This document shows positions 1 to 64,000 of a stretch of DNA of 64,000 nucleotides, piece after piece (within the stretch, counting starts at the first letter, position 1; every line of letters begins with the position of its first letter). Below the pieces are notes generated by a model that had not been told where the DNA came from, searched no databases, and saw only the letters and a list, made by a program, of their open reading frames with translations. Origin of the DNA: Roseateles sp. (GTDB taxonomy: Bacteria > Pseudomonadota > Gammaproteobacteria > Burkholderiales > Burkholderiaceae_C); contig JAFALK010000028.1 in the NCBI GenBank assembly GCA_019234295.1, positions 1 through 64,000 on the forward strand, given 5' to 3'. Position numbers and translations under genes: made by a program.

Positions 1-231
1 GGCGGTGGCGGCTACGGCGGCGGCGGCAGCCGTTCCGGTGGCGGCGGCGACGGCGGCGGCGGCGGCCGTTCGGGTGGCGGCGGCTACGGTGGTGGTGGTG
101 GCGGCGGCTACGGCGGCGGCGGTGGCCGCTCGGGTGGCGGCGGCTCCGGCGGCGGCGGCGGCCGTTCGGGTGGCGGCGGCTACGGCGGCGGCGGTGGCGG
201 CAGCTACGGCGGTGGCCGTTCCGGCGGTTAC
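1..231 (+). repeat. GGC-rich imperfect tandem repeat coding for Gly-rich segments
   Basis: The stretch is built of imperfect repeats of about 27-33 bp, mixing ggcggcggc runs with tacggc and cgttcgggt units. It encodes the Gly-Tyr-Arg-Ser tail of the cut-off protein. Being repetitive, it is prone to length change and assembly error. Confidence 0.7.
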
Positions 232-234
232 TGA
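1..234 (+). CDS. C-terminal glycine-rich tail of a cut-off protein (probable RRM-type RNA-binding protein)
   Basis: Frame 1 is open from the left edge to TGA at 232-234. It encodes about 77 residues made almost wholly of Gly with regularly placed Tyr, Arg-Ser and Ser, in units such as GGGGYGGGG and GGRSGGGG, ending RSGGY. Such tails follow one RRM domain in the small cold-inducible RNA-binding proteins common in Burkholderiales and are thought to aid RNA binding or self-association. The RRM itself would lie to the left of the window, so the family call is inference from the tail alone. A different frame of the same DNA gives an Ala/Val-rich open frame that is an artefact of the GGC-rich repeat. 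Confidence 0.6.
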   Translation, partial: GGGGYGGGGSRSGGGGDGGGGGRSGGGGYGGGGGGGYGGGGGRSGGGGSGGGGGRSGGGGYGGGGGGSYGGGRSGGY

Positions 235-261
235 TCTCCCGGATTCCCTACACAGCGCAAG

Positions 262-292
262 ACGCCCCGAGGATTTTCCCGGGGCGTTTTTT
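262..292 (+). terminator. Rho-independent terminator of the Gly-rich gene
   Basis: An 8-bp perfect stem (ACGCCCCG at 262-269 pairing with CGGGGCGT at 280-287), a 10-nt loop and a run of six T at 287-292, 27 bases after the stop codon. The T-run touches the stop codon of the convergent SDR gene at 292-294. Confidence 0.9.
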
Positions 293-1065
293 CATTCCGT
301 ACCGCGGTGCTTGCGTTTGCGGCCAGCCAGGATGCGGTCGTAGAGCCAGTTGGGCAGCACGCGCAGAAGCTTGGCCACCACGCCCATCTGCCACGGAATC
401 ACGCGGTAGCTGACGCGCGCCGAGATAGCCTTGAAGGCCCGGTCGGCAAAGTCCTCGGGCTGCAGCAGGAAGGGCATGCCGTAGCGGTTCTTGCTCGTCA
501 GCGGCGTGGCCACGTAGCCGGGGCAGATTGTGCTCACCTGCACGCCAAAGGGCCGGCATTCGCCACGCAGGCTCTCGCAATAGCTGACCACCGCGGCCTT
601 GCTCGAGCAATAGGCGGCATGGCCCGGCAGGCCGCGGATGGCCGTCACGCTGGCGATCCCCACGAGCGTGCCGCTGCGCCGCTCGTTCATCGGCGTGATG
701 AAGGGCTGGAAGGTGGCGGCCAGGCCGATGTTGTTGGTGGCGTACATGCGCTGCATGACGGTGAGGTCTACGTAGATCGCGCTGTCGATGCCGATGCTAA
801 AGCCCGCATTGGCGATCACCACCTCGGGCAGGCCCTGCGCCTGGATGCAGGCGCGGCCGGCAGCCGTGATCGATTCGATCTCGCTGACGTCAGCGGCATA
901 GACCCCGCAATCGGCCGCGGACAGGCCTTGTTCGGCGGCCCAGGCCCGCATCACTTCAGCGCGCCGCGCAACCAAGGCCAGGCGCCAGCCGGCGCGCGCA
1001 TAACGCAAGGCCAGGGCCTGGCCGATACCGCTGGAAGCGCCGGTGATGTAGACGAGAGGCTTCAC
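292..1065 (-). CDS. SDR family NAD(P)-dependent oxidoreductase
   Basis: Classical short-chain dehydrogenase of 257 residues. The Rossmann cofactor motif TGASSGIG is at residues 8-15, NAG at 86-88, catalytic Ser at 139 and the YxxxK pair at Tyr152/Lys156. The C-terminal 30 residues are basic and hydrophobic and might touch the membrane. The family reduces or oxidises carbonyl/alcohol substrates; the substrate here is not evident. It is the last gene of a minus-strand run and its start overlaps the end of lptC by 4 bp, so it is probably co-transcribed with the Kdo/LPS genes. It occupies the place where lptA is often found in related bacteria. Membership is sure, the role unknown. Confidence 0.88.
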   Translation of the reverse strand: MKPLVYITGASSGIGQALALRYARAGWRLALVARRAEVMRAWAAEQGLSAADCGVYAADVSEIESITAAGRACIQAQGLPEVVIANAGFSIGIDSAIYVDLTVMQRMYATNNIGLAATFQPFITPMNERRSGTLVGIASVTAIRGLPGHAAYCSSKAAVVSYCESLRGECRPFGVQVSTICPGYVATPLTSKNRYGMPFLLQPEDFADRAFKAISARVSYRVIPWQMGVVAKLLRVLPNWLYDRILAGRKRKHRGTE

Positions 1066-1721
1066 GGCTTGCGAGGCTGGAACCGGCCGTGCGCGGGGCC
1101 GCCAAAGTACAGCTGGCCCTTCAGGTGCTCGTAGACGAAGTCCGGCACCTGCAACTCGCTTCCGGGCAGGCTGATCTGCACGGGCAGGTGCGAACGCAGG
1201 ATCTCGCCTTGCGCCTCGGCCTGGAGAAAGTCACCGCGCACGACCAGGCGCGGCTGGCCGGTTTCTGGCGTGGCCGCGTCGAAGGAGCGCACAAGGACGT
1301 CGCCCAGCAGCTGTACCTGGCTCCCGTCGCCGTTGGAGAGCGCGCGCCTGGCGGTGGCGACGATGAGGCGGCCGTCGTTGCCGTAGGCGCGCACCTCGGC
1401 GGTGTCGATTTCCATGGTGTCTGTATCGGGGTAGTGGCGCAGGGCCTCGCCCTCCACGCGCATGCGCAAGCGCCCGTCCGCGCCCATGCGGTTGAGCTCG
1501 AATCGGCGCATGGTGTAGTCGGGCTCGTGGCGCAGCGGCGCACTCACCGTGGGGCCGCCGAACAAGGGCGCGTTCTTGACGAGCCACCAGGTGCCGGCCG
1601 CTAGCAGCGCCATGAGCAGGAGCGGCAACCAGGCAGAGAACCAGCGCCGCGCGCGCGCCGCCACACTCAAGCCGAGCCGGGGAGCGGGCCGCACTCCCGC
1701 AGCCGCGGGTGCCAGGGCCAT
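1062..1721 (-). CDS. lptC: LPS export ABC transporter periplasmic protein LptC
   Basis: Bitopic inner-membrane component of the Lpt machine, which takes LPS from LptB2FG and passes it to LptA. The 219-residue product has an Ala/Arg-rich cytoplasmic start, one transmembrane segment at about residues 29-47, and a periplasmic beta-jellyroll domain with the alternating short-strand pattern typical of LptC (for example MRRFELNRMGADGRLRMRVE in part, then IDTAEVRAYGNDGRL). It overlaps kdsC by 1 bp upstream and the SDR by 4 bp downstream, so translation is probably coupled. lptA and lptB do not follow. Confidence 0.85.
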   Translation of the reverse strand: MALAPAAAGVRPAPRLGLSVAARARRWFSAWLPLLLMALLAAGTWWLVKNAPLFGGPTVSAPLRHEPDYTMRRFELNRMGADGRLRMRVEGEALRHYPDTDTMEIDTAEVRAYGNDGRLIVATARRALSNGDGSQVQLLGDVLVRSFDAATPETGQPRLVVRGDFLQAEAQGEILRSHLPVQISLPGSELQVPDFVYEHLKGQLYFGGPAHGRFQPRKP

Positions 1722-2299
1722 CAGGCGCGGCCTCCGTCGAGCGTGTCGAGATGCCCGGCGAAGAGGCGCGCGTAATGGCCGCCGGCCGAGAGCAGCAGGT
1801 CACAGCATTCGCGCGCCGCACCGTGGCCGCCGGCCGCGGCGGTCACGTATTGCGCCACGGCCTTGACCTCGGCGTGGGCCTGGGCCGGCGCGCAGGCGAA
1901 GGCGGCTCGCGTCATCAGGGGCAGGTCGGGCCAGTCGTCGCCCATGGCCGCCACCTCGTCCCAGTGCAAGCCCAGCTGCGCGAGCAGCGGCTCGGCCACT
2001 GCCAGCTTGTCCTTGGCCCCGAAGACCGCGTGCGTAAGGCCCAGGTCGGCCACGCGGCGGCGCACGGCGGCAGAGTCGCGACCCGTGATGATGAGTGGCG
2101 TGATGCCGACCATGGCCAGCAGCTTGAGCCCGTGGCCGTCGAGCGTGGAAAAGGCCTTGAAGACCTCGCCGCTCTCGCCGATGTAGATGCGCCCGTCGGT
2201 CAGCACGCCGTCCACGTCGAAGATGGCCGCCTTGAGGCCAAGCGCTGGGCCCTGCGCTTTGAGCAGCAGCTCGGGTGGGAATTTGAGCGAGGGCTTCAT
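1721..2299 (-). CDS. kdsC: 3-deoxy-D-manno-octulosonate 8-phosphate phosphatase KdsC
   Basis: HAD-superfamily phosphatase of 192 residues, the usual KdsC length with no cap domain. Motif I has the DxD pair Asp28/Asp30 in FDVDGVLTDG, motif II is ITGRDS near 71-76, a Lys follows at about 96-98, and motif III is GDDWPD at 120-125. It removes phosphate from Kdo-8-P to give Kdo, the inner-core LPS sugar. It lies between kdsD and lptC with 1-bp overlaps on each side, consistent with one translationally coupled LPS operon. Confidence 0.93.
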   Translation of the reverse strand: MKPSLKFPPELLLKAQGPALGLKAAIFDVDGVLTDGRIYIGESGEVFKAFSTLDGHGLKLLAMVGITPLIITGRDSAAVRRRVADLGLTHAVFGAKDKLAVAEPLLAQLGLHWDEVAAMGDDWPDLPLMTRAAFACAPAQAHAEVKAVAQYVTAAAGGHGAARECCDLLLSAGGHYARLFAGHLDTLDGGRA

Positions 2300-3297
2300 C
2301 AGATGACCTTGGCGCGCATGAGATCGTTGATGGAGATGGCGCCCTGCAGGCGACGCTCACCGTCCACCACGAGGACCACGGTGATGCGCGCGTCTTCCAT
2401 GAGGTCGGCCGCATCGACGGCCAGCGCCTCAGCGCCGATGGTGCGCGGCTTCGGGTGCGCCACGTCAACGGCCTTCAGGGCGCGCAGGTCCTGCCCCTTC
2501 TCGATCAGGCGGCGCAGGTCGCCGTCGGTGAAGATGCCCTCGACCCGGTCTTGGGCGTCCACGAGCACGGCCATGCCCAGGCCGCCGGCCGACATCGCGC
2601 GCATGACTTCAGTGAAGGGCGTCTCGGCCGTCACGCGCGGCAGGGCCTCGCCGCTGCGCATGAGGTCGCGCACATGGGTCAGCAGCTTGCGGCCCAGAGC
2701 GCCGCCGGGATGCGAGCGGGCAAAGTCCTCGGGCTTGAAGCCGCGCGCATCGAGCAGGGCCACCGCCAGCGCATCGCCCAGCGCCATCTGCGCCGTGGTG
2801 CTGGCCGTGGGCGCAAGCTTGAGCGGGCAGGCCTCCTCGGCCACGGCGCTGTCGAGCACGTGATTGGCGTGGCGGGCCAGGCTCGAATCGGCGCCACCCG
2901 TCATCGCGATGATGGGGACGTGCAGACGCTTCAGGACCGGCAAAATGGCGTTGAGCTCGTCGCTCTCGCCAGAGTTCGACAGGGCGAGCACCACGTCCTC
3001 GCCCGTCACCATGCCGAGGTCGCCATGGCTGGCCTCGGCCGGGTGGACAAAGAGCGCGGGCGTGCCGGTCGAGGCCAGGGTGGCCGCGATCTTGCGTCCC
3101 ACGTGACCGCTCTTGCCCATGCCCATCACGGCCACGCGGCCGCGGCATTGCAAGATGGTGTGCAGGGCGGCGGTGAAAGCCTCGCCGAGGCGAGGCCCCA
3201 GCTCGAGGAGGGCGCTGGCTTCGATGCGCAGCGCCTCCCGGGCCACTTCGAGCGCACGGGCGCTCATCGGTGCAGACTGTTCGGACGGTTCGGACAT
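2299..3297 (-). CDS. kdsD: D-arabinose-5-phosphate isomerase KdsD (KpsF/GutQ family)
   Basis: 332 residues with an N-terminal SIS sugar-isomerase domain (about 40-170, with GKSGHVGRK at 61-69 and SNSGESDE near 110) and two C-terminal CBS domains (about 215-330). It converts ribulose 5-phosphate to arabinose 5-phosphate, the first committed step to Kdo. The CBS pair is usual for the family. ATG at 3297 leaves a natural N-terminus. It heads the kdsD-kdsC-lptC-SDR string; the 40 bp to the upstream glutamate dehydrogenase on the same strand contain no clear terminator. Confidence 0.93.
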   Translation of the reverse strand: MSEPSEQSAPMSARALEVAREALRIEASALLELGPRLGEAFTAALHTILQCRGRVAVMGMGKSGHVGRKIAATLASTGTPALFVHPAEASHGDLGMVTGEDVVLALSNSGESDELNAILPVLKRLHVPIIAMTGGADSSLARHANHVLDSAVAEEACPLKLAPTASTTAQMALGDALAVALLDARGFKPEDFARSHPGGALGRKLLTHVRDLMRSGEALPRVTAETPFTEVMRAMSAGGLGMAVLVDAQDRVEGIFTDGDLRRLIEKGQDLRALKAVDVAHPKPRTIGAEALAVDAADLMEDARITVVLVVDGERRLQGAISINDLMRAKVI

Positions 3298-3337
3298 CCC
3301 GCAAGTTTAGGGGCTGCCGCCGCGCCCCACGCCCGAA

Positions 3338-4609
3338 TCAGGGGTACAGACCGCGTTCCTCGCGCGCCTCCAGCACCCGGGTGCACGCAACCACGAAGGC
3401 CGCCGTACGCAGGCTGATGCGGTGCTGCTCCGACGTTTCCCAGATGTGCTTGAAGGCGCCGGTGATGATCTTGTCCAGGCGGACATTGATCTCGTCTTCG
3501 GTCCAGAAGAAGGACGAGAAATCCTGCACCCATTCGAAGTACGAGACCGTGACGCCGCCGGCATTGGCGATCACGTCGGGCACAACGCGAATGCCACGGT
3601 CAGCCAGCACGGCGTCGCCGTCCGGGGTGGTCGGGCCGTTCGCGCCTTCGAGCACGATGCGGGCCTTGATGCGCTGGGCGCGGGCCTGCGTGATCTGGCC
3701 TTCAAGCGCGGCCGGGATCAGCACGTCGGTCTTCACATCCCAAAAGTCTTCGTTGTCGATCTTGTCCCCACCCTTGAAGCCGGCCACGCCACCGGTCTTG
3801 GCCACGTGGTCGAGCAAGTCGGCCATGTCAAAGCCCTGCTCGTTGAGGATGGTGCCGGTGTGGTCTTGCACGGCGACGATCTTGGCGCCGCTGGCTGCGA
3901 AGAGCTTGGCAGCAATCGAGCCCACGTTGCCGAAGCCTTGTACGGCCACGCGCGCGCCTTCCATAGGCACGTTCATGCGACGCATGGTCTCGCGGCCGAT
4001 CACGAACACGCCGCGGCCGGTGGCAGCCACACGGCCCAGCGAGCCGCCCAGCGGGATGGGCTTGCCGGTGACGACGCCGGTGGCCGTGGCGCCAGCGTTC
4101 ATCGAGTACGTGTCCATCATCCAGGCCATGATCTGGCCGTTGGTGTTGACGTCGGGGGCCGGGATGTCCTGCTGCGGGCCGATGATGATGCCGATCTCGC
4201 TCGTGTAGCGGCGCGTGATCTTCTCGAGCTCCTTCATGGAATGAAGCTTGGGATCAAAGCGAATGCCACCTTTGGCGCCGCCATAGGGCAAGTTCACTGC
4301 GGCATTCTTGATCGTCATCCAGGCCGACAGGGCCATCACTTCTTCCAGCGTGACGTCAGGGTGGTAGCGCACGCCGCCCTTACCCGGGCCGCGGGTCAGG
4401 CTGTGCTGGACGCGGTAACCCTCGAAGTGGGCAATGCTGCCGTTGTCGAGCTCGATGGGAATGTCGACGATCAGCGCGCGCTTGGGGCGGCGCATGGTCT
4501 CGACCCAGCGCTGCAGGCGACCCAGATACGGTTCGACCGCATCGATCTGCGCCAGATACGTGCCCCAGGGGCTGTTTCGGGAGGGCGAAACAAACGAGAG
4601 GTTGGACAT
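3338..4609 (-). CDS. gdhA: Glu/Leu/Phe/Val dehydrogenase, probable glutamate dehydrogenase
   Basis: 423 residues, the length of the hexameric GudB/RocG-like class. Conserved pieces are [11 protein letters not shown] and PYGGAKGGI (substrate-binding and catalytic Lys), [19 protein letters not shown], and a C-terminal Rossmann domain with GFGNVG. It interconverts glutamate and 2-oxoglutarate plus ammonia; NAD or NADP preference cannot be read with certainty. Start ATG 4609 has a good GAGGAG ribosome site upstream. It is divergent from the cation antiporter, and the shared intergenic region holds a perfect inverted repeat that may be an operator. Confidence 0.92.
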
Positions 4610-4693
4610 GCTTGACTCCTCAAATTTCGGTGAGGCGAACGGTATCGCGAAGCCTCGCTTCGCGCCCGAGAAAGTGCAAGCCGTGTATTCATG

Positions 4694-4718
4694 CCCTTAT
4701 GCGCCTTGCGCATAAGGG
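4694..4718. promoter_or_regulatory. Perfect 11-bp inverted repeat, candidate LysR-type operator between gdhA and the antiporter gene
   Basis: Arms CCCTTATGCGC (4694-4704) and GCGCATAAGGG (4708-4718) flank CTT. The core ATGC-N7-GCAT fits the T-N11-A pattern bound by LysR-type regulators. It lies 85 bp upstream of gdhA and 74 bp upstream of the antiporter. No T-run follows, so it is not a typical terminator. Confidence 0.55.
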
Positions 4719-4791
4719 TGGGTATTCCCCAGGAGTCCACGTCGCCACGCCCGACGTTTGTCCCGGGGGGACGGGCCATTACCATCGCCTC

Positions 4792-6792
4792 ATGATCACC
4801 TCGCTTGAGCTGGCCCTGCTCTACCTCGTCGCAGCCGTGCTGGGCGTAGTGGCCTGCCGGCTGGCCAAGCTGCCGCCGATGCTGGGCTACCTGGTCGTGG
4901 GCGTGCTGATCGGGCCGCACGCGCTGGCCCTGGGCAACGACAGCCCCGGCATGCACTACCTGGCCGAATTTGGCGTGGTCTTCCTGATGTTTGTCATCGG
5001 GCTGGAATTCAATCTGCCCAAGCTGCGCAGCATGCGCACCCTGGTCTTCGGGCTGGGGCTGGCGCAGGTGATCCTGACCGTGTTGGGCTCCATGGCCGGC
5101 AACGCGATGCTGCAATTCGGGCTCGCCTGGGCCCACCTGCCCTGGGACCTGGACTGGCGCGGTGCCCTGGTACTCGGCGCGGCCATGGCGATGAGCAGCA
5201 CGGCCATCGTGGTCAAGCTGATGGCCGAGCGGCTCGAGCTGGACAGCCCGCATGGCCGCGCCGTCATGGGCGTGCTGCTGTTCCAGGACCTGGCCTTGGT
5301 CCCGCTGCTGGTGGTCATCCCGGCCCTGAACAGCGGCGCCTCGGAAATGGCCAGCTCGCTGGCCTGGGCCGGGCTCAAGGCAGCCGCGGTGCTGGGCCTG
5401 CTGCTCATGGGCGGCCAGAAGGCCATGCACTGGTGGCTGACCCTGGTGGCGCGGCGCAAGAGCGACGAGCTCTTCATGCTCAACCTGCTGCTCGTGACCC
5501 TGGGCCTGGCCTGGCTGACCGACAAGGCCGGCCTCTCCATGGCCCTGGGCGCCTTCGTGGCCGGCATGCTGATCGCCGAGACCGAATACAAGCACCAGGT
5601 GGAAACCGACATCCGCCCTTTCCACGACGTGCTGCTGGGCCTGTTCTTCATCACCATCGGCATGCAGCTCGACGGCCGCGCGCTGATCTCGCAATGGCCG
5701 CTGGTGATCCTGTTGTCGCTCGTGCCTGTGCTCGTGAAGTTCGCCCTGGTCGCGGGCTTGGCCAAGGTCTTCAAGGAGCCCACGGGCGTGGCACTGCGCA
5801 CCGGCCTGTACCTGGCCCAGGCCGGTGAGTTCGGCTTCGTGCTGCTGACCTTGGGCGTGCAGCAGGGCCTCCTGCGCGATCCGTGGATCAGCCCCGTGCT
5901 CGCCAGCATGGTGATCTCCATGCTGGCCACGCCACTGCTGATCACCTACAGCAACCGCATCGTGATGAGGCTCTCCAGCAGCGACTGGATGATGCAATCG
6001 CTTCAGCTGACGATGATCGCCAAGAAGTCCATCAAGACCGAGGCTCACACCGTCATCTGCGGCTATGGCCGCAGCGGCCAGAACCTGGCGCGCCTGCTGG
6101 AAAGCCAGCGCATCCCCTATGTGGCCCTGGACCTCGACCCCGACCGCGTGAGCCAGGCCACGGCGGCGGGCCAGAACGTGGTCTTCGGCGATGCGGCTCG
6201 CCTGTCCAGCCTGATGGCCGCCGGCCTGGCACGCGCCGCGGCCGTGGTCGTGACGTACCACGACACGCCTTCGGCACTGAAGATCCTGCGCCTCACCCGC
6301 GCCCATGCACCGCAAGTGCCCGTGATCGTGCGCACCATTGACGACAGCGACCTCGAGCGGCTGCGCGAGGCCGGCGCCGCCGAAGTGGTGCCCGAGGCCA
6401 TCGAGGGCTCGCTGATGCTGGCCAGCCACGCGCTGGCCCTCGTGGGCGTGCCCATGCGCCGCGTGATCCGTGTGGTGCAGCAGGCGCGCGAGGCGCGCTA
6501 CGGGCTGCTGCGCGGCTACTTCCACGGTGCCGATGACGATGGTCTGGAGGAGCGTGGTCAGGCTCGGTTGCGGTCCGTCACGCTACCCGCGAACAGCCCG
6601 TTCACGGGCATATCGCTCAATGAGCTGGCACTGCACTCGCTCGAAGTCAGCGTGCTGTCGATCCGGCGCAAAAGCGGGGCCGTCGTGCGCAGCAGTGATG
6701 ACTTGCGCCTGAACGGGGGCGACACGCTCGTGCTCTCGGGAATACCCGAAGCCTTGACGATGGCGGAAGAGAAGCTGCTGAGTTCAGCCTGA
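4792..6792 (+). CDS. CPA2-family monovalent cation:proton antiporter with RCK domain (KefB/KefC-like)
   Basis: 666 residues. The first ~380 form the 12-13 helix Na+/H+ exchanger fold typical of KefB/KefC (LPPMLGYLVVGVLIGP near the start, MSSTAIVVKLMAE, FFITIGMQLDG). A TrkA-N/RCK nucleotide-binding domain begins near residue 420 (VICGYGRSGQNLARLL) and a TrkA-C-like domain ends the protein. It would exchange K+ or Na+ for protons under ligand control. ATG 4792 is chosen because the membrane domain starts immediately and upstream in-frame codons are not membrane-like; no strong ribosome site is visible. In related bacteria such a gene often neighbours kdsD. Confidence 0.88.
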   Translation: MITSLELALLYLVAAVLGVVACRLAKLPPMLGYLVVGVLIGPHALALGNDSPGMHYLAEFGVVFLMFVIGLEFNLPKLRSMRTLVFGLGLAQVILTVLGSMAGNAMLQFGLAWAHLPWDLDWRGALVLGAAMAMSSTAIVVKLMAERLELDSPHGRAVMGVLLFQDLALVPLLVVIPALNSGASEMASSLAWAGLKAAAVLGLLLMGGQKAMHWWLTLVARRKSDELFMLNLLLVTLGLAWLTDKAGLSMALGAFVAGMLIAETEYKHQVETDIRPFHDVLLGLFFITIGMQLDGRALISQWPLVILLSLVPVLVKFALVAGLAKVFKEPTGVALRTGLYLAQAGEFGFVLLTLGVQQGLLRDPWISPVLASMVISMLATPLLITYSNRIVMRLSSSDWMMQSLQLTMIAKKSIKTEAHTVICGYGRSGQNLARLLESQRIPYVALDLDPDRVSQATAAGQNVVFGDAARLSSLMAAGLARAAAVVVTYHDTPSALKILRLTRAHAPQVPVIVRTIDDSDLERLREAGAAEVVPEAIEGSLMLASHALALVGVPMRRVIRVVQQAREARYGLLRGYFHGADDDGLEERGQARLRSVTLPANSPFTGISLNELALHSLEVSVLSIRRKSGAVVRSSDDLRLNGGDTLVLSGIPEALTMAEEKLLSSA

Positions 6793-6865
6793 ATTCGTCT
6801 TGCAGCTCAGACCCCTTGTTCGGGTGGCTTGTGGGCGAGTACAGGACAGTCGGGTAATTTTCCTA

Positions 6866-6881
6866 TGGCACCGGTCAAGCA
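6866..6881 (+). promoter_or_regulatory. Possible sigma-54 promoter of the PEP-CTERM gene
   Basis: TGGCAC at 6866-6871 with GG-N10-GC spacing to GC at 6879-6880, about 50 bp upstream of the ATG. The -24 element is perfect but the -12 element reads AAGCA instead of TTGCA/T. PEP-CTERM genes in exosortase bacteria are known to be sigma-54 dependent (PrsK/PrsR systems), which makes the site plausible but unproven. Confidence 0.4.
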
Positions 6882-6927
6882 GCGCTTGAACAATCGCCCC
6901 GTCTTCTTAAAGGGATGCGCCACAACA

Positions 6928-7644
6928 ATGAAAAAGCTTGTCATCGCGAGCCTAGCTCTGATCAGCAGTGCATGGAGTCACGCCACGCCCGACGTCGTCT
7001 TGAGTTTTACGCAACCAACGGCCGCGCCGATCGGAGCTCATGACCCCATCCCCCTGTGGTTGACCGTATCGGTCCCTGCAGGTCAGTCCGATTTCGTTTT
7101 CGACCCGAACGCTGGCTTTCCCTGGGGCTTCGCTGCGAGCGACATCCCGACCACAGGCTTCGACAGCAGCTTCACCAATCGAACTTTCACGAGCTATTCC
7201 AGCGCTTCCATCGGCTTCGGCGAAACGTGCACGGATGGTGCTGCCACCACGATGGTTTGCAACACCTCCCCCTATGGAATAGCGTCCGGCCCCGGATTCC
7301 AATCGATCGCCGATGCGAACGGCCTGGTTCACATCAGTGCCGGCAGCAGCGTGAGCGTGCTGGCAGGCACCTTCTACCCGAGCGCAGCCGGCGCAGTCCC
7401 TGGCCAGACCTACAACCTCTTCAACGCCGAGCTCGCACTGACGGTCACGGGCACCGGCCTCGACGGCTCGGGCAATACGGTGGCCCTGACGGGCATCTCC
7501 TTCTTCGACGCCACCTGTCCCTCACTGGCCCCTTCCTGCACCTTCACCCGCACCATTGCCGCGGTACCTGAACCTGGGAGCTGGGGCCTCCTCGCGCTGG
7601 GCCTGGGCGGTTTGGCCTGGGAGTTGCGCAGACGTCGCATCTGA
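6928..7644 (+). CDS. PEP-CTERM sorting domain-containing secreted protein
   Basis: 238 residues. It starts with a Sec signal peptide ([19 protein letters not shown]) and ends with the tripartite PEP-CTERM signal: VPEPGSW, a hydrophobic helix ([12 protein letters not shown]) and RRRRI. Such proteins are exported, recognised by exosortase/EpsH and delivered to the surface or exopolysaccharide matrix. The middle is Thr/Ser/Gly-rich with four Cys in two close pairs ([13 protein letters not shown] and [10 protein letters not shown]) and no domain I recognise. ATG 6928 gives the correct signal peptide; an upstream in-frame ATG would add 33 non-signal residues. It appears to stand alone as a transcription unit. 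Confidence 0.85.
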
Positions 7645-7724
7645 ATTCAACGCCAGTCCCTCCCCGGCCCCTGAAGACGCCTTTGCGACACCGGCGGCGC
7701 GCGCTTGAGCGCACACTTGCTGCC

Positions 7725-8954
7725 ATGAACTTCGACTACAGCCCCAAGGTCCAGCAGATGCGTGAGCGCCTGCTCGGCTTTTTCGACGCCCACATCTATC
7801 CCAACGAGGCCCGCTACCTCGCTGAGATCGAAGCGAACCGGGCCGCCGGCAATGCCTGGCAGCCGACGCGGGTCATCGAAGAGCTCAAGCCGCTGGCGCG
7901 AGCGGCCGGGCTGTGGAACCTCTTCCTGCCAAAGTCCCAGCGCGCGCCCGAGGGCCTGTCCAATCTCGAATACGCACCGATGTGCGAGATCATGGGGCGT
8001 GTGGTCTGGGCGGCCGAGGTCTTCAACTGCTCGGCCCCGGATACCGGAAATATGGAGACTCTGGAGCGCTACGCCAGCGAGTCGATCAAGGATCGATGGC
8101 TGGAGCCCCTGCTGCGCGGCGAGATCCGCTCAGCCTTCCTGATGACCGAGCCCGACGTGGCCTCCAGCGATGCCACCAACATCCAGTGCAGCATCGTCCG
8201 CGACGGCGATGAGTACGTGATCAACGGCCGCAAATGGTGGTCCTCCGGCGCGGGCGATCCGCGCTGCGCCGTGTACATCGTGATGGGCAAGACCGACCCC
8301 CAGGCGCCGCGCCACTCTCAGCAGTCCATGATCCTCGTGCCCGCCGACGCGCCCGGCATCACCGTCGAGCGCGCGCTGAGCGTCTTCGGCTATGACGACG
8401 CGCCGCACGGCCACATGGAGATCGAGCTGAGGAACGTTCGCGTGCCGGCCGGCAACATCCTGCTCGGCGAGGGCCGCGGCTTCGAGATCGCGCAGGGCCG
8501 GCTGGGCCCGGGACGCATTCACCACTGCATGCGCAGCGTCGGCGCCGCCGAGCGCGCGCTGGAGCTGATGTGCGCCCGCGCCGTGGCCCGCACCGCCTTT
8601 GGCAAGACCATCGCCCAGCAGACCGTCACGCAGGAGCGCATCGCGGAGGCGCGCTGCATGATCGAGCAGGCGCGGCTGCTCACGCTCAAGGCCGCCCACA
8701 TGATGGACACGGTGGGCAACAAGGCCGCGCAGGCCGAGATTGCCATGATCAAGATCGTGGCGCCGAACATCGCGCTCAAGGTGATCGACTGGGCCATTCA
8801 GGTCCACGGCGCCATGGGCATCTCACAGGACACGCCCCTGGCCATGATGTGGGCCCACCAGCGCACGCTGCGCTTTGCCGACGGGCCGGACGAGGTGCAT
8901 CGCAACGCGCTGGCCAAGCTCGAGCTCGGCCGCCACATGCCCAAGGCCCCCTAA
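7725..8954 (+). CDS. Acyl-CoA dehydrogenase, ACAD10/11-like
   Basis: 409 residues with the full acyl-CoA dehydrogenase fold: N-terminal helical domain, middle beta domain ([27 protein letters not shown]) and C-terminal helical domain ([41 protein letters not shown]). The last two motifs are FAD/substrate-binding segments typical of the ACAD10/11 group, which oxidises long or 4-hydroxylated acyl-CoAs. It forms the alpha,beta double bond and passes electrons to ETF. The start [12 protein letters not shown] fits the family. Only 10 bp separate it from the next gene, so the two are probably co-transcribed. Confidence 0.9.
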
Positions 8955-8964
8955 GATCCGCGGC

Positions 8965-10209
8965 ATGCCGCGCCGCCTCACCGCCCTCCTGTTGTGCGTT
9001 CTCTTGCTTGCCGCTTGCGAGCGCACCACCCAGCCGGAGCGCGCCATCGACGCCGCGTGGCATCGCGAGGCCATGGCGAAGCTGCTCGAGCACTGGCTGC
9101 AAGTCAGCCCCAACCCCTCGGGCCTGTTTCGCACCGCAATCAGCCGCGACTGGAAGGCCGAAGGCGGCCAGGGTCCGGCGCGCCTGGAGCTCACTATGCA
9201 GGGCCGCATGATCTATTCCATGGCCATGGGCTACGAGCTCACGCGAGACCCTCGCTATCTCCAGGCCGCACGGCGCGGCACCGACTTCCTCCTCGAGCAT
9301 TTCCATGACCCCGTGCAGGGCGGCTTCTTCAACGTGGTGTCGGAGGATGGCCAGGTCGTCGCCGATCGCAAGCGCGCCTATGGCCAGGCCTTTGCGCTTC
9401 TGGCGCTCTCGCACATGGCGCGCATCACCGGCGAAGCCCGCTACCGCCAGGCGGCCCAGCAGGCCTGGCAGGAGATCTCGGGCGGCATGCGCGACGCCCA
9501 GGGCGGCCTGGTCGAGGTGACGACGCGCAGCTTCGTGCCCGAGTCGAAGAACCGCACGCAGAACCCGGTCATGCACATGTTCGAGGCGCTGCTCGCGCTC
9601 GGACAGGTCACGGACGACCCCGGCGTCAAGAAGGACACGCGCGCGCTTGGCGACTTCGTCGTCAACCGGCTCATGCAGGGCCTGCCCGACGGCAGCGCCT
9701 ATATCCCCGAGTGGTACGACGAAGGCTGGAAGCCCCTGCCCACGCACGAGGCGGGCGGCTATGTGGAAGTCGGCCATCAGTTCGAATGGGTACACCTGCT
9801 CTACTCGGCCCAGGCTCAGGGCGTCTCCGACATCTACGGTCCGGTGGCCGAGCGGCTGCTGCTGTACGCGCTCAGGCAGGGCTACGACGAGATTGACGGC
9901 GGAGCCTTCGAGCGCATCTACTCCGACGGCATGGAGCGGGGGAAGGTTTATTGGCAGCAGCTTGAATGCCTGCACGGCCTGATCGCTGCGGCCGGCGCCG
10001 AGCCGCGCCCGGATCTGTGGCGCCGCATGGACCAGACGCTCGGCTTGGTGCGCGCGCAGTTCATGGACAGTCAGCATGGCGGCTGGTGGGACCGCGCCTG
10101 CCCGCGCGGCGGCTGCGACGGAAAGCAGCCCGAGCCGTATCACATGGCGAGCCTTCACGCTGCGGCGCTGAAAGCGGCTGGCGCTGCCTCCGCGCCCCGC
10201 GCGCGCTGA
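8965..10209 (+). CDS. AGE-family (N-acylglucosamine 2-epimerase/mannose isomerase fold) lipoprotein
   Basis: 414 residues. It opens with a lipoprotein signal, MPRRLTALLLCVLLLAAC, with lipobox LAAC and the predicted lipidated Cys at residue 18. The rest is an (alpha/alpha)6-barrel of the AGE superfamily (EGGQGPARLELTMQGRMIY, GFFNVVSEDG, KNRTQNPVMHMFEALLAL, GHQFEWVHLLY, YWQQLECLHGLI), with Arg and His positions typical of sugar epimerases/isomerases. A lipid-anchored, non-cytoplasmic AGE protein is unusual, as the known enzymes are cytosolic. It may act on a periplasmic glycan or free sugar; the substrate is unknown. It starts 10 bp after the acyl-CoA dehydrogenase and faces the DUF3293 gene with 12 bp between them. 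Confidence 0.8.
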   Translation: MPRRLTALLLCVLLLAACERTTQPERAIDAAWHREAMAKLLEHWLQVSPNPSGLFRTAISRDWKAEGGQGPARLELTMQGRMIYSMAMGYELTRDPRYLQAARRGTDFLLEHFHDPVQGGFFNVVSEDGQVVADRKRAYGQAFALLALSHMARITGEARYRQAAQQAWQEISGGMRDAQGGLVEVTTRSFVPESKNRTQNPVMHMFEALLALGQVTDDPGVKKDTRALGDFVVNRLMQGLPDGSAYIPEWYDEGWKPLPTHEAGGYVEVGHQFEWVHLLYSAQAQGVSDIYGPVAERLLLYALRQGYDEIDGGAFERIYSDGMERGKVYWQQLECLHGLIAAAGAEPRPDLWRRMDQTLGLVRAQFMDSQHGGWWDRACPRGGCDGKQPEPYHMASLHAAALKAAGAASAPRAR

Positions 10210-10221
10210 GCGGCCGGCCCG

Positions 10222-10695
10222 TCAAGCCTCGGTCGACGGCGCCGTGACCTCGGGATGCCAGAGCAGGCGGCAACCGCGGGCATCGGCGACGACGGCCGCG
10301 AACTGCTCGTACTCGCGCAGCCATTCGCCGGCCAACGCCTCGGCCAAGTCCAGCACGCACAGGCCCGGCTCGGGCGTCCAAAGACCCGAAGGGTCACAGC
10401 CGCGCGCGGGCAGGTGGCGCAAGCCCGCGGCGTCCACCGCCCGCCTCAGCTGCTGGAGCCGGGCCAGGTTGACGGGCTCAGGGAGTTCGCGGCTGAAAGG
10501 ATTCCAGGCCGTGATCAGGGTGGCGCTGTGCGCACCTCGGTGTTGCAGCCAGCTCAGCGGCACGGCGGCGCCGATGCGCAGGACGAGGGGATCATCGCCG
10601 GCCACTTCGTAGAGCGCGTTGCGATAGGACGCCTCCAGGGAGAGCGTGGGCCGGGGCGGTTTCGGTTTTTCGGTCATCTCGGTCATCTCGGTCAT
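10222..10695 (-). CDS. DUF3293 domain-containing protein
   Basis: 157 residues resembling the DUF3293 family: ITAWNPFSREL with following Asn-Leu-x-Arg-Leu, a central GCDPSGLWTPEPGL segment and a C-terminal WHPEVT. The function of the family is unknown. The N-terminus is MTEMTEMTEK, coded by three copies of a 9-bp repeat, so there are three successive possible ATG starts at 10695, 10686 and 10677, each 9 bp apart. It is divergent from the LuxR regulator; if that gene uses an upstream ATG the two would overlap. Confidence 0.7.
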   Translation of the reverse strand: MTEMTEMTEKPKPPRPTLSLEASYRNALYEVAGDDPLVLRIGAAVPLSWLQHRGAHSATLITAWNPFSRELPEPVNLARLQQLRRAVDAAGLRHLPARGCDPSGLWTPEPGLCVLDLAEALAGEWLREYEQFAAVVADARGCRLLWHPEVTAPSTEA

Positions 10696-10698
10696 CTC
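10672..10698 (-). repeat. 9-bp tandem repeat (ggtcatctc x3) containing three start codons
   Basis: Perfect copies at 10672-10680, 10681-10689 and 10690-10698. Read on the minus strand each unit supplies one ATG preceded by GAG. Change in copy number would not alter frame but would change the number and spacing of starts. Confidence 0.9.
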
Positions 10699-10753
10699 GG
10701 ACTATCGTTGCACTGGACTAGGATACGAAGCACCCCCCTCCCATCCAAGCACT

Positions 10754-13435
10754 TTGACCGCATTCCAGCCTGCCCCTGATCTGTTGCTCAAGGTGACGCC
10801 ACCGCGCGTGTCCAGGCAGCTGTTGACGCGCCAGGCCTTGGCGGCGGGCAGGCCCTGGCTTCGCGAGACGCCAATCCTGCTGCTGCAGGCGCCCGCCGGC
10901 TTCGGCAAGACTTCCCTGCTGGCGCAGTGGCGGCTCGATCTGATCGCCCGCGGCACAGCCGTGGGCTGGTTCGCCTGCCAGCCGCATGACGATGGCGCGC
11001 GGCTGCTGCAGGGCCTGACGCTCGCGCTGCGCGGCGGCGCCGGCTGGCCCGGCTTCGGCCAGGCGCTGCTGGAAGATCTACTGGGCTCCACCCGCGAGCA
11101 GCCGCTCGAAGGCCTGACCCGCTGGCTGGCCGAACTCGCCCACCTGGCGACAAATGTCGTGCTCGTGATCGACGAGGCGGATCGCCTGCCAACCAGCACG
11201 CGCGAGTTGCTCGCCTACCTGCTGCACAATCAGCCGCCCAATCTGCGCTGCATCGTCGCGGCGCGCAGTGATTGCGATCTGGGCCTCGGCGACCTCATCG
11301 CCTACGGTCAGGCCCGCACGCTCGGGCCGGCTGAGCTGCGCTTCTCCCTGGAAGAGACCCTCGCCCTGATGCGCCTGCTGGCCAGCGGCGAGGCCGACCT
11401 GGACCTCGCCGCTCAGCTGCACGAACTCTGCGAAGGATGGCCGCTGGGCCTGCAGCTGCTGCTGGCACCCGCCGCCGCGGGAGCGGACCTGCGCAGCCTG
11501 CGCGAGCGGCACGACGATTTCGGTACCGGCCAGAGCCCGCAGCGCGAGCGCCTGCTCGAGCTGCTGCTGCGCCAGCTCTCCAGCGAAGACCTGCGCCTGC
11601 TCGAAGACGGCTCCATCGTCGACCACCTCCATCCCGCGCTGTGCCGCCGGCTCAGCGGCGCCGAGGACGCCCCCGCGCGCCTGGCCAGGCTGGCGCGCGA
11701 CACGCCGCTGCTGAGCCAGGCCGAGCAGGGCGAGTGGCTGCGCCTGCACGCGCTGGCGCGCGAGCAACTGCGCGAGCACGTGCAGCAGCGCCCGGTGGCC
11801 GAACGCGCCGCGCTGCATGCACGCGCGGCCGCCTGGTTCCTGGAGCAGGGCCAGCTCGAGGCTGCGGCCCGCCACGCCTGGCAGGCCGGCGAACGTACCC
11901 AGGCCCTGGATCTGGCCGAGCGCAGTCTTTACGAGGCGCTGACCCAGCGCGGCCGCCAGGGCGAAGTGCGCGAGTGGTTGGACCGCCTGCCGCCCGAGGC
12001 GCTAGAGCAGCGGCCCCGACTGCAGCTGGCCGCCGCCTGGTCGCTGGCCACCAGCGAGCGTCATGCCGAGGCCGGCGAGCGTGTCGAACGCCTGCTGGCC
12101 GGCGGCGGCGCCGATGCCGCCCTGCGCTGCGAATGCGCCCTGGTGCTTGGCAGCGCTGCCATCTTCGCCGACGACCCCGACCGCTTCCTCGCCCTGCACG
12201 ATCCCTGGGTCGAGAAGCCGCCCCTGAGCGACCCGATGCTGCTGGCCGTGCACGCCAACCGCAACGCCTTCCGCGCCTTGCTGCTGGGCCAACCGGCCGC
12301 AGCCCGCCAGAGCCTGCCTTCGGGCGGCGGCCAGGGTCTGCGCTATGTGGGCTTCTGGGCCGATCTGATCCAGGGCCTGTCCTATGTGTGGGAGGGCCAG
12401 GTTCGGCTTGCCGAGGCGCAGCTGCAGCCCTCGCTCGCCCGCGCCGAATCGCAGCTCGGGCGGCGCAGCCCCTTCGCCTGCATGCAAGCCGTGCTGCTGG
12501 CAAGCTGCCTGTGGGAGCAGGGGCGCCCCGAGGAGGCCGAGGCGCTGCTCGCGCACCGGCTCGACGTGATCGAGCGCAGCGGATTGCCCGACATCGTCAT
12601 GCTCGCCTATCGCACCCTGGCCCGAATGGCCTCGGCCGCAGGCGTCGAGCACCGTGCTCTGGAACTTCTCGCCGCCCTGGGCGCCGTGGGCGCCGCGCGC
12701 GGGCTGCCCCGCCTCATCATTGTCAGCCTGGCCGAGCAGCTTCGGCTGCACGCGAGCCACTACCGCGGGGAGACCTGCAAGGTCCTGCTCGAACAACTCG
12801 AGGCGACCGTGCGCGAGCACGAGCGCACCTGCGGACCGATCTGGCAACGCGGCGTGCGCATGCAACTGGCACTGGCGCGCGGCCACGCGGCCCTGGCCGC
12901 CCGCGAGTGGCGGGCGGCGATCGGAGCGCTTGAGCAGGCCGCCGGCGGCGCCCAGACCCTGCACCTTCAGCGCTTTCGCATCGAGGCCCTGGGCCTGCGC
13001 GCCTTCGCCCTGGACCGCTGCAGCGAGCGCGACGCCCTGCCCCTGATGCAGGAGGTGCTGGGGCTGGCGGCAAGCCTGGGCTTGCAGCGAGTGTTTTCCG
13101 ACGCACACCCGGACCTCGGCAACTGGGCCAGCCAGGCCAACCCGCCCGAGGCAGTTGCGGTGCTGCGGCCCTCGGCGACACCCCCGGCGGGCGCCACGCC
13201 CGCGCCGGCCCGGGCCGGCGCGGCCAACGTCACCGCCCTCACGCCCAAGGAGCGCGAGGTGCTGGAACTGCTCGGTCGCAACCTCTCCAACAAGGAAGTG
13301 GCGCTGGCGCTTCAAGTGGGCGAAGAAACCGTCAAGTGGCATGTGAAGAATCTCTTCTCCAAGCTCGACGCCGGCACCCGCAAACAAGCCGTGGCGCGGG
13401 CGCGCATCCTCGGAATCCTGCCCCCGCTTGTCTAG
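10754..13435 (+). CDS. MalT-like LuxR-family ATP-dependent transcriptional regulator
   Basis: 893 residues from the proposed TTG start. Order: short lead, STAND/NB-ARC-type ATPase with Walker A APAGFGKT at 46-53 and VLVIDEADRL, a long helical region with TPR-like repeats, and a C-terminal LuxR HTH (LTPKEREVLELL, LSNKEVALAL, ETVKWHVKNLFSKL). Proteins of this build are signal-responsive activators. TTG 10754 is preferred because the family normally begins just before a TPPRVSRQLLTR-like segment; an ATG at 10646 would overlap the DUF3293 gene. It lies 115 bp upstream of the BKACE gene, which it probably controls. A close paralogue is cut by the right edge of the window. Confidence 0.85.
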   Translation: MTAFQPAPDLLLKVTPPRVSRQLLTRQALAAGRPWLRETPILLLQAPAGFGKTSLLAQWRLDLIARGTAVGWFACQPHDDGARLLQGLTLALRGGAGWPGFGQALLEDLLGSTREQPLEGLTRWLAELAHLATNVVLVIDEADRLPTSTRELLAYLLHNQPPNLRCIVAARSDCDLGLGDLIAYGQARTLGPAELRFSLEETLALMRLLASGEADLDLAAQLHELCEGWPLGLQLLLAPAAAGADLRSLRERHDDFGTGQSPQRERLLELLLRQLSSEDLRLLEDGSIVDHLHPALCRRLSGAEDAPARLARLARDTPLLSQAEQGEWLRLHALAREQLREHVQQRPVAERAALHARAAAWFLEQGQLEAAARHAWQAGERTQALDLAERSLYEALTQRGRQGEVREWLDRLPPEALEQRPRLQLAAAWSLATSERHAEAGERVERLLAGGGADAALRCECALVLGSAAIFADDPDRFLALHDPWVEKPPLSDPMLLAVHANRNAFRALLLGQPAAARQSLPSGGGQGLRYVGFWADLIQGLSYVWEGQVRLAEAQLQPSLARAESQLGRRSPFACMQAVLLASCLWEQGRPEEAEALLAHRLDVIERSGLPDIVMLAYRTLARMASAAGVEHRALELLAALGAVGAARGLPRLIIVSLAEQLRLHASHYRGETCKVLLEQLEATVREHERTCGPIWQRGVRMQLALARGHAALAAREWRAAIGALEQAAGGAQTLHLQRFRIEALGLRAFALDRCSERDALPLMQEVLGLAASLGLQRVFSDAHPDLGNWASQANPPEAVAVLRPSATPPAGATPAPARAGAANVTALTPKEREVLELLGRNLSNKEVALALQVGEETVKWHVKNLFSKLDAGTRKQAVARARILGILPPLV

Positions 13436-13453
13436 GGTCTTGTGGGCGGCCGA

Positions 13454-13473
13454 CCCCCTCTGCAATGGGGGGG
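13454..13473. promoter_or_regulatory. G/C-run palindrome CCCCCTCT-N4-TGGGGGG, candidate operator
   Basis: CCCCCTCT (13454-13461), GCAA, then TGGGGGGG, 78 bp upstream of the BKACE start. The same two half-elements with the same 4-bp spacing occur at 23835-23853 before the DUF1302/DUF1329/RND operon. The binding factor is unknown; the adjacent MalT-like LuxR protein is the obvious candidate, since MalT itself binds G-rich boxes. Confidence 0.5.
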
Positions 13474-13550
13474 AAATCACCCCTCCCGCTCCTTACTCTG
13501 CATGGCATCGGCCCCTCGGCCTCATCCCCTGCACTGACAAGGAGCACGCC

Positions 13551-14609
13551 ATGAACTTCCTCGACGGTTCCCTCTTCCCTGAGAACCAGGACAAGCTCGT
13601 CATCACCGCCGCGCCCTATGGCCCCGAATGGATTCCCTCCGATTTCCCCGAGGACATCCCGGTGACGATGGAGGCCCAGATCCAGAAGGCCGTGGACTGC
13701 TACAACGCCGGCGCCACCGTGCTGCATCTGCATGTGCGCGAGCTGGACGGCAAGGGCAGCAAGCGGCTGTCGATGTTCAACGAGCTGATTGCCGGCGTGC
13801 GCAAGGCCGTGCCGGAGATGATCATCCAGGTCGGCGGTTCGATCTCCTTCGCGCCCGAGAACGAGGGCGCGGCGGCCAAGTGGCTGTCCGACGACACGCG
13901 CCACATGCTGGCCGAACTCGACCCCAAGCCGGACCAGGTGACGGTGACTGTCAACACCACGCAGATGAACGTGCTCGAGCAGATGGAAGCGGCCGACATC
14001 GCCGGCACCTCGCTCGCCTTGCCCGAGAACTACCGTGCGTACACGGAGATGATTGTCCCGTCGCAGCCCAGCTTCATCGAGGAACACGTGCGGCGCCTGA
14101 CCAAGGCCGGCATCCAGAGCGCCTTCCAGTTCTACAACATCAACAGCTTCGAGACCGTCGAGCGGCTGATCCGCCGCGGCATCTACAAGGGTCCGCTGGT
14201 GTGCAACTGGGTCGCCATCGGCGGCGGCATGGACCAGCCGACGATCTACAGCCTCTCGAACTTCCTGCGCGCCATCCCTGACGGCACGATGCTGACGGTG
14301 GAGAGCAGTATGCGCAACGTGCTGCCGATCAACATGATGGGCATTGCCATGGGACTGCACGTGCGCTGCGGCATCGAGGACAACCTCTGGAACCAGTCGC
14401 GCACCGAGAAGATGACGACCGTGCAGCAGATCGAGCAGCTGGTGCGCGTCTCGCGCGAATTCGGCCGAGAGGTCGCCAACGCCAAGGAAGCACGCGAGAT
14501 CTGCAAGATCGGCGTGTTCTACGACACCGTGGAGGAGACCCTGGCTGCCAATGGCTTTGCGCCCAATCGCCGCGGTGCCCAGCAAGGCTTCCTGCACAAG
14601 GCCGCGTGA
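13551..14609 (+). CDS. BKACE family beta-keto acid cleavage enzyme (DUF849), copy 1
   Basis: 352 residues. BKACE enzymes (Kce-like, zinc TIM barrels) condense a beta-keto acid with acetyl-CoA to give a CoA ester and acetoacetate. The metal motif HxH is His59/His61 in VLHLHVRE, and the later zinc Glu lies in RCGIEDNLW. QVGGSISF and NWVAIGGG are also typical. A good AAGGAG ribosome site precedes ATG 13551. The following hydrolase overlaps by 4 bp (GTGA). Closely similar to copy 2 at 40.6 kb, which differs mainly in the 127-150 and 170-190 regions that may shape the substrate pocket. Substrate not evident. Confidence 0.88.
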   Translation: MNFLDGSLFPENQDKLVITAAPYGPEWIPSDFPEDIPVTMEAQIQKAVDCYNAGATVLHLHVRELDGKGSKRLSMFNELIAGVRKAVPEMIIQVGGSISFAPENEGAAAKWLSDDTRHMLAELDPKPDQVTVTVNTTQMNVLEQMEAADIAGTSLALPENYRAYTEMIVPSQPSFIEEHVRRLTKAGIQSAFQFYNINSFETVERLIRRGIYKGPLVCNWVAIGGGMDQPTIYSLSNFLRAIPDGTMLTVESSMRNVLPINMMGIAMGLHVRCGIEDNLWNQSRTEKMTTVQQIEQLVRVSREFGREVANAKEAREICKIGVFYDTVEETLAANGFAPNRRGAQQGFLHKAA

Positions 14610-15172
14610 GTCGGGCGATGGATGTCACTGTCCTGATCGTCCCGGGCCTGCGGGAGGACGTGCCCCAGCACTGGCAGCAACTGCTCGCGCCAAAGCTGCC
14701 TCAGGTGCTCAGCGTGCCGCCCATGGGGCGCGAGGATCTGGACTGCGCACGCCGCGTCGCGGCGATCGAGGAGGCCGCGCGTTCCATCATCGGCCCGCTC
14801 GTGATCGTGGCACACAGCGGCGGCTGCATCATGGTCGCGCACTGGGCGCAGCAGACCCAGCGCCCCGTCCTCGGCGCGCTGCTGGCCACGCCGCCGGACT
14901 TTGATCGCCCCCTGCCGGCCGGCTATCCGACCCTCGCGCAGCTGCAAGCCGGCGGCTGGCTGCCCGTGCCGCGCCAGCCGCTGCCATTTCGCTCCCTCGT
15001 TGCGGCCAGCCGCGACGACCCGCTGGGCAGCTTCATGCGCGTGAGCGCCCTGGCCCACGATTGGGGCAGCGAACTCGTGGACCTCGGCAAAGTTGGTCAC
15101 CTGAACCCGGCCTCGGGCTATGGCGACTGGCCAATGGCGACGGAGCTGATCGAGCGGCTGAGCAGCCACTGA
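14606..15172 (+). CDS. RBBP9/YdeN family alpha/beta hydrolase
   Basis: 188 residues, the family's usual size. The nucleophile elbow is AHSGG (Ser near residue 75), with a later Asp in ASRDDPLG and His in VGHLNPASGYGDWP completing the triad. Family members are small serine hydrolases of largely unknown substrate. The GTG start overlaps the BKACE stop by 4 bp (an ATG 12 bases further in is an alternative), indicating coupling. Its last 55 bases overlap, tail to tail, the end of the GGDEF/EAL gene on the other strand. Confidence 0.85.
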   Translation: MSRAMDVTVLIVPGLREDVPQHWQQLLAPKLPQVLSVPPMGREDLDCARRVAAIEEAARSIIGPLVIVAHSGGCIMVAHWAQQTQRPVLGALLATPPDFDRPLPAGYPTLAQLQAGGWLPVPRQPLPFRSLVAASRDDPLGSFMRVSALAHDWGSELVDLGKVGHLNPASGYGDWPMATELIERLSSH

Positions 15173-17370
15173 TGCTCCAGCGCCCCGGCCTGCATCGGCC
15201 GGCCGAAGTGATAGCCCTGGCCGATGTCGCAGTTCTTCCTGCGCAGCAGCTCGGCCACCTCGGCCGACTCCACGCCCTCGGCCACGACCTTGAGCCCGAG
15301 ACCCTGGGCCAGGCCGATGGTCCAGCGCACGATCAGGCGATTGGCTGCGTCGCCGATCAAGTCGGTGGTGAAGCTCTTGTCGATCTTGAGCACGTCCACC
15401 GGCAACTTTTTCAGATACCCCAACGAGGCATAGCCGCTGCCGAAATCGTCGATGGACAGGCGCACGCCCAGGGCGCGCAGCTCGCTCAGGCGCGCCAGAG
15501 CGGTCTCGGGGTTGCGCATCAGCGCGCCCTCGGTGACTTCCATCTCGAGCAGCTCGGGAGCCACACCGTGTAGCTGCAGCAGCTCCTGCGTGCGGGTCAC
15601 GAAGGCGGCGTTCATCAAGTTGTTGACGCTGACGTTGACGGCCACCGGCACGCGCCAACCTGCGGCGAGCCATTGCGCGCACTGGCGCAGCGCCAGGCAC
15701 AGCACCTGCTCGGTGAAGGGATGGACCAGCTCACAGGTCTCGGCCAGGGGCACGAATTCGGCTGGCGAAACGAAGCCGTGCTGCGGATGCTGCCAGCGCG
15801 CCAGGGCCTCCACGCCGCACAGCTGCCCCGTGGCCAGCTCGACCTTGGGCTGGTAAACCAGAGAGAGCCCTTCATGGCGCAGCGCCTGCGCCAGATCCAC
15901 CTTGAGCGCGAGCAACTGCGTGCTGAAGCGTTCCTGGGACGGCGCGTAGCGCAGCTGCTGCAGACGCGTGCGCCGTGCCGCGTGCATGGCAATGTCTGCA
16001 AGGCGCAGCAGCTCGCGCGAATCCGTGCCGTCCTCGGGGTGCAAGGCCACGCCGGTGCTGGCGCTCAACTGCAGGGCGATGCCGTCCACGACGATGGCCG
16101 AGGCCAGGGCCTCACGGGCGACGAGGCAGGCTTGCTCGACCTCCTCCATGCCGTCGCCGAGCGGCAGGCTGACGGCGAACTCGCTGCCGCCCACGCGCGC
16201 CAGCGTGCAGCGCTTCGCGTCGAAATGCGCCTGCAGGCGTTCTGCCACGGCCGCGATCGCAGCATCGCCCACACGATGGCCGAGTGTGCCGGTGATCTCG
16301 TTGAACTGATTGATACCGATCAACAGCACGGCGAAGCGGCCCAGTCGTTCGCCTTGCACACTGCGCTGCAGCGCGCGCTCGAAGGTGCTGCGGTTGAGAA
16401 GGCCGGTGACGTCGTCGTGGCTGGACAGGTATTGCTGCCGGCGCATGTAGGCACGCTCGGCGCGGCGCGCGCGCAGCAGGCGCAGGCCCAGGAAGGCGAT
16501 GCTGGCCGTGGCCACGAGCAGCAGGGCCAGCGGAGCGGCGGCGCGGGCGCGCCAGGCATCGTCCACCATGCGCCGCGGCACGCCCACCGCGGCGATGAAG
16601 GGCTGCCCGAGCGCACGCGAGTAGCCAAACAGCGTGGGCTCGCCGCTCAGGCGCGCGGCGGCCTCAAAGGTGCCGCGTTCACCTTGCAAGAAGCGCTCGT
16701 TGACCGGGCGCGCGTCGCAGCTGATTTCGCGGCGGCCGGCGTCGTACTGAAAAAGGCGCTGTCCGCTCGGCGTCGCGAATCCCACATAGGCGCCGGCCAC
16801 CATGCGCACGCTGTCTTGCGTACCCAGCAGCGCCCGCACGGCGACCAGGGCCACCACGCGCCGTCCCTGCCCCTGCATGATCAGGGGCAGGCACCAGTCC
16901 CGGCAGTTCGCCGAGCGCAGGGCCGGCAGGAACTGGAAGGGCTGCTCGGGAGAGGCGCGCACGCGCCGCTCGAGCTCGGCGTCTGTGATCTCGGCACCAT
17001 CGGACGCGACCATGACCAGGCCGTCGTCGGAGAGCACGCCCAGCGCGCTGGAGAGCGAGTCGTAGCGCATGGCCTGGCGCAGCGCGCGGATCTGCTGCGA
17101 GCGGCCGGGCGCATAGGTACCCACCAGATCGGCCTCCACACCGCGCAGGCTGAATTCGGATTGCTCCAGCAGGGCGCCCACATGGGCCCGCAGGCTCTCC
17201 GCCAGACGCAGCGTGTTCTCCTGCTCGACCTGAAGGGCCACGGAGCGGTCGTTGAGGATGCTCCAGAGTGGCAGCGCCACCAAGGCCAGCAAAGCCGTGC
17301 CCAGCAGCAAGGCCTGCGAGGTCCGCAGGCGCTGCCAGGAGTCGGTGAACGAATCGCTAGCCGACCACAC
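15118..17370 (-). CDS. Membrane GGDEF-EAL cyclic-di-GMP protein with periplasmic sensor
   Basis: 750 residues: TM1 about 18-40, periplasmic sensor to ~285 with a Cys pair in NCRDWC, TM2 ~286-307, GGDEF-like domain and EAL domain. The GGDEF signature is GGSEF (394-398), so cyclase activity is doubtful. The EAL domain looks intact (Glu521-Ala-Leu, later EVTEG and DDFGSGYASL, and Lys in LKIDKSF), so phosphodiesterase activity is likely. Its start overlaps the RND transporter gene by 14 bp, making it the last gene of the DUF1302-DUF1329-YCF48-RND operon and suggesting that c-di-GMP level is tied to that envelope system. Its end overlaps the hydrolase gene by 55 bp. Confidence 0.9.
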   Translation of the reverse strand: MWSASDSFTDSWQRLRTSQALLLGTALLALVALPLWSILNDRSVALQVEQENTLRLAESLRAHVGALLEQSEFSLRGVEADLVGTYAPGRSQQIRALRQAMRYDSLSSALGVLSDDGLVMVASDGAEITDAELERRVRASPEQPFQFLPALRSANCRDWCLPLIMQGQGRRVVALVAVRALLGTQDSVRMVAGAYVGFATPSGQRLFQYDAGRREISCDARPVNERFLQGERGTFEAAARLSGEPTLFGYSRALGQPFIAAVGVPRRMVDDAWRARAAAPLALLLVATASIAFLGLRLLRARRAERAYMRRQQYLSSHDDVTGLLNRSTFERALQRSVQGERLGRFAVLLIGINQFNEITGTLGHRVGDAAIAAVAERLQAHFDAKRCTLARVGGSEFAVSLPLGDGMEEVEQACLVAREALASAIVVDGIALQLSASTGVALHPEDGTDSRELLRLADIAMHAARRTRLQQLRYAPSQERFSTQLLALKVDLAQALRHEGLSLVYQPKVELATGQLCGVEALARWQHPQHGFVSPAEFVPLAETCELVHPFTEQVLCLALRQCAQWLAAGWRVPVAVNVSVNNLMNAAFVTRTQELLQLHGVAPELLEMEVTEGALMRNPETALARLSELRALGVRLSIDDFGSGYASLGYLKKLPVDVLKIDKSFTTDLIGDAANRLIVRWTIGLAQGLGLKVVAEGVESAEVAELLRRKNCDIGQGYHFGRPMQAGALEHQWLLSRSISSVAIGQSP

Positions 17371-19747
17371 CGCGTTCCCCGCGCAGCAGCCAATGCGACA
17401 GGGCAGGAATCAGAAGCACCGCCCCCACCATGTTCCACATGAACATGAAGGCCAGCAGCAGGCCCATGTCGGCCTGGAACTTGATCGGGCTGAAGGCCCA
17501 GGTCGCCACGCCCGCGGCCAGGGTCACGCCCACGAGCACGACCACCTTGCCGGTGAACTGCAGCGAGCGACGATAGGCCTCGGCCAGCGTCCGGCCGGCG
17601 CGCTGCTCGGCCAGCTGCACGGAGAGCAGGTAGAGCGCGTAGTCGATGCCGATGCCCACGCCCAGCGCGATCACCGGCAGTGTGGCCACCTTGACGCCCA
17701 GGCCCAGCCCCACCATCAGCGCCTCGCACAGCACCGAAGTGATGACCAGCGGCACCACGGCCACGACCACGGCGCGCCAGGAGCGGAAGGTCAGGAAGCA
17801 CAGGCCGACCACGGCCGCGTAGACGAGCAGCAGCATCTGGTCCCAGGCCTTCTTCACCACGACATTGGTCGCAGCCTCGATGCCAGCGCTGCCGGCGGCG
17901 AGCAGGAAGTGGCGATCGGCCGTGTCGTGCTCGCGGGCGAAGGCCTCTGCCACGGCCGAGACCTCGGCCAGCGTGTCGGAGCGGTGATCGGCCAGGTAGG
18001 CGATCACGGGCATCACCGAGCACTCGGTGTTGAAGAGATCCGGGTTGTTGACGCTGGCTTGCTGGGCCGCGTAGTTGAGCGCGTCCTGGTTGCGCGCCAG
18101 CGTCATCCACTTGGGCGAGCCCTCGTTGGCGCCGGCCGTGATCTGGCGCACGGCATTGGTCAGCGCCAGCGTGGTCTGCACGCCGGGCAGTTGTTGCAGC
18201 GACCAGGCCAGGCGATCGGCCTCGATCAGGGTCTCATATTTGAGGCAGCCCTCGGGTGGCGTCTTGACCATCACCGCAAAGGTGTCGCTGGAAAGCGTGT
18301 AGTGCTCGGTGATGTAGGCGTTGTCGCGGTTGTAGCGCGACTCGGGCCGCAGCTCGGGGGCGCCGGGGTCGAGGTCGCCGATTTGCAGGTGCCGGCTCGC
18401 CGCGAACGCGCCGCCCAGCAGCAGGGCGGCCACGGCCAGTGTCGCGAGCGCCCAGCGCCGCTCGGTGAAGCGCGCCAGCTTCGCGAAGAAGCGATTGGTG
18501 GGGGCCTCGGGCGATTCGGCCGCCAGGGCGCGCGCCGCGGCAGCGGGGCTCACGCCCACATAGGACAGCAGCACCGGCAGCAGCAGCAGATTGGTGAAGA
18601 TCAGCACGGCCACGCCGACCGAGGCGGTCAGGGCCAGGTCCTTGATGACGGCAATGTCGATGACCATCAGCACGCCGAAGCCCACGGCGTCGGCCAGCAG
18701 GGCCGTGAGGCCGGCCATGAACAGGCGCCGGAAGGTAAAGCGCGCCGCCACCAGCCGGTGCGCGCCGCGGCCGATGTCTTGCATGATGCCGTTCATCTTC
18801 TGCGCTCCGTGGCTCACGCCGATGGCGAAGACCAGGAAGGGCACGAGGATGGAATACGGGTCGAGCTCGAAGCCCATCAGAGCCACGGCGCCGAGCTGCC
18901 ACAGCACCGCCACCAGGGAGCAGGCGATCACGAGCACGGTGCTGCGCACGCAGCGCGTGTAGCCCCAGAGGATGACGGCGGCCACGGCAGCTGCGATGCC
19001 GAAGTACAGGGCCACCTGCTGCAGGCCCTTGATCAGCTCGCCGACCAGCTTGGCGAATCCGATCACGTGCAGGTCCACCTTGCCGCGGACCTCGTGCTTG
19101 GCGCGCAGCCCGTCTAGCGCCGCAGTCAGGGCGCGGTAGTCGATGGGCTGGCCGTCGGCGTCCCGCTCGAGCAGCGGCACGACGAGCATGCTGGACTTGA
19201 AATCCGTGCCGACCAGGCTGCCGACGATGCCGGCGCGCGCGATGTTGGCGCGCAGTTGCTCGGTGGTGACGGGCGAGCCGTCGAAGTTGTCGGGCATCAC
19301 GGGGCCGCCGCGAAAGCCCTCTTCCGTGACTTCGTTCCAGCGCACGCCCGGTGCCCAGAGCGATTTCATCCAGGCCCGATCCACGCCGGGCATGAGGAAG
19401 AGCTCGTCGTGTATCTCGCGCAGCTCCTGCTCGTAAGCGGCACCGAAGATGTCGCCTTCGCGCGCGGCCACGACGACGCGCAACGAGTTGCCCAAGCCGC
19501 GCAGCTCGGCCTTGTTCTCCAGGTAGGCCTGGATGTAGGGGTGACTGCGCGGGATCATCTTCTCGAAGCTGGCGTTCAGGCGCAGCTTCGACACGGCCGC
19601 CCAGCCCAGCAGCAGGCTCACGAGCAGGCACAGCACGAGGAAGAGGCGGCGGTTGTTGAAGACCAGACGCTCGACGGCGGAGCCGGTGCGCGGATCGAAA
19701 TGTTCGAGCGCGCCGGGCGGCGCCTCCTTGGACGACGGAGCGAGCAT
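17357..19747 (-). CDS. RND superfamily (MMPL/COG1033) transporter
   Basis: 796 residues with the RND layout: one TM at about 33-52, a periplasmic loop with FEKMIPRSHPYIQAYLEN, a five-helix membrane block (~240-420), a second TM and loop, and a second helix block to the end with GIGIDYALYLLS. This is the MMPL-like branch, whose members move lipids or hydrophobic compounds. It is encoded with DUF1302, DUF1329 and YCF48 proteins, a set repeatedly found together in Gammaproteobacteria and Betaproteobacteria and suspected to traffic a hydrophobic substrate across the envelope; that role is inference. It overlaps the GGDEF/EAL gene by 14 bp. Confidence 0.88.
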   Translation of the reverse strand: MLAPSSKEAPPGALEHFDPRTGSAVERLVFNNRRLFLVLCLLVSLLLGWAAVSKLRLNASFEKMIPRSHPYIQAYLENKAELRGLGNSLRVVVAAREGDIFGAAYEQELREIHDELFLMPGVDRAWMKSLWAPGVRWNEVTEEGFRGGPVMPDNFDGSPVTTEQLRANIARAGIVGSLVGTDFKSSMLVVPLLERDADGQPIDYRALTAALDGLRAKHEVRGKVDLHVIGFAKLVGELIKGLQQVALYFGIAAAVAAVILWGYTRCVRSTVLVIACSLVAVLWQLGAVALMGFELDPYSILVPFLVFAIGVSHGAQKMNGIMQDIGRGAHRLVAARFTFRRLFMAGLTALLADAVGFGVLMVIDIAVIKDLALTASVGVAVLIFTNLLLLPVLLSYVGVSPAAAARALAAESPEAPTNRFFAKLARFTERRWALATLAVAALLLGGAFAASRHLQIGDLDPGAPELRPESRYNRDNAYITEHYTLSSDTFAVMVKTPPEGCLKYETLIEADRLAWSLQQLPGVQTTLALTNAVRQITAGANEGSPKWMTLARNQDALNYAAQQASVNNPDLFNTECSVMPVIAYLADHRSDTLAEVSAVAEAFAREHDTADRHFLLAAGSAGIEAATNVVVKKAWDQMLLLVYAAVVGLCFLTFRSWRAVVVAVVPLVITSVLCEALMVGLGLGVKVATLPVIALGVGIGIDYALYLLSVQLAEQRAGRTLAEAYRRSLQFTGKVVVLVGVTLAAGVATWAFSPIKFQADMGLLLAFMFMWNMVGAVLLIPALSHWLLRGERGVVG

Positions 19748-19759
19748 GGGAAAAGCTTG

Positions 19760-20737
19760 TTAGGGTTGGACCAGCACGCCGCGCGGGCCGGCGGTGACGA
19801 GGCCCTGGGGCCCGGCCAGCAGGGCCGAGACCGGCTGGGTGCGCAGCAGCGGAGCGAAGCTGTGCGCGCCATCGCGGCTGACCAGCACATGACCGGCCTG
19901 GCTGGCGAGCAGCCAGCGGCCATCGGGCGTGCGGCTGCTGGCCGTCAGGCCGACCTGCAAGCCGGTCTCAAGCGGCTCCCAGCTGCGGCCAGCGTCGGAG
20001 GAGCGCAGCGCGTGGCCGCGCAGGCCGTGAATCAGCAGCGTGTCGCCGTCCCCGCTGATGCCGAACAGAGTGCCGGCATAGGGTTGGGACAGGGCCTCGT
20101 AGCGTCCCTTCTCGCTCAGGCGCAGCAACAGGCCTTGCTCGCCCACGACATAGACGCGGCCACCGATACCGCGCACGCCGTAGAGGTGCAGCTTCTTGGG
20201 GTTGTCGCTTAGACCCTCCTCAGACAGCCAATGCTGGCCGCCGTCGCTGGTGTGCAGCAGCAGGCCGAAGGCACCGACCGCCCAGCCCTCCTCGGCGTTG
20301 GCAAACCAGATGTCGAGCAGCGGGTTCTCAGCTCCTTGCGGGCCGAGCATGCGGCCGTCGAACTGGTGGTGCCAGCTGCGACCGCCGTCGCTGCTGTGCA
20401 GGATCACGCCGTCATGGCCGGCGGCCCAGCCGCTGTGTGCATCGGGGAAGCTCAGCGCCACCAGGTCGGAGCTCACCGGCACGCTGGCCTGGTGCCAGCT
20501 CGCGCCGCCGTCCTCCGAGCGCAGCACATGGCCGCGGGAGCCGGCCGCCACGAGGGCGTTGCCGGCGCGGGCCAGGGCGGCGAGCGGCGTGTGCGCGGCC
20601 AGCGCGCTCTCGCGCGCCGGAGTGTCGAGCACGTCGCGAAACGCAGCCCCCTCGGCAGCACCGGCCGCGGGCAGGGCCGCGGCCAGGGCCAGGGCCAGGG
20701 CCAGGGCCAGGGCCAGCATCAACAGCGTGGCACGCAT
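19760..20737 (-). CDS. YCF48-related / BNR-repeat secreted beta-propeller protein
   Basis: 325 residues. The signal peptide contains an extended Leu-Ala run (LALALALALALAAALPAAGAA) coded by a 6-bp tandem repeat. The mature part has repeated BNR motifs of the S-x-D-G-G-x-x-W type (SEDGGASWH, SSDGGRSWH, TSDGGQHWL, SSDAGRSWE) alternating with GWAAGHDGVIL-like blades, as in Ycf48 photosystem assembly factors and their bacterial relatives. In the DUF1302/DUF1329/RND gene set this protein is thought to be a periplasmic or outer-surface partner. It lies 12 bp before the RND gene and 5 bp after DUF1329. Confidence 0.85.
   Translation of the reverse strand: MRATLLMLALALALALALAAALPAAGAAEGAAFRDVLDTPARESALAAHTPLAALARAGNALVAAGSRGHVLRSEDGGASWHQASVPVSSDLVALSFPDAHSGWAAGHDGVILHSSDGGRSWHHQFDGRMLGPQGAENPLLDIWFANAEEGWAVGAFGLLLHTSDGGQHWLSEEGLSDNPKKLHLYGVRGIGGRVYVVGEQGLLLRLSEKGRYEALSQPYAGTLFGISGDGDTLLIHGLRGHALRSSDAGRSWEPLETGLQVGLTASSRTPDGRWLLASQAGHVLVSRDGAHSFAPLLRTQPVSALLAGPQGLVTAGPRGVLVQP
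20682..20717 (-). repeat. 6-bp tandem repeat (gccagg) in a signal peptide
   Basis: Five perfect gccagg units (20682-20711) plus one variant. They encode the (Leu-Ala)n core of the YCF48 protein signal peptide, so slippage would lengthen or shorten the hydrophobic core in two-residue steps. Confidence 0.9.
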
Positions 20738-20742
20738 CGTCT

Positions 20743-22098
20743 TCAGCGCACGCCGGCGCCGGCCAGCGAGTCAGGCGACCACTCACGCTCGGACTGCGGC
20801 TTGGTGTGGCGCAGGCCGCCGGTCTCGGCGGTGAAGCCGGTCAGCGAGTAGATACCGCTCACGAGGTCGTAGATGCCGAACATGTCGGTGTAGGGCGCGG
20901 GCAGGTCGTAGCTTGGAGCCATGTACGCATAGCCCGTGCGGTAGAGCTGGCCGCGCGCGTCGTAGGACTCGGCGGCCAGGACGGCCCAGGAGTCCTCGTC
21001 GAGGTAGAAGGTGCGCTTGCTGTAGACATGGCGCTTGCCTTGACGCAGCGTCGCCTCGACGACCCACACGCGGTGCAGCTCCCAGCGCACGAGGTCCGGG
21101 TTCAGGTGCTTGGGCTTGAGCAGATCGTCTTGCTTGGCGCCGTAGACTGCCACGTAGTCGTTGTAGGGAACGTACATCTCCTTCTTGCCCACGAGCTTGA
21201 AGTCGAAGCGGTCCATGGAACCGTTGAACAGGAAGGTGTCGTCAAAGGTCGACGCACCGGCCGTTCCCGGGTTCGGCGTGTCGAAGGCGAGATCAGGTGC
21301 CACCTTGACGCGGCGCTGGCCCGGCAGGTAGGTCCAGGCGCGGCGCTCCTTCTGACCCATGTCCAGCGGGTCGACGATCAGCACACCCTCGCCGGCGCGG
21401 CGGGCTGGGCCGGTGTAGTTGAGCTTGATGCGCCAGTAGGTGTCGGCGCTGGTCTTGGAAGCATCCCAGTACGGATACTCCTGCACGCTCATGCCTTCGG
21501 TGGCGAGCACGGCGCGACCGCTGGCGTCCACGGTCAGGTTGCGGTATTTGGCCTCGTAGGCCTGGCCGTTGAAGCGCAGCAGGTGGTTCCACATCGCCTC
21601 ATAGCCGTTCTTCGGGATGGGGAAGGGGAAGCCGGCGTGCGCCTCGGCGATCGAGCGGCCGTCGTTCGGCGTTTTGGCCTTGACGGCGATCTTGGCCGTG
21701 TTGTCGGTCAGCCACTTGGGGAAGGCGACGCTGCGCTGGGTCGGGTAGACGTCGATGCGAAAGCTCGGGTACTTCTGCATCAGCGCCTTCGTGCCCTCGG
21801 TCAGTTGCCCGGCGTGCTGCGCCATGTTCTTGGCATCGATGGACAGGCGTGGCTTGTCGGCGGCGAAGGGGTTGGGGCGGATGCCGTCGCCGGCCTTGAA
21901 GCCGGGCGGCGCCTGGGTCAGGCCGCCGGTGTAGGCGGGAATGCTGCCGTCCTTGTTGCCGGCCTTTTCGGCGCCGACGGCGGTCAGCGTGGTGCCGAGC
22001 TGCTTGGCCTCGTCCGCCGTGATGGCGGCGAAGGCAGGCAGGCAGCCGGCGGCCATCAGGGCGATCAGGAAGTTGGAATAAGTGGTCTTGCCGTTCAT
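20743..22098 (-). CDS. DUF1329 (LolB-like fold) envelope protein
   Basis: 451 residues. The start MNGKTTYSNFLIALMAAGCLPAFA is a signal peptide; ATG 22098 has an upstream GGAGAC ribosome site. The mature protein shows DUF1329 features: KDGSIPAYTGGLTQAPPGFK near the N-terminus, RRAWTYLPGQRRVKVAPDLAFD and the C-terminal YDARGQLYRTGYAY. DUF1329 proteins have an all-beta fold like the lipoprotein carrier LolB and are nearly always encoded with DUF1302, supporting a role in carrying a hydrophobic ligand through the periplasm (inference). It starts 11 bp after the DUF1302 gene. Confidence 0.88.
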   Translation of the reverse strand: MNGKTTYSNFLIALMAAGCLPAFAAITADEAKQLGTTLTAVGAEKAGNKDGSIPAYTGGLTQAPPGFKAGDGIRPNPFAADKPRLSIDAKNMAQHAGQLTEGTKALMQKYPSFRIDVYPTQRSVAFPKWLTDNTAKIAVKAKTPNDGRSIAEAHAGFPFPIPKNGYEAMWNHLLRFNGQAYEAKYRNLTVDASGRAVLATEGMSVQEYPYWDASKTSADTYWRIKLNYTGPARRAGEGVLIVDPLDMGQKERRAWTYLPGQRRVKVAPDLAFDTPNPGTAGASTFDDTFLFNGSMDRFDFKLVGKKEMYVPYNDYVAVYGAKQDDLLKPKHLNPDLVRWELHRVWVVEATLRQGKRHVYSKRTFYLDEDSWAVLAAESYDARGQLYRTGYAYMAPSYDLPAPYTDMFGIYDLVSGIYSLTGFTAETGGLRHTKPQSEREWSPDSLAGAGVR

Positions 22099-22109
22099 GG
22101 ACAGTCTCC

Positions 22110-23771
22110 TCAGAACGTGGTCTTGAAAGTGAAGCTCATGAAGCCGCGGTCCTTGAGCAGGGTGGTGAAGCCGTTCTGCGAGGTGACGGCGGTACCGTTG
22201 TCCTTGTAGGCGCCGACGAATCCGACGTACTTGATGTCGATGCGATAGCGCTGCTGCAGGTCCAGCCCGAAGCCGGCGCTGAGGTTGCCCATCTTCTCGT
22301 TGCCGCCGAACACGGTGGCGGCATTGCCCTTGAGGCCCACCGAGTAAGTCAGGGGCATGCTCAGGTCCACGCCGGGGACGACCTGGAACCAGTTCGGGGT
22401 GAAGCCCGCGCCGATGCCAACATATGAGTGCGTGCTGCAGCCGTCCCACATGTCCTTGCCGACGCAGGGCTTGTAGCCCACGGCATTGAAAAGGTCGGCG
22501 CCGCTGCGCACCTTGGTGTACTCGGACCAGGTCAGTTCGGCCATCCAGCTTGCGGAGTCGAACACGGGCGTCTTGGCGATGGTGCCGATGGCGTTGACCA
22601 GCGCGTGGGCGGTGTCGCCGCGCGGGCCCTTGGTCTCGCCCTGCGCGGGCAGGCCCGGTGATATGCCCAGCACCTGGGCGGACAGGGGCGTGTTGCGACG
22701 GATCGAGGCCTCGGCGCCCACGCTCACGCCCATGATGCTCTTGGCCAGGCTCACGCCGTAGAGCTTGATGCCGTCGGCGTAGATGAGGTTGTACTGGCTC
22801 GCCTTGGGCGCGACCTTGGTGATGAAGCTTTGCGGCATCTTGTCCGCGAAGTCACGCACGTAAAAGCCCAGGGTGCCGTCCAGCCACTCGGGGCTCCAGC
22901 GTGCCGACAGGCCCCATTCGCCGTGCTGCTTGGGCTGCGCGTCGGGTCCGTGGGCGGCAAAGCCCAGGCCCGCGGAGATGAACTGGCGCTGCGGGCCGTT
23001 GAAGGCGAAGTCCACCGGACCGAGGTAGGTGCCGCCTTCGGGGTAGCGGAAGGACTCCCACTCCAGCATGTACTGGCCAGCCAGCGAAAGCTCGTTGGAC
23101 ACCTGCGCCTGCATCGAGAGCTGATTCAAGGGGCGGAACAGCTCCTTGGCCTCGACGCCCGGCGTGGCAAAGCCCTTCTGCAGGTCGAGCGGGTTCTGTG
23201 CGTAGGCCACGCTGTGCAGATTGCCGTTCAGCAGGAGCGACTCGCCCCAGTACACCGTGTGGCGGCCCAGCTTGGCCTGAACGGGCACGTCGCCGATGTC
23301 AGTGCCGCCGAAGACGAAGGCGTCGAGGAACTCGCCCGAGGGGCCCGCGTAGAAGCGCTGGATGTAGGGGCTGTAGACGTGATTTGGGTAGCTCGGGATG
23401 GCCGAGAACGGCGGGTTGGGGTTGCTCTGGCTCGTGGCGCCATAGGCGAAGTCGCGCCAGGCGGTGCCGCTCACGCGCGCACCGAAGCGCTTCTTCCAGA
23501 CGAGGTCGAACTCGCTGAGCACGTCGAAGCGCTCAGCCACGGCCTGGTCCTTGTCGAAGCTGTAGGTGCCTTCGTCTGCGATGGCCGAATTGCCGATCTT
23601 GGTGTCGCGTGCCTGGACGCGCTCCGCGAAATTGAAGCGCACCGTGGTGTCCAGGCGCATCGTGAGGTCGGTGTTGCCGGTGTCGATGTCGGCGGCGCCG
23701 GCCTGGGCGCAGGCGGCCAGGGCCAGGACTGCGGCGGCGCAGCGCGTCTTCTTGAACGAATATAGGGTCAC
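22110..23771 (-). CDS. DUF1302 outer-membrane beta-barrel protein
   Basis: 553 residues. GTG start at 23771 with GGAG seven bases upstream and a signal peptide ending QAGAA. The rest has the alternating beta-strand texture of an outer-membrane barrel, with family pieces RHTVYWGESLL, NPLDLQKG, ARWSPEWLDGTLGFYVRDF and a C-terminal Phe (FKTTF) suited to the BAM machinery. DUF1302 proteins are believed to be channels for hydrophobic compounds. It heads the DUF1302-DUF1329-YCF48-RND-GGDEF/EAL operon. It is only distantly like the two DUF1302 proteins at 38 and 51 kb. Confidence 0.88.
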   Translation of the reverse strand: MTLYSFKKTRCAAAVLALAACAQAGAADIDTGNTDLTMRLDTTVRFNFAERVQARDTKIGNSAIADEGTYSFDKDQAVAERFDVLSEFDLVWKKRFGARVSGTAWRDFAYGATSQSNPNPPFSAIPSYPNHVYSPYIQRFYAGPSGEFLDAFVFGGTDIGDVPVQAKLGRHTVYWGESLLLNGNLHSVAYAQNPLDLQKGFATPGVEAKELFRPLNQLSMQAQVSNELSLAGQYMLEWESFRYPEGGTYLGPVDFAFNGPQRQFISAGLGFAAHGPDAQPKQHGEWGLSARWSPEWLDGTLGFYVRDFADKMPQSFITKVAPKASQYNLIYADGIKLYGVSLAKSIMGVSVGAEASIRRNTPLSAQVLGISPGLPAQGETKGPRGDTAHALVNAIGTIAKTPVFDSASWMAELTWSEYTKVRSGADLFNAVGYKPCVGKDMWDGCSTHSYVGIGAGFTPNWFQVVPGVDLSMPLTYSVGLKGNAATVFGGNEKMGNLSAGFGLDLQQRYRIDIKYVGFVGAYKDNGTAVTSQNGFTTLLKDRGFMSFTFKTTF

Positions 23772-23834
23772 GGTGTCTCCGGTTCTAAGAGGTCTGGAAT
23801 CCGAAAAATTCTGCGAGTCCAGTCCTCTCGATCC

Positions 23835-23853
23835 CCCCCTCTTGGCTGGGGGG
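23835..23853. promoter_or_regulatory. G/C-run palindrome CCCCCTCT-N4-TGGGGGG, second copy
   Basis: CCCCCTCT (23835-23842), TGGC, TGGGGGG (23847-23853), 64 bp upstream of the DUF1302 operon start. Half-sites and spacing are identical to the copy at 13454. Confidence 0.5.
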
Positions 23854-23883
23854 CACTGGGCCGGGCATCCACCGATTCGCGGG

Positions 23884-24405
23884 TTAGATCACGAAGCCTT
23901 TGTCCGACTCGTGCAGCGGCTCGCGGCACATGCAGCTGGCACCTCCTCCATCGCAGACCATGCGTGCCGGCAGCGCGCCGGCCGCCTCGCCCGCGCCCCG
24001 GGGCGGTCGGGTCCACGGCAGGGGGGCGTGCTGACAGAGGCCGTCGGCCGCCACGGGCACCGCGCAAATCGCGCCGCGCAGCGGCGGCGGCTCCTGCGCA
24101 AGGGGCCACAGCAAGACGAAATGACCAGCGGATCTGGCGTTCATCTCGACCAGGAAGCAGGATGCAGGAAGCAGGAAGCAGGATGCCGGCGAGGCCAGCG
24201 AGGGCAGCGAGACCTTCAGCTTGGAGAGCAAGGATGAGGCCGACTCCAGCTTCGCCGCGTCACAGCAGCGCGCCGGGTCGTCGAGCCCAACAGGGACGTC
24301 CTGCGCCGAATGGCTGTGCAGGCTGTGCAGGCTGTGCAGGCTGTGCAGGCTGTGCAGGCTGAGGAACGGCTGCGCAAGCGTAGGCGTCATCATTGCGGCA
24401 GGCAT
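23884..24405 (-). CDS. Hypothetical protein carrying two tandem-repeat tracts
   Basis: I do not recognise this gene. An open frame of 173 codons starts at ATG 24405 (AAGAAAG-type ribosome site five bases upstream) and ends TAA at 23884. Third positions are strongly G/C, as in real genes here, most clearly in the last 80 codons. The product has a (Leu-His-Ser)5 run near residues 16-31, a heptamer-coded Pro-Ala-Ser-Cys-Phe-Leu repeat around residue 75-87, and a Cys-containing C-terminus (VCDGGGASCMCREPL). Both tracts are tandem repeats at DNA level. The 7-bp one is not a multiple of three, so copy change would shift the frame. It could instead be a decaying gene. Confidence 0.5.
   Translation of the reverse strand: MPAAMMTPTLAQPFLSLHSLHSLHSLHSLHSHSAQDVPVGLDDPARCCDAAKLESASSLLSKLKVSLPSLASPASCFLLPASCFLVEMNARSAGHFVLLWPLAQEPPPLRGAICAVPVAADGLCQHAPLPWTRPPRGAGEAAGALPARMVCDGGGASCMCREPLHESDKGFVI
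24152..24186 (-). repeat. 7-bp tandem repeat (AGGAAGC/AGGATGC x5) inside a coding frame
   Basis: Five heptamers in the order AGGAAGC, AGGATGC, AGGAAGC, AGGAAGC, AGGATGC. The unit length is not divisible by three, so slippage would switch the reading frame of the surrounding hypothetical gene. Confidence 0.9.
24313..24360 (-). repeat. 9-bp tandem repeat (gctgtgcag x5)
   Basis: Five perfect copies from 24313 to 24357 plus three bases. Read on the minus strand they encode Leu-His-Ser repeats in the hypothetical protein. There are no spacers, so this is not a CRISPR. Confidence 0.92.
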
Positions 24406-24775
24406 GCGGACTTTCTTTGCTGCCTGCACTTGCGCTCCAGCATGCGGCGGATGCGCAACAGCGCGAGCGAGCGCGACCCCCACCGCGCGTGAACAAATCC
24501 CCAGCGCCCCGGCTCGCATGCAGCACCCCCGGCCAAGCCCCATGCATCGACAGACCCGGCATGCCTAGAGTTGCGTCACCACGTCGCCAAGCACCCGCGC
24601 AGCGATCGATGGATACAAGTCAGCAGGGAGAAACGTCGCAGCCACGGGCCCGCAGTGCCGTCGCTCGCAGCGTTTGGATTGCAGTTGCAGTCGCAGTACA
24701 TGCCCGTCAGGCGGTGGGTCTCGGTCGGAAACGACCGGCCGGCGTCGACGCTTGCTACCGAATTCCCGGACGACG
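24406..24775. other. 370-bp intergenic region with a GAAA-tetraloop hairpin
   Basis: No convincing gene. It separates the minus-strand hypothetical from the plus-strand HD-GYP-like gene and should hold both promoters. One clear structure is CGGTCG (24722-24727), GAAA, CGACCG (24732-24737), a perfect 6-bp stem capped by a GNRA tetraloop, 38 bases before the next ATG. The known c-di-GMP riboswitch architecture could not be matched around it. Confidence 0.45.
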
Positions 24776-25918
24776 ATGGAACTCCTGTCACTGACCTCTG
24801 TGGCCTCGCAGATGCGCAAGGGCGCCCCCCTGCCGTGGAATGTGCGCACGGCCTCGGGCCAGCTGCTACTCGCGCGCGGCCAGATCCTCGCCACTGACGA
24901 CGACATCGATGCCCTGCTTGAGCGCGGCATGTTCGTCGACGCTGCGGAGCTGCGCGTGCGCGGCGGAGATGTGGCGCCGCTGTACCGCAACGTCTTCGAA
25001 CGATGGGCGGCCATGGAGCGCAGGCTCGCCACCTTGCTGCGGTCGCGCCCCCAGGATCTGGGCAGTAGGATCACCGAGCTGGCGTTGGGCGTGGGAGAGC
25101 TCGCCGACGAGCATGCGGACGAGCTCATCTTCGCAGTCGTTCAGTACGACCACGGACGCTTCTCGGCCTATGGCGTGGCCCATGCGATGCACGTGGCCGC
25201 CGTGTGCGCCCTGCTCGCGCGGCGCCTGTCGAACACCGAGGAGCAGCGCCAGAGCCTCCTGTGCGCGGCGCTGACGATGAACATGTCCATCGTCGAGCTC
25301 CAGGGCCAGTTGGCCTCGCGCGGCGGCAAGCCGACGACCGCCGAGCGGGCGGCCATCGAGCGCCATCCGATCGCAGCCGCCGAGGCCCTGCGCAGCCTCG
25401 GTGTGACCGACGAGCTCTGGCTGCGTCTGGTTGCCGAACATCACGAGCAGCCGGACGGCGATGGGTACCCGAGCGGCATCGAAGCGCAGTGCGAGCTGGT
25501 CAACCTGCTGCACCTGGTCGATGTCTTCACGGCCAAGTACGCGGCCCGCGCCGACCGCGCCGGCCTGCCCGCGCGCATCGCCGCGCAGCAGCTCTTCATC
25601 CAGTCCGGCAGGCATCCGGTGGCGGCATTGCTGATCAAGGAATTCGGCATGTACCCGCCCGGCTGCATCGTCAAGCTGAGCAACGGCGAGACCGCCGTGG
25701 TCGTGCGGCGCGGCGCGCAGGTCAACCAGCCGATTGCCGCCGTCTTTATCAACCGAAACGGCCTGCCCGTCTCGCCGCCGTTGCGCCGCGACACCTCTCG
25801 CAGCGATTGCGCCGTGGTCATGAGCCTGAGCCCTGAGGGCATCCTCGTTCAGCACGCGGTCGAGCAGCTGTATGAGAGCGCGCAGCCGGGCGGCGTGGCA
25901 GCCCGGTGGTCGAACTGA
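24776..25918 (+). CDS. HD-GYP-like domain protein with degenerate HD motif
   Basis: 380 residues. The centre resembles HD-GYP c-di-GMP phosphodiesterases: a first His in VAHAMHVAAV (~138-147), ERHP near 200 and HHEQPDGDGYP near 222-232, so HHE and GYP are kept. The defining HD pair, expected in a LLHDIGK-like segment, is replaced by LTMNMSIVELQ, so at least two metal ligands are missing and catalysis is doubtful. A ~120-residue N-terminal region and a C-terminal beta-rich segment (~300-350) flank it. It may act as a c-di-GMP or protein-binding module. A diguanylate cyclase gene follows after 79 bp. Confidence 0.78.
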   Translation: MELLSLTSVASQMRKGAPLPWNVRTASGQLLLARGQILATDDDIDALLERGMFVDAAELRVRGGDVAPLYRNVFERWAAMERRLATLLRSRPQDLGSRITELALGVGELADEHADELIFAVVQYDHGRFSAYGVAHAMHVAAVCALLARRLSNTEEQRQSLLCAALTMNMSIVELQGQLASRGGKPTTAERAAIERHPIAAAEALRSLGVTDELWLRLVAEHHEQPDGDGYPSGIEAQCELVNLLHLVDVFTAKYAARADRAGLPARIAAQQLFIQSGRHPVAALLIKEFGMYPPGCIVKLSNGETAVVVRRGAQVNQPIAAVFINRNGLPVSPPLRRDTSRSDCAVVMSLSPEGILVQHAVEQLYESAQPGGVAARWSN

Positions 25919-25997
25919 GGAGGGTGGAGGAACTGCAGCCGCGGAAGCGGGAATAATCGCCAGAGTACGGTTGGGTCATCGCCGGGAAGAACGCGCC

Positions 25998-27191
25998 ATG
26001 CTCACGAACTCTTCGATCCTGCTGGAGGCGGCCAGTGCCAGTTGCGCACTGGCCGCCATCATGTTCTGGAGCGGGGCGCGCTTCATGAAGCTGAGCGCGC
26101 GCGCCACGCTCAACTGGGCGGTGGCCAACGCGCTGTTCTCGGTCGGCACGCTGCTGACGGTGCGGCGCGCCGATTCCGGCCAGATTCCCCTGTATGTCCT
26201 CGCGGACGCGCTTGAGCTGATCGGCTTCGTGTTCGTGCACAGGGGCCTGGGCATATTCTTTCAGTCGCCGCCACCGAAGCTCGAACACCCGCTCGTGATC
26301 GGCATTGCCGCACTGTCAATGGCATATGCGTACAGCACGGGCCATGCCACGATCCGGCTGGCGATCTACTGTGTAGTGGCCAGCTGGATTCTCGGGCGCG
26401 CCGGTCTGGTTGCCTTGAAGGGCGCCCGGCAGGAGTTCGGCTGGCCCGCGGCATCGGCCAGTGCGTTGCCCATCATCGCGGCCTGCATCGCGGAGTTGCT
26501 GCGGGGTGCGATCGGCGTCTTCGAGCCCGCTTCGGCCACCTCGGACTCGCTGCGCGACACCACCGTCAATCTCTGGATGGATTGGGCGAATCTGATCCTC
26601 TCGCTGGCACTCAACATCTCCTTGGCGGGTCTGGTCGTCGCACGGCTGGTCGCTCGGATCCGGGACCTGACGCTGACGGATCCGCTGACCGGTGTCATGA
26701 ACCGTCGCGCCGTCGAAGATTTTCTGGCACGCCAGATGGCCGAGCAGCGACGGCATGGAAGCCCCGTGTCCGTGGTGTACCTGGATCTCGACCATTTCAA
26801 GGCATTGAACGACCTCTACGGCCACGCCGCGGGAGATGCGGCCATCAACCATGCGGTTGACAAGGTGCGGACGCAGCTGCGGGCCGGCGATGCACTCGGG
26901 CGGCACGGCGGCGAGGAGTTCCTCGTCGTCATGCTCAACACGGATGCGCAAGGGGCCCAGGCTGCCGCCGAGCGCATGCGATCGGCCGTGGCCACCGCGC
27001 CGCTCGTCTGGCAGGAGCGATTGCTGCGCCTGAGCGCCAGCTTCGGCGTCGCCACCGCAAGCGCCTCGGAGGGGCTGACACCGGAGGAACTGCTGCATCG
27101 CGCGGACAAGGCCATGTACGCGGCGAAGGAGAGCGGCCGCAATAGGGTGGTCGTGGCGGCAAGAGCGTCGGGGGCCGAAGGGGCCCGATGA
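25998..27191 (+). CDS. Membrane-bound diguanylate cyclase (GGDEF)
   Basis: 397 residues. The first ~215 form six or seven hydrophobic helices in the style of an MHYT/7TM-like sensor that I cannot name. A linker leads to a complete GGDEF domain: LTLTDPLTGVMNRRAVEDF, YLDLDHFKALNDLYGH, and the active-site signature GGEEF at 304-308. It should make c-di-GMP from two GTP. No RxxD inhibitory site is evident upstream of the signature. It is preceded by an HD-GYP-like gene, suggesting a paired signalling unit. ATG 25998 is preferred because the first helix follows directly. Confidence 0.88.
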   Translation: MLTNSSILLEAASASCALAAIMFWSGARFMKLSARATLNWAVANALFSVGTLLTVRRADSGQIPLYVLADALELIGFVFVHRGLGIFFQSPPPKLEHPLVIGIAALSMAYAYSTGHATIRLAIYCVVASWILGRAGLVALKGARQEFGWPAASASALPIIAACIAELLRGAIGVFEPASATSDSLRDTTVNLWMDWANLILSLALNISLAGLVVARLVARIRDLTLTDPLTGVMNRRAVEDFLARQMAEQRRHGSPVSVVYLDLDHFKALNDLYGHAAGDAAINHAVDKVRTQLRAGDALGRHGGEEFLVVMLNTDAQGAQAAAERMRSAVATAPLVWQERLLRLSASFGVATASASEGLTPEELLHRADKAMYAAKESGRNRVVVAARASGAEGAR

Positions 27192-27253
27192 GCTTGGACG
27201 GCACCAAGGCAGATGAGACGGCTCGCCTCGGACGGGACAAATTCGACGTCATT

Positions 27254-27275
27254 CATGTACGACTTTCCGTACATG
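27254..27275. promoter_or_regulatory. Palindrome with GTAC cores upstream of the yefM remnant, relic TA operator
   Basis: CATGTACG (27254-27261) and CGTACATG (27268-27275) with six bases between, ending 21 bp before the yefM ATG. YefM-YoeB operators in E. coli consist of palindromes with TGTACA cores, so this is probably the surviving operator of the module. Confidence 0.55.
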
Positions 27276-27296
27276 CAAAGACGTGCCGAGGACGCC

Positions 27297-27542
27297 ATGA
27301 CTTGCACCGCAGCTCGCGCAAGCCTAGCCACCACGATGGATCTGAGCTGCAACGACCACGAGCCCCCGATCATCACGCGCGATCATCTCGCGCAATGGGG
27401 AGCAGCAAGCGGTAGTGACGCTATCGCTCAAAGACTTCAAGGCGCTCGAAGACTTCAATGCGCTCAAAGAAGCCGCCTATCTCTTGCGCAAACCGAGCAA
27501 CTGAACGCCGGCCGAGGGAAAGCCCAAGAGCTGGGGGGTTGA
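27297..27542 (+). pseudogene. yefM: Antitoxin yefM, frameshifted and internally deleted
   Basis: Three pieces of a YefM/Phd-type antitoxin lie in different frames. From ATG 27297 the product aligns without gaps to the E. coli N-terminal half over 25 residues (AR..L..TM......DH.P...ITR). A 13-bp tandem duplication (27368-27380 and 27381-27393) then shifts the frame, after which NGEQQAVVTLSL and EAAYLLRKPSN appear. This second piece carries an 18-bp in-frame duplication (27430-27447 and 27448-27465). A deletion of roughly 30 bp plus a shift precedes the last piece, LNAGRGKAQEL, ending at TGA 27540-27542. The gene cannot yield a working antitoxin. Confidence 0.85.
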
Positions 27543-27793
27543 AGCTGATCTTTGCGGATGCAGCCTCGGAAGACTACCTGTACTGGCAACAACAAGACAG
27601 GCGAATGCTCGAGCGCATCAACAAGCTCATTCGCGAAGCGCAGTGCGAACCGCTGGTTGGTATCGGAAACCTGGGGTCTTAGAAGCACGCGTTGGCCGGA
27701 TCTTGGTCTCGGCGCATGACCGACGAACACTGGGTGGATGGCAAGATCGACGGCGACGCATTGCTCCTTGCGAAGCTTCGCTCTCACTACTGA
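27539..27793 (+). pseudogene. yoeB: Toxin yoeB, inactivated by an amber codon and catalytic losses
   Basis: The frame spans 84 codons, exactly the length of E. coli YoeB mRNA interferase, and aligns along its whole length: KLIFADAASEDYLYWQQQD at the start, KHALAGSWSRRMTDEH in the middle and RSHY at the end. The start codon is TTG instead of ATG. An in-frame TAG at 27680-27682 stands where YoeB has Leu48 (one base from TTG). Of the known catalytic residues, Glu46 is now Gly and Arg65 is Trp, while His83 and Tyr84 remain. It overlaps the end of yefM by 4 bp, as in intact modules. Toxin loss and antitoxin decay fit each other. Confidence 0.9.
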
Positions 27794-27852
27794 GACCTCG
27801 GGCGCGGAGTCTCCTCGACACACCAGTGGCGGGCCTTGCGCCGACGCGCTCG

Positions 27853-28545
27853 CTAGATCACCAGCCGATACCCCACCGCGGTCTCCGTCAGCAGATGCCG
27901 CGGCCGTGCTGGCTCCGTCTCGAGCTTCTGGCGCAGATTGCCCATGTAGACGCGCAGGTAGTGGCTGTCGTCGGCATGGGAGGGTCCCCAGACCGCCTTG
28001 AGCAGTTGACGGTGGGTGAGCACCTTGCCGGCCTCGGCGATCAGGTAGGTGAGAAGTCGGTACTCGGTGGGCGTGAGGTGCACGGGCTCGCCGCCGCGCA
28101 ACACGCGCCGGGCAGCCAGGTCGACCTCGATCTCGCCGAAACGGAAGACGCTCTGGGCGGCGCCGACCGCGGCCGCAGCAAGATGGCGGCGATGCGCGAC
28201 GCGCACGCGCGCCATCAGCTCGCCCACGCCGAAGGGCTTGACGAGGTAGTCGTCGGCGCCCGCGTCGAGTGCGGCGATCTTGTCGGCCTCGTCGGTGCGA
28301 GCCGACAGCACGATGACGGGCGCGCGCGACCAAGTGCGCAGGTCCTTGAGATAGTCAACGCCATCGCCATCGGGCAGGCCCAGGTCCAGGATGATGAGCT
28401 CGGGCCGGCGCGTGCCTGCGTCGATCAGGCCCTGCCTCACCGTCTCGGTCTCGAAGACCTGCCAGCCCTCGGACTCCAGCGCCAGGCGCACGAAGCGGCG
28501 GATGCTGGGTTCGTCCTCGACGATCAGTGCGGTCGGTTCATTCAT
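27853..28545 (-). CDS. kdpE: Response regulator KdpE
   Basis: 230 residues, OmpR/PhoB class. Receiver domain 1-120 with acidic pair Glu10/Asp11, phospho-acceptor Asp54 (LIILDLGLPDG) and Lys in YLVKPFG; a C-terminal winged helix with TPTEYRLLTYLI and HYLRVYMGNLRQKLE. With KdpD it switches on the Kdp K+ pump at low potassium or high osmolarity. ATG 28545 overlaps the kdpD stop by 8 bp. It is the last gene of the operon, 59 bp from the end of the yoeB relic on the other strand. Confidence 0.95.
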   Translation of the reverse strand: MNEPTALIVEDEPSIRRFVRLALESEGWQVFETETVRQGLIDAGTRRPELIILDLGLPDGDGVDYLKDLRTWSRAPVIVLSARTDEADKIAALDAGADDYLVKPFGVGELMARVRVAHRRHLAAAAVGAAQSVFRFGEIEVDLAARRVLRGGEPVHLTPTEYRLLTYLIAEAGKVLTHRQLLKAVWGPSHADDSHYLRVYMGNLRQKLETEPARPRHLLTETAVGYRLVI

Positions 28546-31234
28546 CAGCGTTCTCGGCCTCGGACAAATCGGGCGGCGTGCCCAGTGGCAGGAGGATGTG
28601 GAAGACCGCGCCGCCGCCCTCCGCGTTCGCGGCGTGGATGCTGCCGCCGTGCGCCTCGACGATGGCGCGGCAGATCGCCAGGCCCAGGCCCACGCCCGGC
28701 GTGCTGGACTCCCGTTCGCCGCGCGTGAACTTGTCGAACAGGGTTTCGACGCGCTGCGGCGGCAGGCCCGGGCCATTGTCGGCGACGCTCAGCTCCAGCT
28801 GCGCGCCCGCCACGCGGCCCGAGATCCTGACGCAGCTGCCCGGGGGCGTGTACTTGGCCGCGTTCTCTAGCAGGTTGGCGAGCACGCGCTCCATCAGCGC
28901 TGCATCCAGTTGAACAAGGGGCAGGTCGGCCGGCAGGTCGAGCTCCACATGGTGGTGGGCGAGCAGCGGCTCCATCGCGCGCAGCGCGCTGCCCACGACC
29001 TCCTCCAGGGGTTGCCACTGCAGATTCGGACGCACCGTGCCGCTTTGCAGGCGCGCCATGTCGAGCAGGTTGTTGACCATGGCGGTGATGCGCTGCGCCT
29101 GCTGGCTCAGCGCCTGAGAGAGGTCGCGCGCGTTGCCGGGCAGGTCGGGAAGCGCGGCCAGGGTCTGCGCCGTGCCGTAGACCGCGGCCAGGGGCGTGCG
29201 CAGATCGTGCGAGAGCGCAGAGAGCAAGGAGTTGCGCAACCGCTCCGATTCAATCTGCACCAGGGCCTGCTGCGCGACCTCGACGTAATGCACGCGCTCC
29301 AGGGCCTGGGCGATGATGCGGGCATAGGTCTCCAGCTGAGCGCGCAGCTCGGGCTGCATCACGCTACGGCTGGAACTCGGCTTCAGGGCCAGCACACCGC
29401 GAGTTCGCATGGCGGCGACCAGTGGCAGGTAGTACCAAGGGCTGCCGGGCAGGGTGTCGGTGGTGAGGCCGGCGGGCCGGCCATGGTCGAAGGCCCAGCG
29501 TGCTGCGGCCGAGTCGGAGACGTCGGCGCCGGAGTCGTGCGGCGAGGGCTGCAGCCGGTCCTGAACGTCCAGCGTGTAGAGCAGGGCCCGGCCATGCACC
29601 TCGCGAGCCAACACCTGCTCGGAGACTTCGACGACCTGCTCCGTCAGCAACGCGCTACCGAGGTCGCTGGTCAGCTCGAACAGGGCGCGCGAGCGAGTCT
29701 CCCTCTCTGCCGCCACCCGGGCCTCGTAGCGCAGGCCGGCGGTCAGTTGGCCCGTGACCAGACCCACGACGAGCATGACTGCAAAGGTCAGCAGGTACTG
29801 CACGTCGGAGACGGCGAAGCTGAGCTGGGGCGGCACGAAGAAGAAGTCGAACAGCCCCACGCTCACGAAACTGGCGAGCACAGCCGGACCACGCCCAAGC
29901 CGCAGCGCCACGCCCACCACGCACAGCAGGAAAAGCATGACGATGTTGGCGAGGTCGAAGTAGCGCGCCAGCGGTTCGCAGACGGCCGCCGTGGCGGCGC
30001 AAGCCAGGACCGCCATCGCGTGGCGGCGCAGCTGAGCGGGCCAGGGGCGTTCGGGCTCGGACGCGAGGGCTTCGGCCCGGCTGGCGGCGGCCTGCGGCAG
30101 GACCGTGGCGACCGCGATCAAGTCAAGCTCCGGCGCCGCCGCGGCGAGCTTCTGCGTCAACGCACGTGTCGCCCACCAGCGGCGCGAGCGGCCACGGCCC
30201 AGCACGAGCTTGGAGAGGTTGTGCTCGCGCGCGTACGCCGCCAACGCCGCGGCCACATCCTGGTGCTGTAGCACGGCCGTAGCCGCACCGAGCTCATGGG
30301 CGCCGCGCACGACGCGCAGGATGCGCTCGCGCTGCGCATCGGGCAGGCGCTGCAGGGCCGGCGTCTCCACGTAGACCGCGTGCCAGCTCACGCCGAGCTG
30401 CTGTGCCAGCTGCGCGGCACTGCGCACCACGCTTTCGGCCGCGGGGGTGGGACCGACGGAGCAGAGGATGGCCGCGTCGGTCTTCCAGACCTCGGCGATG
30501 CGCTTGGTGCTGCGCCAGACCTGCACGTCCTCCTCTACGCGGTCGGCCGTGCGGCGCAGGGCCAGCTCGCGCAGGGCCATGAGGTTGCCCTTGCGGAAGA
30601 AGTTGCTGGCCGCGCGCTCGGCCGCCGGACCCATGTAGACCTTGCCAGCCTTCAACCGTGCGAGCAGCTCGTCGGCCGGCGTGTCCACCAACACGACTTC
30701 GTCCGCGCGGTCAAAGAAGGTGTCGGGCAGGGTCTCCTGCACGCGCACGCCGGTGATGCCGCCGACGATATCGTTGAGGCTCTCCAGGTGCTGGACGTTG
30801 AGCGTGGTGTAGACGCTGATGCCGTTGGCGAGCAGCTCCTCCACGTCCTGCCAGCGCTTGGGGTGGCGAGAGCCCAGCACATTGGAATGCGCGAGCTCGT
30901 CGACGAGGATGAGGGCCGGCTTGCGCGCCAGCGCAGCGTCCAGGTCGAACTCGGGCAGCGACTTGCCGCGGTAGTCCACGTTCTTCAGCGGCAGCTGGGG
31001 CAGCCCGGCGGCCACGCCTTCGGTCTCGCTGCGGCCATGCGTGACAACCACGCCGGCCAGCACGTCCACGCCCTCGGCCTGCAGTTTGCGGGCAGCCTGG
31101 AGCATGGCGTAGGTCTTGCCCACGCCGGCCGAGGAGCCGAAGTAGATGCGCAACCGGCCGCGCGAAGCGGCCTGTTCTTCCTCGCGCAGCCGGGCAAGCA
31201 GGGCGTCGGGGTCCGGACGTGTGCCGTCGATCAT
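28538..31234 (-). CDS. kdpD: Potassium sensor histidine kinase KdpD
   Basis: 898 residues, close to the E. coli length. N-terminal KdpD domain with Walker A-like GSSAGVGKT and Walker B-like LILVDELAHSN, a USP domain (~250-370) with the basic LGRGRSRRW patch, four closely spaced helices around 400-500, a GAF-like segment, the dimerisation helix with phospho-His676 in SALSHDLRTP (E. coli His673) and an ATPase domain (NLLENAAKYTPPGS, DNGPGLPP, GVGLGLAICRAIVE). It phosphorylates KdpE. 38 bp separate it from kdpC. Nothing is missing. Confidence 0.95.
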   Translation of the reverse strand: MIDGTRPDPDALLARLREEEQAASRGRLRIYFGSSAGVGKTYAMLQAARKLQAEGVDVLAGVVVTHGRSETEGVAAGLPQLPLKNVDYRGKSLPEFDLDAALARKPALILVDELAHSNVLGSRHPKRWQDVEELLANGISVYTTLNVQHLESLNDIVGGITGVRVQETLPDTFFDRADEVVLVDTPADELLARLKAGKVYMGPAAERAASNFFRKGNLMALRELALRRTADRVEEDVQVWRSTKRIAEVWKTDAAILCSVGPTPAAESVVRSAAQLAQQLGVSWHAVYVETPALQRLPDAQRERILRVVRGAHELGAATAVLQHQDVAAALAAYAREHNLSKLVLGRGRSRRWWATRALTQKLAAAAPELDLIAVATVLPQAAASRAEALASEPERPWPAQLRRHAMAVLACAATAAVCEPLARYFDLANIVMLFLLCVVGVALRLGRGPAVLASFVSVGLFDFFFVPPQLSFAVSDVQYLLTFAVMLVVGLVTGQLTAGLRYEARVAAERETRSRALFELTSDLGSALLTEQVVEVSEQVLAREVHGRALLYTLDVQDRLQPSPHDSGADVSDSAAARWAFDHGRPAGLTTDTLPGSPWYYLPLVAAMRTRGVLALKPSSSRSVMQPELRAQLETYARIIAQALERVHYVEVAQQALVQIESERLRNSLLSALSHDLRTPLAAVYGTAQTLAALPDLPGNARDLSQALSQQAQRITAMVNNLLDMARLQSGTVRPNLQWQPLEEVVGSALRAMEPLLAHHHVELDLPADLPLVQLDAALMERVLANLLENAAKYTPPGSCVRISGRVAGAQLELSVADNGPGLPPQRVETLFDKFTRGERESSTPGVGLGLAICRAIVEAHGGSIHAANAEGGGAVFHILLPLGTPPDLSEAENADE

Positions 31235-31272
31235 TGCGCCATTGTCTTACGTCCTCGCAAGGGCACGGCCCT

Positions 31273-31851
31273 TCACGACCGGGTCTTGTCGAGCGCGAGA
31301 TTGAGCTTGAGCACGTTCACGCGCGGCTCGCCGAGCACGGCAAGATCGCGGCCCTCGGTGTTCTCGTTGATGAGGGCTTGCACCTTGGCGACGGGCAGGC
31401 CGCGCACGCGCGCCACGCGAGCTGCCTGGTAGCGGGCCGCCGCCAACGTGATGTGCGGGTCCAACCCGCTGGCCGAGGCCGTGACGAGGTCGACGGGAAC
31501 GGACTGCGTGTTGCCGGGGTCGGCCGCACGCAGGGCCTCGACGCGGGCTTTGACCGCGTCCGTCAGCGCCGGGTTCAGCGGGCCCACGTTGGAGCCCGAC
31601 GAGCCCGTGGCATTCGTGCCCATGGGCGCCGTGGCCGAGGGCCGGCCCCAGAAGTACTTGGGCTCGGTGAAGGTCTGGCCGATCAGCTCGGAGCCGACCG
31701 CCTTGCCGCCAACCTCGACGAGCGAGCCGGCCGCCTGCTTCGGGAACAGGCTCTGGCCGACACCCGTGACGGCGATCGGGTAGAGCAGGCCGGTGAGGGC
31801 TGAAAGCAGCACGAAGAGAACGAGCGCGGGGCGCAGATAAGTCTTGAACAC
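31273..31851 (-). CDS. kdpC: K(+)-transporting ATPase subunit KdpC
   Basis: 192 residues. One N-terminal membrane helix (about residues 8-30, [21 protein letters not shown]) and a periplasmic domain with the conserved [23 protein letters not shown] and ASGLDPHI segments. KdpC is the inner-membrane subunit that stabilises KdpFABC and raises K+ affinity. It lies 11 bp downstream of kdpB in the order F-A-B-C-D-E. Confidence 0.95.
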
Positions 31852-31862
31852 GATGGAACTCC

Positions 31863-33953
31863 TCAGACGAGGTGCATCAGCACCAGCAGCCAGTCGATGG
31901 CCTTGATGCCGATGAAGGGGACGATGAGCCCGCCCAAGCCGTAGATCGCCAGGTTGCGGCGCAGCAGCGCGGCCGCACCGATGGCGCGATAGGGCACGCC
32001 CTGCAGGGCCAGCGGGATCAGAGCGATGATGATCAGCGCGTTGAAGATGACCGCCGACAGGATGGCCGAATTCGGGCTGTGCAGCTGCATCACGTTGAGG
32101 GCGGCCAGCTGCGGGTACACGCCGATGAACATCGCCGGGATGATGGCGAAGTACTTGGCCACGTCGTTGGCGATGGAGAAGGTGGTGAGCGAGCCGCGCG
32201 TCATCAGCAGCTGCTTGCCGGTCTCCACGACCTCGAGCAGCTTGGTCGGGTTGGAGTCCAGGTCGACCATATTGCCGGCTTCCTTGGCGGCCTGCGTGCC
32301 GGTGTTCATCGCCACGGCCACATCGGCCTGGGCCAGGGCTGGCGCATCGTTGGTGCCGTCGCCCGTCATGGCCACAAGGCGGCCCTCGGACTGGAAGTCG
32401 CGGATCATCTTGAGCTTGGCTTCGGGCGTGGCCTCGGCCAGGTAGTCGTCCACGCCGGCCTCGGCAGCGATGGCCGCGGCGGTCAGCTTGTTGTCGCCGG
32501 TGATCATCACGGTGCGGATGCCCATGCGGCGCAGCTCGGCAAAACGCTCCTTGATGCCGCCCTTGACGATGTCCTTGAGCTCCACGGCACCGAGCACGCG
32601 CGAGCCCTCGGCCACCACCAGGGGCGTGCTGCCGCGGCGCGCGATCTCGTCCACGGACTGCTGCACCTCGACGGGGAAGCGTCCGCCCATCGATTCGACC
32701 CAGGCCTGCACGGCCGAGGCCGCGCCTTTGCGGATGCTGCGATCCGGGTGGGCCGGATCGCCGAAGTCCACGCCACTCATGCGCGTTTGCGCCGTGAAGT
32801 GGACGAAATGGGCCTGCAGCTCGCGGAGCTCGCGCTCGCGCAGTTTGAAGCGTTGCTTGGCAAGCACGACGATGCTTCGGCCCTCGGGCGTCTCGTCGGC
32901 CAGGGAGGCGATCTGTGCGGCATCGGCCAGCTGCAGCTCGCTCACGCCCGGCGCGGGCACGAAGGTGCTGGCCTGGCGGTTGCCGAGCGTGATGGTGCCG
33001 GTCTTGTCCAGCAGCAGCACGTCCACGTCACCAGCGGCTTCCACCGCGCGGCCCGAGGTGGCGATGACGTTGGCCTGCATCATGCGGCTCATGCCTGCCA
33101 CGCCGATGGCCGAGAGCAGCCCGCCGATGGTGGTGGGGATCAGGCAGACGAGCAAGGAGACGAGGGCCGTGATGGACACCACCGTGCCCGATCCGGCTGC
33201 CTCCACGCTGAACATCGAATAGGGCAGCAGCGTGGCCGTGACGACGAGGAAGACCAGGGTCAGTGCCACCAGCAAGATGGTCAGGGCAATCTCGTTGGGC
33301 GTCTTCTGGCGCTTGGCGCCTTCGACCATCGCGATCATGCGGTCCAGAAACGACTCGCCAGGGTTGACGTCCACGCGCAGCACCAGCCAGTCAGACAGCA
33401 CGCGGGTGCCGCCGGTGACGGCAGAGAAATCGCCGCCCGACTCGCGGATCACGGGCGCCGATTCGCCCGTGATGGCGCTCTCGTCCACGGAGGCCACGCC
33501 TTCGATGACCGTGCCGTCGAGCGGGATCATGTCGCCGGTCTCGACGAGCACGACGTCGCCCTTTCGCAGCTCGTCAGAAGGCATCGGATGCCACTGAGCG
33601 CCGTGCCTGGGTTCATGCAGTTTCTTGGCCCAGGTGCGCGCCTTCAGGCCACGCAGCGAGGCCGCCTGGGCCTTGGAGCGGCCTTCGGCCAGCGCCTCTG
33701 CGAAGTTGGCGAAGAGTACGGTGAACCATAGCCACAGGGCAATGGCGAGGATGAAGCCCGGGCCTTCGGCGCCGGCGTAGGAGGCATCCTTCAGGCTCGC
33801 GATCCAGAGCGCCGAGGTCAGCAGGCTGCCGATGTAGACGACGAACATGACCGGGTTGCGCAGCTGCACGCTCGGGGCCAGCTTGACGAAGGATTGGACC
33901 AGCGCCGGCTTCAGCAGTTGCGGGTCGAACAGGGGAAGTGTCTTGTTGCTCAT
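31863..33953 (-). CDS. kdpB: K(+)-transporting P-type ATPase subunit KdpB
   Basis: 696 residues, type IA P-ATPase. Actuator motif TGES in [13 protein letters not shown] (the Ser is the inhibitory phosphosite known in E. coli), phosphorylated Asp316 in [11 protein letters not shown], nucleotide domain [12 protein letters not shown] and hinge [22 protein letters not shown]. It couples ATP hydrolysis to K+ movement through KdpA. Full-length and apparently intact. It is 13 bp from kdpA and 11 bp from kdpC. Confidence 0.96.
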
Positions 33954-33966
33954 GATGCTGCCCTCT

Positions 33967-35760
33967 TTACTTGAAGAGCAGGAGTTGCTCGACGACGGGA
34001 CCCAGGGCCAGGGCCGGGACGTAGTTCAGCAGACCGACCAGCAGCACCGTGCCGATCAGCAGCACGATGAAGAGAGGGCCATGGGTGGGCAGGGTGCCGT
34101 TGCCAACCGGGATACGGGTCTTGGCGCCCAGGGAGCCGGCAATGGCCAGCACGGGCACGATGACGCCGAAGCGGCCGATCCACATCACGATGCCCAGCAA
34201 CACGTTGTAGAAGGGCGTGTTGGCCGAGAGCCCCGCGAAGGCCGAGCCGTTGTTGTTGCCCGCCGAGGTCAGCGCGTAGAGGATCTCGCTGAAGCCGTGG
34301 GCACCGGGGTTGGCGATGCCGGCCCGTCCGTCGGCCGCCAGCACCGCGATGGCCGTGCCGATCAGCACCACCAGGGGCGTGACGAGGATGGCCACCGAGA
34401 TCATCTTCATCTCGAAGGGCTCGACCTTCTTGCCCAGGTACTCGGGCGTGCGGCCGATCATCAGGCCGGCGATGAAGACCGCCAGCAGCGCAAAGATCAG
34501 CATGCCGTACAGGCCCGTGCCGACGCCGCCGAACACGACCTCGCCGAGCTGCATCATCACCAGGGGCACCAGACCGCCCAGCGGGGTCATGGAGTCGTGC
34601 ATGCCGTTCACGGCGCCGCAGGAGGCGGAGGTGGTGATGACGGCGAACAGCGAGCTCGTGGTGATGCCGAAGCGCGTCTCCTTGCCTTCCATATTGCCGC
34701 CGGCCTGCAGGGCGCTCATCTGCTGGTCGGCGCCAAGCTTGTCGAGCAGCGGATTGCCGGCCTGTTCGGCGGCGGTCGCGGCGATCACACCGGCCAGGAA
34801 GAGCGCGCTCATGGCGGCGATCACTGCCACGCCCTGGCGCCGGTCGCCGACCATCTGGCCGAAGCTGAAGCACAGCGCGGCCGGGATCAGGAAGATCGAC
34901 AGCATCTGCACGAAGTTGGCCAGCGGCGTGGGGTTCTCGTAAGGATGGGCCGAGTTGGCGTTGAAGAAGCCGCCGCCGTTGGTGCCCAGCATCTTGATCG
35001 CCTCCTGCGAGGCCACCGGACCCATGGGCAGCTGCTGCGTGGCCGTGGAGGCGTCCTCCGTCACCGGCTGGCCCTTGTCGTCCTTGAGCGGCTGGCCATC
35101 GGGGCCGAGCTTGGGATTTTGGAAGTGGTTGACCTCGAGCGTGGTGACATCCTTGTAGGCGTCGAAGTTCTGGATGGAGCCCTGCTGCACCAGGAAGATC
35201 GCCATCACGAAGGACAGCGGCAGCAGCACCCACAGCGTGATGCGGACCATGTCGGACCAGAAGTTGCCGACATGGCTGGAGAGCTTGCTCGAGAAGCCGC
35301 GAATCAGCGCGAACACCACGGCGATACCGGTGGCGGCCGAGAGGAAGTTCTGCACCGTCAGCGCCAGCATCTGGGTCAGGTAGCTCATCGCGGACTCGCC
35401 GCTGTAGCCCTGCCAGTTGGTGTTGGTGACGAAGCTGATGGCCGTGTTGAAGGCCGAGTCCGGTGTGATCGCGGCGAAGGCCTGCGGGTTCAGCGGCAGC
35501 AGGGCCTGCAGTCGCTGCAGCGCGTAGACCGCCAGCACGCCGACGAAGTTGAAGAACAGCAGGGCCAGCGCATAGCGCTTCCAGCCCATGCCTTCATCAG
35601 CATCGACACCGCACAGGCGCAGCAGCCCGCGCTCGGTGGCCTGCATCCAGCGCGGCAGGCGGCCGGTGGCAACGGCCGTGAGCCAGCGCGACAGCGGCCA
35701 GGCCAGCAGCATGAGCACGCCCATGTAGAGCGCGAGTTGAGTCCAGGCGAGGGTGCCCAT
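33967..35760 (-). CDS. kdpA: K(+)-transporting ATPase channel-like subunit KdpA
   Basis: 597 residues, about 40 longer than the E. coli protein, the excess lying in a polar loop near residues 185-225. It shows ten-helix SKT-type topology and the four selectivity-filter-like stretches: [42 protein letters not shown] and [12 protein letters not shown]. KdpA takes K+ from the periplasm and feeds KdpB through the intersubunit tunnel. It starts 3 bp after kdpF. Confidence 0.96.
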
Positions 35761-35763
35761 GAT

Positions 35764-35859
35764 TCAGAGCTCCTCGGCGCGCCACAGCGCGACCAGCAAG
35801 TAGACGAAGAGACCCACCGTGACGAGACCGGCGATCCAGTAGACGGCGACGTTTGTCAT
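35764..35859 (-). CDS. kdpF: K(+)-transporting ATPase small subunit KdpF
   Basis: A 31-residue single-helix peptide (MTNVAVYWIAGLVTVGLFVY followed by LLVALWRAEEL). KdpF binds between KdpA and KdpB and acts as a lipid-like stabiliser. The start overlaps the stop of an upstream 30-residue membrane peptide gene (ATGA) and the stop lies 3 bp before kdpA, so translation is coupled. Too small for default gene calling. Confidence 0.9.
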   Translation of the reverse strand: MTNVAVYWIAGLVTVGLFVYLLVALWRAEEL

Positions 35860-35948
35860 TGCTCGCCCCTCAGACGGGCGCTGGCCAAGGCCAGCCCTGC
35901 GATAAGGGCAAACAGGAGGGCGGCAAGGCCCAGGTACAGCCAGTCCAT
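35856..35948 (-). CDS. 30-residue single-helix membrane microprotein upstream of kdpF
   Basis: Short frame MDWLYLGLAALLFALIAGLA then LASARLRGEQ, coded at 35948-35856. It has one hydrophobic helix (residues 3-23) and a basic C-terminal tail. Its TGA overlaps the kdpF ATG by 4 bp, and it sits first in the kdp transcription unit after the promoter region. ATG 35948 is preceded by GGAGAG. A short peptide of this kind before kdpF is, to my knowledge, frequent in Burkholderiales but unnamed; it may be a second KdpF-like stabiliser or a leader peptide. Function is inference. Confidence 0.65.
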   Translation of the reverse strand: MDWLYLGLAALLFALIAGLALASARLRGEQ

Positions 35949-36032
35949 GGCTTCTCTCCAATGCGCACGTTGCGATGGACGCAGCTTAGCGATCCGTGTC
36001 TCAACTTGTTGTCGAGAGGCGAGTTCGGCGTA

Positions 36033-36061
36033 TCAAGAAGTTGTCAAGACTCAAGAAGTTG
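36033..36061 (-). promoter_or_regulatory. Direct repeats upstream of the kdp operon, candidate KdpE site
   Basis: TCAAGAAGTTG occurs at 36033-36043 and 36051-36061, an 18-bp period, about 85-113 bp upstream of the first kdp ORF, with a related CAACTTGTTGTCGAG at 36002-36016. OmpR-type regulators bind direct repeats, so this is a candidate KdpE operator. A TTGACA lies on the minus strand within it, but no good -10 element was found at the right distance. Confidence 0.35.
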
Positions 36062-36088
36062 CGAAGACGACCACCCCACGCCTCCCGA

Positions 36089-36952
36089 TCAGAGTGCCGT
36101 TGCCGGGCCCGGACTCTCGATGGCCTTGTCGATGCGCGCCATGTCTTGCCGGCTGACGTCGTGGCTGCAAAGCAAGTAGCGGAACTCCTGCGCCGGGACG
36201 TCGGGGAAGCGCACGATCTTGAAGTCGCGCATGGACAAGCCGGCCGAGCCGACGAAGATGCCGGCCTCCGCCTCGGTGGTGATGATGACGTCGGCGCGGT
36301 CGGCCTTTAGCATGCGGACCATCTGTGGCACCTCGAGCGCCACCCGCTGGATCTGCTCTCCCGGCATGTGGGCGATCAGCCCGTCCATGTAGGAACCCTG
36401 GGAGAAGTTCTGCTTCAACAGCAGCCGCAGCTGCGGCTTGGCGAAGAAAGCACGGGCCGTGGTGCCCGCCGGCACCGGGAAGTCGCTGCGCACAAGGGCG
36501 ATCAGGGGCTTGTCGCGGATCATCGCCTGGCTCATCAGGAAGTCCGCGCGACGTTGCGGCGTGCCGTACCAGCCCGGCGAGCAAGCCGGGCCCTTCTCGC
36601 TGCGCAGCGTCTGCAAGATGCGGTTGGCGGGCATCGGGAGCCACTCGAAGCGCAGGCCGGCGCGGCGCAAGGTCGCCTCGGCGTTGTCGGCGATCTCGCC
36701 TTGGACATGTCCGTGCTCGTCGGTGTAGTGAAAGGGCGGCCTCTCGTAGTAGTAGAGGCGCAGCACGGGCTCGCCCGACGCGCTGGCGCAGCCGCCGAGC
36801 CCCGGCATCAACAAGGGGGCCACGAGCGTGGCTTTCAAAGCCGCTCTCAGGGCGGCTCTCAGGGCGGCTCTCAGGGCCGCTCTCCGGGTCGCTCTCAGGT
36901 CGGCTCGCGGGCCGGCGACTCTCTGATCACGGCCGCGGTGTTGCTCATTCAT
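36089..36952 (-). CDS. Lipoprotein of the type 2 periplasmic-binding (SBP_bac_3-like) fold
   Basis: 287 residues. ATG 36952 has GAGG six bases upstream; a GTG 12 bases earlier is an alternative. The N-terminus is strongly basic with a Arg-Ala-Ala-Leu repeat coded by a 12-bp tandem repeat, then a hydrophobic stretch and lipobox LGGC (Cys near residue 55). The mature part resembles extracellular solute-binding proteins (LYYYERPPFHYTDEHGHVQG, EATLRRAGLRFEWLPMPANR, GWYGTPQRRADFLMS). No ABC permease is adjacent, so it may be a sensor partner rather than a transporter subunit. A CTTATC-N4-CGCG box lies 95 bp upstream, linking it to the AraC-controlled island. Confidence 0.75.
   Translation of the reverse strand: MNEQHRGRDQRVAGPRADLRATRRAALRAALRAALRAALKATLVAPLLMPGLGGCASASGEPVLRLYYYERPPFHYTDEHGHVQGEIADNAEATLRRAGLRFEWLPMPANRILQTLRSEKGPACSPGWYGTPQRRADFLMSQAMIRDKPLIALVRSDFPVPAGTTARAFFAKPQLRLLLKQNFSQGSYMDGLIAHMPGEQIQRVALEVPQMVRMLKADRADVIITTEAEAGIFVGSAGLSMRDFKIVRFPDVPAQEFRYLLCSHDVSRQDMARIDKAIESPGPATAL
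36843..36902 (-). repeat. 12-bp tandem repeat (gctctcagggcg, ~5 copies) in a signal region
   Basis: Two perfect and three drifting copies of the 12-mer code for Arg-Ala-Ala-Leu repeats just before the hydrophobic part of the lipoprotein signal. Copy change keeps frame and alters the length of the basic n-region. Confidence 0.85.
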
Positions 36953-37046
36953 CTCGATCCTCACCTGTCCGGTTTACCGGCTGTTGTCGCTGGTGCCGCG
37001 ATTCTGGGCATTCCAGCCGTGAGGGCTTGCCATTTCAGGCCTGGCG

Positions 37047-37062
37047 CTTATCGAAACGCGAC
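37047..37062 (-). promoter_or_regulatory. CTTATC-N4-CGCG box, copy 1 (upstream of the binding lipoprotein)
   Basis: CTTATC (37047-37052), GAAA, CGCGAC (37057-37062). The near edge is 95 bp upstream of the minus-strand ATG at 36952. Read toward that gene it is GTCGCG-N4-GATAAG followed by CGCCAG. Two further copies occur at 43980 and 50773 at similar distances from minus-strand starts. Confidence 0.5.
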
Positions 37063-37122
37063 CCACGCCTCGGTCAGAGCGGCATGGCGTGCAGAACCAC
37101 CGCCTGGAGCCCTGCAGCCTGC

Positions 37123-38136
37123 CTAGCCTTTGCGCGCCTGCGACAGCTCCGCGCGCTTGGCGCTTGCGGTCATGCCGAACTCGGTCCGATGCCAGCGTGA
37201 GTACGCACTGAGCCCTGAGAAGCCCAGCAGCACGGCCACCTCGGCCAGCGTACGCTTGGTCTGCGCGAGATAGCGCTGCGAGAGCTCGGTGCGCGTCTCG
37301 TTCACGATGCCGGAGAAGCTCAGCGCTTGCTCGCCCAGCTGCCGGTGGATGGTGCGCCGGTTGAGGCTCAGGTGCCGGGCGACGTAGTCGATGCTGCAGC
37401 GTCCGGTGGGCAGCAGCAGCAGCACGAGGTGCCTGACCTCGCGCTCTATCGGGCGGTCCACCGATTTCAGCAGCGGCTCCAGCTGCCGCCGGGCATAGGC
37501 CGCCATCACCGGGTCCGATGCGGCGATCGGCGTGTCCAGATCGCTGCTCTTGCAGACGATGCCATCGAACTCGCAGCCGAACTCCAGCGTCGGGCCGAAG
37601 ATGTGGCGGTGCAGGCTCAGGTCCACCGGACTCTGGTGCACGAAGCACACCCGGCGCGGCAACCAGTCCTGGGGCATGTAGATGCGCAGCACACGGATGA
37701 TCGCGCCCAGCGACAACTCCGCGGACTGGCGCATGGGCAACTGCCCCTTGATGATCAGGTCCTGCCGGATCGTGCTCAGCGTACCCGAGGTCTCCAGGCG
37801 CAGCATCAGCGCCTCGTTGTGCAGGCCCATGTACCGGATCAGGATCTCCAGCATCTGCCGGACCGTCGGCGCGTCGCGGGCCAGCAGGCCCAGCTGGCCC
37901 AGGATGGAGAGGCGGCGCGACTCGGCCATGCGCAGGCCAAAGTTTTCCTTGCCCGACAGGGCCGCGGACTGCTCCAGCAGCTGCAGCGTCGCCAGTGCCG
38001 GGATCTTCAGGTCGCTCTCGACCAGGCAGGCCTGGCTCAGGCCCGCGGACCGCACCATCTCATAGGGATCCAGCCCCACGCTGCGGGCGATCTCAATGTA
38101 GTTGGAGAGGACGGCGCTGCGCAGAAGCTCGGGCAT
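37123..38136 (-). CDS. AraC family transcriptional regulator with arabinose-binding-like N-domain, copy 1
   Basis: 337 residues. The N-terminal ~180 residues match the Arabinose_bd domain (OruR-like; MPELLRSAVLSNYIEIARSV, FGLRMAESRRLSILGQLGLL), and the C-terminus is an AraC HTH pair (SIDYVARHLSLNRRTIHRQL, LAEVAVLLGFSGLSAYSRWHR). Such regulators usually sense acids or fatty-acid-like ligands and activate neighbouring catabolic genes. It is divergent from the DUF1302 channel gene at 38.2 kb with 110 bp between. A clear paralogue sits at 44.0 kb. ATG 38136 aligns with the start of the paralogue; upstream starts at 38190 are less likely. Confidence 0.88.
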   Translation of the reverse strand: MPELLRSAVLSNYIEIARSVGLDPYEMVRSAGLSQACLVESDLKIPALATLQLLEQSAALSGKENFGLRMAESRRLSILGQLGLLARDAPTVRQMLEILIRYMGLHNEALMLRLETSGTLSTIRQDLIIKGQLPMRQSAELSLGAIIRVLRIYMPQDWLPRRVCFVHQSPVDLSLHRHIFGPTLEFGCEFDGIVCKSSDLDTPIAASDPVMAAYARRQLEPLLKSVDRPIEREVRHLVLLLLPTGRCSIDYVARHLSLNRRTIHRQLGEQALSFSGIVNETRTELSQRYLAQTKRTLAEVAVLLGFSGLSAYSRWHRTEFGMTASAKRAELSQARKG

Positions 38137-38246
38137 GAGGGTTTCAACCAGTCTGTCCCGAAATGTTAAATGTGCGCCCCGCAATGTCAATCGCGACGAG
38201 GCCCGGATCCGAACAATCCGCCCATCACAACAGACGGACGACTCTC

Positions 38247-40136
38247 TTGAATCACTTCAATCTCGCCCTGACCGCCGCGCTTGTTTCTGCCGCGCTGCCG
38301 GCCCTGGCCGCCGACTTCAAGCCGGTGGACGGCGTGACCGCCAGCGTCAGCGGCACGGCCACTCTGGCCACGATGATCCGCATGGAGGATCCCAGTGCCA
38401 GCGACTACGCCTTGATCCCCTCCACCAAGGTCGCCGGCGCCACGCCCGGCCAGCTGATCGGCCAGACCGGCGGCGCTGACCTGAACTTCGCCAATCATCA
38501 TGCCGTCAGCACCGTGCTCAAGGCCGTGGTGGACCTTGACGTGCATGGCCAGAACCTCGGCCTCTTCGTGCGCGGCAGCGCCTGGCACGATTTCGTCCTA
38601 GGCCATGACGACGCGGCTTACGGCAACTACCCCAACGGCTACAAGACCGGCACGCCGCTGTCGGACGCTGGATTTACCCCCGAGGCGAAATTCAGCAATG
38701 CAATGCTTCGCGATGCCTTTGTGTACGGCAGGTTCGAAAACGCCGAAACGCAGCTCAAGGGCGAAGCGCGGCTGGGACGCCAGGTGCTGAACTGGGGCGT
38801 GTCCCAGTTCTTCAACGGCGGTATTGGCATGGCGACCAACCCCTACGATCTGGCCTCGCAAATGCGGCCCGGCGCGCTACCGCAGGAATCCCGTCTGCCT
38901 TTGGGGATGTTCAGCGTCAAGCTGGATCTGGGCAAGGCCTGGGGCCTGGATGCCTTCGTGCCCTACGAGTCGCGCGCCAGCAGCCTGCCGGGATGCGGCA
39001 CTTTCTTCGACACGGCCAGCATCAGCCAGCCGGGCTGCAATCTCGCGGGTGCCGTCGGTGCGCCGATTGCCGGCACGCCGCTGAACACCATGAACTCGCT
39101 GACCGAGCAGGTCGTCCTCACCAGCGGCTTCTACGTGCATCGCAGCGCCGACGTCCTGCCCAGCGGCATCGACGGCCAGTTCGGCCTGTCCCTGCGCTAC
39201 TTGGCCGCGGGCCTGGGCACGGAGTTCAAGGGCTATCTGAGCCGCACCACCCATCCGCTGCCCAACATCTACCGGGTCACCGTCGAGAACGTCAACGGCG
39301 GCACGCTGCCCGCGGGCCTGGCCGGCGGTCTGGCGCGGCTCACCAATCCCAATGGCCTGAGGTACAGCCTGGTCTACCCCGAGGGAGTCCGCATGGCCGG
39401 CCTCAGCTTCGACACCCGCTTGGATGCCGGCTTGCGCGTGTTCGGCGAAATGGCCTACCGCGCCAACCAGCCCCTGGCCATGGGCGGCACCGATCTGCTG
39501 ACCGCCTCGCTGCTGCGCGCCCCGACTTCGCTGCTGGCCCTGAACCGCAACTACCTGGCCACGCCGGCCGGTGCTGCCTTCGACGGCGACGACCGCCATC
39601 CGGTCACCACCGCGAACCTGGGCTTCAACAAGGTGTTCGCCAAGGTCCTGGGCGCCGAGCGCATCGTCGTGGCGGCGGAGGCCGGCTACAGCCATGTGGG
39701 CGAGCTGCCCCCGACCACGCAGATGCGCTATGGCCGCGGCTTGGCCTTCGGCGCCGCGCCCTATCTGGTCAAGGGAACGCTGACGCCTTGCGCCGAGACC
39801 GCCCCGGGGCTCAACGGCGTGCCGGGCAAGACCTGCACCTCGGACGGCTTCGTGAGCGAAACAGCCTGGGGCCTGCGCGGCCGCGTGGCGGCCACCTATG
39901 CCAGTGCTTGGCTGGGCGCCGCGCTGACGCCGTCGCTGACGGTTGCCAAGGACATCCAGGGCTACTCCTACGACGGCACCTTCTCCGAAGGCCGCCTGAT
40001 GGCCCGCATGGGCTTGCGCGCCGACTGGGGCAAGGCCTATTACGGCGAAATTGCCTACACACATTTCGGCGGCGGGAAATACAACCTGCTGGCTGATCGC
40101 AGCAATCTGGCCCTGGCCGCCGGTCTCAATTTCTGA
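38247..40136 (+). CDS. DUF1302 outer-membrane channel-like protein, island copy 1
   Basis: About 629 residues from the proposed TTG start, which directly opens the signal peptide (LNHFNLALTAALVSAALPALAA); in-frame ATGs at 38163 and 38184 would put 20-28 polar residues before it. Long beta-strand-rich barrel ending AAGLNF with C-terminal Phe. It shares landmarks with the protein at 51 kb: IPST-x-V-x-GATPG, GQTGG-x-[20 protein letters not shown], and the final YNLLADRSN-x-AL. Probably an outer-membrane channel for an organic acid or hydrophobic substrate. It leads a run of four plus-strand genes (CMD, BKACE, MFS) and is divergent from its likely AraC regulator. Confidence 0.82.
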   Translation: MNHFNLALTAALVSAALPALAADFKPVDGVTASVSGTATLATMIRMEDPSASDYALIPSTKVAGATPGQLIGQTGGADLNFANHHAVSTVLKAVVDLDVHGQNLGLFVRGSAWHDFVLGHDDAAYGNYPNGYKTGTPLSDAGFTPEAKFSNAMLRDAFVYGRFENAETQLKGEARLGRQVLNWGVSQFFNGGIGMATNPYDLASQMRPGALPQESRLPLGMFSVKLDLGKAWGLDAFVPYESRASSLPGCGTFFDTASISQPGCNLAGAVGAPIAGTPLNTMNSLTEQVVLTSGFYVHRSADVLPSGIDGQFGLSLRYLAAGLGTEFKGYLSRTTHPLPNIYRVTVENVNGGTLPAGLAGGLARLTNPNGLRYSLVYPEGVRMAGLSFDTRLDAGLRVFGEMAYRANQPLAMGGTDLLTASLLRAPTSLLALNRNYLATPAGAAFDGDDRHPVTTANLGFNKVFAKVLGAERIVVAAEAGYSHVGELPPTTQMRYGRGLAFGAAPYLVKGTLTPCAETAPGLNGVPGKTCTSDGFVSETAWGLRGRVAATYASAWLGAALTPSLTVAKDIQGYSYDGTFSEGRLMARMGLRADWGKAYYGEIAYTHFGGGKYNLLADRSNLALAAGLNF

Positions 40137-40161
40137 AGCGCCCACACGATCAGGAGCCGAG

Positions 40162-40575
40162 ATGAAAGACACGAACCGCACGCCCAGCGCCACGCCCCTG
40201 TGCGATCAGTTGCGCAGCGCGAACCAGTGGAACGCCAACTGGACACCCTTCGCAGAACTCGATCCGGAATGGACCGAGCGCTTCATGGCCATGGCGCTCA
40301 AGCCCGTGCTGGCCGGCGTGCTCGATCCCAAGACCGTCGAGTTCCTCGCCATTGCCGTGGACGCTGCCTGCACCCATATGTACGCGCCCGGCGTGCGCCG
40401 CCACATCCGCAAGGCGCTGGAGCTCGGCGCCACGCGCGAAGAGATCCTGGCCGTGCTGCAGCTCACCAGCGTGCTGGGCATTCACAGCATGAGCCTCGGT
40501 GCGCCCATCCTGCAAGAGGAGCTGGCAGCCGCCCAGGTCCGCTCGCGCGGCCACGCCGAAACTCCCGCCCCCTGA
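40162..40575 (+). CDS. Carboxymuconolactone decarboxylase family (AhpD-like) protein
   Basis: 137 residues. The core fits the CMD family: TVEFLAIAVDAACTHMYAP, RHIRKALELGATREEILAVLQLTSVLGIHSM. A single Cys (ACTH) stands where AhpD peroxidases have CxxC, so thiol peroxidase chemistry is unlikely; a decarboxylase/hydrolase-like or ring-opening role is possible but unproven. CAGGAG precedes ATG 40162. It is 25 bp after the channel gene and 36 bp before BKACE copy 2, implying one operon. Confidence 0.82.
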   Translation: MKDTNRTPSATPLCDQLRSANQWNANWTPFAELDPEWTERFMAMALKPVLAGVLDPKTVEFLAIAVDAACTHMYAPGVRRHIRKALELGATREEILAVLQLTSVLGIHSMSLGAPILQEELAAAQVRSRGHAETPAP

Positions 40576-40611
40576 ACGCGGCCCCGTCTGCAAACCTCAA
40601 AGGAACGCATC

Positions 40612-41667
40612 ATGCAATTTCTTGACGACTCCCTGCTGCCCGAGAACCAGCAACCCCTGGTCATCCAGGTGGCACCCTTCGGCCCCCAATTCCTGCCGCG
40701 CGATTCGGACGACATCGCCGTCACCATGGACCAGCAGATCCAGAAGGCGGTCGATTGCTACAACGCCGGCGCCACCGTGCTGCACGTGCACGTACGCGAG
40801 GAAGACGGCACCGGATCCAAGCGGCTGAGCAAGTTCAACGAATGCCTGGCGCGCCTGCGCGAGGCCGTGCCCGAGATGGTGCTGCAAGTGGGCGGCTCCA
40901 TCTCCTTCGCGCCGGAGGGCGAGGGCGCCCAAGCCAAGTGGCTGGGCGACGACACGCGCCACATGCTGGCCGAACTCGCGCCCAAGCCCGACCAGGTGAC
41001 GATCGCCATCAACACCAACCAGATGAACGTCACGGAGCTGCTCACGCCTGAGGACTGCGGCAAGACCTCTCTGGGCGAGCCGGCGTACTTCGCGGCCTAC
41101 AAGGAAATGACGATTCCCTCCGGCCCGGCCTTCGTGGAAGAGCACCTGAAGCGCCTGCAGGCGGCCGGCATCCAGCCGCACTTCATGCTGGGCGACGTCG
41201 GCCAGCTCGAGACCGTGGAGCGCTACATCCGGCGCGGCCACTACATGGGGCCCGTGGTGCTGAACTGGGTCGCCATCGGCGGCGGCGCCGACGGCCCTAA
41301 CCCGCGCAACATGATGGAATTCATCAACCGCTGCCCGGAAGGTGCCGTGCTGTCCGTCGAATCCCTGATGCGCCATTGCCTGCCCCTGAACACCATGGCG
41401 ATCGCCATGGGCCTGCATGTGCGTTGCGGCATCGAAGACAACCTGTGGGGCCGCAAGGGCGAGCTGATGAGTTCGGTCCAGCAGGTCGAGCAGCTGGTCC
41501 GTATCTCGCGCGAACTGCACCGGGACGTGGCCACGGGCGCACAGGCCCGGCAGATCTACAAGATCGGCGAGCACTACCAAAGCGTGGACGAGACCCTGGC
41601 CAAGGTGGGCTACGCGCCAAACCGCAAGGCGGGCGAGCGCGGCATGCCGCTGCGCGTTGCCGCCTGA
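40612..41667 (+). CDS. BKACE family beta-keto acid cleavage enzyme (DUF849), copy 2
   Basis: 351 residues. Zinc motif His58/His60 (VLHVHVRE), Glu in RCGIEDNLW, with QVGGSISF and NWVAIGGG as in copy 1. Over most of the length it can be aligned to copy 1 without gaps, yet residues ~127-150 and ~175-190 differ (here TELLTPEDCGKTSLGEPA), consistent with a different substrate. It would convert a beta-keto acid and acetyl-CoA to acetoacetate and a new CoA ester. It lies between CMD and an MFS carrier in the AraC-linked operon. AAAGGA precedes the ATG. Confidence 0.88.
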   Translation: MQFLDDSLLPENQQPLVIQVAPFGPQFLPRDSDDIAVTMDQQIQKAVDCYNAGATVLHVHVREEDGTGSKRLSKFNECLARLREAVPEMVLQVGGSISFAPEGEGAQAKWLGDDTRHMLAELAPKPDQVTIAINTNQMNVTELLTPEDCGKTSLGEPAYFAAYKEMTIPSGPAFVEEHLKRLQAAGIQPHFMLGDVGQLETVERYIRRGHYMGPVVLNWVAIGGGADGPNPRNMMEFINRCPEGAVLSVESLMRHCLPLNTMAIAMGLHVRCGIEDNLWGRKGELMSSVQQVEQLVRISRELHRDVATGAQARQIYKIGEHYQSVDETLAKVGYAPNRKAGERGMPLRVAA

Positions 41668-41695
41668 TCGTCGAAGAGAAAGTGCAGAGGCGGCC

Positions 41696-43000
41696 ATGCA
41701 GTGGAAGAACAAGCCCTCGGCGATCCTGATCGGACTACTGCTGATCCATGTGATCGCGCACATCGATCGCAACATGCTGCTGAGCTTCTCACCACAAATC
41801 ACGAAGGAGCTGGGCCTGAACAACCAGCAGTACGGCTTCCTGACCGGCGCCGTCTGGGTGTTGAGTTTCGGGCTCATGGCGCTCTTCATGGGCTCGCTGG
41901 CGGACCGCTTCAGCCGCACCCGCGTGATGGCATTCGGCGTGCTCGTCTGGAGCGCCTGCACCGCCGCCTCGGGCTATGCGCACAACTTCGAGCAGATGGT
42001 GGCAGCGCGTTTCCTCGTCGCCACGGGCGAGGCGGCGCTGGTGCCGGCCGCCATCTCGCTGCTGAGCGAGCTGTTCACGGCGCAGCGGCGCAGCACGGCG
42101 GTGGGCGTGTTCTTCATCGGCATCCCGCTGGGCATCGGCCTGGCCTTCGTGATCGCGGGCACACTGGGCACGACACTGGGCTGGCGCCACACCTTCCTCG
42201 CCCTGGGCACGGTGGGCGCGCTCATCACGCTGCCTCTGGTGTGGCTCGAGGACGAGCGCGCGGGGGCAGAAAGTGCTGAGCGCGGTGCACATTTTGTCCT
42301 GCAGGTACGTGCGGTGTGGGCAGCCTTGCAGGGCAGCCGCCCGCTGCGCCAGACCATCATCGGCTTCGTGCTGGTGCACTTCGCCTTCGCCGGCCTGAGC
42401 TTCGTGCAGCTGTGGCTGGTGCGCGAGCGCAGCATGGACGGCGCAAGCATGGCCAGGCAGATGGGCGCCCTGCAGATCCTGTTCGGCACGCTAGGGGCGG
42501 TGCTCGGTGGCGTCGCCAGCGACCGCCTCTCACGGCGCTTCGCAGGCGGCCACGCCACGGTGCTGGCCTTGATGGTGCTCGTCTGCGCGCCGCTGATGCT
42601 GGCCTATCGCTTTGCGCCCCCGGGCTCGGCGCTGTTCTACGTCGGCATGTGTGCAGGCTTCTTCCTGCCGCTGGCCTGCTACGGCCCCTCCAACGCCTTG
42701 ATCCAGGCGCTCACGCCGACCAGCATGCGCTCCACCATCACGGGCGCCACGATGATGCTGATCAACGTGCTCGCCATCGCGCTGGGCAACCTGGCCGTGG
42801 GCGCGCTCAGCGACCGGCTCGCCGCTGGCGGCTCCGCCGCGGCCTTGAGCACCGCTCTCGTCGCTACCGATGTGCTCGTGGGCCTGGCCCTGTGGTTCTA
42901 CTGGCGCGCCGCCAACGCCAACGCCAGCGCTGCCCTGCCCCTGGACGCAGGCCCTGCGCGCCTTGCGTCGATCAATAGGTCATCAGTAGGTCATCAGTAG
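41696..43000 (+). CDS. MFS transporter (organic-anion type), copy 1
   Basis: 434 residues with twelve predicted helices. Signature A GSLADRFSRTRVM follows helix 2 and helix 4 has ARFLVATGEAALVPA, as in the anion:cation/aromatic acid-type carriers. It should import (or export) the organic acid handled by the upstream BKACE operon. The last codons, coding Arg-Ser-Ser-Val-Gly-His-Gln, and the stop TAG lie inside an 11-bp tandem repeat shared with the end of the convergent dioxygenase gene, leaving only 4 bp between the two stops. Confidence 0.87.
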   Translation: MQWKNKPSAILIGLLLIHVIAHIDRNMLLSFSPQITKELGLNNQQYGFLTGAVWVLSFGLMALFMGSLADRFSRTRVMAFGVLVWSACTAASGYAHNFEQMVAARFLVATGEAALVPAAISLLSELFTAQRRSTAVGVFFIGIPLGIGLAFVIAGTLGTTLGWRHTFLALGTVGALITLPLVWLEDERAGAESAERGAHFVLQVRAVWAALQGSRPLRQTIIGFVLVHFAFAGLSFVQLWLVRERSMDGASMARQMGALQILFGTLGAVLGGVASDRLSRRFAGGHATVLALMVLVCAPLMLAYRFAPPGSALFYVGMCAGFFLPLACYGPSNALIQALTPTSMRSTITGATMMLINVLAIALGNLAVGALSDRLAAGGSAAALSTALVATDVLVGLALWFYWRAANANASAALPLDAGPARLASINRSSVGHQ

Positions 43001-43014
43001 GTCATCAGTAGGTC
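42977..43014. repeat. 11-bp tandem repeat (aggtcatcagt x3.5) over two convergent stop codons
   Basis: Perfect copies at 42977-42987, 42988-42998 and 42999-43009 plus aggtc. It contains the TAG of the MFS gene and the TGA of the dioxygenase gene. Eleven is not a multiple of three, so copy change would alter the MFS C-terminus, while each unit restores a stop for the dioxygenase. Confidence 0.92.
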
Positions 43015-43904
43015 GCGTCGCCGATGATGCCGGCCCGCTCCATCTTGCGATGGCAGGGCGGGTAGTCCATCACCGCGTAGTGCTGCGTGCTGCGGTTGTC
43101 CCAGAAGGCCACCGAGTTGGGCTTCCAGCGGAAGCGAACCTGGAACTCGGGGATGTAGACCTGGCTGATCAGGTAGGACAGCAGCTGGCCCGCGCCGGGA
43201 TTGGCATCCTGGCCAAAGCGCACGTTCTCGGGCCGATGGTAGTTGGTGAAGTGCGTGGTGAAGGCGTTGACGAAGAGCACCTTCTCGCCGGTCTCGGGGT
43301 GGGTTCGCACCACGGGATGCTCGGCATCAGGGAATTGAGCGCGCAGCGCCAGGCGCTTCTCAATGGGCATGGCCGCGCCGAAGCTGGCCTCGATGCTGTG
43401 GCGGGCGCGCAGCGGCGCGATGCGCCGGCGGACATCTTCGGGCAGGTGCTCGTAAGCCGCCACCATGTTCGCCCACATGGTGTCGCCGCCGATCGGCGGG
43501 CATTCCACGCAGCGCAGCACGCAGCCGAAGGGCGGCTTTTCGCGCCAGGTGGCGTCGGTGTGCCAGGCATTCTCGTAGCGGTCGTTGGGGGTGTCGGGGG
43601 ACTTGTAGATGCGCACCAGGCCCGGGTGGTCTGGGTCGCTGCCGGCCACGGGGTGGTCTTCCAGTTCGCCGAAGCGGCGCGCAAAGGCCACGTGCTCTGC
43701 ACGGCTTATGTCTTGGTCACGGAAGAAAAGTACGCGGTGCTTGAGCAGCAGGGATCGAATCTCGGCCATCACGGCCTCGTCCTTGGCGGCCGCGCCGAGG
43801 TGGACATTGCCGATCTCGGCGCCGATGGTGCAGGTCAACTGCTCGACCTGCAGGCTGCGGGTCAGCGACGCGGCATCGATGATGGCGGGGCTGGGTTGGC
43901 TCAT
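43005..43904 (-). CDS. TauD/TfdA family 2-oxoglutarate-dependent dioxygenase
   Basis: 299 residues. Fe(II) facial triad: His115 and Asp117 in NAWHTDATW, distal His275 in STQHYAVMDY; 2-oxoglutarate-binding Arg286 eleven residues later. Other TauD/AtsK-like pieces are HPVVRTHPETGEKVLFVN and FRWKPNSVAFWDNR. Relatives hydroxylate sulfonates, sulfate esters or aryloxy acids next to the leaving group. The substrate cannot be read, but a YeiH-type exporter 4 kb away makes an organosulfur compound plausible. AGGAGA precedes ATG 43904. A CTTATC-N4-CGCG box lies 76 bp upstream, and the divergent neighbour is an AraC regulator. Confidence 0.88.
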   Translation of the reverse strand: MSQPSPAIIDAASLTRSLQVEQLTCTIGAEIGNVHLGAAAKDEAVMAEIRSLLLKHRVLFFRDQDISRAEHVAFARRFGELEDHPVAGSDPDHPGLVRIYKSPDTPNDRYENAWHTDATWREKPPFGCVLRCVECPPIGGDTMWANMVAAYEHLPEDVRRRIAPLRARHSIEASFGAAMPIEKRLALRAQFPDAEHPVVRTHPETGEKVLFVNAFTTHFTNYHRPENVRFGQDANPGAGQLLSYLISQVYIPEFQVRFRWKPNSVAFWDNRSTQHYAVMDYPPCHRKMERAGIIGDATY

Positions 43905-43979
43905 CGCGTGTCTCCTGAATTCTGACGTTAGCAGTTTGTTCAGCCTGCGGCTTGCGCGCTTGACGCGGCAGGACCGCGA

Positions 43980-43995
43980 CTTATCATTTCGCGCC
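43980..43995 (-). promoter_or_regulatory. CTTATC-N4-CGCG box, copy 2 (tauD-like/araC-like divergent promoter)
   Basis: CTTATC (43980-43985), ATTT, CGCGCC (43990-43995). It sits 76 bp upstream of the dioxygenase start on the minus strand and 15 bp before the AraC start on the plus strand, so it could also serve in autoregulation. Confidence 0.55.
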
Positions 43996-44010
43996 ACACC
44001 GTTCATCCCG

Positions 44011-45033
44011 ATGCCAGTCCTCCTCCGCGCCGCCGCGCTCACGCACTACTCCGAAGTCGCCCGCAGCCTGGGGCTGGACCCGCGCCGCCTGCTGGCCGAC
44101 GCGGGTCTCTCCCTGAACGTGCTGAAGGAGCCCGACCTGCGCATCCCGGCCGACCGTGTGGGCGAGCTGCTGGAACGCTCGGCCGAAGTCTCGGGCTGCG
44201 AGGCCTTCGGGCTGCGCATGGCCGAATCGCGCCAGTTGTCCAATCTCGGCCCCGTGGGCATGCTCGTGAGAGACCAGCCCACGCTGCGCGAGTCGCTGGC
44301 TGTGCTCACGCGCTACCAGGTGGTGCTCAACGGCGCCATGGCGCTGGTGATCGAGGAAGCGGCCGGCGTGGTCGTGATCCGCGAGGAGCTCGCCTTCGGC
44401 AGGGCGGGGTCGGTGCGCCAGGGCGTGGAGCTCGCCATTGGCGTGATGCTGCGGCTGATGCGCCAGTTTCTCGGCCCGCAATGGCGGCCGCGGCGTGTGT
44501 GCTTCACGCACGAGGCGCCCCGGGACCTGAGCGTGCACCTGCGCGTATTCGGGCCCTGCGTGGAATTCCGCCACGACTTCAACGGCATCGTCTGCGCGCG
44601 CCAGGACCTGGACACGCCCAACCCCAGCGCCGACCCAGCCATGGCGCGCTACGCCCAGCAACTGCTCGACGCCACGCTTCACGCGCAGGAAGCGGAGCAG
44701 TCCACCTCCTTGCTCGATGACGTGCGCCACACGGCCCTGCTGCTGCTGCCCAGCGGCCGCTGCAGCATCGAACAGGTGGCCGATCACCTGGGCATGGTCT
44801 GCCGCACGGTGCAACGTCGCCTGTCCGAGGAGGGCACAAGCTTCTCCGAGGTGGTCAACAAACTGCGCGTGGAGCTGGCGCATCGGCATGTCGAAGGCAG
44901 CGACCGCGCCTTGACTGAAGTGGCCGCCCTGCTCGGCTTCTCCGCGCCGAGCGGCTTCTCGCGCTGGTACATGGCGCAGTTCGGATGCAGCCCTTCACAG
45001 GCGCGCAGTGCCGCGAGGGACAGATCGCATTAG
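44011..45033 (+). CDS. AraC family transcriptional regulator with arabinose-binding-like N-domain, copy 2
   Basis: 340 residues, co-linear with the regulator at 37.1 kb: MPVLLRAAALTHYSEVARSL, FGLRMAESRQLSNLGPVGML, then HTH elements SIEQVADHLGMVCRTVQRRL and LTEVAALLGFSAPSGFSRWY. It is divergent from the tauD-like gene, its probable target. The recognition helices of the two regulators differ (RTIHRQL versus RTVQRRL), so they may or may not share the three CTTATC boxes. It ends 47 bp before the convergent DsbA-like gene. Confidence 0.88.
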   Translation: MPVLLRAAALTHYSEVARSLGLDPRRLLADAGLSLNVLKEPDLRIPADRVGELLERSAEVSGCEAFGLRMAESRQLSNLGPVGMLVRDQPTLRESLAVLTRYQVVLNGAMALVIEEAAGVVVIREELAFGRAGSVRQGVELAIGVMLRLMRQFLGPQWRPRRVCFTHEAPRDLSVHLRVFGPCVEFRHDFNGIVCARQDLDTPNPSADPAMARYAQQLLDATLHAQEAEQSTSLLDDVRHTALLLLPSGRCSIEQVADHLGMVCRTVQRRLSEEGTSFSEVVNKLRVELAHRHVEGSDRALTEVAALLGFSAPSGFSRWYMAQFGCSPSQARSAARDRSH

Positions 45034-45059
45034 GCTCTGACTGCGGCGTGTACAGGGGA

Positions 45060-45075
45060 GCGGGCAAGCGCCCGC
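45060..45075. terminator. Weak hairpin between convergent genes
   Basis: GCGGGC (45060-45065), AAGC, GCCCGC (45070-45075) in the 47-bp gap between the AraC stop and the DsbA-like stop. There is no T-run on either strand, so it is at best a weak or Rho-assisted bidirectional terminator. Confidence 0.35.
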
Positions 45076-45080
45076 ACAAC

Positions 45081-45686
45081 TCAGCAAACGCTGGCCTCCA
45101 TCGCTTCCAGCAGCACCTGCGCCGGCTGCGCACCGGACAGCACCTCGCGGCCGTTGAAGACGAAAACGGGCACGCCGCTGCCGGGCAGCGGGTAGGGAGA
45201 GAGTGCCGCTTGCTCGGAAGGCTCGATCCCATGCTCCCTGGCAATGCAGGCCAGGGTGTCCGGGTCACCGAGATTGGCGCCGCCAAAGAAGTGCGCCTCG
45301 AAGAGCGCCTCGATCAGCGACTGCACCGCGCCCTCGCCCTGCTCGACGCGCGCCTGGGCCAGCAGCGCATGTGCGCCAGCCGTGTTGGGCATCACGGTCA
45401 TGGACGCGAAATCAAAATCCAGGCCCGCGCGGCGGCCGGCCTGGCGCACCTGGGCCTGGCGCGCGGACACTGCGGCAGCACTGCCCAGGCGCTGGACGTA
45501 GAAGGGATGGAAGGGCAGTCCCTCGTCGGGGATGCCGGGCAGCAACTGCAGCGAATGCCAGCGCTGCGCCACCGCCACGCCCGGATAGCGCTCTCTGAAC
45601 TCGACCAGCGCCCGCCCCAGTTCGCGTTGGCCGATCAGGCACCAGGGGCAGACGAGGTCGAAGCCGACGTCGATCGTGAGCTTCAT
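45081..45686 (-). CDS. DsbA family (FrnE-like) thioredoxin-fold oxidoreductase
   Basis: 201 residues, no signal peptide, so cytosolic. The active-site motif is Cys13-Pro-Trp-Cys16 right at the N-terminus, followed by a helical insertion and a C-terminal GVPVFVFNGREVLSGAQPAQ (cis-Pro Val-Pro). This is the FrnE/2-hydroxychromene-2-carboxylate isomerase-like branch, often found in degradation or polyketide clusters as isomerase or disulfide oxidoreductase. Its start is 7 bp after the quinone oxidoreductase, making it the last gene of the ligase operon. The exact reaction is unknown. Confidence 0.82.
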   Translation of the reverse strand: MKLTIDVGFDLVCPWCLIGQRELGRALVEFRERYPGVAVAQRWHSLQLLPGIPDEGLPFHPFYVQRLGSAAAVSARQAQVRQAGRRAGLDFDFASMTVMPNTAGAHALLAQARVEQGEGAVQSLIEALFEAHFFGGANLGDPDTLACIAREHGIEPSEQAALSPYPLPGSGVPVFVFNGREVLSGAQPAQVLLEAMEASVC

Positions 45687-45693
45687 GGGCGCG

Positions 45694-46668
45694 TCAGGGG
45701 ATCAGCACCGTCGCGCCGATGGTTTCGCGCGACTCGAGCGCGCGATGGGCGCTGGCGGCGTCGGCCAGGGCGAAGCGCTGCTTTGGGCTGCTGACGATCT
45801 TGCCGGCCAGCACGAGGTCGAAGAGCTCGTCGGCCATCTTGAGCATGTTCGGCCTCGGCAGCGCGTAGTCCACCATGGCCGGGCGCGTGACCCACAGCGA
45901 GCCCTTGGCGGCCAGCATCATGGTGTCGATGACGACGGGGCCCGAGCTCGTGCCGTTGGAGACGAGGGTGCCGCGCTTTTGCAGGCAGTCCAGCGAGCCC
46001 ATGAGCGTGTCCTTGCCGACCGAGTCGTAGACCACGGGCACGCCGCGGCCACCAGTGATCTCCTTCACGCGCTCGACGAAGTTCTCGCGCTTGTAGTTGA
46101 TCACGTGGGCGCAGCCATTCGCCTTGGCGATCTCGCCCTTCTCGTCCGATCCCACAGTGCCGATCATGGTCACGCCGATGGCGCGCGCCCATTGGCAGGC
46201 GATCAGGCCCACACCGCCGGCAGCGGCGTGATAGAGGATGGTGTCGCCTTCCTTGAGCGGAAAGACCTGGCGGAACAGGTACTGGGCCGTCAGGCCCTTC
46301 ATGATGATGGTGGAGGCGGTCTCGTCGGATATGCCCTCGGGGATGCGGATCAGCACATCGGCCGGCATCACGCGGCACTCCGAGTAGGCACCCAGCGGGC
46401 CGAACATGTAGCCCACGCGGTCGCCCACGGCCAGGAAGCTCACGCCCTCGCCCACGGCCTCGACCACGCCCACGGCGTCCGAGCCCAGGCCGCTGGGAAG
46501 CGCCGCCGGATAACGGCCGGTGCGGAAGTAGATGTCGATGAAGTTGACGGCGATGCCCGTGTGTCGCACACGCACCTGGCCGGGGCCGGGATCGCCGACC
46601 TCCACGGTCTCGAGCTGCAGCACTTCAGGGCCGCCAGTTTGATGAAATCGAATGGCTTTGGAACTCAT
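45694..46668 (-). CDS. NADPH:quinone oxidoreductase family zinc-free MDR enzyme
   Basis: 324 residues of the QOR branch of medium-chain dehydrogenases. N-terminal GroES-like domain with RVRHTGIAVNFIDIYFRTG and Rossmann domain with ILYHAAAGGVGLIACQWARA; the structural and catalytic zinc ligands are absent. It reduces quinones or enoyl compounds with NADPH. It lies between the MFS carrier (30 bp) and the DsbA-like gene (7 bp) in the minus-strand operon starting with the acyl-CoA ligase. The role in the pathway is inference. Confidence 0.88.
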   Translation of the reverse strand: MSSKAIRFHQTGGPEVLQLETVEVGDPGPGQVRVRHTGIAVNFIDIYFRTGRYPAALPSGLGSDAVGVVEAVGEGVSFLAVGDRVGYMFGPLGAYSECRVMPADVLIRIPEGISDETASTIIMKGLTAQYLFRQVFPLKEGDTILYHAAAGGVGLIACQWARAIGVTMIGTVGSDEKGEIAKANGCAHVINYKRENFVERVKEITGGRGVPVVYDSVGKDTLMGSLDCLQKRGTLVSNGTSSGPVVIDTMMLAAKGSLWVTRPAMVDYALPRPNMLKMADELFDLVLAGKIVSSPKQRFALADAASAHRALESRETIGATVLIP

Positions 46669-46698
46669 GGCTAACCTCTTGTTTGAGCGGTGTTGGGA

Positions 46699-48024
46699 TC
46701 AGTCGGCGCTGATGCGGATGGCGGCGACGGCCTTCATGTCGGCGTCGTAGCTGCGCGTCGAACGCAGAAAAGCGAAGGCAGCGATCAGGCTGGTCAGGGG
46801 CACCAGCAGCAGCGCGGTCTGCAGGCTCCACAGGTCGGACAGCCAACCCGTCAGGAAGGGGCCGACCGCCAGGCCCAGCAGGTTCTGCGCCAGAGAGAGC
46901 ACGGCCGCGCCGGTCGAGCGCATGGCCGGGTGGATCACGTCGAAGACCACGGCCGAGATCGGGCCCACCGTGCAGGCCATGACGAAGCCGCCGACCAGAA
47001 TGAGCTGGAACTGGCCCGCACCGGGCTCGGCCAGGCCAAAGGCACAGACGAAGATCAGCATGGAAAGTAGGCACAGGACAGCGACCAGCGAGAGCCGCAG
47101 CTGGGGCCGGTCCTTGGCCAGTCGGTCCACGGTCCAGCCCCAGGTGAGGCTGCCCACGGCGCCGGCTAACACGACCAGAGCCGCCTTCAGGCTCGCCTGT
47201 GCGGGCGCCACGCCGTGATAGCGGTTGAGAAAGCTCGGCAGCCAGGACCAGATCGCCGAGACCACGATGAGCTGCATGGCCGCGCCCAGGCAAACCCACA
47301 CCAGGGTACGGGTGCGCAGCAGGGTGCGCACGGTGCGCATCACCAGGGTCTTGAGCGAATGCTGCGTGCCGGACTGCGTGGCGCCGTGCAGGTCCACGGT
47401 GCGGTAGTCACGCACGAGCAGATAGGCCAGGGCCAGTGCGAGGCCGGGGAAGCCGACCACGCCGAAGGCGGCCTGCCAGCCCCATCGCGCCGCCACGGCG
47501 CCGCCGATCAGCACGCCCAGCACCGAGCCAAGCGAGGCGGCGCCGAAGAAGGCGCCCAGCAGCATGCCGCGCAACCGGCGCGGGAACAGGCTGGCGATCA
47601 GGGCTGCGCCGACCGAGCCGTAGCCGGCCTCGCCGGCACCCACGCAAGCGCGCGCCGCGAACAGCGCGCCGTAGCTGCGCGAGAACATGCACGAGATCGT
47701 GGCCAGGCTCCAGATCGTGGCCATCACGACGACGCTTTTCACACGGCTGAAGCGATCGGCCAGCAGGGCCACGGGCAGGCCGCCGATGGCCACCACCAGC
47801 GAGATCACCGACACCAGGCCGCCGAGCTGCTTGTCGGACAGGCCCCAGTCGGTCTTCATGTGCGGGAACAGCGAAACGATGACCTGGCGATCGATGTAGT
47901 CGAACAGCATCAGGGCGAAGGTCATCGCAAATGCGAACCAGGCCTGCAGCGGCGGCACGAGGTAGCGATCGACCGTGGCCGGCGCCGGCGTGTCCGCCTT
48001 CGTGACCTTGTTGAAGTGAAGCAT
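46699..48024 (-). CDS. MFS transporter, copy 2
   Basis: 441 residues with twelve predicted helices. Motif A-like ALLADRFSRVKSVVV lies after helix 2 and ARACVGAGEAGYGS in helix 4; DYIDRQVIVSLFPHMK in the first loop is typical of sphingolipid-transporter/ACS-like carriers. It is encoded 12 bp after the YeiH-type exporter and before the quinone oxidoreductase. Not closely related to the other MFS protein at 41.7 kb, so it probably carries a different compound. Confidence 0.87.
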   Translation of the reverse strand: MLHFNKVTKADTPAPATVDRYLVPPLQAWFAFAMTFALMLFDYIDRQVIVSLFPHMKTDWGLSDKQLGGLVSVISLVVAIGGLPVALLADRFSRVKSVVVMATIWSLATISCMFSRSYGALFAARACVGAGEAGYGSVGAALIASLFPRRLRGMLLGAFFGAASLGSVLGVLIGGAVAARWGWQAAFGVVGFPGLALALAYLLVRDYRTVDLHGATQSGTQHSLKTLVMRTVRTLLRTRTLVWVCLGAAMQLIVVSAIWSWLPSFLNRYHGVAPAQASLKAALVVLAGAVGSLTWGWTVDRLAKDRPQLRLSLVAVLCLLSMLIFVCAFGLAEPGAGQFQLILVGGFVMACTVGPISAVVFDVIHPAMRSTGAAVLSLAQNLLGLAVGPFLTGWLSDLWSLQTALLLVPLTSLIAAFAFLRSTRSYDADMKAVAAIRISAD

Positions 48025-48036
48025 CGTTGTTCCTTC

Positions 48037-49065
48037 TCAGCCGACCAGGCCGTTGGCGTGGCCGAAGTGCATGAGTCCCAGCACCAGCAGGGCCAGGAAG
48101 ATCGTCTCGCCGAACATCAGGAGGACGGGTTTCAGGCCCACGGTCACGAGATCCTTGAGCTGCGTCTTCATGCCGATGCCGGAGATGGCCGCGACGAGGA
48201 ACCAGCTCGAGAGCTTGCTGCCACCCGCCTGCACCGCCTGCGGGAGCCAGCCCGTGCTGTTGATGGCGACGAGCACCGCGAAGCCCACCGCGAACCAGGG
48301 CAGCAGCGGTGGACGCTCGCCTTCGGCCACGGCGCCGTTGCTGCGCGCACGCGTCAGCATGGCAGCGAACACGATGACGGGCAGCAGCATGGCCACGCGC
48401 ATGAGTTTGACCAGCGTAGCGACATCACCCGCCTCTTTGGAGAGGCTGTAGCCGGCGCCGACCACCTGGGCCACGTCGTGGATGGTGCCGCCGAGGAAGA
48501 TGCCCGCACCCTGCGGGTCCAGGCCCAGGGTGCGCGCGATCATCGGGTAGACGATCATGGCGAAGGTGGACAGGGCGCTGACGCCAATCACGGTGAACAG
48601 CGTGGCGCGCTCCTTCAAGGGATGGGCCGGCAGCGCGGCTGAAAGTGCCAAGGCCGCAGAGGCGCCGCAGATGGCAGTGGCGCCGCCCGTCAGCAGCCCG
48701 AAGATGGACTGGAAACCCATCAGGCGCGCCACCACCATGGAGACGGTGATGGTCACCACGACCGACAGGATGACGATGCCCACCGGTCCCCAGCCCAGCG
48801 CCTCGACCTGGGCGATGGTGATGCGCAGACCCAAGAGCGCCACGCCCAGGCGCAGCAGCTCACGCGCCGTGAAGGCGATGCCCGGCGCGCAGACGCCGTC
48901 CACGGAGAGGAAGTTCATCGCCATGCCCAGCAGCAGGGCGAAGAGCATCACGGGCGCACCGTAGTGCTCGGAGAGGAAGGTGGCAGCCGCGGCGACGACG
49001 CCGCAGGCCATCAGGCCGGGAAAAAAGCTTCGGCCGCGCGTGCCAAGGGTGGCGACGGCGTTCAT
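48037..49065 (-). CDS. YeiH/UPF0324 family putative sulfate exporter
   Basis: 342 residues, nine to eleven hydrophobic helices. Family signatures are GLLTGGATAICGASAALALSA in two parts, LGGTIHDVAQVVGAGYS and KLMRVAMLLPVIV. Members encoded in sulfonate-degradation clusters (TauZ/SuyZ/CuyZ type) are thought to export sulfate or sulfite; others are of unknown function. ATG 49065 overlaps the ligase stop by 4 bp, so the two are coupled. Together with the TauD-type enzyme this points to organosulfur breakdown, a hypothesis only. Confidence 0.85.
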   Translation of the reverse strand: MNAVATLGTRGRSFFPGLMACGVVAAAATFLSEHYGAPVMLFALLLGMAMNFLSVDGVCAPGIAFTARELLRLGVALLGLRITIAQVEALGWGPVGIVILSVVVTITVSMVVARLMGFQSIFGLLTGGATAICGASAALALSAALPAHPLKERATLFTVIGVSALSTFAMIVYPMIARTLGLDPQGAGIFLGGTIHDVAQVVGAGYSLSKEAGDVATLVKLMRVAMLLPVIVFAAMLTRARSNGAVAEGERPPLLPWFAVGFAVLVAINSTGWLPQAVQAGGSKLSSWFLVAAISGIGMKTQLKDLVTVGLKPVLLMFGETIFLALLVLGLMHFGHANGLVG

Positions 49066-50693
49066 GCGCGTTCTCCCAACAGATGGTTCTGGAACTGCTC
49101 GCGCAGGCGCTGCTTGAGCATCTTGCCGGTGGCGCCCAGCGGGATGGCATCCACGAAGACCACGTCGTCGGGCGTCCACCACTTGGCGATCTTGCCTTCG
49201 TAGAACTGCAGCACTTCTTCGCGGGAGAGTTCGGCGCCGGGCTTCTTCACAACAATCAGCAGCGGGCGCTCGTCCCACTTGGCGTGGCGCGCCGCGATGC
49301 AAGCGGCCATGGCCACAGCCGGGTGCGACATGGCGATGTTTTCGAGATCAATGGAGCCGATCCACTCACCGCCGCTCTTGATCACGTCCTTAGCACGGTC
49401 GGTGATCTGCATGAAGCCTTCGGGGCAGATGGTGGCCACGTCGCCAGTGGGGAACCAGCCGTCAACGAGCGGCGAGCCGCCCTCGCCGTGCAGGTATTCG
49501 CCCACGACCCAGGGCCCGCGCACGAGCAGCTCGCCGCTGGTCTTGCCGTCCCAGGGCAGCTCGGCCCCGTCGGCGCCCACGATCTTCATGTCGATGCCGA
49601 AGACGGCGCGGCCCTGCTTGCCCTGGATGGCGTAGCGCTGCTCGGTCGTCAACCTCTGCTGCGACGGCTTGAGCACGCAGGCCGTACCCAGCGGGCTCAG
49701 CTCGGTCATGCCCCAGGCGTGCAGGACCTGCACGCCGTGGTTTTCCTGGAAGGCGCGCATCATGGCTGGCGGACAGGCCGAACCGCCGATGATGGTGCGG
49801 TGCATGGTGCTGAACGAGCGCCCGATGGCTTCGACATAGGTCAGCAGCCCCTGCCAGACCGTGGGCACGCCCGCGGACACCGTCACGCCCTCGCTCTCGA
49901 AGAGTTCGTACAGGGACTTGCCGTCCAGGGCCGGGCCCGGGAACACGAGCTTGGCGCCGACCATGCAGGCCGCATAGGGCAGGCCCCAGGCATTGACGTG
50001 GAACATGGGCACGACCGGCAGGATGACCTCGGCGGCCGAGCAGCTCAGCGCATCGGGCAGGGCCACGGCCATGCTGTGCAGCACGGTCGAGCGGTGGCTG
50101 TAGAGCACACCCTTGGGATTGCCTGTGGTGCCGCTCGTGTAGCAAAGACTGGAGGCGCGCTGCTCGTCGAGCAGCGGCCACTCGAAGTCGGGGTTGGCCT
50201 GCTCGATCAGGTCTTCATAGCAGAGCAGCTTGGGGATCTTGCTGCTGGCCGGCATGGCGGAGCGATCGGCCAGCAGCACGAAGTGGCGGATGGACTTCAC
50301 GCGCTCGGCGATGGCTTCGACCTGGGGCAGGAAGCTCGCGTCGAAGAACAGCACCTCGTCTTCGGCGTGGTTGGCGATCCAGCTCATCTGGTCCGCGTGC
50401 AGGCGCGGGTTCAGCGTGTGCAGCACGCGGCCCGAGCCGGAGACGCCGTAGTACAGCTCGAGGTGGCGATAGCCGTTCCAGGCCAGGGTGCCCACGCAGC
50501 CATCTTCCGAAATGCCGAGCAGGTCCAGCGCACTGGCAAGGCGGCGCGCGCGCTCGGCCAGCTCGCGGTAGCTGTAGCGATGGATGTCGCCCTCCACGCG
50601 GCGCGACACGATCTGCTGGTCGCCGTGGTGGCGCTCGGCATGGGTCAGCAGCGAGGACACGAGCAGCGGCTGCTGCATCATGAGTCCATTCAT
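49062..50693 (-). CDS. Acyl-CoA ligase, FadD/DmdB-like (AMP-binding family)
   Basis: 543 residues of the adenylate-forming family. P-loop-like [19 protein letters not shown]5 motif [13 protein letters not shown]7/A8 [21 protein letters not shown] and [10 protein letters not shown], and A10 Lys in [13 protein letters not shown]. It activates a carboxylic acid to its CoA ester through an acyl-AMP. The closest well-known relatives by texture are medium-chain and 3-methylmercaptopropionate (DmdB) ligases; the substrate is not provable. It heads the operon ligase-YeiH-MFS-QOR-DsbA and is divergent from a DUF1302 channel gene. A CTTATC-N4-CGCG box lies 80 bp upstream. Confidence 0.9.
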
Positions 50694-50772
50694 CGGCGGT
50701 CTCCTTCAAGGCTTGGTCGGGTCGAATTCTTGTGCCTGGCCCCGCGTCGTGATTGCCGCTGGGTGACTGGCG

Positions 50773-50788
50773 CTTATCCACTCGCGCC
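50773..50788 (-). promoter_or_regulatory. CTTATC-N4-CGCG box, copy 3 (ligase/channel divergent promoter)
   Basis: CTTATC (50773-50778), CACT, CGCGCC (50783-50788). The near edge is 80 bp upstream of the ligase ATG at 50693 and the far edge about 125 bp upstream of the DUF1302 channel gene. Read toward the ligase it is GGCGCG-N4-GATAAG followed by CGCCAG, the same downstream letters as copy 1. Confidence 0.55.
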
Positions 50789-50913
50789 ATGCCGGTGAAA
50801 TTCCACACCCCTGCACACGCTGTCCTCGTTTGGACATCAAATGGCACCGACAGACAAGCCGCTGCCACGAGTCGCGCACAAGATGCGGCCGCCAACGCCA
50901 CCGAGGAGGAATC

Positions 50914-52956
50914 GTGAGACAAGCCCGCCATCTATTCGCCCCGTTCGCCCCGTTCGCCCCGTTCGCCCCGTTCGCCCTGAGCCTGCTGTGCGCCGCGCTG
51001 CCCACGCAGGCCGCCGAGACGGCGCTGAGCCCGGACCTCAAGCTCAAGCTCGACAGCACGCTGACCCTGGGCACCATCGTCCGCGCCGAAGCGCCCGACC
51101 CCGCGGAATACGCCTTCATCCCGTCCACCACGGTCCCGGGCGCCACGCCGGGTCTGCTGACCGGCCAGACCGGCGGATCGGACCTGAACTTCCGCCGCGG
51201 CCGGCCCGTCTCGACCGTGGTGCAGGGCATGTTCGACCTCAGCCTGCGCTCGCACGACATGGGCCTGATGCTGCGCACTGCGGCCTGGCACGACTTCACG
51301 CTGGGGCAGCAATCGGCGGCCTTCGGCAATTACGCCAACGGCTACACGCCCGGCGCCACACTCTCGGACCAGGGCATGCTGAGCGCCGCGCGTTTCAGCG
51401 GCGTGATGCTGCGCGACGTCTATGCCTTCGCCGGCTTCGATCTCGGCGAACAGCGCCGGCTCGAGCTGCGCGTGGGCCGCCAGGTGCTCGACGGCAACGG
51501 CAGCCAAGGCCAGCTGAGCGGCTCCTGGGGCGGTGCGCGCCTGATCACCGGCGGCATCGCATCGGCGCTCAACCCCAACGACTACGCGGCTCAGTTCCGC
51601 CCGGGCGCGCTACCCGAAGAAGCCCGCGTGCCGGTGGGCATGCTGAGCCTGCACCTGAAGCAAGGCGCGCAATGGAGCCTCGACGCCTTCCTGCCCTGGG
51701 AGACGCGCCAGACCGTGCTGCCGGGCTGCGGAACCTTCTTCGACATCATCTCGGTGGCCCCGACCGGCTGCAATCTGGGCTCGGCCATTCCCTACACCTT
51801 CGCCGGCACGCCGCTTTCCACCATCAACTCGCTCACCGAGCACAGCCTGCTCGCCTCGGGCCTGTACCTGCAGCGCCTGCCCGACCAGCTCCCTTCGGGC
51901 AGCGGCCAGTTCGGCCTCGCCGGCCACTATGTGTTCACGGCCCTTCGCACCGAGCTCGCGGCCTATGCGATGAACACGCAGACCATCACGCCCTTCTTCC
52001 GCATGCGCGTGGACGACGTGCGTGGCGCGCCGGTCAGCGTGGCCCTGCCGGGCCAGGCAGGCCTCGTGTTCTCGGCGCTGCAGCGGCTCAACCCCTGGGT
52101 GTCGCAGCTGCCCGCCGCCTACGCCGCGGCCTACACGCCGCCGCCGACCGGCCAGGGCAACGGCCTGCAGTACGGCGTGACGGTGCCGAAGTCCGTGCGC
52201 CTGTACGGCCTGTCCTTCAACACGCAGGCCGCGCCCACGACCCGCTTCTACGGCGAGCTGGCCTACCGCCCCAACCAGCCCCTCTCCTACAACCTCAACG
52301 ACCTGCTCAACGCGATGCTGCTGCGCACGCCCACCTCCCTGCTCGCCGAGCAGCGGCAGCTGCTGACCGTGCCGGCGGGCGGCTATCTCGACGCCTTCGA
52401 TCGCATGAAGGTCACGACTGCCAGTCTGGGCGTGAACCAGGCCTGGCGCCAGGTCCTGGGCGCGCAGGCCGTGCAGTTGACGGCCGAGATCGGCGCCAGC
52501 CATGTGAACGGCCTGCCCGATCCCCTTCAGATGCGCTATGGCCGCGCCTTCGCCTACGGCTCCGCGCCCTTCGAGGACGCCCGCACCGGCACGCTCAGCA
52601 ACTGCCCGCAACCGGCCAATGGCGCAGGCCTGTACTTCGCACCGGGCAAGACTTGCACCAGCGACGGCTTCATCACCTCCACCGCCTGGGGCTGGCGCCT
52701 GGCCGCCGGGGCCATGTATCCGAATGCCGTGGCCGGTGTCACGCTGCAGCCCTCGCTGCTGCTGGCCTACGACGCGCACGGCTATGCCTACGACGGCAGC
52801 TTCTCCCAAGGCCGCCGCATGATCCGCCCGGCCTTGCGTGCCAGTTGGTCCGGCGGCTGGTGGGCCGACATCGCCTACACGGGCATCGGCGGCGGCCGCT
52901 ACAACCTGCTGGCCGATCGCAGCAATGTGGCCCTGTCGCTCGGCGTCAAATTCTGA
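50914..52956 (+). CDS. DUF1302 outer-membrane channel-like protein, island copy 2
   Basis: 680 residues. GTG 50914 is preceded by a strong AGGAGGA at 50904-50910. The signal peptide contains (Phe-Ala-Pro)4-5 coded by a 9-bp tandem repeat, before [13 protein letters not shown]. The barrel shares the landmarks of copy 1 at 38.2 kb ([51 protein letters not shown]) and ends LGVKF. Both copies hold two conserved Cys pairs. It is followed after 17 bp by a chemoreceptor gene, suggesting channel and sensor for the same compound. Confidence 0.88.
50935..50979 (+). repeat. 9-bp tandem repeat (ttcgccccg x4 plus variant) in a signal peptide
   Basis: Perfect copies at 50935, 50944, 50953 and 50962, then ttcgccctg at 50971. 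They encode Phe-Ala-Pro repeats at the front of the hydrophobic core of the channel's signal peptide. Confidence 0.92.
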
Positions 52957-52973
52957 ATCTGGAGTCTGTTCCC

Positions 52974-54233
52974 ATGAAAAGTCTGAGCATTCAGGCGCGC
53001 CTGGTCCTGTTGGTCGCGCTGCTGATGTCCATCGCCCTGCTGGGCGTCGTGGCCAATCTGATGGGGCGCTACGACGGCGTTGCCCGCCTGCACGCCATGA
53101 ACACCGAGCGCGTGCAGCCACTGGCCGCGCTGATCGAGCGCAGCGCGCTGAAAACGCACGATGAGGAGCTGACGCGCGCCAGCGCCGAGCTGCTGGCCAA
53201 GGCCAAGGCCGAAGACGAGGAAAGCCGCAGCGCCCTGCGAACCGTGATGCTGCGCAACGCGGTCCTTTTCGGCGCGCTGCTGGGCGTCTCGCTGTGGCTG
53301 GCCTGGCGGCAGATCCGCGCGATCAGCCAGCCCATCCACGCCGCGGTCTCCCTGGCCGAGGCCGTGGCCGATGGCCGGCTCGACCAGCAGATCGAATCGC
53401 GAGGCCCGGCCGAGACGCGCCTGCTGCTGGACTCTCTCTCTCGCATGTCGCAAAGCCTCAAGGCGATCGTCACCGAGGTGCGCGACAACAGCGCATCCCT
53501 GGCCACCGGCAGCGCCGAGATCGCCTCGGGCAATGCCGACCTGAGCCGCCGCACCGAGACCCAGGCCAGCAATCTGGAAGAGACGGCCGCCTCGATGGAA
53601 GAGTTGTCGGCCACGGTGCGCCAGAACGCCGAGGCCGCGCTGCGCGCCGACACGCTCTCAGGCCAGGTCGCGCAAAGCGTGCAGACCGGCCACGAGCAGG
53701 TCAGCGAGATGGGCCGCACCATGGGCCAGATCGCCGCGGCCAGCACCCGCATCGGCGACATCATCGGCACCATCGACGGCATCGCCTTCCAGACCAACAT
53801 CCTCGCGCTGAACGCGGCTGTGGAAGCCGCCCGCGCCGGCGAGCAGGGCCGCGGCTTTGCGGTGGTGGCCGGCGAAGTGCGCAACCTGGCCCAGCGTGCG
53901 GCCGGCGCGGCCCGCGAGGTGCGCCAGCTCGTGCAGGACAGCCAGGCCCGCGTGGCCGCGGGATCGCAGCAGGCCGGGCAGGCCGTCGAGTCCATGGGCC
54001 GGATCGTCGAGCAGATGCGCCAAGTCGGCGCCCTGATCGGCGAGATCAGCACCGGCAGCGGCGAGCAGGCCAAGGGCATTGCCGAGATCGGCAGCGCCGT
54101 CTCGCAGCTGGATGAGGTCACACAGCAGAACGCCGCCCTTGTCGAACAGAGCGCCGCGGCGGCCGAGAGCCTGCGTGGCCAGGCCCAGCGCCTGAGCACC
54201 CTGGTCGCGCGCTTTGAGCTTGGCGCGGCCTGA
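52974..54233 (+). CDS. Methyl-accepting chemotaxis protein with very short periplasmic domain
   Basis: 419 residues. TM1 about 9-29, periplasmic segment 31-94 (only ~64 residues, mostly helical), TM2 95-111, HAMP ~112-165, then the signalling domain with the standard hairpin tip ([20 protein letters not shown], then [15 protein letters not shown]). There is no C-terminal CheR pentapeptide. Usual four-helix-bundle sensors are ~150 residues, so this one has lost or never had a full bundle. It starts 17 bp after the channel gene and is probably co-expressed, suggesting taxis toward the channel's substrate, perhaps via a binding protein. Confidence 0.9.
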
Positions 54234-54601
54234 CAGAGCCCCCTGCCCCCTCGGAGCCCCCTCGGTGCTTGTGGCCCGAGGGCCACGGCGACACTGATCA
54301 CCCCTCAAGCGAGGGACCGGGGCGCACAAGCCCCGCAGATCCCACTTTCCTCATCTCATCCGACCGTCCCCCCCGCGTCACCAGAGTGACGCAGGGGCAC
54401 TGGCGCGGTCGGATCCCCCCCCACACCCCTTGATCGCGGGGCGTGCTTCCTCTATCGACCGCCCCCCGGCGGCAGGGGGGGAGGTTCGAACACCCCACTT
54501 CGAAAATTTTTTCCAACTGCCGGAGAACCCCTTCTGCAGAACCAGCGGTACCGCGACCCGCGGCTGCCTCGAGATGGTCGGTTGAAAGAACAGGAGTGTT
54601 C
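54234..54601. other. 368-bp leader packed with inverted repeats before the PEP-CTERM operon
   Basis: No gene seen. Structures in order: GTGGCCC/GGGCCAC with a 2-nt loop (54271-54286); a CGGGGC/GCCCCG hairpin (about 54317-54335); a nested pair with outer arms ATCCGACCG (54358-54366) and CGGTCGGAT (54406-54414) around inner arms GCGTCAC (54375-54381) and GTGACGC (54386-54392); and C6/G7 runs at 54462-54481. None has a clear T-run. They may stop MCP transcription or structure the 5' leader of the long PEP-CTERM mRNA. AGGAG at 54592-54596 serves the next gene. Confidence 0.5.
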
Positions 54602-57600
54602 ATGATGAGCAAGCACAAGAAGACAGCCCTCGCCGCAGCTCTGGCGCTGGCGGCACTGAGCACGGCCCAGGCGGCCGACGTGACCTGGACCAATGGTTCG
54701 GGCAGCTTTGCCTGGAACGCCACGCACCAGAACTGGTCCAGCGGCGCCTGGAACAGCGGCGTCGGAAACGAGGCCATCTTCGGCAACACAGGCGCAGGCA
54801 ATGTCATCGTGGACGCAGGCGGCGTCAACGTCTCCAGCATCAACTTCACGGGCAACGGCTACACGCTCGGCGGCGGCCCCATCAACTTCGTGGCGGGCGG
54901 CGGCTCGCTGAAGAACGCCAACGGCTACACCGGAGCGCTGATCAGCACGGACCCGGGTGTCACGGCCACGATCAACAGCGCCATCACCAGCAGCCTGCCG
55001 CTGATCAAAATGGGCACCGGCACCTTACAACTGGCCGGCCCGCTGACCTTCACAGGCCCCGGCATTCCCTACATGGGCGCCACGGCCCCCCGCGCGCTCC
55101 CCGTCGACCTCGTCGTCGACGGCATCAGCGGCCAGTCCAACGGCGGCCTGCTGCAGATCATGGGCTCGAACGTGCTTCCCTCGACGACGCGCGTGGGCCT
55201 GGGCAACGGCCAGATCGACATCGGCAACAACAACGTCACCCTCGGCTCGCTGACCTTCCTCAACCAGAACGATTACCAGGCCTACGACCCCAGCGTGGGC
55301 GCTTCGGAGAACGGCTCCCTCATCGGCACGGGCACCCTGCGCGTGACGGGCGACATCACCGTGATCGGCCGCTGCTGCGGCAACAACGGCGCCAACACCA
55401 TCGGCGCGAACCTGGACCTCGGCGGCGGCACGCAGATCGTGCGCGTCTCGCAGAACTCATCGGTCATGCAGTCCCGCGCCCTGCAGTTCACCGGTGTGAT
55501 CTCCAACGGCTCGCTGCTCAAGACCTCGGGCATGATGGAGAACGGCATCGTCGGCAACGCGGACGGCATGAGCCTGTACGGCAACAACACCTACACCGGC
55601 TCGACCATCCTCAACGGTGGCTACAACGTGGTGACGGGCACCAACGCCTCCAGCTTTGTCGAAATCACGGGTGCGCCGAACGTGCCCGGCGGCAACGTGC
55701 TGGTGCTGGCGGGCGCCAACGGCTCCTACCACTCGGCCACGGTCCTGCAGGCGGTGGCAGGCGGCATCTTGACCATCGACAACACCCTGGCCACCGGCGG
55801 CGCTGGCTACGACCAGCCCACCGTCGCCGCAGCCAACAACAACGACCGCCTGAACGACACGGCCGAGATCCAGCTGCGCGACGGTGCCTTCAGCTACGTC
55901 GGAGCCAGCAACACCGCTTCCAGCGAAACCTTCGGCAAGCTCAACATCACCGGCGGCCACAACGTCGTCAACATCACGGCGACCGGCACGACGGGCACCT
56001 CGACTCTGTACGCCAGCGACCTCGTGATGGCACAGCGCTCGACCCTGCAGATCAGTTCGGCCACGCTCGGCGCCGCCAGCAAGCTCTTCGTCGCCGGCGC
56101 CCTGCCCGCGGCTGACAGCACCGGCATCCTGCAAGGCGTGATCGGCAAGTCCGACTTCGTCACCTACAACGCCACGACCGGCGTGACGCCGCTGGCCGCC
56201 GGCGCATATGCCGCGAGCTTCGCCGCCGGCGCTGGTGCCAATGTCGCGCTGACCGCCAGCACGAATGCGATCGCCAGCTCGATGAGCATCAACGCGCTCA
56301 AGACCACGGGCACGGTGACCAACAACATCGCCACAGGCCAGGTGCTCAACATCGCCTCGGGCATGCTGCTCAACACCTCGGGCACGACGACCTTCAACGG
56401 CGGCACGGTGGACTTCGGCAGCTCGGCCGGCACCTTCTTCGGCGGCACGGCCACGTTCGCCAGCACCAATGCCATCACCGGCACCAACGGCCTGATCAAC
56501 GCGAGCAGCACGCTCAACCTCAACGGCAACCTCTCCGGCCTGTCCGGCCCCATCACCACCAACGGCGGCACCACCACCATCGGCACCAACACCTTTGCCG
56601 GTGCCCTCCAGGTGCGCACCGGCACCTTGGCTTTCAGCACCAACCAGACCCTGGCCGGCCAGGGCGCCATCACGATCGGCGTGAACCAGAACGACAGCAA
56701 CCTGATCGGCACGACTCCGCTCCTGAGCCTCAGCGGCATGGGCGCGAACTCGACGATGGGCCGCGACATCATCGTCGACAACGGCGGCCAGAACGTCGCC
56801 GGCGCGGCCTACTGGTCCAACATGATGCCGCAGCTCAGCCCGCTGTCGAACACGACGGGCTCGCAGACCCTGGGTGGCAACCTGGTACTGAACAGCCCGC
56901 TGCGCCTGCAGGGCGGCGGTGCCGGCGGCACGGGCTCGACCAACTTCACGGGCAACATCTCGGGCTCGTCCTACATGTTCATCGTGAACGGCCGCGAGAG
57001 CTTCACCGGCAACGTGGGCAACACCGGCGGCATGACCATCGGCAGTAATGGCGGCAAAACCTACGCCAGCTTCCTGGGCACGACCTCGGGCAACGCGCCG
57101 CTGACCATCTACGGTGGCAGCGGCTCGGCCACCGTGATCGGCACCAGCGTGAGCTACGCCCCGGGCTCTCTGCCCACGGGCGATATCCTGATGAAGAACG
57201 GCTACAACGGCGTCAACCTCACTGCGCCGACCTTGATCCCGTTGGCGACCTCGACGATCAACAACAACATCACCGCTTCCCAGGCCGACATCAACGCCCA
57301 GGTCAATAGCGGCATCACCGCCACCTGGAACGGCCAGATCACGACCGACGGTTCGGGCTACCTGATGAAGAACGGCGCCGGCACCCTAGTGCTGAACAGC
57401 CTGACCAGCAATGCCGCCGTGCGCGTCAACGCCGGCACGCTGCTGGTCAACGGCCAGATCGCCAGCCAGGCCGGCCAAGGCGTGGCCGTGAACAACGGCG
57501 GCGTGCTGGGCGGCACGGGCAGCATCACGAGCGCCGTGCTGGTGAACGCGGGCGGCACGATCAGCGCCGGCGTGAACGGCGTGGGCACCCTGGGTGCCGG

Positions 57601-57988
57601 CGCGCTCGAAGTCGACGGCCTGATGGCTTCCTCGCTCGACGGCCTGGCTGGTGCGAACCGGATCAACGCCAGCAGCTTCACCATCAACGGCGGCTCGCTC
57701 TCGCTATCTCTGGCCAACATGCCCATCGGCACGCTCTCCGAGACCTTCCTGCTGCTGAACAACACCGGCGCCAACGCCATCGCTGGCAGCTTCGCCAATG
57801 TACTGGGCCTGCCCACGGGCTACACCTACTCGGTGAACTACGCCTTCAACGGCACCGACTCGTTCGGTCAGGTGGGTGACGGCAACGACCTGGCCGTGAC
57901 GATCACGGCCGTGCCCGAGCCCGCCACCTACGCCACGCTGGGCGCCGGCCTGCTGCTGGTGGCCATGCGCCGCCGCCGCCAGCGCTGA
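54602..57988 (+). CDS. Large beta-strand-repeat PEP-CTERM surface protein
   Basis: 1128 residues. Sec signal peptide (MMSKHKKTALAAALALAALS to TAQA), then a repetitive Asn/Gly/Thr-rich body of the kind found in passenger domains of autotransporter-associated beta-strand repeat proteins (WTNGSGSFAWNATHQNWSS, NAGTLLVNGQIA, GVLGGTGSITS), which forms a long beta-helix. Instead of an autotransporter barrel it ends in a PEP-CTERM signal: VPEPATYATLGAGLLLVAM and RRRRQR. It should be anchored or released by exosortase as a matrix or adhesion protein. Two more secreted-protein genes follow within 60 and 44 bp. Confidence 0.88.
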   Translation: MMSKHKKTALAAALALAALSTAQAADVTWTNGSGSFAWNATHQNWSSGAWNSGVGNEAIFGNTGAGNVIVDAGGVNVSSINFTGNGYTLGGGPINFVAGGGSLKNANGYTGALISTDPGVTATINSAITSSLPLIKMGTGTLQLAGPLTFTGPGIPYMGATAPRALPVDLVVDGISGQSNGGLLQIMGSNVLPSTTRVGLGNGQIDIGNNNVTLGSLTFLNQNDYQAYDPSVGASENGSLIGTGTLRVTGDITVIGRCCGNNGANTIGANLDLGGGTQIVRVSQNSSVMQSRALQFTGVISNGSLLKTSGMMENGIVGNADGMSLYGNNTYTGSTILNGGYNVVTGTNASSFVEITGAPNVPGGNVLVLAGANGSYHSATVLQAVAGGILTIDNTLATGGAGYDQPTVAAANNNDRLNDTAEIQLRDGAFSYVGASNTASSETFGKLNITGGHNVVNITATGTTGTSTLYASDLVMAQRSTLQISSATLGAASKLFVAGALPAADSTGILQGVIGKSDFVTYNATTGVTPLAAGAYAASFAAGAGANVALTASTNAIASSMSINALKTTGTVTNNIATGQVLNIASGMLLNTSGTTTFNGGTVDFGSSAGTFFGGTATFASTNAITGTNGLINASSTLNLNGNLSGLSGPITTNGGTTTIGTNTFAGALQVRTGTLAFSTNQTLAGQGAITIGVNQNDSNLIGTTPLLSLSGMGANSTMGRDIIVDNGGQNVAGAAYWSNMMPQLSPLSNTTGSQTLGGNLVLNSPLRLQGGGAGGTGSTNFTGNISGSSYMFIVNGRESFTGNVGNTGGMTIGSNGGKTYASFLGTTSGNAPLTIYGGSGSATVIGTSVSYAPGSLPTGDILMKNGYNGVNLTAPTLIPLATSTINNNITASQADINAQVNSGITATWNGQITTDGSGYLMKNGAGTLVLNSLTSNAAVRVNAGTLLVNGQIASQAGQGVAVNNGGVLGGTGSITSAVLVNAGGTISAGVNGVGTLGAGALEVDGLMASSLDGLAGANRINASSFTINGGSLSLSLANMPIGTLSETFLLLNNTGANAIAGSFANVLGLPTGYTYSVNYAFNGTDSFGQVGDGNDLAVTITAVPEPATYATLGAGLLLVAMRRRRQR

Positions 57989-57996
57989 CCGGCCCT

Positions 57997-58018
57997 GGGG
58001 CCGCCCTCGTGCGGCCCC
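57997..58018 (+). terminator. GC-rich hairpin between the two PEP-CTERM genes
   Basis: GGGGCCGC (57997-58004), six-base loop, GCGGCCCC (58011-58018), without a proper T-run. Possibly a partial terminator or an mRNA-processing/stabilising stem that sets different levels for the two genes. Confidence 0.45.
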
Positions 58019-58048
58019 GCAGTTTCAAAGCATTCGAGAGGTTTCGAT

Positions 58049-58822
58049 ATGAAGAAGTTCTTTGCCAGTTCCTTGATCAGCGCCGCGGCGCTGGCCGCCG
58101 CGGGCGTCGCTGGTTCCGCCCACGCCGACGTGATCGATTTCGAGCATCCCGACGTCACGAACGCCCCTTTCGCCCCCCTGCTGAGCGACGGCGACTTCCT
58201 GACCCTGGGCGCCTACTACGTCCAGGCCTTCGACCCGAACAACAACACGGGCTCGCCCAACGGAGCCCTGGTGGCCTCTCTCATCAACGGCGCCGACCCC
58301 ACGAGCTGCCTGGACGGCGCCTGCCCGACCGGCAACGCCACCAACTACATCGGTTCCGTCGACGACGGTGTGCTGCAGTTCGGCCGCCTGGACAAGGGCG
58401 CCGCGCAGCTGAGCAGCTTCAATGCTGCCTTCATGGTGCCGGCCGGCACCCCCGCGGGCACGATGGCCTATCTGGCCATTGAGGCTGACCGCCCCGACAA
58501 CAGCTCGGCCATCGGCGTCTTCTCGCTGGGCGCCGTGTCGGCCACCGGCACAACGGCCTTCCAGACCTTTCAGGCCGGTGCCGCCCAGATCATCTCCGGC
58601 ACGGGCACGCTGACCTCGGCCGCCGCCACCTTCTACGCCTTCGCCTATTACTGCGACCCCAACAGCGGCAACTGCTCGGCCTTCACCAGCAACAAAGGCC
58701 AGTTCGCACTCGACGACATCGCGATGAACGTGAGCGCGGTGCCCGAACCAGCGCAATGGGCACTGATGGCCCTGGGCCTTTCGGCCATCGGCGCGTTCGC
58801 CAACCGCCGCCGCTCGGTCTGA
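58049..58822 (+). CDS. PEP-CTERM protein, QFxxD type
   Basis: 257 residues. Signal peptide [20 protein letters not shown] to SAHA, mature DVIDFEHPDVTNAPFAPLLS, a lectin-like beta-rich middle with Cys pairs (SCLDGAC, YCDPNSGNC), the QFALDD motif just before the sorting signal, and VPEPAQWALMALGLSAIGAF with RRR. The QF-x-x-D motif marks a recognised subfamily of PEP-CTERM proteins with a jelly-roll-like domain; function unknown. It lies 60 bp after the large PEP-CTERM gene. Confidence 0.87.
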   Translation: MKKFFASSLISAAALAAAGVAGSAHADVIDFEHPDVTNAPFAPLLSDGDFLTLGAYYVQAFDPNNNTGSPNGALVASLINGADPTSCLDGACPTGNATNYIGSVDDGVLQFGRLDKGAAQLSSFNAAFMVPAGTPAGTMAYLAIEADRPDNSSAIGVFSLGAVSATGTTAFQTFQAGAAQIISGTGTLTSAAATFYAFAYYCDPNSGNCSAFTSNKGQFALDDIAMNVSAVPEPAQWALMALGLSAIGAFANRRRSV

Positions 58823-58866
58823 GGCCTCAGCGCCCCGCCGTACCGCCAACCTCGGGAAAGAACACC

Positions 58867-61800
58867 ATGTCCAAGCTGAAACTCAAGTCCACGACCCTCG
58901 CCGCCCTCGCCCTGCTGGCCGGCTTCTCCGCCCATGCCCAGGACACCACGGTCAGCACCTACATCGTCCAGATCAAGGGCGAGCCGGTGGCCACGTATCA
59001 AGGCACGGTGGCCGGGTACGCCGCCACCCAGCCCGCGGCCGGATCGCCGCTGCAGTACGGCTCGCCGGTGGCCCAGTCCTACGCCGCCTATCTGCATGGC
59101 AGGCAGCTGGACGTGCTGTCCAGCATCCCGGGCGCGCAGGTCATCTCGCAGTACGACACCGTCTTCAACGGCTTCTCGACCCGCCTCACCGCCGCACAGG
59201 CCGCGACGCTGGCCCTGAACCCGAACGTGGCCGGCGTCTACAAGGACAAGATCCTCCACAGCACCACCATCTCCACGCCCAAGTTCCTCGGCCTGAGCAC
59301 GCCGGGCGGCATCTGGTCGCAGACCGCGAACGGCCAGAACATCAACGGCGAAGGCATGGTGCTGGGCGACGTGGACCTGGGCGTCTGGCCCGAGAGCCTG
59401 TCCTACGCCGACCACGTGGACAGCAATGGCCTGCCCACCTTTAGCGGCGGCACCCTGGCCTACGGCCCGCCGCCCGCCAGCTTCAGCGGCTCCTGCGTGA
59501 CCGCCGAAGGCTTCAACCCGGCTCAGCACTGCAACAACAAGCTGATCGGCGCCAAGTTCTACAACGCCAACCTGCTCTCCGGCGGCGAGACGCTGGACTG
59601 GACCGCCTTCAACTCGCCGCGCGACGACCTGCCTCCCCATGGCGGCCACGGCGACCACACGGGCACCACCGCCGTCGGCAACTCCAACACGCCGACCCTG
59701 GTCAACGGCGTCGCCATGGGCCTGGCCTCGGGCATGGCCCCGCGCGCCCGCATCTCCGTCTACAAGGTCTGCTTCACTTACACCGATTCAACGGGCACCA
59801 CGGGCAACTCCTGCGACCAGGCCGACTCCATGGCGGCCATCGACGACGCCGTGAAGGACGGTGTCAACGCGATCAACTTCTCGATCAGCGGGGCCGAAGA
59901 CACGACCGACGACATCGTCGAGCAGGCCTTCTATCGCGCCAGCCTGGCCGGCGTCTTCGTGGCCGCGGCCGCGGCCAACAGCGGCCCGACCCAGACCGTC
60001 AACCACCCGAGCCCCTGGCTGACGACCGTGGCCGCCGCCACGCACGACCGCCTGCTGGCCGGCACCGTCACGCTGGACAACGGCACCGTGTTCAACGGCA
60101 ACTCGCTCAACACGACGGCCCTGCCCGCCACCTCGCTGATCCGCGCCGAAGACGTGGGCACCGGCGGCGGCGCCGCCAATCTGTGCTTCAGCGATCCGAC
60201 CGCGGCGCAGGCCGCCGGCCAGGTCCTGCTCGACCCGGCCAAGGTGAGCGGCAAGGTTGTGATCTGCACGCGCGGCACCAATGCCCGCGTGGACAAGAGC
60301 CTGGCCGTGCTCAACGCCGGCGGCGTGGGCATGATCCTCGTCGACAACGGCACGGGCCTGGTCTCGGAGACAAACTCGGTGCCCACCGTGATGGTCACAG
60401 CCGCCGACGGCGCCACGATCAAGACCTACGCCACCACGGCCGCCAAACCCACCGCGGCCCTGAGCGCCTTCTTCATCAGCACCCAGCCGGCGCCCACCAT
60501 CGCGGCGTTCTCGAGCCGCGGCCCCAATATGGCCGACGCCAATATCATGAAGCCCGACCTGGCCGCCCCCGGCGTGTCCGTGATCGCGGCCGTGACGCCG
60601 ACGCTGACGCAGGACCAGCGCAATGCCGTGGCCAATGGCAGCCTGGTGCCGCCGACTGCCTGGGCCGCCTACGACGGCACGTCCATGGCCACGCCGCATG
60701 TGTCGGGCGTGTCGCTGCTGCTCAAACAAGCACACCCGACCTGGTCGCCCGCGGCCATCAAGTCAGCGCTGATGACCACGTCCTACTCGACCCTGGACGA
60801 CGGTCTCTCCGGCATGCAAAACGGCAAGCTGCCCTGGTCCCAGGGTTCGGGCTTCATCAACCCGCTCAAGGCCATCGACCCGGGCCTGGTGTACGACGCC
60901 GGCAAGGCCGACTACGTTCGCTACCAGTGCCTGACGCAGCCGAGCGATGTGTCGGCTGCCGACTGCTCGACCTACGGCACGCTGGACCAGACCTACAACC
61001 TGAACCAGCCGGCCATCACGGTGGCCACCATCACGGGCTCGGTCACGGTGACGCGCACGGTCACCAACGTTGGCAACGCGACCGCCACCTACACGGCCAC
61101 CGCCAGCGTTCCCAGCTTCACCACCACAGTCTCGCCGTCCACCCTGACGCTCGCGCCCGGCCAGAGCCAGTCCTTCACCGTCACGCTGGCGAACAACGCC
61201 TCGCCGGACGGCATGTGGCAATACGGCTCCATGGTCTGGACGGACGGCGCGCACCAAGTCGTCAGCCCCATCAACGCCAAGGCAGGCAAGGGCATTGCGG
61301 TAACGGGCCAGATCAACGGCAACATGCCTTCGGGCAGCCGCCTGGTGACGGTGAACACTGCCTTCAATGGCAAGCTGAGCGCGATCAAGGGTGGCCTGAA
61401 GGATGTGACCATGGGGCCGGTCACAACCCTTGCACCGCTGGCCTACGACTTGACCACCATGACGCAGGCCTGCCAGAACGGCGGCGCCTACTTCCTCAAG
61501 TCCTATGATTTTGTGGTTCCGGCCGGCACCATCGTCGCGCGCTGGGCGCTGCGCCAGCAAGACGTGAGCGGCGTCAACGACGACAACGACATCCTGGTTC
61601 TCGACCCGAACGGCACGCCCTACATCTCAGGCAACGCCGGATCCAACGAATCGGTGCAGGTGCTCAGCCCCGTGGCCGGCAACTGGCGAGCCTGCGTGGC
61701 CGCCTACTCGGGCACCCGCGCCATGAAGCACCAGCTCTCCAGTTGGATCGTCGGCCCCGGCGACAAGGGCGGCAACTTCAACGTGCTGCTCCCCGCAAAG

Positions 61801-62004
61801 GTCTATGCGGGTGGTACGTCCACCATGGGCTTCAGCTGGTCGGGCCTGACGATGGGCGAGCGCTACATCGGCGGCGTGCAGCTGGTCGACCCGTCTGGCA
61901 ATGTGGAGACCAGCACGGGCGTGCGCGTCGAGCCCAATGGCGGCCTGCCGCTGACGCAGGACGTGAGCGCCGGATCCGCGAAGGACCTGACCTCGAAGAA
62001 CTGA
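58867..62004 (+). CDS. Secreted S8 subtilisin-like protease of the plant (cucumisin) type
   Basis: 1045 residues. Signal peptide ending SAHAQ, I9-type propeptide (~28-140, TYIVQIKGEPVATYQG), then S8 catalytic domain with Asp170 in VDLGVWPES, His261 in GHGDHTGT, oxyanion Asn371 and Ser606 in DGTSMATPHVSG. A PA domain is inserted before the Ser (~430-545, GKVVICTRG). A Fn3-like domain and a C-terminal beta-rich region follow. Plant subtilases read DTG and GHGTHT; here Leu and Asp replace the two Thr. There is no PEP-CTERM, so it is probably released. It starts 44 bp after the QFxxD gene and may process or turn over the preceding surface proteins. Confidence 0.9.
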   Translation: MSKLKLKSTTLAALALLAGFSAHAQDTTVSTYIVQIKGEPVATYQGTVAGYAATQPAAGSPLQYGSPVAQSYAAYLHGRQLDVLSSIPGAQVISQYDTVFNGFSTRLTAAQAATLALNPNVAGVYKDKILHSTTISTPKFLGLSTPGGIWSQTANGQNINGEGMVLGDVDLGVWPESLSYADHVDSNGLPTFSGGTLAYGPPPASFSGSCVTAEGFNPAQHCNNKLIGAKFYNANLLSGGETLDWTAFNSPRDDLPPHGGHGDHTGTTAVGNSNTPTLVNGVAMGLASGMAPRARISVYKVCFTYTDSTGTTGNSCDQADSMAAIDDAVKDGVNAINFSISGAEDTTDDIVEQAFYRASLAGVFVAAAAANSGPTQTVNHPSPWLTTVAAATHDRLLAGTVTLDNGTVFNGNSLNTTALPATSLIRAEDVGTGGGAANLCFSDPTAAQAAGQVLLDPAKVSGKVVICTRGTNARVDKSLAVLNAGGVGMILVDNGTGLVSETNSVPTVMVTAADGATIKTYATTAAKPTAALSAFFISTQPAPTIAAFSSRGPNMADANIMKPDLAAPGVSVIAAVTPTLTQDQRNAVANGSLVPPTAWAAYDGTSMATPHVSGVSLLLKQAHPTWSPAAIKSALMTTSYSTLDDGLSGMQNGKLPWSQGSGFINPLKAIDPGLVYDAGKADYVRYQCLTQPSDVSAADCSTYGTLDQTYNLNQPAITVATITGSVTVTRTVTNVGNATATYTATASVPSFTTTVSPSTLTLAPGQSQSFTVTLANNASPDGMWQYGSMVWTDGAHQVVSPINAKAGKGIAVTGQINGNMPSGSRLVTVNTAFNGKLSAIKGGLKDVTMGPVTTLAPLAYDLTTMTQACQNGGAYFLKSYDFVVPAGTIVARWALRQQDVSGVNDDNDILVLDPNGTPYISGNAGSNESVQVLSPVAGNWRACVAAYSGTRAMKHQLSSWIVGPGDKGGNFNVLLPAKVYAGGTSTMGFSWSGLTMGERYIGGVQLVDPSGNVETSTGVRVEPNGGLPLTQDVSAGSAKDLTSKN

Positions 62005-62058
62005 TCACGGAGGCCGCTGCGGCGGCCCTCAACTCCATGCCTGTTGTTCAGGCGCGGT

Positions 62059-62092
62059 CCGCGTCACCGTCATGGTGGCGCGGCTTTTTTCT
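62059..62092 (+). terminator. Strong Rho-independent terminator after the subtilase
   Basis: Ten-base arms CCGCGTCACC (62059-62068) and GGTGGCGCGG (62074-62083) with one G-T pair and a 5-nt loop, followed by C and six T. It closes the PEP-CTERM/subtilase unit. A shorter ggccgc/gcggcc hairpin precedes it at about 62010-62025. Confidence 0.9.
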
Positions 62093-62136
62093 TGGCTCTT
62101 TGCAAATGGACCGTGCCAACGTCACGAAATAGCAAC

Positions 62137-62913
62137 ATGAGTACTCGTCACGGTCCAGCACAAACTCGAGCTGCCTTGATCTGCAGTTTTCTTTGCTTGC
62201 TTGGAGCCCGTTCGAGCGCTGGATCCGAGCCGCCCTCGCCAGCGTCCATCACCGCCTGCACGGATGACAGGGACCAGCCACCCTACGCCATGCTCGACGG
62301 CAGCGGCACGGCGGTCGTTGCCCTGCGCCGCGCCCTCGAGGGGACAGGCATTCAACTGAGGCTCGTGTACGAGCCCAGGAACCGTTGTATCGCCAGCGTT
62401 GCAGCCGGCACGTACCAGGTGCTTCTGCTCGCCTCGGACACGGAGGCCATGCTGAGTCAGTTTGCGTTCCCTCTTCGCGAAGGGATTCCGGATACCCGCA
62501 AGTCCTTGGGTGTGACGGAGGTCCTGCTGGTACGCAGGCACGACTCCTCTGTCCGGTGGGACGGGAGCAAGCTTGCCGGAACGAGCAAGCCGGTCATCCT
62601 GATTGGTGGCAATCGAGGGACCAGCGCCCTTTTGTCCGCGCGAGGGCTTGCCAAGTCAGAGGCGGCCGGCTCCGTCCCGCAGGCGCTGGAAATGCTCAGG
62701 CGCGGAAGGACCGACGCCGTGGCGATCCGAAATGCGGAATGGGAGCATGCACGTGCCGACCCGCGGGTCGTCGACGGCATCGAGCCGATGGACCCGCCAC
62801 TGGGCCGAGGCAGCATCTTCGTCGTCTTCAACAAGGCCTTCGCGCAATCGCACGAGGCCTTGGCGCAGTCGATATGGAACCGGATCGCAAACATTCATCC
62901 CGACGGACCCTAG
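62137..62913 (+). CDS. Periplasmic type 2 solute-binding-fold protein
   Basis: 258 residues. A basic start and hydrophobic stretch (RAALICSFLCLLGARSSAGS) look like a Sec signal. The mature part has the two-lobe SBP layout in small form: ITACTDDRDQPPYAMLDGSG, ALEGTGIQLRLVYEPRNRC, VTEVLLVRRHDS, ILIGGNRGTSALL and QALEMLRRGRTDAVAIR. The pattern DQPPYAMLDG recalls SBP_bac_3-like sensors. No transporter genes are adjacent, and the general role matches the lipoprotein at 36.1 kb. ATG 62137 has a poor ribosome site. It stands between a terminator and a convergent LuxR gene. Confidence 0.65.
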   Translation: MSTRHGPAQTRAALICSFLCLLGARSSAGSEPPSPASITACTDDRDQPPYAMLDGSGTAVVALRRALEGTGIQLRLVYEPRNRCIASVAAGTYQVLLLASDTEAMLSQFAFPLREGIPDTRKSLGVTEVLLVRRHDSSVRWDGSKLAGTSKPVILIGGNRGTSALLSARGLAKSEAAGSVPQALEMLRRGRTDAVAIRNAEWEHARADPRVVDGIEPMDPPLGRGSIFVVFNKAFAQSHEALAQSIWNRIANIHPDGP

Positions 62914-62967
62914 AGGAAAGTTCGGTCCCCTCTAGCGGCTTGACTCGCAGGGTCGGAAGCCTTGCGT

Positions 62968-64000
62968 TCAGGCTTCGGTCACCAGCAGGCCCAGCAGGCG
63001 CGCACGCGCCACGGCCTGCTTGCGCGTGCTGGCGTTGAGCTTGGCGAACAGGTTCTTGAGGTGCCACTTGATGGTCTCGTCGCCGACCTGCAGGGCCATT
63101 GCGATCTCCTTGTTCGTCAGGCTGCGATCGAGCAGCTCCAGCACCTCCCGCTCCTTGGGTGTGAGCACCGTGCTGGGCGTCGCGCGGCTGCGCGCGGCCG
63201 CTTCGGCGGGCCGGGGCTGGGGCGCGCTCATGGCCGCACCCAGGCTGGACCGCAGATCCCGGACCCACTTGCCGAGGTCTGGGTGCGCATCGGCAAAGAC
63301 CTGACGCAGGCCCAGGCCATCGGCCAGCTCCATGGCCTCGCGGATCAGCGTGCGTGCCGAAGGCTCGCCGCAGCGGTCCAGCACGAAAGCGTGAAGCGCC
63401 TGGCTTTCGATGTGCAGGCGGCCGAGTCGGCGCGCGCGCGCTGCCTGAGCGATGGCACCGAACAGGGGGGCCGCAGCGCGCCAGTCATGCGCGGCGAGGG
63501 CGGCGAGGCCGCGCGCAAGCTGCACGGTCGGGTCCACCCAGCTCCACCACAAGGGCGCCTGCGCGCGCGCAGGCAGTGCCGATTCGGCGAGGCGTTGATC
63601 GATTTCTTCGAGCAGCGCTCGGCAGGTTTCCGCGCGGTAGTGGCGCGCGTGCAGCCGCACCTGCTCAGTCAGACTCAGGACGCGCAGGCGCGGCAGGTCG
63701 CGGGCCTGGCCCACGGCGTCCAGGGTGGTCAGCAGCTCCAGCGCCCGGCTCTCTGCACCGGCGCTGCTGGCCATGCGCGCGGCAGTGCAGAAACCCAGCA
63801 CCACGGTCTGCGGCAGCGTGCTGCGCTCCAGCACATCGAGCCGGTCCGCCAGCAGCGCGGCGGCCTGCTCGGCCTGCTCGAGTTCCCACAGCGCCGCTGA
63901 CTGCAGGGCGGCGAGCATGGTAGCGACGCTGCTGCGGCGGCCCAGCTCGGACTCGGCCCGCTGCAGGGCTTGGCGCAGCTGGGGCTCGACCCGACCCACC
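62968..64000 (-). CDS. MalT-like LuxR-family regulator, C-terminal part (5' end beyond the window)
   Basis: 344 codons are visible. They contain the distal TPR-like helices and the LuxR HTH (LTPKEREVLELL, LTNKEIAMAL, ETIKWHLKNLFAKLNASTRKQAVARARLLGLL). The alignment with the C-terminal part of the regulator at 10.75-13.4 kb is continuous, including HARHYRAETCRALLE versus HASHYRGETCKVLLE, so the two are paralogues. The ATPase half lies to the right of the window. Its targets are unknown but by analogy may be an acid-catabolic operon. Confidence 0.85.
   Translation of the reverse strand, partial: VGRVEPQLRQALQRAESELGRRSSVATMLAALQSAALWELEQAEQAAALLADRLDVLERSTLPQTVVLGFCTAARMASSAGAESRALELLTTLDAVGQARDLPRLRVLSLTEQVRLHARHYRAETCRALLEEIDQRLAESALPARAQAPLWWSWVDPTVQLARGLAALAAHDWRAAAPLFGAIAQAARARRLGRLHIESQALHAFVLDRCGEPSARTLIREAMELADGLGLRQVFADAHPDLGKWVRDLRSSLGAAMSAPQPRPAEAAARSRATPSTVLTPKEREVLELLDRSLTNKEIAMALQVGDETIKWHLKNLFAKLNASTRKQAVARARLLGLLVTEA

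What the first reader, a model, noticed from the sequence alone, without database searches (positions are those of the whole stretch)
27192..27852. yefM-yoeB module inactivated by tandem duplications, an amber codon and catalytic-site loss
All parts of a YefM-YoeB system can be traced: a GTAC-core palindrome operator, an antitoxin split by a 13-bp tandem duplication (27368-27393), an 18-bp duplication and a deletion, and an 84-codon toxin with TAG at Leu48, Glu46 to Gly and Arg65 to Trp. Toxin catalytic losses would have removed the need for the antitoxin, and duplications then accumulated. It records slippage-driven decay in this genome and lies between a diguanylate cyclase gene and the kdp operon.
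Basis: partly seen in the sequence, partly recalled or inferred. Interest (0 to 1): 0.58.

Follow-up and report, generated by a model that had tools for sequence, protein, structure and literature searches.

The report
Dead YefM-YoeB toxin-antitoxin gene pair
Between two ordinary genes of a Burkholderiales-like bacterium lie the broken remains of a common bacterial toxin-antitoxin gene pair; the damage is real and easy to read, but such relics are ordinary.

Summary
Window 27254-27793 is a yefM-yoeB module: the toxin frame matches the YoeB family over its whole length despite a TAG, two pieces of YefM lie upstream in different frames, and the operator has the family's two GTAC cores 12 bp apart. 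The named lesions are present and absent from 13 of 13 aligned relatives: +13 and +18 tandem duplications, a 31-bp deletion, TAG at codon 48, E46G, R65W. Two more: the YefM start position reads GAG, and the -10-like hexamer, TACAAT in many relatives, reads TACGAC. Of 21 residues invariant in 56 open relatives 5 have changed (leave-one-out maximum 2), though in two clusters. The order 'toxin first' cannot be read from this locus; relatives favour it as a rule (4 loci with broken toxin and open antitoxin, no clear reverse case, one unresolved). 'Slippage-driven decay in this genome' rests on one locus. No second genome of the genus is held, and none of 80 kdp loci carries the module in the flanks held, so its arrival cannot be dated. 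Ordinary pseudogene; low interest.

The parts
27254..27275 (+). YefM-type operator: two GTAC cores 12 bp centre to centre; overlaps the former -10-like element
   Evidence: (GTAC pair in 50 of 53 relatives, spacing 8 in 49 of those 50); published geometry PMC7730913, passages
27258..27263 (+). former -10-like hexamer, reads TACGAC (TACAAT, TACAGT or TACATT in 46 of 50 relatives)
   Evidence: a consensus scan of 27100-27950 finds no promoter-like site, but 0.2 are expected in shuffles, so this says little
27288..27290 (+). position of the YefM start codon in relatives; reads GAG here (in-frame ATG at 27297)
27288..27380 (+). yefM relic, N-terminal part (residues 1-31), original frame
27368..27393 (+). 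13-bp tandem duplication (frameshift)
   Evidence: absent from 13 of 13 relatives aligned
27394..27501 (+). yefM relic, middle part, shifted frame, containing the 18-bp duplication
27425..27460 (+). 18-bp tandem duplication (in frame, +6 residues)
   Evidence: absent from 13 of 13 relatives aligned
27498..27500 (+). joint of a 31-bp deletion in yefM (CAA at the joint)
   Evidence: hand count
27498..27542 (+). yefM relic, last 14 codons and stop, back in original frame, stop overlapping the toxin start
27539..27793 (+). yoeB relic with TAG at 27680-27682; E46G, R65W and, at other invariant residues, K44N, V67D, Y68G

Best explanation
A yefM-yoeB module of the kind scattered through Burkholderiales settled between a GGDEF gene and kdpE, lost its function and has been decaying without selection. 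Shown: both genes, the YefM start position and the -10-like element differ from working relatives in ways that break them. Inferred: no working toxin is made (truncation after codon 47, loss of Glu46 and Arg65), so no antitoxin is needed and further lesions are neutral. Likely but not shown: the toxin failed before, or together with, the antitoxin.
For: Full-length family match with a stop inside. Lesions absent from 13 of 13 aligned relatives. 5 of 21 residues invariant among 56 open relatives changed; leave-one-out control 0 in 47, 1 in 6, 2 in 3. Third-position share of differences 0.54 on average (23 window pairs, largest 0.61) against 0.67 on average in 954 intact pairs of similar distance. 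End branch 0.77 against a median of 0.1. Neighbouring GGDEF, kdpE and kdpD frames are open, which speaks against a bad assembly.
Against: Operator geometry, H83, Y84 and Arg59 are kept. Some controls overlap: intact pairs go down to a third-position share of 0.49, and at sites with one nucleotide in all 56 relatives the window has 6 private changes where one relative has 5 (mean 0.5); one open relative (L234) has a longer end branch, 0.85. The toxin changes sit in two clusters (codons 44-48 and 65-68), so they may be fewer events than changes. The overlap of antitoxin stop and toxin start is kept and the antitoxin region is one open frame (27213-27542), because +13, +18 and -31 cancel; but the same shifted frame is open in 21 of 53 relatives too.
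Confidence: 0.95

Rival explanations
1. Sequencing or assembly error: the real locus holds a working module.
For: The genome is a draft (97 contigs, 86.7% complete). No reads or second assembly could be examined.
Against: Three indels, a stop, and substitutions at five invariant toxin residues, the YefM start and the -10-like element sit in 540 bp, while the flanking frames (439, 307 and 898 aa) are open.
Confidence: 0.03
2. The remnant still works as a regulator: the YefM N-terminal part made from the open frame 27297-27542 binds the kept operator, or acts as an anti-addiction fragment.
For: Operator geometry kept; N-terminal residues up to ITR kept in frame; frame open to the old stop.
Against: About 28 YefM residues precede the frameshift; start position and -10-like element changed; an open shifted frame is common, 21 of 53 relatives. 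Most of the C-terminal half is out of frame.
Confidence: 0.03
3. The antitoxin was damaged first (for example by the mild in-frame 18-bp duplication), and toxin-killing mutations were then selected.
For: The order cannot be read from one sequence. Locus L248 (toxin match from residue 16, no YefM match) is unresolved and could be a case of antitoxin loss first.
Against: Deleting the antitoxin of yefM-yoeB failed in P. putida (PMC7280312, passages), so a working toxin beside a dead antitoxin should be short-lived; among relatives a broken toxin with an open antitoxin occurs in 4 of 17 examined loci and no clear reverse case was seen.
Confidence: 0.2

Closest known systems
yefM-yoeB type II toxin-antitoxin systems (PF02604/NF008499 with PF06769/TIGR02116)
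   Same: Gene order, stop/start overlap, paired GTAC cores 12 bp apart over the -10 region, 84-residue toxin.
   Different: Both genes are broken here; -10-like element and antitoxin start changed.
Decayed chromosomal TA loci (toxin gene missing or truncated in Pseudomonas homologues, PMC7280312 Table 1: yefM-yoeB 1 of 44, xre-res 24 of 46; passages seen)
   Same: A TA locus that lost its toxin on a chromosome.
   Different: Here the antitoxin is broken too, by two tandem duplications and a deletion.
Relics among relatives: L206 (G361), L205 (G190), L240 (G704), L176 (G189), L247 (G620), L200 (G285)
   Same: Frameshift, stop or catalytic change in yoeB; L206 also lacks part of the YefM C-terminus, L200 part of the N-terminal half and has Tyr at position 83.
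   Different: Other lesions, other places: separate events.

Membership tests
YefM-YoeB module (by descent) | YoeB-family toxin sequence over the whole length | tested here: met
   with the TAG read as X
YefM-YoeB module (by descent) | YefM antitoxin directly upstream, overlapping the toxin start | tested here: met
   As broken pieces only; neither piece reaches a family cut-off alone
YefM-YoeB module (by descent) | Two TGTACA-like palindromes 12 bp centre to centre over the promoter | tested here: met
   Geometry met, cores TGTACG and CGTACA; published feature
Functional YefM-YoeB system | Open reading frames for both proteins | tested here: not met
   TAG in the toxin; frameshift in the antitoxin
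Functional YefM-YoeB system | Catalytic residues Glu46, Arg65, His83, Tyr84 | tested here: not met
   E46G, R65W; H83, Y84 kept; roles from PMC3814384 passages, where one figure legend names Arg59, kept here, in place of Arg65
Functional YefM-YoeB system | Toxin arrests growth and antitoxin relieves it | not testable with these tools
   needs a bench test

The most novel reading that the evidence does not exclude
The relic keeps a use: the open 81-codon frame 27297-27542, made of a YefM N-terminal piece, a frameshifted middle and the original tail, is expressed and binds the kept paired GTAC operator as a toxin-less regulator or as a decoy for related antitoxins.
Probability: 0.03. Interest if true: 0.5.

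Novelty: new member of a known kind. Interest (0 to 1): 0.12.

Why it matters
It is a clear example of a chromosomal toxin-antitoxin pair dying after it settled. With the broken relatives found here it adds a little to the case that the toxin usually fails first. It opens no new mechanism.

Tried and rejected
0 of 80 carry a YefM or YoeB match at E 1e-3 within the flanks held, and none a match to the window's GGDEF gene next to kdpE; L122, L131 and L140 hold a GGDEF gene about 2 to 6 kb away. Some of these loci end soon after kdpE (for instance L121, L127), and in L138 no kdpE was found, so the 0 of 80 is an upper claim. The genus search returned 1 genome, the window's own, so the insertion cannot be dated. 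The GGDEF gene's best-scoring match outside the genome is 33% identical (100 genomes), so it is no anchor.

An integron-cassette origin was considered: 6 of 56 relatives have cassette-like core sites on both sides, the window has none. Plasmid and phage sources: the best plasmid match is 71% protein identity (Aquabacterium olei), by DNA 13 plasmid records match, the best covering 46% of the query; the best phage match is 41%. No recent donor. No Rfam match in the window at gathering scores, no tRNA, no promoter-like or terminator-like site in 27100-27950.

One search gave no match for the toxin because I started the frame at 27541 instead of 27539; corrected. The alignment misplaces the region of the 18-bp duplication and the deletion, so these were counted by hand.

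Rows dropped or chosen: the 56 toxins are those open over 84 codons among 57 candidate loci; L176 (stop at codon 82) fell out. The 13 relatives include L176. The YefM genes are the 53 of 56 with 78-92 codons and a stop near the toxin start. The 17 broken or odd loci were picked by me from the match lists because their matches were short, split or had stops. Of the 17: 4 have a broken toxin and an antitoxin matched without stop over at least 79 residues (L205, L240, L176, L247); 1 has both damaged (L206); 6 are toxin fragments with no YefM match (L207, L241, L243, L244, L245, L246); L242 is a fragment beside a whole module; L209 is cut by a contig end; L210 is a divergent pair with both parts matched; L211 is the same locus as L191; L248 has a toxin match from residue 16 on and no YefM match (unresolved; it might be a counter-case); L208 gave no match. 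Two open toxins without a whole YefM are themselves altered: L191 has ACA at the first aligned codon and a different N-terminus, L200 has ACG there and Tyr at position 83.

Full report
What is there. The stretch 27192-27852 lies between the stop of a GGDEF (diguanylate cyclase) gene at 27191 and the 3' end of kdpE, which is on the other strand and ends at 27853; kdpD follows. It holds, on the + strand, an operator (27254-27275), pieces of a yefM gene (27288-27542) and a yoeB gene (27539-27793). The toxin is the strong evidence: with its TAG read as X it passes the curated cut-offs of TIGR02116 (65.1 bits against 51.8) and PF06769 (76.6 against 27) and aligns without gaps to E. coli YoeB 2a6q, residues 1-84, E 5.2e-20. 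It is the only YoeB match in the window's genome, which is 86.7% complete. The antitoxin pieces are weak one by one but match YefM residues 2-32 and 28-61 in two frames, in order, directly upstream.

Operator. It is the family's pair: two GTAC cores with 8 bases between them, 12 bp centre to centre. Published yefM-yoeB and axe-txe operators have two TGTACA cores 12 bp apart, the long one covering the -10 box in E. coli (PMC7730913, passages seen). Of 53 relatives with a YefM gene of usual length, 50 have a GTAC pair within 70 nt upstream of the start, with spacing 8 in 49 of the 50. GTAC-N8-GTAC occurs once in the 64-kb window. An 8/8 inverted repeat with a gap of at most 10 came up in 27 of 2000 base shuffles of the 98-nt stretch, so the family geometry is the better argument. 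The hexamer after the first G reads TACAAT, TACAGT or TACATT in 46 of those 50 relatives and TACGAC here. A consensus scan finds no promoter-like site in 27100-27950, but only 0.2 are expected in shuffles and the relatives were not scanned. I infer that the promoter is weakened or lost.

Lesions. Compared with 13 relatives (one of them, L176, has a stop at toxin codon 82), the window alone has: GAG where they have the YefM start codon (27288), although an in-frame ATG follows at 27297; the 13-bp tandem duplication (27368-27393), which shifts the frame; the 18-bp tandem duplication (27425-27460), in frame; and a deletion of 31 bp with its joint at 27498-27500 (hand count). The indels sum to zero, so the last 14 codons of yefM are back in frame, the old stop still overlaps the toxin start, and the region reads as one open frame (27213-27542). 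That is not surprising: the same shifted frame is open in 21 of 53 relatives over codons 31-72. An extra codon at 27403-27408 is shared with relative L188 and is not a lesion. In the toxin: TAG at codon 48, E46G, R65W, and K44N, V67D and Y68G at residues invariant in 56 open relatives. The changes sit in two clusters, codons 44-48 and 65-68, so E46G and the TAG may belong to one event. Arg59, His83 and Tyr84 are kept. In E. coli YoeB Glu46 is the general base, His83 the general acid, and Arg65 stabilises the transition state (a figure legend of the same paper names Arg59 for this); the paper also offers a reason why Glu46 mutants keep compromised activity (PMC3814384, passages seen). So the TAG and R65W, not E46G alone, make the case for a dead toxin.

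Decay or noise? Of 21 residues invariant in 56 open YoeB proteins of the same family and order, 5 have changed in the window; in the leave-one-out control the count was 0 for 47 proteins, 1 for 6 and 2 for 3. At nucleotide level the gap is smaller: 6 private changes at 59 invariant sites against a leave-one-out maximum of 5 and mean of 0.5. The third-codon-position share of differences averages 0.54 for 23 window pairs (largest 0.61) against 0.67 for 954 intact pairs with 55-80 differences (smallest 0.49). In the protein tree the window's end branch is 0.77 changes per column against a median of 0.1; one open relative, L234, is longer at 0.85, and the window's place is unresolved. Indels, a stop and substitutions in 540 bp with open neighbours on both sides do not look like assembly error, though the genome is a draft of 97 contigs and no reads were available.

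Order of events. Relatives give an indirect test. From two searches (74 of 399 genomes of the family with a match, own genome included; 82 of 399 of the order, likewise) I picked 17 broken or odd loci. Four have a broken toxin and an antitoxin matched without stop over at least 79 residues; one (L206) has both damaged; none is a clear case of a whole toxin with a broken antitoxin, but L248 is unresolved. Among 56 open toxins 53 have a YefM gene of usual length and L197 a slightly longer one; the two exceptions, L191 and L200, have altered toxins themselves, L200 with Tyr in place of His83. In P. putida the yefM-yoeB antitoxin could not be deleted, and truncated or missing toxin genes are reported in up to about half of the homologues of some TA systems (PMC7280312: Discussion read, passages). 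Toxin first is the likelier order in general, and hence here, but that is an inference.

Origin. YoeB relatives are scattered over the family and order; the best KdpD relatives with names are Burkholderiales, so I place the genome there. GC over 27251-27750 is 0.576 against 0.626-0.742 in the other windows of 24001-31500, which fits an acquired module or AT-biased decay. Six of 56 relatives show integron-cassette-like core sites on both sides of the pair, and YoeB/YefM is listed among integron-borne systems (PMC7370490, one passage); the window shows no such site.

Verdict. Observation confirmed; interpretation right on inactivation, unproven on order, too wide on 'slippage-driven decay in this genome'. 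It is an ordinary pseudogene pair of a well-known system.

Noticed in passing
L172, L173, L189, L216, L220, L229 (relatives): GTTRRRY about 75-80 nt before the YefM start and RYYYAAC beginning about 3-8 nt after the toxin stop codon in 6 of 56 relatives: integron-cassette geometry around yefM-yoeB. The attC core motifs are recalled, not modelled.
   Followed up: partly
L200 (G285:C142): Independent relic: part of the YefM N-terminal half lost, toxin codon 1 reads ACG and position 83 is Tyr instead of His.
   Followed up: partly
L242 (G464:C71) 753-881: Fragment of a YoeB C-terminal half about 200 nt upstream of a whole yefM-yoeB pair, perhaps the remnant of an older copy.
   Followed up: no
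window 24312-24361, 50935-50977, 42971-43014: Short perfect or near-perfect tandem arrays (units GGCTGTGCA x5.6, TTCGCCCCG x4.8, ATCAGTAGGTC x4.0).
   Followed up: no
window 1-227: GGC-rich repeat array at the window edge, units of 36, 60 and 96 bases, perhaps a glycine-rich protein tail.
   Followed up: no
G000:C22, C79, C9, C92 (L201-L204): Four other Phd/YefM-family antitoxin matches over the family cut-off elsewhere in the genome; their partners were not examined.
   Followed up: no
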